A stretch of 44,570 nucleotides of DNA from Maribacter sp. (lineage in GTDB: Bacteria > Bacteroidota > Bacteroidia > Flavobacteriales > Flavobacteriaceae). A model generated the notes under the pieces. The model was not told where the DNA came from. It did no database searches and saw only the letters and a list, made by a program, of their open reading frames with translations. Position numbers and translations under genes: made by a program. Location of the stretch: NCBI GenBank assembly GCA_024643345.1, contig JAHENB010000024.1, positions 1 to 44,570 on the forward strand. The letters are read 5' to 3'. Each line of letters starts with the position of its first letter. The first letter of the stretch is position 1. Shown here in pieces: positions 1 through 44,570 of the stretch.

Positions 1-39
1 ATTCGTAAATTTCATGGTTGTACTATCAATCTATAATAG

Positions 40-1446
40 ATGAGCGCAATACATTTATATCCACGTTGGCTTTTCCCCACTTTCGCCTCCATGATTTTAT
101 TCCTGGGCTGTTCACAAAAGAGCGATCGGCCTGCCCTGGCCGAAGAAACGATCTTGCCCGAGGTGGAAACCGCCCTTCAAGACCTGGCCGCAACCTGGTA
201 TCCAAGATCGGTCGATAGCATCAATGGGGGGTATTGGTCCGATTTCAATGCGCAATGGGAGCGGGAAGGGCCGCAAAACAAAATGGTGGTGAGCCAAGCA
301 AGACAGATATGGTCGGCCGCTACCTTGGCGCTATTTTATGATGATCCGTATTATCTGAAAATCGCCGACCATGGTTATCGGTTTTTAAGGAACCATATGT
401 GGGACACGATCTATGGGGGATTCAATACCCTATTGGCAGTGGAACAGGGCACCTTGAAGCGGATCTCTGCCGGGAAAAGCGCTTATGGGAATTCGTTCGC
501 CATTTATGCTTTGGCCACCTTTTACAAGGCTTCAGGAGATACCACGGCGCTCGAACTGGCAAAGAAAACCTTCTTTTGGTTGGAAACGCATGCCCACGAC
601 CCTAAGTACCTTGGCTATTTTGATGTGTTGCAACAAGATGGGTCATGGATGCTCGACCAAAAGGAAAATGACAAACACTACGACAATTTTATTCGAAAGG
701 ATTGGAAAGACCAAAATTCGACCATTCACCTTTTAGAAAGTTTTACGGCCCTTTATGAGGCATGGCCCAATGAGCTGCTGAGGCAACGGCTCGATGAACT
801 TTTAGTTTTGGTTCGGGATACCATCACAAACGATCAAGGATCTCTTAGCCTGCATTTGCAGCGCGACTGGACCCCCGTATCCCTCAGGGATTCTTCCGAA
901 ACCTACAGAAAGGAACATTTCTATTTAGACCATGTCTCTTTTGGGCACGACGTGGAAACGGCCTTCCTACTCCTGGAAGCCTCCCATGTCCTGGGAATAA
1001 AGAACGATACCCTTACGTCGAGAAAGGCAAAAAAAATGGTCGACCATAGCATAAAAAATGGCTGGGATAAGGATCTGGGTGGGTTTTATGATGGTGGCTA
1101 CTATTATACCCCTATAGAATGCACCATTGAGAACCGTGCCAAGGTCTGGTGGACAGAGGCCGAAGGCTTGAATTCCCTACTGCTCATGGCCCAATTGCAC
1201 CCGGAGGAAGCAGGGTATTTCGATCTTTTCAAAAAACAATGGGCCTATATCGACACCTACATGATCGATCATGAACATGGCGGGTGGTATCATGAAGGAC
1301 TCGATACCGACCCAAAAGCAAAAGAGGACCCCAAGGCCCATATCTGGAAGACCAACTATCACAATATAAGGTCTTTGGTCAACGTGATCAAAATGTTAAG
1401 GGGCGATTTTATTTTGACCCAGCAAGCCACCGAAACCTTGCATTGA
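40..1446 (+). CDS. Exported AGE-family epimerase (cellobiose/mannobiose 2-epimerase-like), lipoprotein
   Basis: This 468-residue protein belongs to the N-acylglucosamine 2-epimerase (AGE) superfamily, (alpha/alpha)6-barrel enzymes that interconvert the C2 configuration of reducing-end sugars. The motifs I can see are GHDVETAFLLLEA, WWTEAEGLNSLLL and WKTNYHNIRS near the C terminus, which match the His and Trp-rich active-site blocks of cellobiose and mannobiose 2-epimerases. The N terminus carries a hydrophobic stretch followed by FLGC (Cys24), a lipobox, so the enzyme is probably an exported lipoprotein. This is unusual, because most characterised AGE enzymes are cytoplasmic. An internal Met18 could also serve as start, but the lipobox would be kept. 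It stands alone: no transporter or glycosidase is adjacent within the window, and the upstream neighbour is outside it. The family is clear; the actual substrate is not. Confidence 0.88.
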   Translation: MSAIHLYPRWLFPTFASMILFLGCSQKSDRPALAEETILPEVETALQDLAATWYPRSVDSINGGYWSDFNAQWEREGPQNKMVVSQARQIWSAATLALFYDDPYYLKIADHGYRFLRNHMWDTIYGGFNTLLAVEQGTLKRISAGKSAYGNSFAIYALATFYKASGDTTALELAKKTFFWLETHAHDPKYLGYFDVLQQDGSWMLDQKENDKHYDNFIRKDWKDQNSTIHLLESFTALYEAWPNELLRQRLDELLVLVRDTITNDQGSLSLHLQRDWTPVSLRDSSETYRKEHFYLDHVSFGHDVETAFLLLEASHVLGIKNDTLTSRKAKKMVDHSIKNGWDKDLGGFYDGGYYYTPIECTIENRAKVWWTEAEGLNSLLLMAQLHPEEAGYFDLFKKQWAYIDTYMIDHEHGGWYHEGLDTDPKAKEDPKAHIWKTNYHNIRSLVNVIKMLRGDFILTQQATETLH

Positions 1447-2064
1447 TGCGCTTTTAAAATAAGCCAAGAGTGCAGTTCTGAAATTGAAAATCTGCTGATT
1501 TGTAAATCTATTTTGCCGTATATCAACAATAATTTCTAATGCAGTCCCATTGGAAAACCTTTTTGGTCATTAGTACAGACCCTTACGACGATTTTCCATC
1601 GATGGGTTAAAATGATCGGTTTTGCTTTAATTGAATTGCCCGCCCCAACCAGCTTCATACTAAAGTTTCAATGGATACATTCAGTTGTAACAATGCGTAA
1701 TCTTGGGTATTTTGCATTCCTTTTATGGGCCAACAGTTCTTTCACGAATCAAAATGGCTGTTGCGAAACGATATTCTGAACCTACAGAGAAAAATAATGA
1801 ACCCCATTCCGGGGATCACCGACCGTTTGACCATCGCTCACCTAACCTATCTCCAAAAGGAAATTGAGGGCGTGGTCGGGGAAACCAAGGAAACCGATCC
1901 TTCCTATATCCCCATCAACAGGGATATGTCTATCAAGCAGAGTGTTGAACAATGATCTAATCGTCTTTATTTGCCGCTTTGCGCTTTCTAGGACCACGAA
2001 ATTAAAGCCAAACCATGGCCATGTGAAATTAAAGATGGTTTTTATAGGAATTGCAATGCCTGCG
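1447..2064. other. Gene-poor gap with one weak short reading frame
   Basis: I see no convincing gene here. A frame on the plus strand at about 1798-1955, starting at an in-frame ATG, reads like coding sequence for about 52 residues (MNPIPGITDRLT at its start), but I do not recognise it and it lacks a clear ribosome binding site. It may be a remnant of a longer gene. The remainder is AT-richer and interrupted in all frames. Confidence 0.3.
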
Positions 2065-3129
2065 CTATAGCCACCTTCTTTTTCTGAAATAGATCAACAT
2101 GCCCACGACGATGGTGAACATCAGCCCCAACATGATAAAATAACTATAACGGAAATGCAGTTCGGGCAAAACGTCGAAATTGGTTCCATAAATTCCGGCG
2201 ATAAAGGTCAAGGGGATAAAGATGACCGAAAAGATGGTCAAAAATTTCATGATGTCGTTGAGTTTGCTGCTGATCGTGGTATGATATATATTGAGCTGAT
2301 CCGATAAGATTTCCCTGTAAGTGTCCGAAGAATCGTTGGCTTGGTTAATGTTCTCCAAAAGTTCCTTAAAATGGATGTAGGTGCTGTCCTCGATCAATTC
2401 AGATTCCATTTTCGACAGGCTTAAAATCATTTCCTTGGCGGGCTTGATGCTCTTTCTCAAAAAATTGAGTTCCCGTTTATAGGTATATATTTCGTCGATG
2501 ACGCTTTTACGGGGCTCTTGCAGTAAGGTTTCTTCTAGCGTCTCGATTTTTTCCCCTAACACCCCTATGATATATATGTAATTATCGATAACGATGTCGA
2601 GAAGGGCAAAAGCCAAATAATCGGTGCCCCCATTTCGGATCCGTTTCTTTTGGTTTCGAATCCTTTCCCGAACGGGTTCGAAAACGTCACCTTTCATTTC
2701 CTGAAAGGAAATCAGTATAGTCTCGGTGATGATGAGACTGAGGTTCTCTACGGCAATCGCCCCCGTATGCTCCTCGAGTTGTAGCATTTTTATGGAAAGC
2801 AGGATACAATTTTGGTGTTCCTGGACCCGGGGCCGGGCATAGATATCCATCACCTCGGCAAGTACCATTTGTTCAAAATGAAAGGCTTTGGCAATTTCTT
2901 CCATAATCGCCTTGTTGTGCAGCCCATCGATATTGAACCAGGTTACCGTGGGCCGTTCTTGATAGCTCAGAACCTCTTTGATGGTGTCTACCGCCTTCTC
3001 TTCCAGGCTGTTTGAATCGAAGTCGATGATTCGCAAAAGAACATCTTTCGATTTCTGCTTGCCCCTGAAAATCAAATCATCAGGCGACAATCCTATTTCG
3101 TTCTTATTCTTTTTTACAAATCTTGCCAT
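2065..3129 (-). CDS. corA: CorA-family divalent cation transporter
   Basis: CorA-family proteins are homopentameric inner-membrane channels that take up Mg2+ (or Co2+/Ni2+; ZntB relatives move Zn2+). The protein has a large cytoplasmic alpha/beta N domain, a long helical stalk and two C-terminal membrane segments, and it ends in a basic RKRRWL tail. The family signature YGMNF at the end of TM1 reads YGTNF here (Gly315-Thr316-Asn317), so the GMN Met is replaced by Thr. The start chosen is the ATG giving MARFVKKNKNEIG, because homologues usually begin close to the conserved GLSP segment. An upstream in-frame ATG at 3189 would add 20 basic residues. The gene is monocistronic and convergent with nothing. 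The family is certain; with the altered selectivity motif the transported ion is less so. Confidence 0.88.
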   Translation of the reverse strand: MARFVKKNKNEIGLSPDDLIFRGKQKSKDVLLRIIDFDSNSLEEKAVDTIKEVLSYQERPTVTWFNIDGLHNKAIMEEIAKAFHFEQMVLAEVMDIYARPRVQEHQNCILLSIKMLQLEEHTGAIAVENLSLIITETILISFQEMKGDVFEPVRERIRNQKKRIRNGGTDYLAFALLDIVIDNYIYIIGVLGEKIETLEETLLQEPRKSVIDEIYTYKRELNFLRKSIKPAKEMILSLSKMESELIEDSTYIHFKELLENINQANDSSDTYREILSDQLNIYHTTISSKLNDIMKFLTIFSVIFIPLTFIAGIYGTNFDVLPELHFRYSYFIMLGLMFTIVVGMLIYFRKRRWL

Positions 3130-3336
3130 ATGTTTTCGTTTCTTAAAAATGTTTTTTGATACGTTGTATACTTTTCGGGGGTACATCATTAAGGGAAGAT
3201 AACCATTCTAATACAAACACTTTGGGTTGATCGAATTGGTCCGTTGATTCAGCCTTAATCTTGGCCATAAAAATTGGCAATTTCTTAACGATAATTGGCC
3301 ATATCTTTGATACGTTATAATGATGTTATTTCGGCC

Positions 3337-3681
3337 ATGCTAAGAAATCTTTGGTTTTCATTGCTTATGGGTCTTTTCGTCGCCTTGACCATTTCTTCGG
3401 CCGAGGCGTCCGTTTCACATTTTTCAAAAAATGCTCTGGGAAACACTACTTCCCACAACAATCGGCACCATCTTGGACAGGCTGTGCTTTTTCTTGACCA
3501 GAGCCTCCCGTTAAATTTTCAGGACACCTTTTCCCAGCACTTCAAAAAGCAACACCCCGATAAAATGGGGTCGGTCGACTTTAAAATGGGCATTGCCCTT
3601 TTGTATCTTGGCTACGAGCGAACCATCGTTCCGGGCCTGAGTACTTTGACCCTTATATATCCCTACCACAACTTTCCCTGA
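3337..3681 (+). CDS. Small exported protein, unknown function
   Basis: This is a protein of about 114 residues that I do not recognise. From the ATG at 3337 it begins MLRNLWFSLLMGLFVALT and then SSAEASVSHF, a classical Sec signal peptide cleavable after EAS. A TTG codon 42 bp upstream keeps the frame open but would place a non-signal extension in front, so the ATG is preferred. The mature part is about 90 residues, rich in His, Gln and aromatic residues, with no Cys and no repeat. It is followed after about 135 bp by another small envelope protein on the same strand. Bacteroidota have many such short periplasmic proteins, and no function can be inferred. It is probably a real gene, given the signal peptide and codon use. 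Confidence 0.55.
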   Translation: MLRNLWFSLLMGLFVALTISSAEASVSHFSKNALGNTTSHNNRHHLGQAVLFLDQSLPLNFQDTFSQHFKKQHPDKMGSVDFKMGIALLYLGYERTIVPGLSTLTLIYPYHNFP

Positions 3682-3816
3682 TCCTGAAGCACCTCAGCTA
3701 AAGCATTAACAATTACAACTTGTTCCTTCCGATCAATTAGCCTTCCTAAGGCAAGTTTTTGGTGTGGTCCAAGCTAAAAAATCATCATGGGACAATCATA
3801 TTAATACAACAAAACA

Positions 3817-4323
3817 ATGAACATATCACTTTTAATCATTTCAATCATTTTGGTAACCAGTGTATTTCTTCCTTTCTTTTTGATAGACCTATCGGGGAAA
3901 ACGGCCGCAGGCCAAAGAAAAAAGCAATTTAAATTGGCCGTTGCCAAAAATAATTTGACCCTTTCCGATCAGGAAATATGGGGAAATTCATTCATCGGTA
4001 TCGATCGGATCCAAAAGAAGCTCCTCTTTATGAAAGTGGGAGTAGCCGACCATACCAGTACACTGATAGACCTCAACAACCTCAGGGATAGTAAAATCGT
4101 TACGGCTTATCGAAAATCGAAGGTCAAGAACCAAAACGAATTGCTTTTATTAAAGCTCGACCTGGAAATCCATTTTATCAAGGGTACAAAAGTTGAGACA
4201 CTTAATTTTTTTGATTTTGAATCGCCCTACAAGGAAGACTTTGAATTGCTTAGGGCCGAAAAATGGAAGGCAATCATCAATGCCCATGCAACAAAATTGC
4301 AGTCGCCCGTTAGAGCGGCCTAA
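3817..4323 (+). CDS. Membrane-anchored hypothetical protein
   Basis: This is a 168-residue protein of unknown function. Residues 1-25 form one strongly hydrophobic segment (MNISLLIISIILVTSVFLPF) with no cleavage site, so it is probably an N-terminal anchor. The remainder is a soluble, Lys-rich, mostly beta-strand-like domain with alternating hydrophobic residues (KLLFMKVG, LLLLKLDLEIHF). The A-rich leader before ATG (aacaaaacaATG) is normal for Bacteroidota. It lies 56 bp upstream of the nhaD-kup pair on the same strand, so co-transcription is possible, although the gap makes coupling uncertain. I do not recognise a named domain family. Confidence 0.65.
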   Translation: MNISLLIISIILVTSVFLPFFLIDLSGKTAAGQRKKQFKLAVAKNNLTLSDQEIWGNSFIGIDRIQKKLLFMKVGVADHTSTLIDLNNLRDSKIVTAYRKSKVKNQNELLLLKLDLEIHFIKGTKVETLNFFDFESPYKEDFELLRAEKWKAIINAHATKLQSPVRAA

Positions 4324-4379
4324 ATGCATCTCGATTGTTTGATATTGGACAGCTTTTGGTATCTTCATAAAAAGATTCC

Positions 4380-5648
4380 ATGGTACTGACTACCCTTATT
4401 TTTTTAGTTGGTTATCTTCTCATCGCGCTGGAGCACAAGGTCAAGATAGATAAGGCCGCGGTCGCTTTGTTGTTGGGGGTGCTGTTATGGCTGTTCCTGG
4501 TTTGGGACAGCACGCACCTGCCCGATGTCTTGGCCGATCTGACCGTGCATTTCGAGGCCATCACCGAAATCCTCTTTTTCCTTCTGGGGGCCATGACCAT
4601 TGTGGAACTCATCGATACCCATGACGGGTTTCGGGTGCTCAACCAGTTGGTGAAGACCGGTAGCAAGACCAAATTGTTATGGGTATTGTCGATTTTGACG
4701 TTCTTTTTATCATCGGTACTGGACAACCTGACCACTACGATCGTGATGATGGCCGTTTTGAAGCGGTTTGTACATACGAAGGCGGATCTCTGGTATTTCG
4801 CGGGATTCGTCATCATTGCGGCCAATGCCGGAGGCGCCTGGTCGCCCATTGGCGATGTAACCACCATTATGCTGTGGAACGGCGGACAGGTCACCTCCGG
4901 CACCATAATCGCGGAAGTATTGCTGCCGAGTTTGGCCTGCCTATCAGTCCCCTTGTTGATCGCGACGTTTAATTTCAGGGGGCAGCAGTTCGAGCCCAGA
5001 ACCGAAACAACGGTCGAGCAGTTCAATATCAGCCAGCGCGAAAGCAACTTGATTTTGTTGTTGGGCATGTTGCTCTTGCTCTTTGTGCCCGTTTTCAAAT
5101 CCCTGACCGGACTCCCCCCGGTGATGGGCATGATCTTTAGCCTCTGCATTTTTTGGTTGACCACCGATATCCTGCACCGCAGGAAGGCCTCCGATCTAAG
5201 GCGGCAATTGTCGGTTGCGGCAACCATTCAAAGGGTAGATACCCCGAGCGTGCTTTTTTTTCTGGGTATTTTGCTGGCTGTAGCCGCCATGGAGGTCAAT
5301 GGTTCGTTGGGGGTAATGGGTCGCTTTTTGGAAGATATATTTGATAATTTCTATATGATCAATACCACCCTTGGGTTGTTGTCTTCCGTGGTCGATAACG
5401 TTCCCTTGGTCGCAGGGGCGATGGGCATGTATTCGATGGACGTTTATCCACAAGATCACGAATTTTGGTCGTTTCTTGCTTATTGTGCGGGCACCGGGGG
5501 CAGCGCGCTGATCATAGGGTCTGCTGCTGGGGTGGCGGCTATGGGCATTTTAAAAATCGATTTTCTTTGGTACCTTAAAAAAATTAGTTGGCTCGCGCTG
5601 ATAGGTTATTTTTCGGGTATTTTGGTTTATCTGTTAATCAATAAATGA
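4380..5648 (+). CDS. nhaD: Na+/H+ antiporter, NhaD family
   Basis: This is a 422-residue polytopic inner-membrane protein with about 11-13 hydrophobic segments. NhaD-type antiporters (ion transporter superfamily) expel Na+ or Li+ in exchange for protons and are common in marine and halophilic bacteria. Family-typical blocks are visible: SSVLDNLTTTIVMM (around residues 111-124, Asp115), AANAGGAWSPIGDVTTIMLW (148-167), and the C-terminal SSVVDNVPLVAGAMGM, which mirrors the first block as expected from the inverted repeat of this fold. The stop codon overlaps the kup start by 4 bp (5645-5648, ATGA), so the two are translationally coupled. Na+ export and K+ uptake made from one message fit a seawater organism. 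Length and motifs are full; there are no anomalies. Confidence 0.93.
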   Translation: MVLTTLIFLVGYLLIALEHKVKIDKAAVALLLGVLLWLFLVWDSTHLPDVLADLTVHFEAITEILFFLLGAMTIVELIDTHDGFRVLNQLVKTGSKTKLLWVLSILTFFLSSVLDNLTTTIVMMAVLKRFVHTKADLWYFAGFVIIAANAGGAWSPIGDVTTIMLWNGGQVTSGTIIAEVLLPSLACLSVPLLIATFNFRGQQFEPRTETTVEQFNISQRESNLILLLGMLLLLFVPVFKSLTGLPPVMGMIFSLCIFWLTTDILHRRKASDLRRQLSVAATIQRVDTPSVLFFLGILLAVAAMEVNGSLGVMGRFLEDIFDNFYMINTTLGLLSSVVDNVPLVAGAMGMYSMDVYPQDHEFWSFLAYCAGTGGSALIIGSAAGVAAMGILKIDFLWYLKKISWLALIGYFSGILVYLLINK

Positions 5649-7579
5649 AGCAAAATCTACGTAAGGTTTCCACCATTTCACTTTTAATGACACTGGGCAT
5701 TGTCTTCGGTGATATCGGCACCTCTCCTTTATATGTGTTCACCGCCATCACCCAAGGGAAGAATTTTGATCCCCTCTTGATTTTGGGAAGCCTCTCCTGC
5801 GTATTCTGGACCTTGGTCTTGTTGGCCACAATAAAGTACGTCTATTTGGCCTTGAATGCCGACAACCAAGGTGAGGGCGGCATTTTCGCCCTATATGCCC
5901 TACTGCGAAAGACCAAATCGAAATGGATCATTTATCCGGCACTTATTGGGTGCGCAACACTGATCAGTGATGGGTTCATCACGCCGGCAATATCCATCTC
6001 TTCAGCGGTCGAAGGACTCGATCTTCTCTATGAAGGGATACCTACCCTTCCAATTGTCTGTGGTATCGTTATTTTATTGTTTTTGATACAACAATTTGGC
6101 ACCAAAAAAATTGGGATTTTCTTTGGCCCAATCATGCTGCTTTGGTTCCTGACCCTGGGAATTTTGGGCGCACATCAGCTTATTAGGGCTCCAGAAGCAC
6201 TCAAGGCGGTAAATCCGATGTTTGCGTTTACCTTCCTAAAAACCTATCCCAATGCTATTTGGGTTCTGGGTGCGGTATTCCTTTGTACCACAGGGGCGGA
6301 AGCCCTTTATTCCGATTTGGGGCATTGTGGAAAAAGGAATATCCGGATTACCTGGTTTTTTGTGCTTAGCATGTTGCTGTTGAATTATTTTGGACAGGCG
6401 GCATATTGCCTTTCACTGCCCCAAGGAACCACTACTTCCTCCGTCTTCTATTCCACGGTGCCAAAAGGTTTTATGCCTTATGTCATAGGTATCGCCACTA
6501 TAGCCACCATCGTTGCCAGCCAGGCTTTGATCACCGGAATTTTTACCTTGGTCAATGAGGCCATTAAATTGAAGCTGTGGACCAATTTGAAGGTCAAATA
6601 CCCTTCGACCCACAAAGGACAGATCTATATCCCCAAGATCAACTACTTCCTCTTGGCTGGGTGTTTGTTGGTAATCTTGCTTTTTAAGAGGTCTTCGAAC
6701 ATGGAAGCCGCCTATGGTCTAGCCATCACTATAGATATGGTTATGACCAGTTTATTACTTGGCTTTCTCATGATGCTTCGGTATAAAAGGAAGAAATTGC
6801 TTTTTTTGTTTTTATTCGGAATTTTTTTACTGGTGGAGGGTACTTTTTTGTACTCCAATTTGAACAAGATCATCCATGGGGGCTGGTTTACACTATTGTT
6901 GGCGCTCGTGCTGTTTGCCTTTTTGTTCTTATACAATAAGGCCAGGCAGTTGCGAAACAAGGTAACGGAGTACAAAAAAACCGAGGATATAAAACCCTTA
7001 CTGGCCAAGGTTTCCCAAGACAGTCAACTGCCCTACCTGGCGACCAATATCGTTTACCCAGTACGCTCCACCAGGGCAAACTTCATCGATGTGACCGTGG
7101 TACACTCTCTGTTCTTTATGCAACCCAAGAGAGCTAAAATATATTGGTTTTTACATATAGATATTCTTGATGACCCTTATGGCATCTTCTACAAAACACA
7201 TACCCTGATTCCGGAAAAGGCTTTTTTTGTGAAATTGAGCCTGGGATTCAAGGAACCCCATTTGATTGATTATATGATGAAAAAAATTCATGTAGATTTG
7301 GTGAAATCAGGGGAGATTTCCGAAAAAAATGTGTTCGATAGCCTCAATGATGGTAATATTCCGGTTGACTTTAAATACATCCTTATCAATTCACGAGTCG
7401 CAACCGACAATCATTTGACCTTGCTTGAAGTTTTCGCAGTTAAAGTATATCGACTTTTAAAGTCTATAGGCTTAAGCGCCATGGAAGATTTTGGGCTGGA
7501 TACCACGAATTCGATGGAAGAAAAGATTCCGATCAATGTGGCCCCGACCGAGAAATTAAAGGTAACCCGATTGGAGTAA
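5645..7579 (+). CDS. kup: KUP-type K+ uptake permease
   Basis: This is a 644-residue H+-coupled potassium importer of the KUP/HAK/KT family. The hallmark FGDIGTSPLYV is at residues 21-31 and NADNQGEGGIFALYALL at 71-87, together with about 12 membrane segments through residue 430. These are followed by a soluble C-terminal domain of about 200 residues (from KVSQDSQLPYLATNIVYPVR) that is typical of KUP proteins. Its ATG overlaps the nhaD stop codon (ATGA). No terminator with a T tract is seen before the convergent gene that ends at 7630, 50 bp away. K+ uptake coupled in one operon with Na+ export suggests a joint role in ionic homeostasis. The family is certain. Confidence 0.94.
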   Translation: MKQNLRKVSTISLLMTLGIVFGDIGTSPLYVFTAITQGKNFDPLLILGSLSCVFWTLVLLATIKYVYLALNADNQGEGGIFALYALLRKTKSKWIIYPALIGCATLISDGFITPAISISSAVEGLDLLYEGIPTLPIVCGIVILLFLIQQFGTKKIGIFFGPIMLLWFLTLGILGAHQLIRAPEALKAVNPMFAFTFLKTYPNAIWVLGAVFLCTTGAEALYSDLGHCGKRNIRITWFFVLSMLLLNYFGQAAYCLSLPQGTTTSSVFYSTVPKGFMPYVIGIATIATIVASQALITGIFTLVNEAIKLKLWTNLKVKYPSTHKGQIYIPKINYFLLAGCLLVILLFKRSSNMEAAYGLAITIDMVMTSLLLGFLMMLRYKRKKLLFLFLFGIFLLVEGTFLYSNLNKIIHGGWFTLLLALVLFAFLFLYNKARQLRNKVTEYKKTEDIKPLLAKVSQDSQLPYLATNIVYPVRSTRANFIDVTVVHSLFFMQPKRAKIYWFLHIDILDDPYGIFYKTHTLIPEKAFFVKLSLGFKEPHLIDYMMKKIHVDLVKSGEISEKNVFDSLNDGNIPVDFKYILINSRVATDNHLTLLEVFAVKVYRLLKSIGLSAMEDFGLDTTNSMEEKIPINVAPTEKLKVTRLE

Positions 7580-7629
7580 TCCATTCTCCATGGGAAATAT
7601 TTATCCCCTAAATGGGAATCTGGAATACC

Positions 7630-8691
7630 CTATAAATCCAGTTTCCCCAAACCTGGAGTATCGATTGGGTAAAGAATTCCCTTTTTTAGATGGAACATTC
7701 CTGCCGTAGGGTCATTGGCAATTTCTAAATGGCCATCGAGGTCGGCATACTTAATATTGGGCCGCGAAAGCGAAAAATGAAGCCCCGCGGAGATTCCCAA
7801 GGCACATTCATCGATGCAGCCCACCATGGCCTCTAAATTTGCGGCCTTGGCCACCGAATTGATGTGCATGCCCTCTAGGATGCCCCCGACCTTCATGAGC
7901 TTGATGTTGATCATGTTTACCCTTTCGTTTCGGGCAAGACGAAACATATCTTTTAAGGTTTTAAGGCTTTCATCGGCCATGACCGGAATTTTGGTGTTTT
8001 GGGTGACCTTCCCCAACTTTTTCTCTTTCCCGACCTTGGTGGGCTGCTCGAAAATTTCGATGCCTATGGCACTGGTGGCCTCAAAAAAGGCCAAGGCTTG
8101 GGCCACCGAATACCCTTGGTTCCCGTCAAAGCGCAGTTTTAGTTGGGGAAAGGTCGCATGAATCCGAAGCATTTTAGTGATATCTTCCTCCACATTGCTC
8201 CCCCCCTTGATCTTCAAAATGCCAAAGCCCTGACGCACCATATCTTTGGCCTGCCTCAGGGTCTCCTCTACCGATAAAATACCAATGGTAATGCTCGTAG
8301 GGATGCTGTTTCGGTACCCGCCCAAATATTTGTACAAAGGCACCCCTGCCTTTTTAGAGATCAAATCGTGCAGGGCCATGTCTACCATGGCCAGCGTCGA
8401 GGAAGCGGTGGGGAGCAATCGCTTGATCTCTTGCAATAAAAATGCGTATTGGAATGGATCCTTGCCCTTTAAAAAAGGTACGATCAGGTCTTTGATCATC
8501 GCTTCCACCTGATCCGGAGTTTCCAAGGTCACCGTTAGATCGGGTGCCGAACAACCATAACCGACCATGGAAGCATCGGTCTCCACCTTCAGTATAAAAT
8601 TGGTGGTTTTGCTTATCGTTTCGTAAGCAATTGTATAGGGCACCGTCAACTGAAGGTCGAGCCGCTCATAGGAAATTTTGGTGATTTTCAT
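7630..8691 (-). CDS. dgcA: Enolase-superfamily racemase: N-acetyl-D-glutamate racemase (DgcA-type) or L-Ala-D/L-Glu epimerase
   Basis: This 353-residue enolase-superfamily enzyme belongs to the dipeptide epimerase branch of the mandelate racemase group. The catalytic set is visible: KIKGG (Lys160 and Lys162), metal ligands in RFDGNQGY (Asp189), FEQP (Glu215) and MADES (Asp240), and the second-face lysine in NIKLMKVGG (Lys264 or Lys267). Such proteins are usually annotated L-Ala-D/L-Glu epimerase (murein peptide recycling). When they follow a DUF1611 protein, as here with a 4-bp overlap (8688-8691), the family has been described as DgcA, which racemises N-acetyl-D-glutamate to the L form. The overlap with the DUF1611 gene favours DgcA. 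The dipeptide epimerase role remains open because specificity residues cannot be settled by eye. It is the last gene of a three-gene operon. Confidence 0.8.
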   Translation of the reverse strand: MKITKISYERLDLQLTVPYTIAYETISKTTNFILKVETDASMVGYGCSAPDLTVTLETPDQVEAMIKDLIVPFLKGKDPFQYAFLLQEIKRLLPTASSTLAMVDMALHDLISKKAGVPLYKYLGGYRNSIPTSITIGILSVEETLRQAKDMVRQGFGILKIKGGSNVEEDITKMLRIHATFPQLKLRFDGNQGYSVAQALAFFEATSAIGIEIFEQPTKVGKEKKLGKVTQNTKIPVMADESLKTLKDMFRLARNERVNMINIKLMKVGGILEGMHINSVAKAANLEAMVGCIDECALGISAGLHFSLSRPNIKYADLDGHLEIANDPTAGMFHLKKGILYPIDTPGLGKLDL

Positions 8692-9761
8692 TTAATCTTG
8701 GCCTTCAAGAGTTCGATCAGCGGTGCCGCCCCGTGGGCCAGTACATCATAAGCAGGCAAACCGGTCTCTTTGGTGATGGCCCTGCAGGCCGGAAGAATTT
8801 CCTCCTGTGCCATGTCTTCATGGTTGACCGTAACGGCAACCACTTTTTTTCCGGAAATCACTTCAATGGCCCTTATCTGTTCGGGCAGCGAATGTAATTT
8901 ATAGCCTGGAAAACCATCATACTCCACCCGTTTTGGCGCATGTTGCAAGATCACATAATCGGGCCGGCCAGCGGCCAAGATTTCGAACCCTCCCGGATAG
9001 GCCGGGTTCATTAAGCTGCCTTGGCCTTCAATGACGATGACATCTGGACTTTCATTTTTATAGGCACTCACCACGGCATGCTCGATCTCTCCCGAAACAA
9101 AATCGTTGATACAACTGTCGAGGATCATACTGTACTTGGCGCCCTGCATCCAAGCGGTCTGCCCGGTGCCGATCATTTCGGCCTTGAGTCCGGCAGTCCT
9201 GAAGCCATGTACCAAGATCCAAGCGGTGGTGCGCTTGCCCAGGGCCGAGTCGGTCCCCAAAACGGCCAACTTAAGGCAATCGACCTTTTCGATCTCGCCC
9301 GTAAAGAAATGCAATTGGTCCCGGTCAGGGGTTTTGCGCACGTCCCTGATCTTCACATCATGGGCTTTGGCAAGTGCGGTTAGGGACGGGTCGTTGGTCA
9401 AAAAATCGTGCAGGCCACTGTCAACGTTCCATCCTTTGGAAAGGGCCTCTTTGATGGTCTCCTTGGCCTTGATCGGCAAGCGACCCCCATCCGGAGCGAG
9501 CCCAACCACAAAATATTGCGGCAATCGGGCGGTCTTTGTCAAATGCTCGATGGCATCGGCAATATCCTCAAAAATGGGAATCCCATTGGCCTTTCCATCG
9601 AGCACCATCCCGGCATCCTGCCCGGCATAATGACTATCAATCAGCCCCACAACTTGGTAACGTTCGGTAAAGCGAACCAGGCCGTGGGCCGTTTTTCCAT
9701 TGGGGGTGTTGAAGGCATCTTGGCAATAGACCAAGGCTTTGCCGTCTATCGTTTTTTTCAT
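8688..9761 (-). CDS. dgcN: DUF1611 protein, D-glutamate N-acetyltransferase (DgcN-type)
   Basis: This 357-residue protein has the two-part DUF1611 architecture. A Rossmann-like N domain (about residues 1-130) is followed by a P-loop-like domain containing GTDSALGKRTT (residues 169-179) and later VIEGQGSLMNPAYPGG. The family was long uncharacterised and is now described as D-glutamate N-acetyltransferase DgcN, which acts with the racemase DgcA in a D-glutamate catabolic route. The 4-bp overlap with the downstream enolase-superfamily gene is the arrangement expected for that pair. The upstream PLP-enzyme gene ends only 12 bp before its ATG, so all three are probably one transcript. No signal peptide is present, so it acts in the cytoplasm. 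Family membership is clear; the reaction is inferred from the family and the partner gene. Confidence 0.82.
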   Translation of the reverse strand: MKKTIDGKALVYCQDAFNTPNGKTAHGLVRFTERYQVVGLIDSHYAGQDAGMVLDGKANGIPIFEDIADAIEHLTKTARLPQYFVVGLAPDGGRLPIKAKETIKEALSKGWNVDSGLHDFLTNDPSLTALAKAHDVKIRDVRKTPDRDQLHFFTGEIEKVDCLKLAVLGTDSALGKRTTAWILVHGFRTAGLKAEMIGTGQTAWMQGAKYSMILDSCINDFVSGEIEHAVVSAYKNESPDVIVIEGQGSLMNPAYPGGFEILAAGRPDYVILQHAPKRVEYDGFPGYKLHSLPEQIRAIEVISGKKVVAVTVNHEDMAQEEILPACRAITKETGLPAYDVLAHGAAPLIELLKAKIK

Positions 9762-9773
9762 GTTTAAGTGGTT

Positions 9774-10835
9774 TTATTGTTTTGCCGTTAAGACCGCTAC
9801 AAAACGATCGGGTTCGAAATTCAATTCTTCATCCAGTTCCAATAAGGCTATGAGCCCCGCCGTAGCAGCGGGAAGAATCAAAAATCCTTCCTGTTTCGCC
9901 AAAAGACTGGTCATCGACTTTAATTTTTTGTCGCTGATATTAAATGCACTTCCCTCTGATTCCCTTAAGGCATATAGGGCTTCCTCCCCATCAAAACTGT
10001 GCCAATTGATCAGCGGCTCGTTATATTTGGTCTCCTTGATGGCCTCCGGATTCAGGTCTTTGCAATGATCCAATCCCAAAAGGAACGATTGCACAATGGG
10101 ATTTTTTCGGGTCGAAGAGGCAGCGATCATTTTTGGGATCCTCGAGGTCTTGCCCCTTTTGTAAAGGTTCACAAAGCCCCTATAGATACCGGCGAACAAG
10201 GTACCATTGGAAACTGGAACGGCACAATATTTCGGGGCATCGCCCAAATCTTCATAGATTTCCAAAGCGATCTGGGAATAGGCGGTAATCTGCAATGGGG
10301 TGTTCAATCCTCCGGGATTGGCATCGTACCAGTCGTTTTGTTTCGCAAGGGCACTGCTCGCCACCACGACCTCTTCATAGGTTCCCGGCAAGCGGATGAT
10401 CTCCGCTTCCAAGCGTTCCATTTCGGCGATGCGATCGGTATGGTACGTTTCGGGGATATAGATCTTACAATGTACGCCTGCCAACAGGGCCGCCAGTGCC
10501 ACGGCCACGCCGTAATTTCCACAGGTGGCCAAGGAAACCACCTCATACTCCCTCCTCAGGGCATCGTAGACCTGGGCAAAGGCGATCCGGTCTTTCTGGG
10601 TGCCTGTGGGATTGTCGCCCTCATACTTGATGTAGAGCTGGCGGATCCCAAAGCTGCGCTCGAGCGTCTTCGCGCGGTTGAGGCCGGTGTCGCCCACTTC
10701 GAGGTTGATGATGTCTTCAAAATATTCGAGCCTGTCTACCATTGACTTGCCAGTATCTTTGACCAATAGGCTCAATTCCAGGGCTTCCGGGGAAACCTTA
10801 TTTTCTGCAGTTCGAACACCGTCTCTTAAGTACAT
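9774..10835 (-). CDS. Threonine-synthase-like PLP-dependent enzyme
   Basis: This 353-residue fold-type II PLP enzyme is related to threonine synthase and diaminopropionate/cysteate-type enzymes. The Schiff-base lysine is Lys81 in DNPTGTQKDR, the equivalent of NPTGSFKDRG in threonine synthase. The cofactor-binding Asn/Gly loop appears as LATCGNYGVAVALA (about 103-116), and a later AVPVSNGTLFAGIYRGF block also fits. It lacks the zinc-ribbon or long N-terminal extension of true threonine synthases. It is the first gene of an operon with the DgcN- and DgcA-type genes, 12 bp upstream of the former. Context therefore suggests a role in D-glutamate or peptidoglycan amino acid metabolism and not threonine synthesis. 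Its substrate is unknown; a lyase, racemase or beta-replacement reaction are all possible. Confidence 0.75.
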   Translation of the reverse strand: MYLRDGVRTAENKVSPEALELSLLVKDTGKSMVDRLEYFEDIINLEVGDTGLNRAKTLERSFGIRQLYIKYEGDNPTGTQKDRIAFAQVYDALRREYEVVSLATCGNYGVAVALAALLAGVHCKIYIPETYHTDRIAEMERLEAEIIRLPGTYEEVVVASSALAKQNDWYDANPGGLNTPLQITAYSQIALEIYEDLGDAPKYCAVPVSNGTLFAGIYRGFVNLYKRGKTSRIPKMIAASSTRKNPIVQSFLLGLDHCKDLNPEAIKETKYNEPLINWHSFDGEEALYALRESEGSAFNISDKKLKSMTSLLAKQEGFLILPAATAGLIALLELDEELNFEPDRFVAVLTAKQ

Positions 10836-10998
10836 CTAAACTTTCGTGATTCTGTTTTTAATATAGGGTTTTTGGTCCGATAAAGATAATAAGCCCAAAG
10901 TTAATTCCTTTAAAGTCATGCTTTTTTCGCAATGTGCGCAATGCAGATCAACGGCCGGTTGAACAAACAACAAGGATGTTGCCATTGAAATGGCAGAT

Positions 10999-11014
10999 TT
11001 TCGGCCGGCCGAAA
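10999..11014. promoter_or_regulatory. Perfect 16-bp palindrome in a divergent intergenic region
   Basis: TTTCGGCCGGCCGAAA is a perfect dyad without spacer. It sits in the 259-bp gap between the divergently transcribed PLP/dgcN/dgcA operon and the Tat-exported isomerase gene, about 80 bp before the latter. Position and symmetry fit an operator for a dimeric regulator, but no regulator gene is adjacent, so the assignment is only a suggestion. Confidence 0.3.
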
Positions 11015-11094
11015 TAAATCATTACCTTAGAAGGGCCAACATAAATTTTACATTAACGATCGAATAGATCAAATAAAACTAAAACCAAGATAGC

Positions 11095-12087
11095 ATGACC
11101 CATAAAATTTCCAGAAGAAAAGCGATCGGCACCAGTATCAAGGCTTCCTTGGCGGCCCTAGGAGGCTATGCCTTTACAACTCACATGCCCACTTCGCAGT
11201 CGCACCATACCATTGAACCAAAGAAGAAACTGCCCTTTAGGATCAGTTTGAACACTTCTACACTTCTTCATTACAAATTGGATGTGGACGCGCAGATCGA
11301 CATGGTCGCCGACGCAGGGTTCGACGGCATCGAATTGTGGATGAGCGATGTAAAGGCCTATTTGGCAAAAGGGGGCAGTCTTGAAACCCTGAAAGAAAAG
11401 TTGCAGTCCAGACAACTGGTTCTGGAAGACATGATCGGCTTCGCCAAATGGTGCAGTGATGATCCCAAGGAGCGAAAAGCGGCCATTGACCAATTGCGCG
11501 AAGAAATGAACATCACCGCTGGCCTGGGCGGAAAATACATAGCCGCTCCCATCATGGGGCTCGAAACCTTGGAGTGCCCAAAATTCAATGATTATGTTGA
11601 AAGGTACAATGCGATTTTATTACTGGGCGATGAAACCGGGGTCACCCCGCTCCTTGAACTTTGGGGCATGGGCGCCCTGCACAGACTGGCCGATTGCGCG
11701 CAGATCGTCATCGCCACGGGGCATCCCAAGGCGACCATATTGTTGGACTTTTACCATATTTATCGGGGCGGGAACGATTGGGACACGGTAGACTGCCTCA
11801 ACGGGAAGCGGTTGCCGGTAATCCATATGAACGATTATCCCAGTAGTCCGGCCAGGGAATTGCTGAAAGATTCCGACCGCACCTTCCCCGGGGAGGGCAT
11901 CTGTGATTTCGGACACGCCATTCCCAAATTGTACGATGCGGGCTTTAGGGGCGGTTTTTCGGTGGAACTCTTCAACAAGGGTTATTGGGAAACTATGGAC
12001 GCCAAAACCATTTTGAAAAACAGTTATGAAAAGACCTATGAAGTAGTGGAAAAGGCATTGGCAAATATCGATTATGAACCGGGTTAA
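11095..12087 (+). CDS. Tat-exported sugar phosphate isomerase/epimerase-like TIM barrel
   Basis: This 330-residue protein is of the xylose isomerase-like TIM-barrel family (AP endonuclease 2 superfamily). The barrel starts near FRISLNTSTLLHYKLDVDAQ and shows the typical ADAGFDGIELWM strand. Metal-ligand-like positions occur in LLELWGMG, LLDFYHIYRGG, VIHMNDYP and FSVELFN. Residues 1-35 start MTHKISRRKAIGTSIKAS and contain an RRKAIG twin-arginine-like motif and a hydrophobic stretch, so export through Tat to the periplasm is likely. Proteins of this kind in Bacteroidota act on sugars or inositols, but the substrate cannot be read from the sequence. It is divergent from the dgc operon and followed by decayed sequence. 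Confidence 0.82.
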   Translation: MTHKISRRKAIGTSIKASLAALGGYAFTTHMPTSQSHHTIEPKKKLPFRISLNTSTLLHYKLDVDAQIDMVADAGFDGIELWMSDVKAYLAKGGSLETLKEKLQSRQLVLEDMIGFAKWCSDDPKERKAAIDQLREEMNITAGLGGKYIAAPIMGLETLECPKFNDYVERYNAILLLGDETGVTPLLELWGMGALHRLADCAQIVIATGHPKATILLDFYHIYRGGNDWDTVDCLNGKRLPVIHMNDYPSSPARELLKDSDRTFPGEGICDFGHAIPKLYDAGFRGGFSVELFNKGYWETMDAKTILKNSYEKTYEVVEKALANIDYEPG

Positions 12088-12645
12088 ACATTTCATTTTG
12101 GTGCCGGAATTGACCTAAGAATGCGATATACTTCGTTAGTATTGAGCTGCTCGACCCACAATGAACAGTTGGGGCCGCCCATAAAAGGCCTTCAATGTAC
12201 GGAGGCGCAACGTGCCGCTGCACAATATCGGCATTGCTTCCACTAAGGACAACAACAAATACCGCCATTACGGCCGTTCTTCGTCCAATATGAGGTCCTT
12301 TAAACCCGGAAACGGCACCTTATTGCCAGGGAAAGAAGCTTTGAGAAACGATAGTTCAATGGGGACGTTCGATTAAACGTGCCGGGACCGCGCCCAAAGG
12401 AAATCGTGGGCAACGGGGTATGGAGGCTGGCCATGGAAAATCGGTCAAAAAAGGCCAGGTGGTTGCCATTGTACCCGACCCATTGGCAGCCGAAGAGGCC
12501 TATGCATCCGTCGAATATATCATTTACAGGGCAAGCTTTTGGCCCAGGCCATCTTGTCTACCGAAGGCATTTAGCTTATCTTCGAGGTATCATGGATATG
12601 GCATCATTGCAAATACCAAAGTTGTCGCCACAAATAATGACTTGA
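12088..12645 (+). pseudogene. Decayed coding stretch, possibly the end of a deacylase-like gene
   Basis: There is no intact gene here, but plus-strand coding-like fragments are present. The clearest, about 12400-12530, reads GKSVKKGQVVAIVPDP followed by LAAEEAYASVEY and then loses frame. The segment resembles in style the C-terminal 'KG-V-A-I-x-DP' hairpin of AstE-like M14 deacylases (compare residues in the intact gene at 32676-33653), but the match is short. Continuations appear in other frames (KLLAQAILSTEG), as expected after frameshifts. It may instead be non-coding sequence upstream of the nitrilase. Confidence 0.25.
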
Positions 12646-13584
12646 ATGGATAAAACATTAAAGGTAGCCTCCGCACAGCTTTCCCCCATATTCCTTAACA
12701 AAGAAAAAACCGTTGACAAAGCCTGTGAAGCCATCTTGGAGGCAGGGCAAAACGGGGCCCACCTGATTGTCTTTCCCGAAGCTTTCCTCTCTGGATACCC
12801 AGACTGGACATGGCTCATACCGAACAGTAAAGGGGCCGATTTGGGCGCGCTTTATTTAAGATTGGTCGAAAATGCCGTTTCCGTTCCGGATGGTGCCACC
12901 AACAAACTTTGCAATGCCGCAAAAAAAGCGAATATCAATGTCGTGATGGGCATGCACGAAAAAAATTCTGAAACCAGTAACGCAAGCCTTTTCAACAGTC
13001 TGGTTTTTATAGACGATAAGGGCATAATTCTGGGCAAACATCGCAAGTTGATCCCAACGGGCGGTGAACGTCTGATATGGTCACAAGGCGATGGCAGCAC
13101 TTTGCGGGCATATGATACTTCGGTCGGAAAAATAGCAGGTTTGATCTGCTGGGAAAACTATATGCCATTGGCAAGGAACGCCATTTACGAGTTTGGAACG
13201 CAGATTTTGGCAGCGCCGACTTGGGACAAAAGTCCAAACTGGATACAATCCATGCAGCATATCGCAAGGGAAGGCGGCCTATTCGTCATAAGTACCTGTA
13301 TGGCATTAAAAATGGATGATGTTCCCGATGCATATGGGTTTAAAAAACTTTACCCGGAAGGAAGGGAATGGATCAATGTGGGCAACAGTTGCATCATTGC
13401 CCCCAACGGACAATTTTTGGCCGGGCCTCTGGAGGCGGAAGAAGGTATTTTATATGCTGATATCGACCTTGATGAAATCATAAAGGCCAAACGCATGTTC
13501 GATGCGGTCGGACATTATTCAAGGCCCGATGTTTTTACTTTCAGCCTAAAAAACAACCGGCCATTACCAGCGCAAAAAGAATAG
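12646..13584 (+). CDS. Nitrilase (carbon-nitrogen hydrolase family)
   Basis: This 312-residue cytoplasmic enzyme belongs to the nitrilase superfamily. The Glu-Lys-Cys triad is present: Glu45 in VFPEAFLSGYPDW, Lys134 in HRKLIPTGGERLIW, and Cys168 in GLICWENYMPLAR. The CWENYMPLAR block and the HRKL(I/M)PTGGERLIWG-like block are those of true nitrilases (nitrile to carboxylic acid and ammonia), not amidases or N-carbamoylases. Its start follows the decayed stretch, and an A-rich leader precedes the ATG. No signal peptide is seen. The gene lies alone between the isomerase region and the M28 peptidase gene (107 bp downstream, same strand). A natural nitrile substrate is not evident; algal or plant nitriles would be reasonable for a marine heterotroph. 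Confidence 0.88.
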   Translation: MDKTLKVASAQLSPIFLNKEKTVDKACEAILEAGQNGAHLIVFPEAFLSGYPDWTWLIPNSKGADLGALYLRLVENAVSVPDGATNKLCNAAKKANINVVMGMHEKNSETSNASLFNSLVFIDDKGIILGKHRKLIPTGGERLIWSQGDGSTLRAYDTSVGKIAGLICWENYMPLARNAIYEFGTQILAAPTWDKSPNWIQSMQHIAREGGLFVISTCMALKMDDVPDAYGFKKLYPEGREWINVGNSCIIAPNGQFLAGPLEAEEGILYADIDLDEIIKAKRMFDAVGHYSRPDVFTFSLKNNRPLPAQKE

Positions 13585-13691
13585 GGCAAAAAACCGCACC
13601 CTCGATTAAATACCATGGCTTTACCAACGCTTGCCCCGGGCAAACTCCTTACCTTTGATCGAACAAAAAATAACGCACCGAAACCAAAAAT

Positions 13692-15221
13692 ATGAAATTG
13701 AAGACCGCCCTTTCCCTGCCCCTACTGATCTTATCCTTTATCGAAAGTTATGCGCAGTTGCCCCCCGATGCGGTGGTCTTGGCCAAAATTCGAAATGAGG
13801 GCCTCAACCATTCCAGGGCCATGGAAATCCTGGGCAACCTGACCGATGTTTACGGGCAAAGGCTTACCGGGACCCGCGAGTATTATGCCGCGGCCGGCTA
13901 TATAGCCGATCAAATGAAGCTAAATGGCCTGCAGAACGTTCATTTTGAGAATTACTGTGCCGACTGTCGGGGCTGGGGCATCAAAAGTTTTAATGTGGAA
14001 ATGACCGCCCCTAACTATATGCACATTTCAGCCTACCCTTTGGCCATGTCTAAAAGTACCGAGGGGACAGTATCAGGGGAGCTCGTAAATATCGAAAGCT
14101 TCACGGATATGGATTCGGTCAGGCAAAAATTTTCGGGCAAGATCATGGGCAAGGTCGTCCTTTTGGGCAAGGGCCCGAAGCAAAAATCGTTGCGCGACAC
14201 CCTTACCTTCACCTATTCGGCGGCGCAACTGAAAAAAATGGAAGCACAATTGACTTCGGAAGTTGGGCAGATTCCTTTGCCCGAACTGCTCGAATCTTGG
14301 GAGACCTCCGACAAGCAAGACGACGAAATGCTTCGCTTCGCCCAAGCTGAAGGCGCCGTGGCGATCTTAACTACAAGATCCATGTACCTTGGGGTATTGC
14401 ACCCGCAGGGCACCTATTATTACCGGGAGGGCGATATGAAGGTACTGCCCTATTTTACGATCATGCCCGAACATTTTGGCAGACTGTACCGAATGGCACA
14501 ACGAAAGGTCACCCCGGTGCTGAGGATCAATCTGGAGACCGAATTTTATAATGAGCCCGAAAACAACGTCAACATCGTTGCGGAAATCCCCGGAACCGAT
14601 CCCCGGTTAAAAACTGAGACCGTACTCGTGGGCGCTCATTTCGATTCGTGGCACTCGGGCACGGGCGCCACCGATAACGGCGCGAACAGCGTGGTACTGA
14701 TCGAGGCGCTGCGGCTATTGAACCGAATAGGATATAGCCCCAAAAGAACGGTGAAAATCGGCCTTTGGGGGGGTGAAGAACAGGCCTATCTGGGGTCGGT
14801 GGCCTATGCCAAGGCCCATTTTGGCAGCATGACCGAAAAACCCAATGCAGAAGCAGAAAAAGTCACGGCCTACTTGAACCTCGACAACGGCGCGGGGGCC
14901 ATTCGGGGCCTTTACCTGCAAAAAAACGAATTCGCCAGGCCGGTCTTTGAAAAGATATTCGCCGCTTTCCCCAACCTCACAGAGGGCGTGCTCACCATCG
15001 AGAACACCCTTTCCACCGACCATGAAACCTTCGACCATTACAACATTCCGGCCTTTCAGTTCATACAGGACGACTTGTCCTATGAAACCGTCACCCACCA
15101 TACCAACCTCGACGTAATCGAATATGTACCGGAAGATGACATCAAGAAAAACGCGGTGATTTTGGCGTGGACAATCTATTCCCTTGCCGAAAGGAACGAA
15201 AAAGTGCCCAGAAAAAAATGA
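13692..15221 (+). CDS. Secreted M28-family zinc aminopeptidase
   Basis: This 509-residue exported metallopeptidase starts with a Sec signal peptide (MKLKTALSLPLLILSFIESYAQ). The M28 catalytic domain at the C-terminal half shows all co-catalytic zinc ligands and the catalytic Glu: HFDSWHSGTGATDNG (His316, Asp328), WGGEEQAYLGS (Glu362/Glu363), NLDNGAG (Asp398) and HTNLDV (His470). Asp318 next to His316 is the usual second-shell residue. A protease-associated-type insert lies at about 120-260. Enzymes of this type release N-terminal amino acids from peptides in the periplasm or outside. It probably feeds on proteinaceous material; no transporter is adjacent. Confidence 0.92.
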   Translation: MKLKTALSLPLLILSFIESYAQLPPDAVVLAKIRNEGLNHSRAMEILGNLTDVYGQRLTGTREYYAAAGYIADQMKLNGLQNVHFENYCADCRGWGIKSFNVEMTAPNYMHISAYPLAMSKSTEGTVSGELVNIESFTDMDSVRQKFSGKIMGKVVLLGKGPKQKSLRDTLTFTYSAAQLKKMEAQLTSEVGQIPLPELLESWETSDKQDDEMLRFAQAEGAVAILTTRSMYLGVLHPQGTYYYREGDMKVLPYFTIMPEHFGRLYRMAQRKVTPVLRINLETEFYNEPENNVNIVAEIPGTDPRLKTETVLVGAHFDSWHSGTGATDNGANSVVLIEALRLLNRIGYSPKRTVKIGLWGGEEQAYLGSVAYAKAHFGSMTEKPNAEAEKVTAYLNLDNGAGAIRGLYLQKNEFARPVFEKIFAAFPNLTEGVLTIENTLSTDHETFDHYNIPAFQFIQDDLSYETVTHHTNLDVIEYVPEDDIKKNAVILAWTIYSLAERNEKVPRKK

Positions 15222-15499
15222 TGGCCGGTCCCTGTTTCCAACAAAAAATAAATATGGCATTAAAATTATGGTCAGTAAAAAATTGAAAAGTTAGTGTGTA
15301 AAAACCGATACTTTTCTGATACGAGACCGTTATGTCTAATTCAGCCAAAGCTTCCTCACGTCGCCCTACTTTGCCCCGCAGAGCCGCTCTAAATACAATT
15401 GCCTATCCTAAAACCAATGCCCAGTTTTACAATTGCCGGCCCTAAACGTGAAACCCGCATAGGAATCACCCACTTTTTTTCATAAATAAATTTGTTTAT

Positions 15500-15541
15500 T
15501 AATACGAAGCGTATTATATTTATAGTACGAATCGTATTATA
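15500..15541. promoter_or_regulatory. Two tandem palindromic operators upstream of the PadR gene
   Basis: TAATACGAAGCGTATTA at 15500-15516 is a perfect dyad of 7-bp arms around AAG. A second related dyad centred at 15531 has the core TACGAATCGTA with AT-rich arms and one mismatch (15521-15541). The centres are 23 bp apart, about two helical turns, and the second dyad touches the ATG of the PadR gene at 15543. PadR repressors bind dyads of this kind in their own promoters. Autoregulation of the padR-membrane protein operon is therefore very likely. Confidence 0.75.
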
Positions 15542-15542
15542 T

Positions 15543-16079
15543 ATGAAAAAACAGATCAAACCGACCTTATTGGATTTCGCCATTCTCGGATTGCTTCGGG
15601 AAAATCCGCTATCGGGCTATCGCATCAGAAAACAATTCGAGGAATCCGCTTTGGGCAATTACAGCAGCAGTCCCGGAACCATTTATCCGGCACTTAAAAG
15701 ATTGGAAAAATTCGGGCTGGTCGAAAAACCCGTGGAAAGCGGTAAGACCAACCCCCATTTTCTAGTCACCCCAAAGGGAATCTCGATCCTTAAAGATTGG
15801 CTGCTAAAACCAATTGAAAAAAAGGAAGTAGAAAAATATACCGATGCGCTTTTGCTCAAGTTCGCTTTTATGGAAACCCTGACCGACAAAAAGCAAAAAA
15901 TCGCTTTTCTGACATCGTTCCGGGACCTGCAAAAAATGTATATCCAAGATCTTCAGGAATATTATAACAAAGAAGCCCATGATATGCCCTTGCATGGCAA
16001 ACTTGCGTTGCTACATGGCATCGATACGAACAAGGCCACTTTAAAGTGGTGTAAAAAAGCGTTGACACAACTTATTTAA
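15543..16079 (+). CDS. PadR-family transcriptional repressor
   Basis: This 178-residue repressor carries an N-terminal winged helix (LLDFAILGLLRENPLSGYRI, SPGTIYPALKRLEKFGLV) and a C-terminal helical dimerisation part, the PadR/Vir domain pair. PadR proteins sense small molecules, often antibiotics, phenolics or membrane stress, and usually control an adjacent transporter or membrane gene. The start is the ATG at 15543, directly after the two dyads described at 15500-15541. A longer frame from 15492 would run through the operators and is unlikely. The partner membrane protein begins 11 bp after the stop, so the two form an operon. Confidence 0.9.
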   Translation: MKKQIKPTLLDFAILGLLRENPLSGYRIRKQFEESALGNYSSSPGTIYPALKRLEKFGLVEKPVESGKTNPHFLVTPKGISILKDWLLKPIEKKEVEKYTDALLLKFAFMETLTDKKQKIAFLTSFRDLQKMYIQDLQEYYNKEAHDMPLHGKLALLHGIDTNKATLKWCKKALTQLI

Positions 16080-16089
16080 ATCAAATCGT

Positions 16090-16926
16090 ATGAAATCAAA
16101 TTTTTACTTAAAATCAATATTGGGCGCACTGCTCTTAACCTTGCTGAACATGCTATATCAATCAATATTTACCGATGTTGCATTTCAAGGTCCAGAGGGG
16201 TTATCATATACCTTGCTCTCCCATTTTCTTGTCGTGTGCGTCTTGGGAATCTATGTGCTCCATTCTACCTTGAAAGGCATTCGACTTGCCCTTTCGGTAA
16301 TCGTGATCTATTACATTATCGGGAACTTCAATTTGCTCATAGAAGCCTATATTTTTAATGTGACCGATAGATCGAAAACTCTGGAAGAAATGCTCCAAGG
16401 CCTTTTCGTGGCTTTATTTTTTGCCCCGACTTTTGTATATCTGCTAACAGCTTGGAAGGGGCAGACCCACCATATGAAATTCAACGGCCGTTCCATTTTC
16501 GGCTGGAGCTGGAGGATCGTTTTCGGAATATTTTTATATCTGCTGTTCTATCTAACGGCCGGTATGATATTGCAAACGACATACCCCGGGCTTATGGATT
16601 TTTATAAAGATAAAATACCTCCCATAGATGTTATGATCCTTACTCAGTTTCCCAGGGGGCTCATTTTTGTGACCGTTGCTATTTTGATGCTAAGGACTTC
16701 AACATTGTCCTTGATGAAAAAGGCCATTTTAATCGGGCTCACATACGCCATCCTGGGCGCAATTGCCCCCTTGATCCCCCCCAACGAACTCATGCCCGCA
16801 AATATTAGGTTGGTCCATGGCTTTGAAGTTGGCATCTCCAATTTTCTCTATGGTATACTGCTCAGTTACCTATTGGGACAAAAAATGGCAAAACCCATCG
16901 CTGCCAACACCGTGTTGGAACCATAA
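16090..16926 (+). CDS. Polytopic membrane protein of the PadR operon
   Basis: This 278-residue protein has about seven or eight predicted membrane segments and no recognisable transporter signature. Hydrophobic segments occur at about 8-26, 40-60, 65-90, 105-122, 140-165, 190-205, 213-232 and 245-262. It starts 11 bp after the padR stop with an A-rich leader, so it is the likely target of that regulator. By analogy with other PadR operons it may be part of an envelope-stress or detoxification response, but there is no ATP-binding partner nearby. It is not recognisable as an RND, MFS or ABC component. Confidence 0.7.
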   Translation: MKSNFYLKSILGALLLTLLNMLYQSIFTDVAFQGPEGLSYTLLSHFLVVCVLGIYVLHSTLKGIRLALSVIVIYYIIGNFNLLIEAYIFNVTDRSKTLEEMLQGLFVALFFAPTFVYLLTAWKGQTHHMKFNGRSIFGWSWRIVFGIFLYLLFYLTAGMILQTTYPGLMDFYKDKIPPIDVMILTQFPRGLIFVTVAILMLRTSTLSLMKKAILIGLTYAILGAIAPLIPPNELMPANIRLVHGFEVGISNFLYGILLSYLLGQKMAKPIAANTVLEP

Positions 16927-17454
16927 GGGCCCAAACATTGGGTCATCAATGAAAGTTTTGGATCACCTTCTTAAACCAGAAGGGTTCCCTAACAGGGGTT
17001 CCACCTTGTGAAGCCCACATGAACCGTTGTACCAAATTCAGCCGAAGCTGATCTGTTGACTGACCGAACGGGCGACCGTTAGAGGATAAGAGGTTGTACT
17101 AAAAGATCGATCCGGTATGGAACTTGCAGAACCAGGCGATCCAGGCAATGCCCAGGCAGATCAAAAAACGGCCCAATTCGATGACATCTATTCTTGCTTT
17201 CATAATATGGGGGTTTAGAAGCTATAGGGACCAAATTATATTTTGCTGCGCTAGGCCGCCACGTTTTTGGGCGAAAGGGGCAATTTAATCGTCTGATGGG
17301 GCGAGGGCGGCACTTGAACCGAAATAGCGATCGTTATATGGAATTCGACGGTTTTATCCCTCGACGATGATCGGCTTTTTTTGGTCGGCCACTGGCCCGT
17401 TCCTGTTGTACAATAATTCCTTACCTTGGGAAGTATGACCAACCTTTGCCCTTA
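16927..17454. other. Gap with one possible small membrane peptide gene
   Basis: Apart from the possible 34-residue frame at 17099-17203 on the minus strand, I see nothing that I can support here. A 63-codon frame on the minus strand (17251-17442) is present but has no family features. No T-tracted terminator was found after 16926. Confidence 0.35.
17099..17203 (-). CDS. Possible 34-residue single-pass membrane peptide
   Basis: A minus-strand ATG at 17203 opens a 34-codon frame with a basic, acidic N terminus (MKARIDVIELGR) followed by a hydrophobic, Trp-containing segment (FLICLGIAWIAWFC) and a short polar tail. The layout is that of a small single-pass membrane peptide. There is no strong ribosome binding site, and random occurrence at this length is possible. 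Confidence 0.3.
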   Translation of the reverse strand: MKARIDVIELGRFLICLGIAWIAWFCKFHTGSIF

Positions 17455-18231
17455 ATGATCACATTCTTCCGCCACATCCGCCAAAACCTGCTTTCCCAAG
17501 GGAAAACGGGGAAATACCTAAAATACGCGATCGGGGAGATCCTACTGGTGGTGATCGGGATACTGATCGCCCTGCAGATCAATAATTGGAACGAAAGTCG
17601 AAAAGAGCGCGACAGGGAATACCGGATATTGGTCGGGCTGCAACAAGATTTTAAAAACAACCGGTCCCGATTGGAGGGCACTATCGTCAGAATCCCGCAG
17701 TTGTTGGATACCCTTGCAAAAGGTTTGGATCTTGTTGATCGGGAAGAACTTGAATACGACCAAAAAATGCAGAACACCATACTTGAAACGGGATATATCC
17801 TGACCGATTTGGTCGAGGGCGCCCTAAATTCAATTTTAAGTTCAGAAAAATTGGAATTGATCACGAACGAACAACTTAAAAACAGGTTGACCGCATACCC
17901 CAGCCTCATTAAAAAATTTCAAAAGCAGGAGGCCGTACTGGAAAATTACGTGCTCGAAATACAGCGTCCCATTTTGAGAAGATATGTTTCCTTGGCGAAT
18001 TCAACCTTTGTTTCTGACGACCCGGCCTTTAAAACCCTGAAAGGCAAGATGGAAAAGTCGGACTTTCCCGGTCTTTTAAAAAATCGGGAATATCAGAACG
18101 CCATGGTCGGCATTTATTTGCAGAACAAAATTTTAATGGACTTCGCCCAGCTGTTGTTGGCCGAGACCACGGCCATCTATGAATTATTGGCTTCCGAAAT
18201 CGAAAAGAATCCCAACAATAAATTGCGCTGA
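17455..18231 (+). CDS. DUF6090-family membrane-anchored protein
   Basis: This protein of about 258 residues matches a family common in Flavobacteriia (DUF6090). Its diagnostic N terminus has a short basic amphipathic segment (MITFFRHIRQNLLSQGK) followed by KYLKYAIGEILLVVIGILIA and LQINNWNE, a single membrane helix. The remaining 200 residues are predicted largely helical, with coiled-coil-like heptads, and end in a Lys/Asn-rich tail. The ATG at 17455 is preferred over a TTG 9 bp upstream because the family begins with this motif. A paralogue lies at 38072-39352. Function is unknown; the topology suggests a soluble helical domain exposed on one face of the inner membrane. Confidence 0.82.
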   Translation: MITFFRHIRQNLLSQGKTGKYLKYAIGEILLVVIGILIALQINNWNESRKERDREYRILVGLQQDFKNNRSRLEGTIVRIPQLLDTLAKGLDLVDREELEYDQKMQNTILETGYILTDLVEGALNSILSSEKLELITNEQLKNRLTAYPSLIKKFQKQEAVLENYVLEIQRPILRRYVSLANSTFVSDDPAFKTLKGKMEKSDFPGLLKNREYQNAMVGIYLQNKILMDFAQLLLAETTAIYELLASEIEKNPNNKLR

Positions 18232-18240
18232 TGGCCTTTA

Positions 18241-18283
18241 CGGGTAGATCGGCCACAAAATCTTTGCCCGGTTCATCTACCCG
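18241..18283 (+). terminator. Candidate terminator after the DUF6090 gene
   Basis: CGGGTAGAT (18241-18249) and ATCTACCCG (18275-18283) are perfect 9-bp arms around a 25-base loop, followed by CTTTTA. The arms start 10 bp after the stop codon. The loop is long and the T tract short, so termination may be inefficient. Confidence 0.4.
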
Positions 18284-18376
18284 CTTTTACATATAAACCA
18301 ATATCCCTAAAATTTATTCAAGTAACTTCGTTATGATGTAACTGCCCTTTAGATAGGCATCGACCAAAACCAAACC

Positions 18377-20968
18377 ATGTCCGATCAACCACAATCCATC
18401 GACCGACTTCTGGAAAAACTGGAAGCGCTTTTAATAAAACAAGAAAGTTTCTCCAAGGAAATACAGCAATTGCGGATAGAAATCGAGCAATTGAGGACCG
18501 CCAAGGCACAGGCCCCTCCAGCAAATGAAATCCCGAGCGTCCCTAAGGAGCAAGAGTTTCGGCCCGAACCCATAGCGACCCCTGTACCCTCCGGTCGAAG
18601 CTTCCGTCGCGATCGCAAGAATGGCATCATAGGCGGTGTCTGCGCGGGGCTGGCTGGCTATTTGGGGATGAACGTGGCCCTCATGCGGATCCTTTGGATC
18701 TTCTTTTCCCTGGTTTTTTGTGTCGGGATCTTGGTTTACTTCTTGTTCTGGATCATTGTCCCAAATGTCGACGCTCCCTTTCGCGACGCGCCGAAAACCC
18801 ACGTCACGGCACCCGTGGTGCCCATGGCCCCCAAAGCCGAAACAAAACCTGTAGTGCCAAGGACGGCCGGGACCGCCAAAAAAGCGACTTTTGATCTCGA
18901 GAAGTATATTGGTGAAAACCTGATCAGTAAAATCGGTATCGCCATTCTGATCCTCGGCGTGGGCATCGGGGCCAAATATTCGATCGACAACGATCTGATC
19001 GGTCCGACGGTAAGGATCATTCTCGGTTATCTGGTGGGCTTAGCACTATTGGGTATCGGGATACGGTTGAAACCAAAGTATGAAAAATTCAGTGCCATAT
19101 TGGTAAGCGGTGCCATGGCCATCTTGTACTTCATCACTTTTGCGGCCTTTACTTTCTATGCCATGATGCCCTTGGCATTGGCCTTTGTGTTAATGGTACT
19201 GCTCACAGTGGCTACTGTGGGGGCCGCCCTGAACTATAACCAACAGATCATCGCCCATATTGGGTTGGTGGGCGCCTATGCGGTGCCCTTCTTGCTAAGC
19301 GAGGGGAAGGGGGCGCCGGCCATCCTTTTTGGTTATATGGCCATCATCAACTGCGGCATCCTTTTCATCGCATATAGGAAATACTGGAAACCGCTCTATC
19401 TCGTGTCACTTTTTGTAACTTGGCTAGTGCTGCTCAGTTGGTATTTTTCGAGCTATGATGCCGAACAATATTTTGTACTGTTCTTGGTTTTTCTGGTATT
19501 GTTCTTTTCAATCTTTTACCTCACCTTTCTCGCCTATAAAATTTTTAAGAAAGAGGCGTACCAAGCGCTCGATGTTTTTTTATTGTTGGCCAATTCCTTT
19601 GTTTTTTATGGGCTGGGCTATGACGCCTTGCAAAGCCATACGGGCGGGGAAGCCTATTTGGGACTATTCACCCTCTTCAATGCGATCTTGCATTTATTGG
19701 TAAGTGTGCTGATCTACCGTCAAAAACTGGCCGATAAGAACATTTTCTATTTGGTTGCCGGGCTGGTCATGGTGTTTTTTACCATTGCAGTCCCCGTTCA
19801 GTTGGAGGGGTCGTGGGTAACCCTGCTTTGGGGAGCGGAAGCCGCCCTTCTATTTTGGATAGGGAGAACCAAAAAGGTAGCGATCTATGAAAAGATTGCC
19901 TTTCCCTTAATGTTGTTGTCCTTTTTGAGCCTAGTACAGGATTGGGGCCAAATGTATCTGGACCCCATATTCTTGGGTCAGGTAACCCGTATGGCGCCAA
20001 TTTTCAATCCTGCTTTTCTGACCTCAATATTGTTGGTGGCCATTTACGGTTTTATCAACGCCTTGCATTACAATAAAAAATACACCGCCTCATGGATCAT
20101 CGAAACCCACATGCAAAATACGGTTTCGATTTTTGTTTCCGCCTTATTGTTGACCACCATTTATTTTGCCTTCGCCATGGAAATTTCTCATTATTGGGAA
20201 GGTCTTTATACAGATTCCGAATTTTTCTTGTCGCCCGATGATGATTTTTTGGCGGGCATTCGCCCGAATTACCATTTAAGGTCTTTCCAGTCCCTTTGGC
20301 TCATGAACTATACGTTGTTTTTTGCCGCCGCGCTTGCCCTGGTCAATATCCTAAAATTCAAAAGCCGGGTATTGGGCATCACGAACATGGTCTTGAACGT
20401 CCTGGGTATCGCATTCTTCTTAACTGTGGGCCTACTGCTGTTCAGTGAGCTGCGCGATAGTTATTTGTTTCAGGAACGTGACGGTCATTTCGATATCGCC
20501 CCCATTCAAATTGGCATACGCTACATCTCATACGTATTCGTAGCCCTGGTGATGATCGCCCAACATCGGTACCTGAAACAGGAATTCATCGGACAGATCG
20601 CCAAAATTCCTTTTGAACTTGGACTCCACGTCACTTTATGTTGGGTCGCGAGCAGCGAACTGATACATTGGTTGGATCTTTCTGGATCATCGGTCGCGTA
20701 TAAACTTGGGTTATCGATCCTTTGGGGCCTCTATGCCCTGTTGCTGATCGTCTTGGGAATCTGGAAAAAGAAAAAGCACTTGCGCATCGCCGCCATCGTG
20801 CTCTTTTCCTTGACCTTGCTCAAACTGTTCTTTTACGATATCGCGCACCTCAGCACGCTTTCCAAGACCGTCGTGATGATTGCACTGGGCATACTCCTAT
20901 TGATTGTCTCCTTTTTGTACAACCGATTCAGGCAGAGCATTTCCGACGAAAATGAACAAATGCCCTAG
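18377..20968 (+). CDS. PspC-DUF2339 fusion, large polytopic membrane protein
   Basis: This 863-residue protein has three parts. Residues 1-45 form a short coiled coil (IDRLLEKLEALLIKQESFSK, then further heptads). Residues about 74-133 form a PspC domain (RRDRKNGIIGGVCAGLAGYL and a membrane helix ending in IVPN). Residues about 175-855 form a DUF2339 region with roughly 20 membrane segments, beginning ENLISKIGIAILILGVGIG and ending in a basic, acidic tail. DUF2339 proteins are large, uncharacterised and widespread in Bacteroidota. PspC is normally a separate small stress-response membrane protein (phage-shock regulon). Fusion of the two in one chain hints that DUF2339 works with envelope-stress sensing. 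It starts 145 bp after the DUF6090 gene. Confidence 0.88.
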   Translation: MSDQPQSIDRLLEKLEALLIKQESFSKEIQQLRIEIEQLRTAKAQAPPANEIPSVPKEQEFRPEPIATPVPSGRSFRRDRKNGIIGGVCAGLAGYLGMNVALMRILWIFFSLVFCVGILVYFLFWIIVPNVDAPFRDAPKTHVTAPVVPMAPKAETKPVVPRTAGTAKKATFDLEKYIGENLISKIGIAILILGVGIGAKYSIDNDLIGPTVRIILGYLVGLALLGIGIRLKPKYEKFSAILVSGAMAILYFITFAAFTFYAMMPLALAFVLMVLLTVATVGAALNYNQQIIAHIGLVGAYAVPFLLSEGKGAPAILFGYMAIINCGILFIAYRKYWKPLYLVSLFVTWLVLLSWYFSSYDAEQYFVLFLVFLVLFFSIFYLTFLAYKIFKKEAYQALDVFLLLANSFVFYGLGYDALQSHTGGEAYLGLFTLFNAILHLLVSVLIYRQKLADKNIFYLVAGLVMVFFTIAVPVQLEGSWVTLLWGAEAALLFWIGRTKKVAIYEKIAFPLMLLSFLSLVQDWGQMYLDPIFLGQVTRMAPIFNPAFLTSILLVAIYGFINALHYNKKYTASWIIETHMQNTVSIFVSALLLTTIYFAFAMEISHYWEGLYTDSEFFLSPDDDFLAGIRPNYHLRSFQSLWLMNYTLFFAAALALVNILKFKSRVLGITNMVLNVLGIAFFLTVGLLLFSELRDSYLFQERDGHFDIAPIQIGIRYISYVFVALVMIAQHRYLKQEFIGQIAKIPFELGLHVTLCWVASSELIHWLDLSGSSVAYKLGLSILWGLYALLLIVLGIWKKKKHLRIAAIVLFSLTLLKLFFYDIAHLSTLSKTVVMIALGILLLIVSFLYNRFRQSISDENEQMP

Positions 20969-21092
20969 GCTTGCTTATCGGTGGCTTCACTTCCAATTTT
21001 TCGCTGATGCCCCATGGACAAATAGGATAGGCATTCATCTTGATAGCGGTTTTGATAGGGGTCTAATTCCTAGGGCAGCAATTGCCTTTCCA

Positions 21093-22007
21093 TTAATTGG
21101 AATAGGTATAACTGATGGTGCCTTCCCTGAAGGAACCAGAATTGATATATCTTTTAAAGGTGGCGAGTAAAGGATATCCCTTGGGATCATAGGTATAATC
21201 CACTTCCAGCTTCAGTACATTATCAACGAACACTTTGGTGACATTATGTGGGGTAAACATGGGCGATAAAAGGGTTTGGTCGCTGGCCGGTTTCCGGTAA
21301 TACCCAAATGCCTGCCATAAGGGATAAAAAGGATTGATGCCATCATCGACCTCATAAGTAAACTCCTCGGTGGTGTTCGTGGGCAAATATACCACCCTTT
21401 TCTTTCGGATATTATCCTGGTCGGTGTAGATATAGGAATGGTTCTGGGACGAATTGGGGCTATTGTTATAAAGTTCCGAAATGATGTTTCCCCGGTCGTC
21501 AAGGTTTATCGTAACCGATTCATTAAAAATCACTATCCCGCTCTCATCAAATTTTTCTGAACTGTATTGGCCCAATTTGTCGTTGTTATAGCTATACGAC
21601 CTTAATTCAAAAATCTGATTGCATTCAAAATCTGTGCCATTGACCTTGGTGATATCCTCGGCCGAACACAAAGACTGTACCTCCAACCGGTTCTGGGCAT
21701 TATATTCAAATTGGCTCGACCAAGCGTTCAACCCGACGAATATAAAATCTTCCCTGACCAATGCATCGTTTTCATAGGTGAAGATACTGCGTTTAGAACC
21801 GTCCTCATCTACATAGGCCAAGGTCCTGAGAAATTTGTAATCTGGTTGGGGGATTCCGACCTCATTATCCATAGGTGTAGCTGTTTGGTCGTCTTGAAGC
21901 ACCAAAGGTGCAATAGGGTCGCTCTTGGTACAGGCGGCATATAGGATGGTCAAGCTCACGGCCGCCAACATTAAAAGTCCTCTATTTCGCTTTTCTATCA
22001 ATTTCAT
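21093..22007 (-). CDS. Hypothetical lipoprotein with repeated beta-strand pattern
   Basis: This 304-residue protein starts MKLIEKRNRGLLMLAAVSLT and then has ILYAAC (Cys26), a lipobox, so it is an outer-membrane or periplasmic lipoprotein. The mature part is built of alternating short Tyr- and Asp-rich strands (RSIFTYENDALVRED, YNNDKLGQYSSEKFDESG, SYIYTDQDNIRKKR, VDYTYDPKGYPLLATF) that resemble YD-like or RHS-like hairpins in Bacteroidota lipoproteins. No enzyme motif is seen. It is convergent with the PspC-DUF2339 gene, separated by 124 bp, and lies upstream of the GH67 gene on the same strand but 288 bp away from it. Function unknown. Confidence 0.75.
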   Translation of the reverse strand: MKLIEKRNRGLLMLAAVSLTILYAACTKSDPIAPLVLQDDQTATPMDNEVGIPQPDYKFLRTLAYVDEDGSKRSIFTYENDALVREDFIFVGLNAWSSQFEYNAQNRLEVQSLCSAEDITKVNGTDFECNQIFELRSYSYNNDKLGQYSSEKFDESGIVIFNESVTINLDDRGNIISELYNNSPNSSQNHSYIYTDQDNIRKKRVVYLPTNTTEEFTYEVDDGINPFYPLWQAFGYYRKPASDQTLLSPMFTPHNVTKVFVDNVLKLEVDYTYDPKGYPLLATFKRYINSGSFREGTISYTYSN

Positions 22008-22295
22008 TGTTTTAATTTGGAGAGAAGTACAATCCCTAACAGCACCACAGATATTGGTTCGATTATTTTAAAGATAATTACAAATCATTTTACTTCCCAA
22101 TGGCTGCCTTGAAATCGATAGCTGTAAAAATGAACATTTCGTTGCTTATTTTGACAAAAGCTTTAAGGCCAAGGCCCAAATTGGGCGGTTCAGCTAGAAA
22201 ATGTTGGGCATGATCAAGAATGCCGTTCTTATATACCTTTTAAGGTGGTTCGTTAAGCGAGATTTTTTTAATACTAAATGCAGGTCAAGTTGCCC

Positions 22296-24479
22296 CTAAT
22301 CCCAACGGGGACGAATTCCTGGGGCATAGGGGAATTTTAGGGATCGATAATGTTCCAAGCTTTCCTTGGGTTTTTCGACGCCCTCGGGCAATTCTATATT
22401 GGAAAAGGTCTGAAAATAAAGCAGGCAGGCATCCCGCCACCATTTTGCCTCCTTCAATTGGATTTTCATGAGCATTTGGACCTCCTTGAACTGGTTTTCA
22501 GCGACATAAGGCCTTGCCCTTTCCCATGTCGAAATCATCTCTTGAACCTGATCTACCCCTTCCTGATATTTTAGGGCAAGACCGTCCCAGAGGGTCGTTC
22601 CACTTTTTAATCTGTAATCCCATGGCAGATGGTGGAACCACAAGAGATATTCCTCAGGACAGGTATTTACATCATTGAATTTAGCTGCCAGTTCCCCGGC
22701 ATATTGGGCAGTGGCATGGCTTCCGTTGGGTGTACGGTCAAACCCAATCCCTTTTTCATCGGCCTTATGATAGTAGGTAGGGTTCCACTCGGGCCTGCTC
22801 AAATCGCTTACCCAAGGCCCGGGCCCGTAGTGGTGGCCGGTATCGAACAGATGGTGGAGGCCCAAAGGATCCATATAGTTCACGGGCGCTTGTCTGGAAA
22901 GGACCAACATTTCCTTGATCGACTTCAAAAAGTCTGGATTGTTCGAATAGGTCGCCCTTAACCATTCGTCGGCAATGGTCTCGGCACTCAGGTCCGGATC
23001 CCAGGCCAAGCGACCAAAACCGTACCAATTGGCCTGGGCAAAAGGGTGGCCTGTCCAATTCAGGTCGTTGCCGATGTTGGCCACCCCGGCAATGCCCGTA
23101 ATCTTGTTGCCATGAAGTGACCCATCGACCACTTTCGCGACCGTCGATCCTTTTCCCATGCGATAGGTATCCGCATCGAGTACCTCCTTAAAAAGGATAG
23201 GCAGGAATACGAGGTGGCTACTGAAGCCCAAATATTCCTGGGTAATCTGAAATTCTACCATTAAGGGTGTATTCGGCATGGCACCGAACATGGGGTGGAA
23301 TGGTTCACGGGGTTGAAAATCAATCGGCCCGTTCTTCACTTGTACCAGCACATTGTCCATAAACTGCCCATCGTAGGGAACAAATTCATCATAGGCCTGT
23401 TTCGCTCTGTCGGCGGGATCTTTTTCTGAATACACAAAAGCCCTCCATATGATATTTCCACGAAAGGGCGCAACGGCCTTGGCCAGCATATTGGCCCCAT
23501 CAACATGGTTTCTTCCATAGTTTTGCGGTCCGGGCTGGCCTTCAGAATTGGCCTTTACCAAAAAGCCCCCAAAATCGGGAATGCGGGCATAAATTTCCTT
23601 TGCTTTGGCCTGCCACCATTCCTGCACCCTACCGTCCAAAGGATCGGCGGTGGGAAGGCCCCCAATTTCCATTGGTGCCGAAAAACGCGCGGTCAAATAA
23701 ACCTTGATGCCATATGGCCTAAAAACGTTCGCCAAAGCTTCCACCTTGTCCAGATAGGCCGGGGTAAGAACCAGGGCATTCGCGTTCACATTGGTTAAAA
23801 CGGTGCCGTTGATCCCTATGGAGGCATTGGCACGGGCATAGTCGATATAACGCCGATCGATGAATTCTGGCAATTTTTGCCAGTTCCAAAGCGAGAATCC
23901 GGCATAGCCGCGTTCAATGGTGCGGTCTAGATTGTCCCAATGGTTGAGCATGCGCAGCTGTATCTTTGGCGCGTCCACGAGGTTCAGCCCGGCCAGACTT
24001 TGACGGCCCTGCATGCGCTGCAACAATCTAAAAACACCGTAAAGGATACCGATATCCGCATTGGCGGTAAGCAACAGAACTGATTTGCCGTTCAAACGAA
24101 TTGATTTGATGATAAAGCCTTCTTCGCCGATAGTTCCATATTCAGCGATGGCATCCGATACTTTTTGGTCAAGATCGGCCTTTTTGCCGATGATCATCGA
24201 AGGGGATGCATTGACCCCGCTAGTGAAAATGGGCGGACGATCCAATAGTTGGGTCAGCCCGTTTTTCAACTCTTCGAACGCCGTTGTTAAAATTTCATTC
24301 CGGGGTTCAAAATAGATCGATTCCACAGTTTTTCGATATCCCTCCAAAACATTGCCTTCTTCGATTTTGTCGTATCCCAGCCAAAGATCATATCCATCGG
24401 GTACCTGGGCCTCGAGCGGAATCAACCAAAAAAGGCACAAAGCCATGAATGCTAGGATATGGGGAGGAGTTCTTTTCAT
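22296..24479 (-). CDS. GH67 alpha-glucuronidase
   Basis: This 727-residue exported enzyme of glycoside hydrolase family 67 removes 4-O-methyl-D-glucuronic acid from the non-reducing end of (glucurono)xylo-oligosaccharides. A Sec signal peptide (MKRTPPHILAFMALCLFWLI followed by PLEAQ) precedes the GH67 N-terminal alpha/beta domain, the TIM barrel and the helical C domain. By comparison with the Cellvibrio enzyme, the acid is Glu313 in VKANSEGQPGP and the base-pair positions are Asp387 (GPIDFQPREP) and Glu415 (FQITQEYLGF). Spacings (74 and 28 residues) match the family. It is not within a recognisable xylan utilisation locus here; no SusCD pair, xylanase or uronate gene is adjacent, although the neighbours are unexplored outside the window. 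The length fits the family. Confidence 0.95.
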   Translation of the reverse strand: MKRTPPHILAFMALCLFWLIPLEAQVPDGYDLWLGYDKIEEGNVLEGYRKTVESIYFEPRNEILTTAFEELKNGLTQLLDRPPIFTSGVNASPSMIIGKKADLDQKVSDAIAEYGTIGEEGFIIKSIRLNGKSVLLLTANADIGILYGVFRLLQRMQGRQSLAGLNLVDAPKIQLRMLNHWDNLDRTIERGYAGFSLWNWQKLPEFIDRRYIDYARANASIGINGTVLTNVNANALVLTPAYLDKVEALANVFRPYGIKVYLTARFSAPMEIGGLPTADPLDGRVQEWWQAKAKEIYARIPDFGGFLVKANSEGQPGPQNYGRNHVDGANMLAKAVAPFRGNIIWRAFVYSEKDPADRAKQAYDEFVPYDGQFMDNVLVQVKNGPIDFQPREPFHPMFGAMPNTPLMVEFQITQEYLGFSSHLVFLPILFKEVLDADTYRMGKGSTVAKVVDGSLHGNKITGIAGVANIGNDLNWTGHPFAQANWYGFGRLAWDPDLSAETIADEWLRATYSNNPDFLKSIKEMLVLSRQAPVNYMDPLGLHHLFDTGHHYGPGPWVSDLSRPEWNPTYYHKADEKGIGFDRTPNGSHATAQYAGELAAKFNDVNTCPEEYLLWFHHLPWDYRLKSGTTLWDGLALKYQEGVDQVQEMISTWERARPYVAENQFKEVQMLMKIQLKEAKWWRDACLLYFQTFSNIELPEGVEKPKESLEHYRSLKFPYAPGIRPRWD

Positions 24480-24818
24480 TTTTACAAGTTTAATTGCTTT
24501 TGCATTAGGAAATCGAAGAAAAATTACATTCTAAAATATATAGAATCTGGTACAATGCCCTATAATTTATAAAGTTATGCTTTTTTCAACACCGTGAAAT
24601 AGCCCTTTCAAAGATCAGACCCTGAACAGTGCGCAAAATAAAGCTAGTATGGGACTCAAAAAAAGGGTGGCCGGAATCTCATCATGCGCTACGGGCGTTT
24701 CACTTTCATATTTGGCCGTTTCGCTCGAAAACCAAAGACTCCGCAAGTGGTTCGGCCATAGATTTGTCCTAGAAATCAAAAAAAACAATTGAACGAATCA
24801 TTTTAAAAAATAAAAATC
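24480..24818. other. Divergent promoter region, no gene seen
   Basis: This 339-bp gap separates the GH67 gene (-) from the repeat protein (+). It holds the leaders of both; the stretch near the start of the repeat protein is A-rich. I see no hairpin with a T tract, RNA fold or convincing reading frame in it. Confidence 0.4.
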
Positions 24819-25340
24819 ATGAAAAAAACAAGTGTAATAGCAGGAATTGGCATACTTTCTTTGGGCATACTTTCTTTCACTGGAAAAGGTCACTGTCAAA
24901 AATCAACCGAAAACCGGGAATCGGAGAAGATATCAGCCGATATACAACAATCGTTTCGTAACAGCTTGCCTACCGAAACAAACCCCACAACTTTAAATAT
25001 CGACGAAATTGCATACGTAGAACTCGAAGAAGAGATCGTCTTGGGTTTTGATACGGCCGATTATCTGCCTTTGGGCTTCAACGCCTATAAAGGGATGGTC
25101 TTCGACCTTAACGATATCGACTATGTTGAGCTCGAAGAAGAAATAGACCTCGGATTCGACACTGCCGACTATTTGCCCGAAGGTTTCAATGCCTATGAAG
25201 GCATGGATCTGGATCTGCAACTGGCGCTGGAAGAACTTGATTTGAACAGCATCAACTATATTGAGGAGGAAGAGGTGATCGAACTCGATTTCAATACCCG
25301 AAAATACCTGCCCAAAGGGTTCGACCCTTATGCCAAATAA
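24819..25340 (+). CDS. Small exported acidic protein with three imperfect repeats
   Basis: This is a 173-residue protein with a signal peptide (MKKTSVIAGIGILSLGILSF). The mature part carries three copies of an acidic module of about 33 residues: residues about 60-93, 97-130 and 142-172. The shared core is Y-V-E-L-E-E-E-I-x-L-G-F-D-T-A-D-Y-L-P-x-G-F-N-A-Y, and the third copy is more divergent (IEEEEVIELDFNTRKYLP). The strongly acidic EEE stretches followed by YLPxGF could bind cations or a partner surface, but no function is established. Similar YLPxGFNPY repeat proteins occur in other Flavobacteriia. It lies just upstream (about 145 bp) of the LytS-type kinase gene, separated by a terminator. 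Confidence 0.75.
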   Translation: MKKTSVIAGIGILSLGILSFTGKGHCQKSTENRESEKISADIQQSFRNSLPTETNPTTLNIDEIAYVELEEEIVLGFDTADYLPLGFNAYKGMVFDLNDIDYVELEEEIDLGFDTADYLPEGFNAYEGMDLDLQLALEELDLNSINYIEEEEVIELDFNTRKYLPKGFDPYAK

Positions 25341-25366
25341 GCACTGGCCAAGAAGCAGAAGAAGTT

Positions 25367-25399
25367 GGCCTTTGGTGAAAATCGAAGGCCTTTCTTTTT
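25367..25399 (+). terminator. Terminator after the repeat protein
   Basis: GGCCTT (25367-25372) pairs with AAGGCC (25385-25390) and is followed by TTTCTTTTT. It stands 27 bp after the stop codon of the three-repeat protein and separates it from the kinase gene. Confidence 0.6.
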
Positions 25400-25484
25400 A
25401 TCTGCTATAAGGGACCGCCCCTCTTGAACTGCTGAAAGAAACCGGGCCAAACCATTTAAATAAGTATCTTTAAAACGTAGAACT

Positions 25485-26522
25485 ATGAAAGCAATGGAAC
25501 TCAAGAAGGTTGGCCAATCCCAGATCATTAAGATTTCATTTCTTGTTGCGGTTTTGGTCTCTTTGTCCAAAACCCTTTTCATCTACAGAATGATCGATAC
25601 CGGAAAGATGGATCTGTCCGGGGAATTGATTTCTGACTTGCTGCTTCAGTTCGTATTCTTCTTTCTTTTTTCTTGGCTGATCCTACAGCTCAGTGCCAAC
25701 TGGGCCTACACCATATTGAATTCCCGAGCGCTTCGTATTGCGTTCACTGTATTTTTTGGGATAATTACCCTTATGGGGACACTAAAAATTCTGGAATATG
25801 CCTATCCCCTAGCCGGTCTTCCGATATCCAGGGAGGAGAAGGGTTTTTTGTTTTTCAAATACGTCATTATTCTGATCAGTTTAATTTTTGTGGGCCGAAT
25901 CCTGCGGCTTCAGCTGATACAGAAAGAAAGTGCGATTGAAAACGAACGCTTAAAACAGCAAAACCTGCAAAACGAGCTCACCGCCTTAAAGAACCAGATC
26001 GATCCGCATTTTCTTTTCAATTCGTTAAATTCGCTCAACTGTTTGATCCGCGATAATGAAGAGGCGACGGCATTTGTATCGAAGCTATCCTTTATGTATC
26101 GCTACATATTACAGAGTGGCGATAGGGATTTGGTTACCGTAAAGGAAGAGCTCAAATTCTTGGAAAGTTATACCCATTTGATCAAAGCCAGGTACCGGAA
26201 CCGTTTTTCAATAGAAATAGATGTTGACCATGCCGATCTTGACAAGCAACTGCCCCCTTTGGCACTTCAATCCATGGTAGAAAATGCTGTAAAGCACAAC
26301 GAGATATCGGAAAGCCATCCCTTGATCGTAAAGATTTTCTCAAAGGGCGAGGCCCTCTGTGTCGAAAACCCGATCAGGCCGAGGACGACCCTTGCCGAAG
26401 GTACCGGGAGCGGGCTTGCGAACTTGCAAAAACGATATTTTTTATTGGCGAAACGAAACATGACCATTTCTGCCGAAAACAATAGGTTTAGTGTTGAATT
26501 ACCTTTCTTAAAAACGACATGA
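25485..26522 (+). CDS. LytS-type sensor histidine kinase
   Basis: This 345-residue inner-membrane kinase has four membrane segments within residues 1-145 and a linker coiled coil. It then has the His_kinase domain typical of LytS/YehU proteins: QIDPHFLFNSLNSLNCL, with the phospho-acceptor His175, then an N-box (SMVENAVKHNE) and G-box (GTGSGLANLQKRY). There is no recognisable periplasmic sensor domain, so the signal is probably sensed within the membrane. The stop codon overlaps the ATG of the response regulator by 4 bp, so the two proteins are a coupled pair. The controlled genes are not evident; candidates are its upstream repeat protein and the beta-barrel gene downstream. Confidence 0.92.
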   Translation: MKAMELKKVGQSQIIKISFLVAVLVSLSKTLFIYRMIDTGKMDLSGELISDLLLQFVFFFLFSWLILQLSANWAYTILNSRALRIAFTVFFGIITLMGTLKILEYAYPLAGLPISREEKGFLFFKYVIILISLIFVGRILRLQLIQKESAIENERLKQQNLQNELTALKNQIDPHFLFNSLNSLNCLIRDNEEATAFVSKLSFMYRYILQSGDRDLVTVKEELKFLESYTHLIKARYRNRFSIEIDVDHADLDKQLPPLALQSMVENAVKHNEISESHPLIVKIFSKGEALCVENPIRPRTTLAEGTGSGLANLQKRYFLLAKRNMTISAENNRFSVELPFLKTT

Positions 26523-27280
26523 ACGTAGTTATCATAGAGGATGAAATAGCCGCAAGTGAAAATTTGGCCTATTTGCTGCAGCGGATCGATCCTTTTATTA
26601 AAATTGTTGCGGTACTTGAATCGGTGAAGGCAGCAGTGGCCTACTTTGGCCGGCCTCATGAAATCGACTTGGTGTTTTCGGATATCCATTTGGCGGACGG
26701 ACTCTCCTTTGAGATTTTTGATCAGGTCAAGATCCAAGCGCCCATGGTTTTTACCACGGCCTATGACCAATATACCTTGAGGGCCTTTAAGCTGAACAGC
26801 ATCGATTATTTATTGAAACCGATTGACAAGGAAGAGCTGTCCGCCAGTTTGGATCAGTTCAAGTCACAGGCCAAGGGAAAGGGCCTTATAGACGAGCAGG
26901 TTAACGGTCTAATGGATCTTATCAAGGCAAAGACCAAAAGTTATAAGACAACGTATCTATTGAACCACAGAGACCAATTGCTTCCCTTGAAGACCGAGCA
27001 ATTTGCCTATATCTACATCGATACCGGCATCGTCAAGGTGAAGACCCGAGACAACCAAACCTATATCCTCGACAAAAAACTGGAGGAGATTGAAAGTGAA
27101 CTGGATCCCAACATCTTTTGCCGGGTCAACCGACAGTTCATCATCTCCAGGGATGCCGTTGCGAACATCAAATACCATTTCGGGGGAAAGCTACTGCTCA
27201 ATGTAAAGCCTCCTTTTGAAGAACGGATCGTCATCAGCAAGGCCAAGGCCCCTGAATTTAAAAATTGGATGGATTCTTAA
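26519..27280 (+). CDS. LytTR-family response regulator
   Basis: This 253-residue regulator has a receiver domain (residues 1-118) followed by a LytTR DNA-binding domain (about 150-250). The acidic pocket is IIEDE near residue 5-9, the phospho-acceptor is Asp55 in LVFSDIHLAD, and the conserved Lys is in YLLKPIDKEEL. The LytTR part shows the typical beta-rich pattern (YIYIDTGIVKVKTRDNQTYI, then FCRVNRQFIISRDAVANIKY). LytTR regulators bind tandem repeats of about 9 bp upstream of their targets. It overlaps the kinase stop codon by 4 bp. The downstream region to 27655 contains no intact gene. Confidence 0.93.
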   Translation: MNVVIIEDEIAASENLAYLLQRIDPFIKIVAVLESVKAAVAYFGRPHEIDLVFSDIHLADGLSFEIFDQVKIQAPMVFTTAYDQYTLRAFKLNSIDYLLKPIDKEELSASLDQFKSQAKGKGLIDEQVNGLMDLIKAKTKSYKTTYLLNHRDQLLPLKTEQFAYIYIDTGIVKVKTRDNQTYILDKKLEEIESELDPNIFCRVNRQFIISRDAVANIKYHFGGKLLLNVKPPFEERIVISKAKAPEFKNWMDS

Positions 27281-27655
27281 AATAATCTTATCGGGCAACA
27301 TACCGCCAAAACGGGAAGCCATGGGGGCGACTGCAGTTCAAAATCGGCAGTATCTTTCAAAAACACCATGTGGGCAAGGAGCGCTCGCAAGCAGAACGGG
27401 TAGAGGTATTAAGCTTCATAGAGGGCCTCGTCATGCTTTTCGGAGCCTATCGGGGGAACTGCCCCCTTGTGAATTCGGTATGTCCGAACCGTTGACCATA
27501 TTGACCAATTCCCTGATCCGATCGGGAAACTCCTTGTTCGAGCACAAAAGGGAAGAACTGTTAAGGAGCAGGGGTCCGCTGACTATTTTTTAATTGTTTG
27601 CCAAATTAAAATAAATTACGAATTTTACACAGTAATACTAAAAACCAACAATATT
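27281..27655. other. Gap with possible decayed coding sequence
   Basis: Fragments that read like protein appear in different frames (for example ERVEVLSFIEGLVMLF near 27400 and MSEPLTILTNSLIRSGNSLF near 27480-27540). A single frame of 125 codons that starts inside the regulator gene covers the region but is low quality. I read this as remnant or non-coding sequence plus the leader of the beta-barrel gene, which has an AT-rich stretch at 27590-27650. Confidence 0.3.
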
Positions 27656-28159
27656 ATGAGAAAATTTATTTTTGCATTAACTGCACTTTTTGCATTGTCG
27701 TACGCCCAGGCTCAGGGCGTTTTTAAGGCAGGGGCCGTAGTGGCCTTGCCCGTTGGGGATGCCGGGGACTTTTCCAGTTTTGGATTGGGTGCCGACCTCT
27801 ATTATATGATAGGCCATGAGGATGCATGGTTCAATTTCGGACCTACCGTAGGGTTTAGAAATTATTTTGGAAAGGACATTGAGATCATTGGCCAGTCGTA
27901 CAGTACCGGCGATGTGCAATTTTTGCCTCTGGCCGGTGCCTTCCGCGCCAAATTTATGGGTATCGTGAATTGGGGATCTGATATTGGGTATGCCCTGGGC
28001 ATCAATGAAGGCAACGATGGCGGTTTTTATTTCCGGCCCATTGTTGGCCTGGATATTGCCGATACCATTGAATTGAATGTCTCATATGAGAATGTTAGCC
28101 GGAACGGTGGTTCTTTTTCGGCTTTCACAGCAGGTATTCTCTTCGAATTTGGGAAGTAA
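27656..28159 (+). CDS. Small outer-membrane beta-barrel protein
   Basis: This 167-residue protein has a signal peptide (MRKFIFALTALFALSYAQAQ, cleaved after AQAQ). The mature part of about 147 residues alternates polar and hydrophobic residues in 8 or so strands, each with aromatic girdles, and ends in FEFGK, the form of an outer-membrane beta-barrel of the OmpX/OmpA N-terminal kind. No enzyme motif is visible. It has a strong terminator 16 bp after the stop, so the transcript is well delimited. It might be a target of the preceding two-component pair by proximity only. Confidence 0.8.
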   Translation: MRKFIFALTALFALSYAQAQGVFKAGAVVALPVGDAGDFSSFGLGADLYYMIGHEDAWFNFGPTVGFRNYFGKDIEIIGQSYSTGDVQFLPLAGAFRAKFMGIVNWGSDIGYALGINEGNDGGFYFRPIVGLDIADTIELNVSYENVSRNGGSFSAFTAGILFEFGK

Positions 28160-28174
28160 TTCCTCGAATGACTT

Positions 28175-28203
28175 AAAAGGGGCGATATTACGCCCCTTTT
28201 TTT
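28175..28203 (+). terminator. Strong rho-independent terminator
   Basis: AAAAGGGGCG (28175-28184) and CGCCCCTTTT (28191-28200) form a perfect hairpin with loop ATATTA and continue into a T tract. It stands 16 bp after the beta-barrel stop codon. Confidence 0.93.
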
Positions 28204-28304
28204 AAATAAGATTGGATCCGAAAAATTGCCATCTGCCCTATAAATAACCTGTCTAAAAAAAATAAAACTATCTTAGGTCTTTAATTTTGAAAACCCTAGT
28301 GCCA

Positions 28305-30773
28305 ATGGTAAATATTAAAGGTTTCGGCTGTAAGGTCCTAATCATTTTGCTCTTATTTGGCCCGAAGCTATGCATTTCCCAACTAGCGGAAACAGCCACT
28401 GCAACCGATACCACAGCGGTTGTTCAACCCGCTGCGATTCCGGTAATCAATATAGTTCAGGAAACGGCCAAAGCCAATGAGGCTTTGAAACTCATCAATA
28501 GGAAAATAGAACCAAAGAATCAGTTTCGGGAAATTGATTCCCTGTTTCCGCAATATGCCCTTTTTGTTGAAGACCAGAAAAATTATGTAGCACAATTCAT
28601 TCAGGCGAATCCCAATCGGCAAAAAGTAGACAACCTTATCAAAAAGTGGAATGGATATGGAGCCCTGCTTAAAAACTGGGAAGGCATCATCAACCAATAT
28701 GAACAGCGAAACAGCATCCTACTGGATGAAGTAAATGGCCATAAGCAGACCTGGGATTTAACCTTGCAGAATGCCATTTTGGAAAAAGCTCCAACGGAAA
28801 TTGTTGAAAACGCCCGGTCGGTAATGGAGGATTTTAACCGTCTGAAAGAATTCATAAGTGAGGAAAACAACGATTTCCTCAAATTGGAATCCAAAATCAA
28901 CCTGCAGATATCGAGTGCGGAAAATGTTATCGACGAATTAATTGCCCTTAAGAATTCAAAGGTATACCATCTTTTTTACCTGCGGCACAAACCACTTTGG
29001 AACACCTCCTTCAAGACACCTGAGCATTATAAGGCTGAAAACATAGGGTCTGAATCTTTTTCAGAGAATTTGTCCGGGATACGGCAGTTCGTGAAAAACA
29101 ATGACCGTTCCATATACCTTTTCCTCATAAGCATTGTCCTGATAACGCTCCTCATACGGTATCTGAGAAGTTATTTTATAAAGTATTCCTTCGATGAAAC
29201 CGACGGGGATCTTCAGAAGGCAAAGGACATCATGATGTCTCATTCCTGGGCGAGCATTCTTTTTTTATCGCTCCTAGCTTCCAAATTATTCCTTTCAGCT
29301 ACTCCCCGACTTTTCGATGATATCCGCTTATTCATCGTACTTATCGCCACACTTCCCCTGGCACAGCCATACATCCATAAGCGCTACAAGAAAATATGCT
29401 ATTTCGTCATCATTTTTTACTTAATGGACGCAGCCAAAACCTATGTCTGGTTTAGCTCCGCCCAATACAGGCTTTATCTTCTGGCAGAGGCATTTTTGGT
29501 AATTGGAGCCACTTACTATTTTACACATCCTTACCTGCAAACGCTTAAACTGGATATTGGGAAATTTGGGCGGCAGCTCATACGGATAAGTCCGGTACTT
29601 TACCTGTTGAGTGCCATTTCCATTATATCCAATCTGCTTGGGTATACCAACCTTACAGACCTAACGTTAAAAATCTGTACCCAGGGAAGTATCCTGACCG
29701 TCATCCTTTTTGGCACGCTGCTGATCGTAAAAGGAATTTCCACCAGTTCAATACACGGGCATTATAGCCGTAAAGGCACTTATAACGCTGATAAAAAAAG
29801 TGCTGGACACCTCAAGACCCTTCAAATTCTTAGGGTTATTGCCATCATCTGTTGGGTCGTTATTTTTTTGGAACTCATAGATGTTCTCAGGCCCTTAAAC
29901 GATGTTCTGAAGGATTTATTGACAGAGCCCTACCTATTGGGGAGTATTACCTTTACCATTGGTACTGTTATTACCTTTATATTAATACTCGGAGTCTCTT
30001 TCCTGATCACCAGCTTCATTTCATATCTTTTTGATGATGCAGATACGGGGCCATTGAAAATATTACAGCTGCCAAAAGGCGTGCCTGCGGCAATTTCACT
30101 GGTCATACGCTATTTTATTATTGCATTAGGGGTCATTCTTGCACTTTCATCATTGGGGATCGATTTGAGCAAGTTCAATCTTATGGCTGGGGCGCTTGGA
30201 CTTGGGATAGGCTTCGGACTTCAGACCGTTATCTCTAATTTCATTTCGGGAATTATCCTTGTTTTTGAAAGGCCCATCTTGCCCGGTGATACTGTTGAGG
30301 TCAACAACTTACTGGGTACCGTCAACCGTATCGGTGTCCGTTCCTCCAGCATCAGCACCTTCGATGGGGCTGAAGTGATAGTGCCCAACAATAGCCTGAT
30401 CGCGAACGATCTGATCAACTGGACGTTGTCAAATAATACCAAGCGCGTCGAGGTACTGGTGGGAACAAGCTATGACGCTGATCCAAACCAAGTTTTGAAA
30501 ATCCTCTTTGATGCAGCATCGGAAAATGAGAATGTTTTAAAAATCCCAGCACCACAAGCGCTTTTCAGCGAATTTGGCGACAGTTCCCTAAACTTCAGGT
30601 TGCGTTTCTGGGTACATTACGAAGTGGGAATGCAAACCAAAAGCGAGGTTTCCATTGCGGTCTACAACCTATTCAAGGAACAGGGTATAGAAATACCCTT
30701 CCCTCAGCGCGATGTGCGAATCCGTGAACTGCCGGATCAAACGACAAATGTTTCCAAAATACCCAGGAAATAA
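28305..30773 (+). CDS. Large MscS-family mechanosensitive channel
   Basis: This protein of about 822 residues is an MscS-superfamily channel of the large (MscK-like) kind. An N-terminal signal-like segment (MVNIKGFGCKVLIILLLFGP) is followed by a periplasmic, partly coiled-coil region of about 230 residues, then roughly ten membrane segments. The MscS core begins near residue 620: the pore helix GALGLGIGFGLQTVISNFIS and the beta domain FERPILPGDTVEVNNLLGTV, then VIVPNNSLIANDLINWTLS. These channels open under membrane tension to release solutes during osmotic downshock. A TTG at 28287 would give six more residues; the ATG is preferred because it starts directly at the hydrophobic segment. It is monocistronic. 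Confidence 0.93.
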   Translation: MVNIKGFGCKVLIILLLFGPKLCISQLAETATATDTTAVVQPAAIPVINIVQETAKANEALKLINRKIEPKNQFREIDSLFPQYALFVEDQKNYVAQFIQANPNRQKVDNLIKKWNGYGALLKNWEGIINQYEQRNSILLDEVNGHKQTWDLTLQNAILEKAPTEIVENARSVMEDFNRLKEFISEENNDFLKLESKINLQISSAENVIDELIALKNSKVYHLFYLRHKPLWNTSFKTPEHYKAENIGSESFSENLSGIRQFVKNNDRSIYLFLISIVLITLLIRYLRSYFIKYSFDETDGDLQKAKDIMMSHSWASILFLSLLASKLFLSATPRLFDDIRLFIVLIATLPLAQPYIHKRYKKICYFVIIFYLMDAAKTYVWFSSAQYRLYLLAEAFLVIGATYYFTHPYLQTLKLDIGKFGRQLIRISPVLYLLSAISIISNLLGYTNLTDLTLKICTQGSILTVILFGTLLIVKGISTSSIHGHYSRKGTYNADKKSAGHLKTLQILRVIAIICWVVIFLELIDVLRPLNDVLKDLLTEPYLLGSITFTIGTVITFILILGVSFLITSFISYLFDDADTGPLKILQLPKGVPAAISLVIRYFIIALGVILALSSLGIDLSKFNLMAGALGLGIGFGLQTVISNFISGIILVFERPILPGDTVEVNNLLGTVNRIGVRSSSISTFDGAEVIVPNNSLIANDLINWTLSNNTKRVEVLVGTSYDADPNQVLKILFDAASENENVLKIPAPQALFSEFGDSSLNFRLRFWVHYEVGMQTKSEVSIAVYNLFKEQGIEIPFPQRDVRIRELPDQTTNVSKIPRK

Positions 30774-30886
30774 TGGATATATCGGGAAATGTTCGTAGAA
30801 ATTGCCAGGTCCACCGGCGTCGTATTTCTTATTTGCCCTAACGCCGATCTGTATTTTGTACCGTGCCATATGAAATTGGCCTTCCA

Positions 30887-31454
30887 ACTGCTTCGATAAT
30901 TTTTTATATGCCTTCGGACATTCAAGATGTAATTTCGTCAGCTTTAAATTGTGATTGGCCTTTAGAATGCGCTCTTTTCGCCCAATAACACCAATAATAT
31001 AAAAACGAAAAACGATGCTTAAAAAACACTTTCATTTGCGCTCCTGGCTACGATGTGCCTGGGCGCTATGGTAACCATCAAGGCCCAGGAAGGCATGATG
31101 GCAGAACCGATTTGGGAATCCATCCTGATCACCCCTGATAACACCAAACTTAGGATATTGGGGGAAAACATGCGAAAGCACAACCAGAAATATCACAAGG
31201 AAGGTCCTTATAGCGTTACGGTATATACCATATCGAGTGGCCCCAATGTAAATAAGATGGTCTGGATGATGGGCCCCTTAAAATTTGCCGATCTTGATGG
31301 CCGGCCCGCCGCCGGCGGTCACGAAGAGGATTGGCGGGATAACCTAATGCCCTATGTCAAAAAAGTGGAAAGCGGGGAATACTGGCAGCAAGACGATAAG
31401 GTTTCCAATACCGGTATGCTTACCCCTAATGTTGCGGACTATCCAATTTTGGCA
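30887..31454 (+). repeat. Left copy of a ~560-bp direct repeat
   Basis: This segment matches 33685-34239 closely. The leader shares CTGCTTCGATAATTTTTTAT and the following TATGCCTTCGGACA exactly, and is looser for about 90 bp after that. The coding part is nearly identical. Homology stops abruptly at ATTTTGGCA (31446-31454), after which the two copies are unrelated. Copies are 2.8 kb apart in the same orientation. Confidence 0.93.
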
Positions 31455-31490
31455 CTTCTTTTTGGGAAACCTGTTTTAATGTCTAAATAG
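31015..31490 (+). pseudogene. Frameshifted, truncated copy of the exported protein at 33799
   Basis: The intact paralogue starts ATGCTTAAAAAAACAC with a run of seven A; this copy has six A at the same place (31021-31026). Read from its ATG at 31015 it frameshifts in the signal peptide and ends after about 19 codons. The correct frame resumes at ATG 31053 and continues through the conserved part to about residue 130 of the family, then diverges into a 13-codon unrelated tail (LLFGKPVLMSK). It therefore lacks the last 110 residues of the intact protein. It is most likely non-functional. Confidence 0.88.
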
Positions 31491-31810
31491 CCGATTTTTA
31501 AAGGATGTCATTTTATTTCCATCTTTTGGTAGATTTTCGTTTATAAGCACTATATTGAGAACATTGTGTTTCTAACCTTTTTTAGTGAAGAATTTACGGA
31601 AAATAGCTTCCTTATACCCATCAATAAAATATTATAATCGTACTGCGGTCTGAACCATTACCCAATTCAATATCGAATTCTTACATTTTGTTGACCTCTT
31701 CTTGGTTATCACGATACTCATTATTGGGCTCTGAACACAAGCATCCTTTTCTATGAACAAGGTATCGGTGGTCTTTCGTTTTAGCATATTAAACTTTTAA
31801 ACAAATACAT
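31491..31810. other. Non-coding stretch upstream of the ATP-grasp gene
   Basis: This AT-rich region of 320 bp has no credible reading frame and no clear hairpin. It begins where the left repeat copy ends and must contain the promoter of the rimK-like operon. Confidence 0.4.
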
Positions 31811-32686
31811 ATGAAATTAGTAGTATTGTCGGCAAATCCTAACCTGTATTCCACAAAAAGACTGGTAGAGGCCGGCAAAAAGAAAGGGCATGAAATGCAT
31901 GTGGTAGACCATACCAAATGCGATTTGGTCATTGAAAAAAAGAAACCGGGCATTGTATACAAAGAGTTGGAAATATCCGATGTGAACGGGGTAATCCCAA
32001 GGATCGGGGCTTCGGTCACTTTTTTCGGAACTGCCGTGGTAAGACAGTTCGAAATGATGAAAATTTTCACCGCCACCGAATCCCAGGCCCTGGTAAGGTC
32101 AAGGGATAAATTGAGAAGCTTACAGATCCTGTCGAGGGCCGGACTCGGGCTTCCCAAGACCGTATTCAGCAACTATTCTAAAAATGTGGGGGGCATTATC
32201 GATAAAGTTGGGGGCGCACCTTTGGTCATTAAACTTTTGGAAGGCACCCAAGGGCTTGGGGTGGTCCTTGCCGATAACAGAAATTCGGCCGAATCGATAT
32301 TGGAGGCGTTCAATGGCCTGCAGGCACGGGTAATCGTACAAGAATACATCAAAGAAGCAAAAGGGGCCGATATCCGTGCTTTTATTGTCGATGGCGTAGT
32401 CGTTGGGGCCATGAAAAGACAGGGTAAAGAAGGTGAATTCAGGTCTAATCTGCATCGTGGGGGATCGGCCAACATCATTGAACTTACCGATGAGGAAGAA
32501 AATGCGGCCTTAAAAGCGGCCAAGGTAATGGGTTTGGGCATAGCGGGGGTAGACCTCCTGCAATCGGCCAGGGGACCCTTGATCCTTGAAGTAAATTCCT
32601 CTCCGGGCCTTGAAGGAATAGAAACCGCCACTGGAAAGGATATCGCCGGACATATCATCAAATATGTGGAGCGCAATGCCGAATAA
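31811..32686 (+). CDS. RimK-like ATP-grasp ligase
   Basis: This 291-residue protein belongs to the RimK branch of the ATP-grasp family, which adds Glu to the C terminus of ribosomal protein S6 or, in relatives, forms other peptide or amide bonds. It starts with the RimK-type N domain ([20 protein letters not shown]). The ATP-grasp core shows [36 protein letters not shown], the RSNLHRGG loop and the metal-binding [13 protein letters not shown]. The canonical E. coli RimK is 300 residues, so the length is full. The downstream deacylase gene overlaps its end by 11 bp. Its target is not necessarily S6: the paired deacylase suggests a reversible modification of a small molecule or protein tail. 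Confidence 0.9.
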
Positions 32687-33653
32687 AACCATTGAAATCC
32701 TTGGAACCCCCATCAAGCCCGGAAAAAGCTATCGGCTTACCCTGAACATCGCCAAGCTGCATACCCGATCCAATATTGAAATTCCGATCATCGTGTCCCG
32801 TGGCAAGGTCGACGGGCCCAGTATTCTGTTGACCGGGGGAATACACGGCAATGAGATCAACGGAGTTGAAATTGTTCGAAGTATCATTATTGGAAAATAC
32901 CATAAACCCTCAAAGGGGATGGTCATCTGTATTCCCGTGGTAAATGTTTTTGGATTTATCAACCAAACTAGGCAATTTCCCGACGGAAGGGACCTGAACC
33001 GGGTCTTCCCAGGAAATAACAGAGGTTCGCTCGCCAGCCGATTTGCCTATTATATCATGAAAGAGATCATCCCGCATATCGACTATGGGATCGATTATCA
33101 TACCGGGGGAAATGCCCGTTTTAATATCGCACAAATTCGTATGGATCCAAAAAATAAGGAATGCCTTCAATTGGCCCGTATCTTTGGAGCACCTTTCATA
33201 TTGGAGTCCAAAAACAAGGAAAATACCTTCAGGGACGTTTGTGTCAAAAAAGGAAAAACCATATTGCTTTTTGAAGGTGGAAAATCGATGTTTTCCGATG
33301 ATCAAATCACGGCCTATGGGGTCGCCGGAGCGCTTAGGGTAATGCACCATTTGGGGGTTCGTGATTTTCAAAAGGAATTATCCGATGTTAAATATCTACA
33401 AAAAGAATCCATTCTTTTGGAGTCATCCCGATGGGTCAGGGCAACCTACTCAGGGATGTACAGGCCAAATGTTGGCTTGGGCGACTACGTCGAAAAAGGG
33501 GAAGTCATCGCCAGCATTTCGGATCCCTTTGGGGATTTTGAAAAATTCATCAAAGCGCGAAGTCCGGGCTATGTGATCTGTGTGAATCATTCGCCCATCG
33601 TGAATCAAGGGGATGCCATTTTGCATATTTCACAAAAAGCATCAAAGCGCTAA
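32676..33653 (+). CDS. Succinylglutamate desuccinylase/aspartoacylase-family (M14-like) deacylase
   Basis: This zinc-dependent hydrolase of about 325 residues belongs to the AstE/AspA family (M14 peptidase fold). Zinc ligands and catalytic elements are visible: [13 protein letters not shown] (His57, Glu60), [13 protein letters not shown] (Arg105/Arg109), and GIDYHTGG (His142). The C-terminal beta hairpin contains [19 protein letters not shown]. Family members cleave N-acyl-amino acids such as N-acetylaspartate or N-succinylglutamate. The ATG at 32676 overlaps the preceding ATP-grasp gene by 11 bp; a second ATG at 32664 is possible. The pairing of a RimK-like ligase with such a hydrolase is recurrent in bacteria and suggests that one forms and the other removes an amide-linked group. 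Confidence 0.88.
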
Positions 33654-33684
33654 GCTTCAAACCCGCTTTGCAGAGAACTTCACC

Positions 33685-34239
33685 ACTGCTTCGATAATTT
33701 TTTATATGCCTTCGGACAGTTAAATTGCCGTTTCGTCAGCTTCGGCTTGTGATTCGACTTTATAATGCGTTCTTTTCAAAAACTTAAAACGAAAAACGAT
33801 GCTTAAAAAAACACTTTCATTTGCGCTCCTGGCCTCGATGTGCCTGGGCGCTATGGTAACCATCAAGGCCCAGGAAACCATGATGGCAGAGCCGATTTGG
33901 GAATCCATCCTGATCACCCCTGATAACACCAAACTTAAGATATTGGGGGAAAACATGCGAAAGCACAACCAGAAATATCACAAGGAAGGTCCTTATAGCG
34001 TTACGGTATATACCATATCGAGTGGCCCCAATGTAAATAAGATGGTCTGGATGATGGGCCCCTTAAAATTTGCCGATCTTGATGGCCGGCCCGCCGCCGG
34101 CGGTCACGAAGAGGATTGGCGGGATAACGTAATGCCCTATGTCAAAAAAGTGGAAAGCGGGGAATACTGGCAGCAAGACGATAAGGTTTCCAATACAGGT
34201 ATGCTTACCCCTAATGTTGCGGACTATCCAATTTTGGCA
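33685..34239 (+). repeat. Right copy of a ~560-bp direct repeat
   Basis: This is the counterpart of the segment at 30887-31454. It contains the leader and the first 147 codons of the intact exported protein, and it continues without break into the rest of that gene. The conserved leader includes the exact stretch TATATGCCTTCGGACA, about 90 bp before the ATG. Confidence 0.93.
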
Positions 34240-34569
34240 GTTCGCTATTGGGAAATCAATTCGGAACACGGTCACGGTCTCGACCGAGTCTTAAAACAGA
34301 TCAGCGATGCCGTCAAAGCCATGGATGGGGTCAATCCATGGGGCGTCTATGAAAATCTGTTCCGACAGGGAAATCTCGGCAGGCATTTTGCCACTGTGAG
34401 TTTTAGCAAGAAATGGGCAGAATTCGATGAAGATCCGAAATTTAAAATGGCCTTTGAAAAGGTCCATGGCGCCGATGCATGGGATGCCTTTATCAGGGAC
34501 GGCGACCAGGTATTCGATAACAGCTGGGATGAAATTTGGGTGTACGACAAAAACCTCAGTGGCCATTAA
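33799..34569 (+). CDS. Exported protein of unknown function, intact paralogue
   Basis: This is a 256-residue exported protein with a signal peptide (MLKKTLSFALLASMCLGAMV, then TIKAQ). The mature domain has two similar alpha/beta halves and resembles the dimeric alpha-beta barrel (NIPSNAP/ABM-like) fold in rhythm: an N half with YSVTVYTISSGPNVNKMVWMM-like strands (pieces up to 16 residues visible around 63-83) and a C half with GRHFATVSFSKKWAEFDED and a Trp-rich DEIWVYDKN end. No catalytic motif was found. A truncated, frameshifted copy lies at 31015-31490. It has its own terminator at 34594-34617. Function unknown; an exported role in sensing or binding is only a guess. Confidence 0.78.
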   Translation: MLKKTLSFALLASMCLGAMVTIKAQETMMAEPIWESILITPDNTKLKILGENMRKHNQKYHKEGPYSVTVYTISSGPNVNKMVWMMGPLKFADLDGRPAAGGHEEDWRDNVMPYVKKVESGEYWQQDDKVSNTGMLTPNVADYPILAVRYWEINSEHGHGLDRVLKQISDAVKAMDGVNPWGVYENLFRQGNLGRHFATVSFSKKWAEFDEDPKFKMAFEKVHGADAWDAFIRDGDQVFDNSWDEIWVYDKNLSGH

Positions 34570-34593
34570 AAATACCATCAATCTTAGCAAAAG

Positions 34594-34617
34594 CCCCTGA
34601 TCACAGGGGTTTTTTTT
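34594..34617 (+). terminator. Strong rho-independent terminator
   Basis: CCCCTG (34594-34599) pairs with CAGGGG (34604-34609) around the loop ATCA, followed by eight T. It stands 24 bp after the stop codon of the exported protein. Confidence 0.93.
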
Positions 34618-34776
34618 ATAGTATATTCATAGGTCGCCCAAAGCCGGTTCATCGACGAAATGCGTAAAAAACACGATTAAACCACAAGTTTTGGTGTTTT
34701 CACAACATTTCCACCCCGGATCATACAATGAAATGGTAACTTCTTTGGACTGATAATCCTTTTAAATCTTATTGTT

Positions 34777-34905
34777 ATGGAAACAAATTCAAACAAGCAC
34801 CCCGTATTGAATGCCATCCTTTCTGTTTTAAATGTGAGCTTGGAGGTGGTACTGACATTGATAGCGCTTGGGCTCTTAATGGGCCTTTTGGGCATCTTAC
34901 GTTGA
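34777..34905 (+). CDS. 42-residue single-pass membrane peptide
   Basis: An ATG at 34777 opens a 42-codon frame with a polar N terminus (METNSNKHPVLNAILS) and a hydrophobic segment (VVLTLIALGLLMGLLGIL) ending in Arg-stop. It sits between a terminator on its left and another hairpin on its right, in a space otherwise empty. This arrangement, and a clean single membrane span, support a real small gene. The leader is AT-rich. Function unknown. Confidence 0.55.
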   Translation: METNSNKHPVLNAILSVLNVSLEVVLTLIALGLLMGLLGILR

Positions 34906-34991
34906 GCCGCCCATGGTTTCAAGACCGAATATCGGGCAGCGCAATGGGAATCGAAGTTTTCGTCCCCGTTATAATTAAAATTGCGCAAACC

Positions 34992-35026
34992 TTGGTAAAA
35001 AAAACGAGGGCCTAAGGCCCTCGTTT
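34992..35026 (-). terminator. Terminator of the porin-like gene (minus strand)
   Basis: AACGAGGGCC and GGCCCTCGTT form a perfect 10-bp stem with a TAA loop at 35003-35025. On the minus strand it is followed by a run of T (the A8 tract starting near 34997), just after the stop of the porin-like gene at 35049. On the plus strand it is followed by TTTGTGTT, so it may work in both directions. Confidence 0.85.
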
Positions 35027-35048
35027 GTGTTATCTTGGAGAAAGAAAT

Positions 35049-35606
35049 TTACAAAAATCGATATCCCACCCCCAATTGAAAACCTTTGGTTTTTAAAGAA
35101 AAGTCTCCTGAAAAGCCGGGATCTGTGTTACCAGAATCTAAAATGTCGGACAATCCAAGATTGTAGCGGGCATCTACAAAAAAGCCGCCGGGCAGCTCAT
35201 AGGCCGCGCCAAAATTGAAGCCAAAATTAGTTGATTTTAAACCATCTGTGCCCCCTTCCGCATCTACCAAAAATCCGATTTGAGGCCCTGCTTGGATGTT
35301 TAAACCTCCGATTACGTAGTACTTGAGCATCACCGGAACATTCAGATAACTGACATCTGCATCCTTGGCCCCTTCTATGGAATATAGAACTTCGGGCTGC
35401 ACGTGAAATTTATCGGAAAACCCGATGTCGGCCAAACCCCCCACAAAAAAGCTGGTGGCCCCGTCTGGTGAACCCCCTCCCAAATCGGAGGAAACTTTCA
35501 GATTGGAGAAGTTGGCGCCGGCCTTAACGCCAAAATGCAATTCCTGGCCCTGAACATTCAAAGCGAAAACGCAAGAGGCCAACAAAAAAAATACAAGATT
35601 TTTCAT
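35049..35606 (-). CDS. Porin-like outer-membrane beta-barrel protein
   Basis: This is a 185-residue protein of the PorT/OMP_b-brl type. The signal peptide is MKNLVFFLLASCVFALNVQG followed by QE, then LHFGVKAGANFSNLKVSSDL. Later strands include FHVQPEVLYSIEGAKD, LNVPVMLKYYVIGGLNIQAG and a C-terminal FQLGVGYRFL, ending with an aromatic residue as outer-membrane proteins do. The chosen ATG gives the signal peptide; a longer frame adds an unlikely leader of 34 residues. It is monocistronic with a strong terminator downstream. No specific ligand can be inferred. Confidence 0.85.
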   Translation of the reverse strand: MKNLVFFLLASCVFALNVQGQELHFGVKAGANFSNLKVSSDLGGGSPDGATSFFVGGLADIGFSDKFHVQPEVLYSIEGAKDADVSYLNVPVMLKYYVIGGLNIQAGPQIGFLVDAEGGTDGLKSTNFGFNFGAAYELPGGFFVDARYNLGLSDILDSGNTDPGFSGDFSLKTKGFQLGVGYRFL

Positions 35607-35670
35607 AAGTGAAGTGTTTGGATTAAATGAACTCCTAAAACGGGGGATCTTTGAAATTAGTATAAATACG

Positions 35671-35705
35671 ATAAAGAAAACCCTGTGAGAAATGATCACA
35701 GGGTT
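35671..35705 (-). terminator. Terminator after the helical exported protein (minus strand)
   Basis: AACCCTGTGA (35679-35688) pairs with TCACAGGGTT (35696-35705) around the loop GAAATGA. On the minus strand it is followed by TTTCTTTAT. It lies 37 bp beyond the stop of the gene at 35742. Confidence 0.9.
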
Positions 35706-35741
35706 CATAATCTTTTTGGAGCAATGCCCAAGCGGGCTTTA

Positions 35742-36311
35742 CTATCTGTTGCTGGCCATGGTATGATCGTCCCCATGCGTACAGCTCACATGGGCTATTG
35801 CAGCGGCATAGGCTGCGTTATCGGCAGATCTTTGCGCCTGTTGACTGGCACTTTGCAATTTTCGCATATAGTAATGAATATTTCCAAGGTTTTTGGCCGT
35901 ATTCGCTTTCTTGGCATTGTCATAGGCTTCAGCGGCAAAATCACGTGCGTCCAAAGTAAAGCGCTCCGCGTCTATGGCATGGCTTTGTACTTCCGAAATA
36001 CCGCACACTTCTGAATAGTACTGCGCCTCGGAGGCCCTTGATACCGCCTCATCGGCGGCCGTGAGCGCCTTTCCAATCAAGACCTCGACTTTTCGGGCAT
36101 CGGTGCGGGCCGCAACGAAATGTGCGGCAAAGGCCGCCGATTCGGCGAAGGTCTGTAATGAATCTACTTGATGGCTTACCTCCGTCATATACTTTTTTAC
36201 ACTTTCCATTTCACTCTTAAAGAGTTCACACTGGGCTTCCGTAAATATGGGGGCCAAAAGAAGGACCCATGCCAATTGAAAACCGGATTTGAATCGTAGG
36301 TTGCGTTTCAT
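35742..36311 (-). CDS. Exported helical, Ala-rich protein of unknown function
   Basis: From the ATG at 36311 it is about 189 residues: a basic N terminus (MKRNLRFKSG) and a hydrophobic segment (FQLAWVLLLAPIFTEAQ) suggest a signal peptide. The mature part is almost entirely helical and Ala-, Glu- and Ser-rich (EVLIGKALTAADEAVSRASE, FAAEAYDNAKKANTAKN, SASQQAQRSADNAAYAAAIA). It has heptad-like spacing, so it is probably a long coiled coil or helix bundle. Four of the few Cys residues (CELF, VCGI, SCTH) could form disulfides in the periplasm. A longer frame upstream to 36389 would add an implausible leader. Function unknown. Confidence 0.65.
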   Translation of the reverse strand: MKRNLRFKSGFQLAWVLLLAPIFTEAQCELFKSEMESVKKYMTEVSHQVDSLQTFAESAAFAAHFVAARTDARKVEVLIGKALTAADEAVSRASEAQYYSEVCGISEVQSHAIDAERFTLDARDFAAEAYDNAKKANTAKNLGNIHYYMRKLQSASQQAQRSADNAAYAAAIAHVSCTHGDDHTMASNR

Positions 36312-36515
36312 AAGGGGGATTAAATGGTTATACAATCTTAAGAACCTTCCTTCCCTTAAAAAATTCTGAACCATGGGATAAAAACCCATTAAAAAGGTTA
36401 AAAGGTCGTAATGGGCTATTAGAACCCGCTTTTATCGCCAAAACTGTATGCGGACATAAAATATGTCCAGAACTTTATTTTCCCTACTTTACATCCTTCC
36501 AATCACAGTGAATCC

Positions 36516-37976
36516 ATGAAAAAATTATTCCGAATCGTATGGATCGTCCCAGGGCTCTACTTTTTGCTCCTGATCCCGATGCCCCAAACTGAAAGTAAAA
36601 TCCAAAAGGCTGCAAAAACGCCTTTTGTTTGGGGTCAGGATACCCTTTGGGAAACCCTTGAAATGAATTTTATTAGCGCCAAGGCCATGCCGTCCAAGGA
36701 ACTGGATTCCGTGGTGCGGCGCATGACTTTGGCATTGGATAGTGTTCAAGCGGTGCATCAAGAGACATCGCTTCGCCCCGATGATCCTTATTACGCCTTG
36801 ATCGAGAAAGGGTTTTTCGAGGTGGCTCCGCTGATCGCTGCACAGGAGAACAAATCGGACTGGTACATCCGGTTTTATGACAAGGTGAGAAAAAAGTTGA
36901 AGTTCGACTCCCGTTCCTGGGATATGGCAAGTGCCGATTCCCGTAAAGTCGCCTACCGTCTGCTTTATGGCATGAGGGCCGCAGTGGAGGAAATTCTATT
37001 GCAATCGGGGGAAGATCGGTTCGTCTCGACGATGTTTGTTCAAAACGAAACCTCGGCCACCCCGTCTGTAAATATCTTGGGCATAACAGTCCATAGTGGC
37101 GATTTGCTCGTCAGTCGCGGTGGGGCAGAGGTTTCCGCTTTCATTTCTAGGGGGAACGACTACCCGGGAAATTTTTCCCACGTGGCGATGATCTATGTTG
37201 ACAAGGAGTCCCATACGCCCTATTTAATTGAAGCACACATTGAAAAAGGGGTGGCCATTGCAACATTGGAAGACTATCTAAAAGATAAAAAACTACGGTT
37301 CATGGTCATGCGGCCCCGGACCGATTTGGAACAAATAAAAGCGAATCCCATGCTCCCCCATGAGGCCTCCTTACATATTTTTGATGAATCCCAAAGCCGG
37401 CATATCCCGTATGACTTTAAAATGGACTATTACGATGCCTCGGCCATGTTCTGTTCGGAAGTGGGATCCTATGCCTATAAACGGTTCGGCATCGATCTAT
37501 GGGCGTTCGAGTCTACCATCTCGTCCAATGGGATCATGGAATGGCTGAACGATTTCGGAGTGGAGCACTTCGTGACGCAAATGCCCTCAGATCTGGAATA
37601 CGACCCAATGCTCAGCGTGGTGGCCGAATGGAGAAACAAGGAGGCCCTTTTTCAAGATCATTTAGACAATGCCGTTATGGACGCTTTGATAGCGCGGGCC
37701 AATACTGGCGAAAAACTCGACTACAACATTTGGATGTTGCCCATAGCAAGGGTTGTTAAGGGATATTCCATAATGCTCAATACCATTGGAAAGGAAGGAA
37801 TCGTTCCGGAAGGCATGGGGGCGGTAACGGCCTTGAAGAATACCGATTTCGTAAACCGATTTCAGAAATGCAAAGCGCTAACGATGCTGAAAACAAAGGC
37901 ATTCGAGGAAGAAAATAAATATGTGCCCCCTTACTGGCAAATGGTTCGGTTTGCGGAGGAAACTACATCGGATTAG
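36516..37976 (+). CDS. YiiX/YebB-like permuted NlpC/P60 hydrolase
   Basis: This 486-residue protein has an N-terminal hydrophobic segment (LFRIVWIVPGLYFLLLIPMP) and then a circularly permuted NlpC/P60 (papain-like, YiiX/YebB type) domain. The motifs are GDLLVSRGGAEVSAFISRG, NFSHVAMIYVD (His222) and MFCSEVGSYAYKRFG (Cys313), in the His-before-Cys order that defines the permuted class. Members act as amidases or acyltransferases on lipids, peptides or other amides. The additional C-terminal 150 residues and N-terminal 170 residues are family-specific and lack known domains. It is membrane-anchored or exported, so it works in the periplasm. It precedes the second DUF6090 gene by about 100 bp on the same strand. 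Confidence 0.82.
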   Translation: MKKLFRIVWIVPGLYFLLLIPMPQTESKIQKAAKTPFVWGQDTLWETLEMNFISAKAMPSKELDSVVRRMTLALDSVQAVHQETSLRPDDPYYALIEKGFFEVAPLIAAQENKSDWYIRFYDKVRKKLKFDSRSWDMASADSRKVAYRLLYGMRAAVEEILLQSGEDRFVSTMFVQNETSATPSVNILGITVHSGDLLVSRGGAEVSAFISRGNDYPGNFSHVAMIYVDKESHTPYLIEAHIEKGVAIATLEDYLKDKKLRFMVMRPRTDLEQIKANPMLPHEASLHIFDESQSRHIPYDFKMDYYDASAMFCSEVGSYAYKRFGIDLWAFESTISSNGIMEWLNDFGVEHFVTQMPSDLEYDPMLSVVAEWRNKEALFQDHLDNAVMDALIARANTGEKLDYNIWMLPIARVVKGYSIMLNTIGKEGIVPEGMGAVTALKNTDFVNRFQKCKALTMLKTKAFEEENKYVPPYWQMVRFAEETTSD

Positions 37977-38071
37977 GCAGTGCCGAAAAAGCAACATTGC
38001 CATCGCCAAAGGCTTTCATGCCTTATTCAAGAATTCATTACCTTGTAAATAACACCCAACCAATCCCTTGC

Positions 38072-39352
38072 ATGATAAACTTCTTTAGAAAAATCCGCAA
38101 AAAACTAGCAGACGACAACAAACCTTTGAAATACTTAAGATACGCCATTGGCGAAATCGTACTTGTGGTGATCGGTATCTTGATTGCGCTACAAATCAAT
38201 AATACGAATGAAGATCGTATTCAAACCAAAGAACTCGATGGTCTAATGAAAAGTATTTCGAGTGCCATTCAATCGGATATCAATTATCTGAGATTGCTTC
38301 GAACCGCCAGGGAAAGTATTGGCATTAAAGCAGATTCTATTTTTGACGCCTACATAAATGCCCAAAACCCTACTTTGGTCTTTGAAGATTACGCCTTTGT
38401 AGCGAATACATTTAATGAGTTGACAAATCTTATTTATTATCAGCCCAATCTAAGCGCTTTTGAAGCCCTGAAAAATTCGATCTATTTAAGCAAACTTCAA
38501 GGTACGGATATTGAATTGTTATTGAATTCATTCTACACCTCCGCCGAACGCCTGCAAAAACAGGAAGAAAGTTACAACCAGTCGATGAAGACCGATTATC
38601 AAACATGGTCCAATACCTTTAGAAATAAAGGAATTGAAGTTTTTATGACCCCTTGGGAGTTTATGGAAGAAGGGGACATTAAAGAACGATTTTTGGAGGT
38701 TTTGAATGCTCAAGATACCAAAGCACTGTTCGCCAAAAGTTTTGTCGAACTGAATATGACAGGTTTATATGATCAGCAAATTCTGCTCGGTGAAAAGTAC
38801 ATTGAAATGGTCGATAAGCAAGAAATGAATTTTGACGAGCAGACCAAGATAGAGTTTAGTGGCATTTTATATTCCTATTCTGAAGTCGGGATCCTGAACC
38901 TACTGGTCAATGGAAAGGTGCCATCGGACTTTGGTTTATTGTATGCACAATCAAGCAACAAATTTTACTCAGGGATAAAATTTAAGGAAGACCATATTGT
39001 TTTGACCTATCCTGATAATACTTTGGCTTGGGGCTCTCCCTATTTTAATATCAGGGCATTGAATGGTCGTGTCACCGAAATGGACTTTTCAAAATTTGAC
39101 AAGGTCATCTTGGAAATGAGAGGTGCGGAGGGTGGTGAGGCCTTCGCTTTGATGATGAAAGACAAATATGACCTTCCCGATGGAACGGAATCAAGAGTTG
39201 ACATTACCCTGACCGATACCTGGAAAACGTATGAAGTGTCGATAGACCAATTTGAGACCGCGGATAAAAAAATCATACAGACCCCCCTAGGCTTCGTTTT
39301 TTTGGGCGGCGAAGGAAGAACGATCCAGGTAAGATCGATCCAATTTAAATAA
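38072..39352 (+). CDS. DUF6090 protein with C-terminal jelly-roll-like domain
   Basis: This protein of about 426 residues shares with the gene at 17455 the family N terminus: MINFFRKIRKKLADDNKPLK followed by RYAIGEIVLVVIGILIALQI and NNTNE. About 200 helical residues follow. The last 110 residues (about 315-426) form a separate beta-rich module: FDKVILEMRGAEGGEAFAL, LTDTWKTYEVSIDQF, LGFVFLGGEG and RSIQFK. This pattern is that of galactose-binding-like (CBM11/CIA30-like) jelly rolls. The first DUF6090 protein lacks it. The ATG at 38072 is preferred because it matches the family start; the longer frame from 37997 adds an unrelated leader. The domain combination suggests binding to a glycan or envelope component. 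Confidence 0.8.
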   Translation: MINFFRKIRKKLADDNKPLKYLRYAIGEIVLVVIGILIALQINNTNEDRIQTKELDGLMKSISSAIQSDINYLRLLRTARESIGIKADSIFDAYINAQNPTLVFEDYAFVANTFNELTNLIYYQPNLSAFEALKNSIYLSKLQGTDIELLLNSFYTSAERLQKQEESYNQSMKTDYQTWSNTFRNKGIEVFMTPWEFMEEGDIKERFLEVLNAQDTKALFAKSFVELNMTGLYDQQILLGEKYIEMVDKQEMNFDEQTKIEFSGILYSYSEVGILNLLVNGKVPSDFGLLYAQSSNKFYSGIKFKEDHIVLTYPDNTLAWGSPYFNIRALNGRVTEMDFSKFDKVILEMRGAEGGEAFALMMKDKYDLPDGTESRVDITLTDTWKTYEVSIDQFETADKKIIQTPLGFVFLGGEGRTIQVRSIQFK

Positions 39353-39456
39353 GAAGAGGTAAATTGGCAAAATGATCGCCAAAAGGGAAATGGCTTGATC
39401 GAGCCATTAAAACGGCTTATATAACAGGCCGATGGCCCCAAAACGAAACCAAGAAC

Positions 39457-39813
39457 ATGGCGCAATTTTTAGGCATTGATGGTGAATACCATCCCGAGGG
39501 CAGTTTCCTCGGGCAGGATGGCAAGTACTATCCCAAAGGCTCTTTTTTGGGCATCGATGGCAAATACTATCCTGAGGGCAGTTTTCTTGGACAAGATGGA
39601 AAGTATTATGCAAAAGGTGCTGTGCTGGGCATGGATGGTAAATATTATCCAGAAGGCAGTTTCTTGGGGCAAGACGGGAAGTACTATCCGAAAGGATCGT
39701 TTTTAGGAAGAGATGGAAAATACTATCCCGAAGGCAGTTTCCTGGGACAGGATGGGAAGTATTACCCAAAAGGCTACCAACTGGGAATGGATGGTACATA
39801 TCGTTTAAAATAA
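39457..39813 (+). CDS. Repetitive protein made of eight and a half 13-residue units
   Basis: This 118-residue protein is Met-Ala-Gln followed by eight full and one partial copy of a 13-residue unit. The consensus is FLGxDGKYYPxGS, where the first x is Ile, Gln, Met or Arg and the second alternates Glu and Lys. Odd units mostly end PEGS and even units mostly end PKGS with Gln at position 4, so the true period is 26 residues. The array ends QLGMDGTYRLK. No signal peptide, no Cys, no membrane segment. The alternating acidic and basic units may favour side-by-side pairing in a beta-solenoid or filament. It resembles no enzyme I know and differs from MORN repeats in length and motif. The repeat starts 9 bp after the ATG. 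Confidence 0.8.
   Translation: MAQFLGIDGEYHPEGSFLGQDGKYYPKGSFLGIDGKYYPEGSFLGQDGKYYAKGAVLGMDGKYYPEGSFLGQDGKYYPKGSFLGRDGKYYPEGSFLGQDGKYYPKGYQLGMDGTYRLK
39466..39777 (+). repeat. Eight tandem 39-bp coding repeats
   Basis: Eight in-frame 39-bp units (then 33 bp of a ninth) encode the 13-residue repeat. Units with the same parity are more alike than neighbours, giving a 78-bp higher-order period. Nucleotide differences between units are largely at third positions, which suggests purifying selection on the protein after expansion. Confidence 0.9.
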
Positions 39814-39971
39814 TAGGGGTTCCCAATGTGACCAATCCTTGCCGACCGATAGGCAGGTGTTTGCCGATACTTCACAATATCCTGGTTGACCTTTGGACAA
39901 AATAGGGGCCGCGCTTTTCACAGAACCGGAACAGTTCCTTATTTTCATGGCATATTTCAAATAATAACCCA

Positions 39972-41738
39972 ATGTGCGTTTCCAGAACAAAAGAACGCTA
40001 TACCATCATAAGCCGATCGGCCTGTGCCCTCTTTTGCTTATTCGGCAACCTCCTAGATGCCCACGCCTTCCAAACCGGTACCGATGACCAAGGAGCCCTA
40101 GAACAACAGCCCAACATCATCTTCATCCTCACCGACGATCAACGCTTCGATGCCCTGGGCCATGCCGGCAATGCCCTGATCTCGACTCCCGAAATGGATC
40201 GCTTGGCAGCGGCGGGCACGTATTTTAAAAATGCCATGGTCACCACGCCCATCTGTGCGGCCAGTAGGGCCAGTATCCTTACCGGCCTCCAGGAGCGCAC
40301 GCACAACTTCAACTTTCAAACCGGGGATATCCGCGCGGCGTACATGGAAACCTCCTATCCGACCCTTTTAAGGAACCACGGTTACACAACTGCATTCTAT
40401 GGAAAATATGGCGTATTGTACCAAGGGCTCGACCAACAGTTCGATGTGTTCGAGTCGTACGACCGTAACGGCGCCTTTCCCGATCGAAGGGGATATTACT
40501 ATAAGACCTTGGGAAGCGACACCGTGCACCTGACCCGTTATACCGGCCAGAAAGCCCTTGATTTTATAAACGGTGCCGATGGTTCAAAACCCTTCTGCCT
40601 TTCTTTGAGCTTCAGTGCGCCCCATGCCCATGATAATGCAAGGGAACAGTATTTTTGGCAGACCGAATCTGACAGTCTTCTGCAAGATATACAAATGCCC
40701 GGCCCTGAACTGGGAGAGGGCAGATACTTTAAGGCCCAGCCGAAAATGGTGCGGGAAGGATTTAACCGGTTGCGGTGGACATGGCGCTATGATACCCCTA
40801 AAAAATACCAGCACAGTGTAAAGGGGTATTACCGCATGATCTCGGGAATCGATAGGGAAATTGGCAAAATTCGTGAACAACTCGAGAAAAAAGGACTTGC
40901 CGAAAATACCGTCATCATCCTTATGGGCGACAACGGCTACTTCCTGGGCGAAAGGCAATTGGCCGGCAAGTGGCTGTTGTACGACAATTCGGTACGGGTA
41001 CCCCTGATCGTGTACGACCCTAGGGTAAAAACGCATTACACCAGCGCGGCCCTGGCCCTGAACATCGATGTCCCCTCGACGATTTTGGATCTGGCCGGAC
41101 TTCCACAGCCCGATACCTGGCATGGGAAGAGCCTCTTGCCCATTGTCAGGGGCAAAACGGCCGATCTGGAAAGGGATACGGTCTTGTTGGAACATCTCTG
41201 GGAATTCGATCATATTCCCCCCAGTGAGGGCGTGCGCACACACCAGTGGAAATATTTCAGGTATGTGAACGATAAATCGATCGAAGAACTGTACAGCCTA
41301 AAGGATGATCCCAGGGAAATCGACAATTTGGCGAAAAATCCCAAATACGCAATCAAGCTCAGAGCCTTCCGCGAAAAGACCGATGCCCTGGCCGAAGCCT
41401 ACAGCGATGCGTACTCAGAGGGTCCCGCGAACTTGGGCGCTGTTCTGCCCAAAAACGGGAAAGTGGGCTACCAATGGGAACTCCCAAAAAATGGGGTGGC
41501 CCAAACGGCCTATCAATTGCTCGTCGCCTCCTCTGAAGAAAAGCTCAAGAACAATATCGGCGATGTATGGAACAGTGGGCGGGTATTGAGCGATAAAACC
41601 ACCGCCATTGTACATAGGGGCAAGACCTTGAAAAAGGGCCAAACCTATTTCTTTAAGGTTCGCCTTTGGGATGGGGACAACCGCCTATCGAGATATTCCC
41701 AATACCGTTCTTTTGGAATGCCCCAGCAAGCCCCTTAA
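39972..41738 (+). CDS. S1-family sulfatase with C-terminal GH78-type N-module
   Basis: This 588-residue exported sulfatase starts with a hydrophobic signal region (residues about 12-32). The alkaline-phosphatase-like core begins [13 protein letters not shown] (metal ligands Asp55, Asp56), and the formylglycine site is [15 protein letters not shown] with Cys95, a C-A-A-S-R form of the C-x-P/A-x-R signature. [17 protein letters not shown] (Asp320, Asn321) completes the metal site. The last 100 residues (about 487-583) are an added Fn3-like module, with [20 protein letters not shown] and [14 protein letters not shown], that closely resembles the N-terminal module of GH78 alpha-L-rhamnosidases. 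Such a combination suggests desulfation of a sulfated rhamnose-containing polysaccharide such as ulvan, which is inference. It is not inside a recognisable polysaccharide locus here. Confidence 0.9.
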
Positions 41739-41853
41739 AAGTAATTTATGATTGATGTTCAGGTTTTCCTTATTCTGTAAGGAAACCGACCGGGCAGCGC
41801 TCGAAACAGGTTAGTTTTACTGTCTTAAGAAAAAGCCGCTTCCAAATATGTCC

Positions 41854-42762
41854 CTATTCAGGGGTAATGGTAAACCTATATACTGCCTCAAACTTCAGAA
41901 ACAATCCTCCCTTCATGGTTGGGTTTAATTGTGTACGATCATCCCCAAAACTAAAGGCCGTTAAACCCAAATCTATTTTGTCCGCTTTGGAATACACTTC
42001 ATAATCGTTGCTGGAATACCCAAATTTAGCGCGTAACAAGACTTTTTTATCCATGGCGTTCCATTGGATATAGCTGGCAAACTCCAATGAACTTAAATCT
42101 ACATATTCATTTGCGCCCTCTTGCGTAATATTAAAACTTCTGCCGATACCAAAATAATCAAAGCCGTACGTAATCGCCCCTTTGGTATAGTTAATATCGG
42201 CACTGATAGGGAGGGACGTGTCCATTTCAAACCTTTTATTTGGGCTCAAATAATACCACCCAAAAATAGGAGTGGTATAGAAGCCATATGCTTCGGCCGA
42301 AGAATAAATACCAAAACGGTAAATAAGACTTTCCCTTTTGCGAAGTTTTAATAACGCCACACCTCCCAAATAAAGATCATCAGATGAAATATTTTGATAA
42401 TCCGATGCAACTTTGGGCAATAAAACGAGGGTCGTGCTCCATCTATCATTAAATATCGAGCTAAGCCCTATTTTTAAAGTGGTGCTGTATAAATTGAAAA
42501 ATGGGTTCTCGTTGATGCCATCATCCGGATAGAGTTGGAGGTTGTTTTTGCTAAAAATAATGCCCGTGATAAGGGCATTTTTTTTATTTAAGACTACTGG
42601 AAATGTCAGGTCAAATTCCAATGCGCTTACATGGGTGCCGTTATCGCTTCCCTCAAAATTATTATTGAAGGTTTGGCCATAACCTATTTTCAAAAGGTCA
42701 ACATATTCTTGGGCATTGCCCAATAGTGCAAAAAGCAATAGAGGTACACATATTTTTTTCAA
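41854..42762 (-). CDS. Porin-like exported beta-barrel protein
   Basis: This protein of about 300 residues has a signal peptide (LKKICVPLLLFALLGNAQ) starting from a TTG at 42762; an ATG at 42840 would add 26 residues before it. The mature part is built of long amphipathic strands (EYVDLLKIGYGQTFNNNFEG, SALEFDLTFPVVLN, LYGGVALLKLRKRESLIYRF-like pieces, KVLLRAKFGYSSNDYEVYSK) and ends in FEAVYRFTITPE, consistent with a 12-14-strand outer-membrane barrel of a Bacteroidota type. No specific substrate motif. It is convergent with the sulfatase gene (about 115 bp apart), and it faces the PagL-like gene divergently at 43115. Confidence 0.72.
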   Translation of the reverse strand: MKKICVPLLLFALLGNAQEYVDLLKIGYGQTFNNNFEGSDNGTHVSALEFDLTFPVVLNKKNALITGIIFSKNNLQLYPDDGINENPFFNLYSTTLKIGLSSIFNDRWSTTLVLLPKVASDYQNISSDDLYLGGVALLKLRKRESLIYRFGIYSSAEAYGFYTTPIFGWYYLSPNKRFEMDTSLPISADINYTKGAITYGFDYFGIGRSFNITQEGANEYVDLSSLEFASYIQWNAMDKKVLLRAKFGYSSNDYEVYSKADKIDLGLTAFSFGDDRTQLNPTMKGGLFLKFEAVYRFTITPE

Positions 42763-43114
42763 GGATCGCTCTTTTTTACCAAGTTTTGCCAATGGTCGAC
42801 CAAAAAAAGGAATTGAGTATGGCCACGGTAAATATAGCACTAAAGTTAATCCAATAATGGAGACGGGCTTTTGTTATCCTTACAAAAAAAAGCGTATGAA
42901 TAACAGAACGGGGCACTTTGGAGACCTCCAAGGGCATCCTTATAAAACGAATCCTTTAGGTCTAAGGAATTGAAAACACCTGGCTTTTTGTCCCACGCCA
43001 TGGGTCAGTGATGCCTACCGATAAAACCGACCGAATAATGGTCAGGAACGTTTTTTCATACATCCTGGAATTCATTTTTAGTATTTTAGGGCTTTCATAC
43101 CAACCCTAATTCTG

Positions 43115-44416
43115 TTGCATATCTTTCATAAAAACCCTTATCCCCTTTTAACGCGACACCTATTTGCGTGTATCCTGTGCTTTTATGTTTCCCAATTATT
43201 GGGGCAGAAAGAGGGTTCTGAAATGCCTGCATCTCTGTTCTTGCAACTCAATGTGGGCAAGACCGGGGCATCAAACAGGGGCTTTCCAGAAACCAAACTC
43301 CTGAAGGGCTTCTTCATGGGGGTCGGGTGGCATCACCGCTACGGGGACCGGGAATGGGCCAGACAGTTAAGAGGTCCAAGTACCGGTCTTATGCTGGGCA
43401 TTACCGATTTCGGCAACAAAGATAAGGTTGGTTATGCCACTACCATCATGCCCTATCTTGAACTTAACCCCTTTTCTGGCCAAAACACCCTATGGAAACT
43501 ACGAACAGGGTTAGGATTTTCGTATTTTAACAAACAGTTCGATCCAGTTGACAACCCCTTTAACCGCGCCGTGAGCACAAAATTCAAATGGTCGTTCAGG
43601 TCATTGCTCTATTATGACTTGTCTAGCTTTGAAAGAACCACCTGGCGGGTTGGCCTTGGGTTTATCCATTATTCAAACGGACATACCAGCTTACCCAACC
43701 AGGGTCTCAACGCCGTGATGGCCAGTCTAGAAGCGGACTTCAATAGGGGCCGGAATACAGTCCCCGTCGGTTCATATATTGCAGACAGTATTAAAACCCG
43801 CACAGTGCAGAATTACCTTTCCTTGCGTGCCGGGGTCGGACAAAATGTACTGTCCGAAAAATTTAACGATAAAAAGGAAGTTTACACCTTGGCCCTCTCC
43901 TATGGTAAAGTCATTAATTCTACCTTTAAATTCGGGTTCGGGGCTTTCTACAGGGTGTACGAGCACTATTATGACTATATCGAGGGTAATGGGGCATTGG
44001 TTGCTGATGCATATCCGTATTTTCGGGATAAGCCCTTTGTCTACGCCTCCAACTACGGTATTACCGGCAGCGCTGAACTCTTGATGGGGCATGTAGGGGC
44101 CGAGTTCAATATTGGCTTTAATATTCACAAACCGGCCTACAAGATCGATTGGCAGCTCAATAAAGGGTATTCCTTTCAAAGCGGAGATGAGACCGTCATC
44201 GTTTTGGGGGTTTTGGACGCCTATTACGAAATCAAGCGAAGTATCCCCACCCGTATGGGACTAAAGTGGTATTTCATCAATACTAAAAAGAGCCCCCATC
44301 ACAATGTCTTTCTGGGGGCGCATATCAATGCCAATCTGGGGCAGGCAGATTTCACTGAACTCAGTTTGGGTTATGTGGCTCGGTTCAAACTCAAAACAAG
44401 ACCTCTCAAGATATAG
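43115..44416 (+). CDS. PagL-like lipid A 3-O-deacylase (acyloxyacyl hydrolase family)
   Basis: This 433-residue outer-membrane beta-barrel starts at a TTG (no ATG precedes the signal region); residues 10-32 (PLLTRHLFACILCFYVSQLL) form a signal peptide. The core contains GLGFIHYSNGHTSLPNQGLN, with His185 and Ser187 in the HYSNG motif that marks PagL-type lipid A 3-O-deacylases, which remove the 3-hydroxyacyl chain of lipid A. The position expected for the third catalytic residue, Glu in Pseudomonas PagL, is Asn199 here, as in many Bacteroidota relatives. The protein is longer than PagL (about 150 residues) and has extra barrel and loop parts. Function could be lipid A remodelling, but activity with Asn is untested. 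Confidence 0.75.
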   Translation: MHIFHKNPYPLLTRHLFACILCFYVSQLLGQKEGSEMPASLFLQLNVGKTGASNRGFPETKLLKGFFMGVGWHHRYGDREWARQLRGPSTGLMLGITDFGNKDKVGYATTIMPYLELNPFSGQNTLWKLRTGLGFSYFNKQFDPVDNPFNRAVSTKFKWSFRSLLYYDLSSFERTTWRVGLGFIHYSNGHTSLPNQGLNAVMASLEADFNRGRNTVPVGSYIADSIKTRTVQNYLSLRAGVGQNVLSEKFNDKKEVYTLALSYGKVINSTFKFGFGAFYRVYEHYYDYIEGNGALVADAYPYFRDKPFVYASNYGITGSAELLMGHVGAEFNIGFNIHKPAYKIDWQLNKGYSFQSGDETVIVLGVLDAYYEIKRSIPTRMGLKWYFINTKKSPHHNVFLGAHINANLGQADFTELSLGYVARFKLKTRPLKI

Positions 44417-44487
44417 GCTGCGATGCCAACGCGAATTGGACCGGCATTTGTTAAAAAACAGGGTTTTTCGAGTGGGGGCACACATAT

Positions 44488-44570
44488 TTAGAACGTGATG
44501 TTGCCTGTTTTTTCTGTGTTCCGCTCCATTTCCTCAATTACCCTTTTCTGTACAATTTTCCCATAATATT
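44488..44570 (-). CDS. Partial gene entering from the right edge (3' end)
   Basis: A frame on the minus strand is open from the window edge to a TAA at 44488-44490 and codes for the last 27 residues of an unidentified protein (ending GNITF). It has normal composition (IVQKRVIEEMERNTEKTG). It is convergent with the PagL-like gene, 71 bp apart. The product cannot be identified from this fragment. Confidence 0.45.
   Translation of the reverse strand, partial: YYGKIVQKRVIEEMERNTEKTGNITF

Follow-up and report, generated by a model that had tools for sequence, protein, structure and literature searches.

What do three adjoining genes of a Maribacter genome do together? Their family models name them a threonine synthase, a DgcN-like DUF1611 protein and a dipeptide epimerase, and these names conceal that the trio is one unit. 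An earlier note on this DNA took the last two for the DgcN/DgcA pair of D-glutamate catabolism, extended by a PLP enzyme. In the window, which is the whole stretch of 44,570 nucleotides analysed here, the coordinates confirm the layout that had been described: a PLP-enzyme gene, a gap of 12 bp, a DUF1611 gene and, overlapping it by 4 bp, a gene for an enolase-superfamily epimerase (Table 1). The DNPTGTQKDR motif reported for the PLP enzyme is present at residues 74-83, and by homology its Lys81 is the predicted Schiff-base lysine. The DUF1611 protein combines an N-terminal Rossmann-like domain with a C-terminal P-loop domain (GTDSALGKRTT). Upstream of gene 1, a scan for promoters and terminators gave no more hits than shuffled sequence, and no RNA family reached its gathering score in the window.

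Table 1. Genes of the operon and features of the intergenic region preceding it
Feature	Position	Strand or location	Description
Gene 1	9774-10835	(-)	353 aa, fold-type II PLP enzyme, threonine-synthase-like; Pfam PALP 190.4 bits
Gene 2	8688-9761	(-)	357 aa, DUF1611 protein; no DgcN equivalog
Gene 3	7630-8691	(-)	353 aa, dipeptide-epimerase-like enolase-superfamily enzyme
Intergenic stretch 5' of gene 1	10836-11094	.	Common to the divergent gene starting at 11095
Perfect palindrome, 16 bp	10999-11014	Inside 10836-11094	Candidate operator
Inverted match related to the palindrome	10952-10963	Inside 10836-11094	Candidate operator

The PLP enzyme, the DUF1611 protein and the epimerase are one conserved unit, and they co-occur far above chance. 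Among 120 genomes of the family, close orthologues of all three genes (identity of at least 79% for the PLP enzyme, 75% for DUF1611 and 67% for the epimerase) are found in the identical seven genomes; one exact coincidence of two seven-genome sets in 120 has P = 1.7e-11, uncorrected for kinship. The trio forms a single run in all seven and is directly adjacent in six; one genome (G037) has two extra genes between DUF1611 and the epimerase and a PLP gene divided across two contigs. Across the phylum, the PLP enzyme and its DUF1611 protein occur in the identical 20 of 395 genomes, which span several families. The whole-genome survey for the trio covered Bacteroidota genomes, and the unit was seen in Maribacter, Zobellia, Muricauda, Saprospiraceae and others; its distribution is patchy, and the operon is absent from a genome of the same genus (G018). 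No plasmid copy of the PLP enzyme was matched at 1e-30. In 80 fetched PLP loci, DUF1611 is present in 78 and the epimerase in 69; of the 11 loci missing a nearby epimerase, only L201, L239 and L244 reach a contig end. The earlier note had named rare co-occurrence in relatives as evidence against its proposal; the three genes instead keep to the identical seven family genomes, and both the operon and the partnership of DUF1611 with the epimerase stand.

In relatives the unit can have five components. Eleven of 25 mapped operons contain two further parts, a PP-loop protein and a creatininase-family hydrolase, which are fused in six of these 11 cases and whose genes occur together in 23 of 23 loci. 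Ten of the 11 PP-loop proteins match the MurL model NF041275 (best E 9.9e-6), a remote likeness, as that of locus L063 reaches 19.7 bits against a cut-off of 700. A PDB profile search with the PP-loop protein gave only three weak matches (best E 0.056), and the 15 plasmid matches listed, out of 374 records, all begin at or beyond query residue 463, so that they lie essentially within the creatininase portion. In the window genome the operon is of the short form and lacks the PP-loop enzyme; elsewhere in that genome no PP-loop match was found, and the one creatininase match is distant (C16, 30%).

Which substrate might the unit act on? The epimerase retains the catalytic lysines K160/K162 and K264/K267, the metal ligands D189/E215/D240 and the DxD motif D317-L-D319; its putative specificity residues are Y23/E24, C47, D51 and D294. 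Asp51 is present in 23 of 23 operon epimerases. Elsewhere this position is Glu in 3rit, Asp in 2p88, Thr in 1jpm and DgcA and Tyr in YcjG, and the nearest relatives (family f30, four rows) have Ala51. D294 is common to the window epimerase and 3rit, and is Val in 2p88. The top fold match is 3rit, narrowly above 1jpm, and by sequence profile 1jpm (an L-Ala-D/L-Glu epimerase) comes best, followed by 3jva and then 3rit. Read from these alignment columns, specificity would favour a basic substrate, because acidic residue 51 is common to the epimerase and the Arg/Lys-type structures 3rit and 2p88. The DUF1611 relatives point the same way, since some of them adjoin racemases of ornithine type or genes of lysine biosynthesis, although most pair with enolase-type epimerases. 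Mapping of 55 other DUF1611 loci showed an adjoining enolase-type epimerase at 33 and an adjoining alanine/ornithine-racemase-like gene at seven (Vibrio and Ruegeria among the examples), which upholds the suggested tie to amino-acid stereochemistry; the racemase-like gene of L067 reaches 388 bits against the Orr cut-off of 480. In nine of 15 loci without a racemase, genes of one DUF1611 branch are followed downstream by LysA, aspartokinase and/or Asd, and at L161 the three genes of this set pass their NCBIfam cut-offs. Our preferred reading, to which we give a probability of roughly 0.4, is that the module inverts the alpha-carbon configuration of a basic (diamino or guanidino) amino acid, presented as a dipeptide or an N-acyl derivative. 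The DxD motif is also present in DgcA, so it does not distinguish these two forms.

How do other explanations compare? Gene 1 could be a plain second threonine synthase beside a chance neighbour pair, which we regard as very improbable. It passes the cut-off of NF004996 (threonine synthase, PRK06381 group; 397.4 bits against 266) and its best fold matches are threonine synthases, but its linkage, which holds in all 20 genomes across several families, speaks against chance. As a plain threonine synthase gene 1 was rejected: it fails TIGR00260 thrC (94.7 bits, cut-off 167.1), the window genome holds another ThrC above the cut-off (C12, 283 bits), and Gln182, invariant in 20 of 20 aligned rows, occupies the site of an Arg in the threonine synthases 2zsj and 1uim. 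This Arg, of the NPxRxEGQ motif, presumably contacts the phosphate. That the PLP enzyme is an addition outside the known two-step DgcN/DgcA route holds, whereas the route as extended in the earlier note, with DUF1611 N-acetylating D-Glu, N-acetyl-Glu being racemised and the PLP enzyme taking a product, is unlikely. The D-glutamate pathway itself is treated in PMC10845958 and figures in NCBIfam names; PMC12363236 cites Yu et al. (2023, ISME J 17:537). Its two superfamilies do adjoin here and the epimerase keeps its catalytic residues; moreover, of the DUF1611 core (27 columns, each conserved in 93% or more of 60 rows) Pantoea DgcN keeps K23, G175, K176, E245, G246 and Q247, with Tyr at T178, and the DgcN model NF041892 is the sole NCBIfam match of gene 2. 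Both scores, however, fall far under the equivalog cut-offs (149.5 bits against 480 for DgcN; 141.8 against 400 for DgcA, NF042940). In the trees, supported branches separate Pantoea DgcN from the operon DUF1611 proteins, a group whose own support is only 81/90, and Pantoea DgcA lies in a clade separate from the operon epimerases. DgcN has only one of the 31 positions that mark the operon DUF1611 proteins (present in at least 96% of them and in at most 25% of others). All 23 operon epimerases have Tyr at residue 23, where Pantoea DgcA, YcjG and the second epimerase of the window genome have Arg, although 3rit has Arg24 despite its cationic substrate, so that loss of Arg there says little. Other genomes of the family contain pairs closer to DgcN/DgcA, with no PLP gene adjoining. 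On scores, trees and residues we rejected the DgcN/DgcA naming of genes 2 and 3, and D-Glu is not supported as the substrate.

Recycling of cell-wall peptides, in which the epimerase would act on a dipeptide derived from murein and its two partner enzymes would process the freed amino acids, is likewise doubtful. The dipeptide-epimerase model A_G_epim_Thtga is the best NCBIfam match of gene 3 (243.7 bits, under its cut-off of 500), in keeping with the profile match to 1jpm; 16 of 80 loci have a divergent gene for a Beta-lactamase2 serine hydrolase upstream, and D-aminoacylase-like amidohydrolases occur near relatives of the DUF1611/epimerase pair (Haladaptatus; L150, L152, L154, L155, L286). 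Yet the second epimerase of the genome (C17; 232 bits on the DgcA model) already carries the Glu-type Arg, which the window enzyme lacks, and the Beta-lactamase2 neighbours belong to Maribacter and Saonia loci and do not include the window's own upstream neighbour. The scavenging role that had been proposed finds little support: the next gene 3' of the operon is on the opposite strand in 51 of the 76 loci (of 80) showing one, and among 19 neighbour families looked up the only same-strand transporter directly after the operon is of CitMHS type, in five loci. Biosynthesis of a small metabolite containing a D-amino acid is possible rather than probable; the PLP enzyme would build an unusual amino acid, DUF1611 would acylate it, the MurL-like enzyme and the epimerase would establish the D centre, and the creatininase would trim or open an amide. 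The constant pairing and frequent fusion of PP-loop and creatininase parts suit this reading, as does the patchy distribution, and MurL, according to PMC8788868, is an ATP-dependent epimerase that works in one direction only, from L to D. Against it, the 19 neighbour families, one of which matches an ABC ATPase, included no recognisable exporter, carrier protein or tailoring gene, and 50 of the 80 close-relative loci have the three-gene form alone.

If, as we prefer, the module inverts a basic amino acid, the PLP enzyme would take a non-phosphorylated substrate and, by beta/gamma chemistry of the threonine-synthase type, make or break that amino acid. The operon-branch DUF1611 protein, by analogy a putative acyltransferase, would cap the alpha-amine, as DgcN is named for D-Glu, and the enolase-superfamily enzyme would then use its lysines to remove and return the alpha-proton. 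In longer operons, the MurL-like PP-loop enzyme may add ATP-driven, one-way carboxylate activation or epimerisation, and the creatininase-type hydrolase may cleave an amide. More speculatively, a threonine-synthase paralogue and a DUF1611 acyltransferase could, with an ATP-driven one-way epimerase of MurL type that is linked or fused to a creatininase-type amidase and with a reversible epimerase of the enolase superfamily, form a pathway that sets or clears the D-configuration in a basic amino acid and makes or dismantles a marine D-amino-acid metabolite outside peptidoglycan; the window would hold its minimal three-enzyme form.

In open-licence papers we found neither DUF1611 together with an epimerase nor a description of the proposed basic-amino-acid pathway. 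In that literature DUF1611 appears only in papers that, judged by title, are on Dickeya, and dipeptide epimerase, creatininase and threonine synthase come together, two or more at a time, only in a Xanthomonas genomics paper. If the preferred reading is true, it connects one branch of DUF1611 with basic D-amino acids, warns against stretching the D-glutamate pathway too far and places a MurL-like ATP-dependent enzyme outside the synthesis of peptidoglycan.

Compared with known systems, the operon resembles DgcN/DgcA in its adjoining DUF1611 and enolase-superfamily genes, the common DUF1611 core and the enolase catalytic residues; it differs in the added PLP gene (and, in 11 of 25 mapped operons, the PP-loop/creatininase pair), in clades and scores, and in changed side-chain-site residues. 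The PLP enzyme is like the PRK06381 group of threonine synthases in fold and in passing the curated cut-off, but has Gln for the Arg of NPxRxEGQ in a genome with another ThrC. The PP-loop proteins of relatives share a remote profile match with MurL but score far under its equivalog cut-off, and the window genome has no such match. The Bacillus cereus N-succinyl-Arg/Lys racemase 2p88 (PDB title), which racemises an N-acylated basic amino acid, shares Asp51 with the operon epimerase, although identity is 28% and 2p88 has E-L-T in place of DxD; its partner acyltransferase is presumably of a kind different from DUF1611. The dipeptide epimerases 3rit (Methylococcus, L-Arg-D-Lys complex) and 1jpm (B. 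subtilis) are 36% identical to the epimerase over the whole length and have the catalytic lysines, metal ligands and DxD in common with it, whereas the combination Y23/E24/C47/D51 is, among 47 rows compared, peculiar to the operon epimerases, one of which has Q24.

The arrangement described in the earlier note, in which a PLP-enzyme gene (gene 1) is followed after 12 bp by a DUF1611 gene (gene 2) that in turn overlaps an epimerase gene (gene 3) by 4 bp, is confirmed. A divergent gene starts upstream of the operon at 11095, and the intergenic region 5' of the operon contains a 16-bp GC-rich palindrome, TTTCGGCCGGCCGAAA, at 10999-11014, with a related inverted match at 10952-10963; the two are a possible operator.

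Genes of the operon in the window
Feature	Coordinates	Strand	Transcription order
Gene 1: fold-type II PLP enzyme, 353 aa	9774-10835	-	first
Gene 2: DUF1611 protein, 357 aa	8688-9761	-	second
Gene 3: enolase-superfamily protein, 353 aa	7630-8691	-	third

The grouping of the three genes, also put forward in that note, is real. Close orthologues of each protein occur in 7 of 120 family genomes, the identical seven for all three, and across 395 genomes of the phylum the PLP enzyme (at least 56% identity; a 29% match in genome G453 was left out) is found in the very 20 that encode a matching DUF1611 protein (at least 60%). The trio lies in one gene run in all seven family genomes, with two genes separating DUF1611 and epimerase in G037. 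The trio is an accessory unit, because G018, a genome of the same genus, lacks both the PLP enzyme and DUF1611 at the thresholds applied. Among 25 mapped operons, including the window's own, the epimerase is present in 23 (it is absent beside L140, and L141 stops soon past its fusion gene), and in L128 and L129 the PLP gene is transcribed divergently from the remaining two. A scan of named genomes yielded 409 encoding stretches; in the best 80, which were fetched, DUF1611 lies within the DNA in 78 and the epimerase in 69. The contig ends within DUF1611 in two of the 11 epimerase-less loci (L201, L244) and just past the creatininase gene in L239; the others are four Muriicola/Eudoraea loci (L234, L236, L237, L240) together with L250, L255, L259 and L260.

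Of the genes lying 3' of the operon in these 80 loci, 25 share its strand and 51 are on the opposite one; the commonest same-strand gene encodes a CitMHS-type transporter (5 loci). Nineteen neighbour families from the 80 loci, three of them without a match, were looked up in Pfam; they include glycoside hydrolases, a Met-zincin, a kelch protein, KDPG aldolase, a ROK protein, an ABC ATPase and a Beta-lactamase2-family serine hydrolase, and none of the 19 gave a pathway clue. The gene for this hydrolase stands divergently upstream in 16 of the 80 (L187:4830-5735 and 15 more, mostly Maribacter, with one Saonia, L238). In the window, at 31811-33653, a RimK (S6--L-glutamate ligase) gene (365 bits, cut-off 331) overlaps by 23 bp a gene that matches a single NCBIfam model, that of the N-acetyl-diaminobutanoate deacetylase DoeB (96.5 bits, cut-off 403).

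Gene 1 is concluded to be a threonine-synthase paralogue with a different substrate. It exceeds the cut-off of NF004996 (397.4 bits, cut-off 266) and falls below that of TIGR00260 (94.7 bits, cut-off 167.1), and threonine synthases are the closest matches of its predicted structure (pLDDT 87.2). An Arg of the threonine synthase structures 2zsj and 1uim, which holds the substrate phosphate, aligns with Gln182 of gene 1, unchanged in all 20 rows aligned (of 25). A ThrC above cut-off is encoded elsewhere in the genome, on contig C12.

A longer form of the operon, found in 11 of the 25 mapped, has two further parts 3' of DUF1611: a PP-loop protein (about 507 aa) bearing the motifs SGGKDS (in L140, SGGKES) and CGxCxKC, and a hydrolase of the creatininase family (about 266 aa). 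The two are fused in six of the 11 into a single protein of 780-802 aa (L135:9238-11592, about 784 aa; likewise L136-L138, L140 and L141). The PP-loop half occurs in 10 of the 395 phylum genomes, always at this operon and in none outside it, the remaining matches all falling within the creatininase part (query start at residue 492 or beyond). In the best 80 of the 409 stretches, both parts are present in 23 and neither is ever found alone; a search of the window genome for both returned only a distant creatininase. The PP-loop proteins match MurL remotely in 10 of 11 cases (best E 9.9e-6) and QueC in six. MurL converts peptidyl L-Glu to D-Glu in one direction, consuming ATP and forming AMP (PMC8788868, PMC5808125).

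DUF1611 also has other partners. In a non-random set of 56 further loci chosen from search rankings (one without DUF1611, leaving 55), an enolase-type epimerase adjoins DUF1611 in 33, an alanine/ornithine-racemase-like gene adjoins it in seven, lysine-biosynthesis-type genes lie downstream on the same strand in nine, and none of these is found in six. In the nine (L158-L161 and L272-L276, other Bacteroidota), a DUF1611 branch lies 5' of genes for LysA, aspartokinase and/or aspartate-semialdehyde dehydrogenase; all three exceed NCBIfam cut-offs in L161, through similarity to which the other eight were assigned. This branch may represent a step in lysine/DAP synthesis, or a control on it, that has gone unrecognised. 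The racemase-like gene is found in L180, L181 and L182 (Vibrio and Ruegeria plasmids), L067-L069 and L148; its ornithine-type label is based on the score of L067 on Orr (388 bits, below the cut-off of 480) and on the annotation of the plasmids, two of which have HflK/HflC genes near the pair. A plasmid of the haloarchaeon Haladaptatus (L183) encodes a D-aminoacylase, a dipeptide epimerase, DUF1611, a second dipeptide epimerase, a small gene and a serine hydrolase.

Our tentative reading, to which we give a probability of 0.4, is that the operon is a module directed at the configuration of a basic amino acid at its alpha-carbon. The main rival concerns direction, namely biosynthesis of a D-amino-acid metabolite, and would share part of its mechanism with the favoured module. 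Catalytic lysines, metal ligands and DxD are retained in all 23 operon epimerases compared. Site 51 (gene 3 numbering) is Asp in all 23, against one of 21 other DUF1611-linked epimerases (L150), and is acidic in both Arg/Lys-type structures aligned (Glu in 3rit, a Methylococcus dipeptide epimerase with L-Arg-D-Lys; Asp in 2p88, an N-succinyl-Arg/Lys racemase), whereas it is Thr in 3r0k and in the B. subtilis L-Ala-D/L-Glu epimerase 1jpm, and Gly in 3jva. D294 is common to the operon enzyme and 3rit but not 2p88. At site 24, 1jpm has an Arg, which holds the Glu side chain, where the operon epimerases have Glu (22) or Gln (1); 3rit has this Arg although its substrate is basic. Fold matches of gene 3 place 3rit first, 1jpm nearly equal and 2p88 fourteenth; the sequence-profile ranking is 1jpm, 3jva, 3rit, 2p88.

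Genes 2 and 3 had previously been named DgcN and DgcA, with D-Glu as substrate, which is probably wrong given the sub-cut-off scores, separate tree groups and differing site residues. Gene 2 scores 149.5 bits on the DgcN model (cut-off 480) and gene 3 141.8 bits on DgcA (cut-off 400), with 243.7 bits on the model for the L-Ala-D/L-Glu epimerase of Thermotoga (cut-off 500). All 25 operon members fall into one group (support 81/90), distant from Pantoea DgcN, in a DUF1611 tree of 60 rows. An epimerase tree of 47 rows unites the 23 operon enzymes in a single clade (96/94), distant from the DgcA of Pantoea and the YcjG of E. coli; a long-branch warning on the DgcA/YcjG side leaves details in that part unsure. 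The DgcN/DgcA identity was rejected on these scores and clades together with the site residues. On contig C17 of the window genome, two genes with a 4-bp overlap (together L075:7165-8178 and 8175-9224) encode a second, Glu-type epimerase (232 bits on DgcA, cut-off 400) and a BioF/AONS-like PLP enzyme (102 bits on bioF, cut-off 426). Site 23, Tyr in all 23 operon epimerases, is Arg in this second epimerase, in YcjG, in DgcA and in all six group C enzymes (L070-L074, L142). Three pairs from other family genomes (L070, L071, L073) do prefer the DgcN/DgcA models (208-237 and 179-194 bits, below cut-offs), and in Pantoea the annotated dgcN-dgcA genes are followed by those for a peptide-type ABC transporter and a P1 peptidase.
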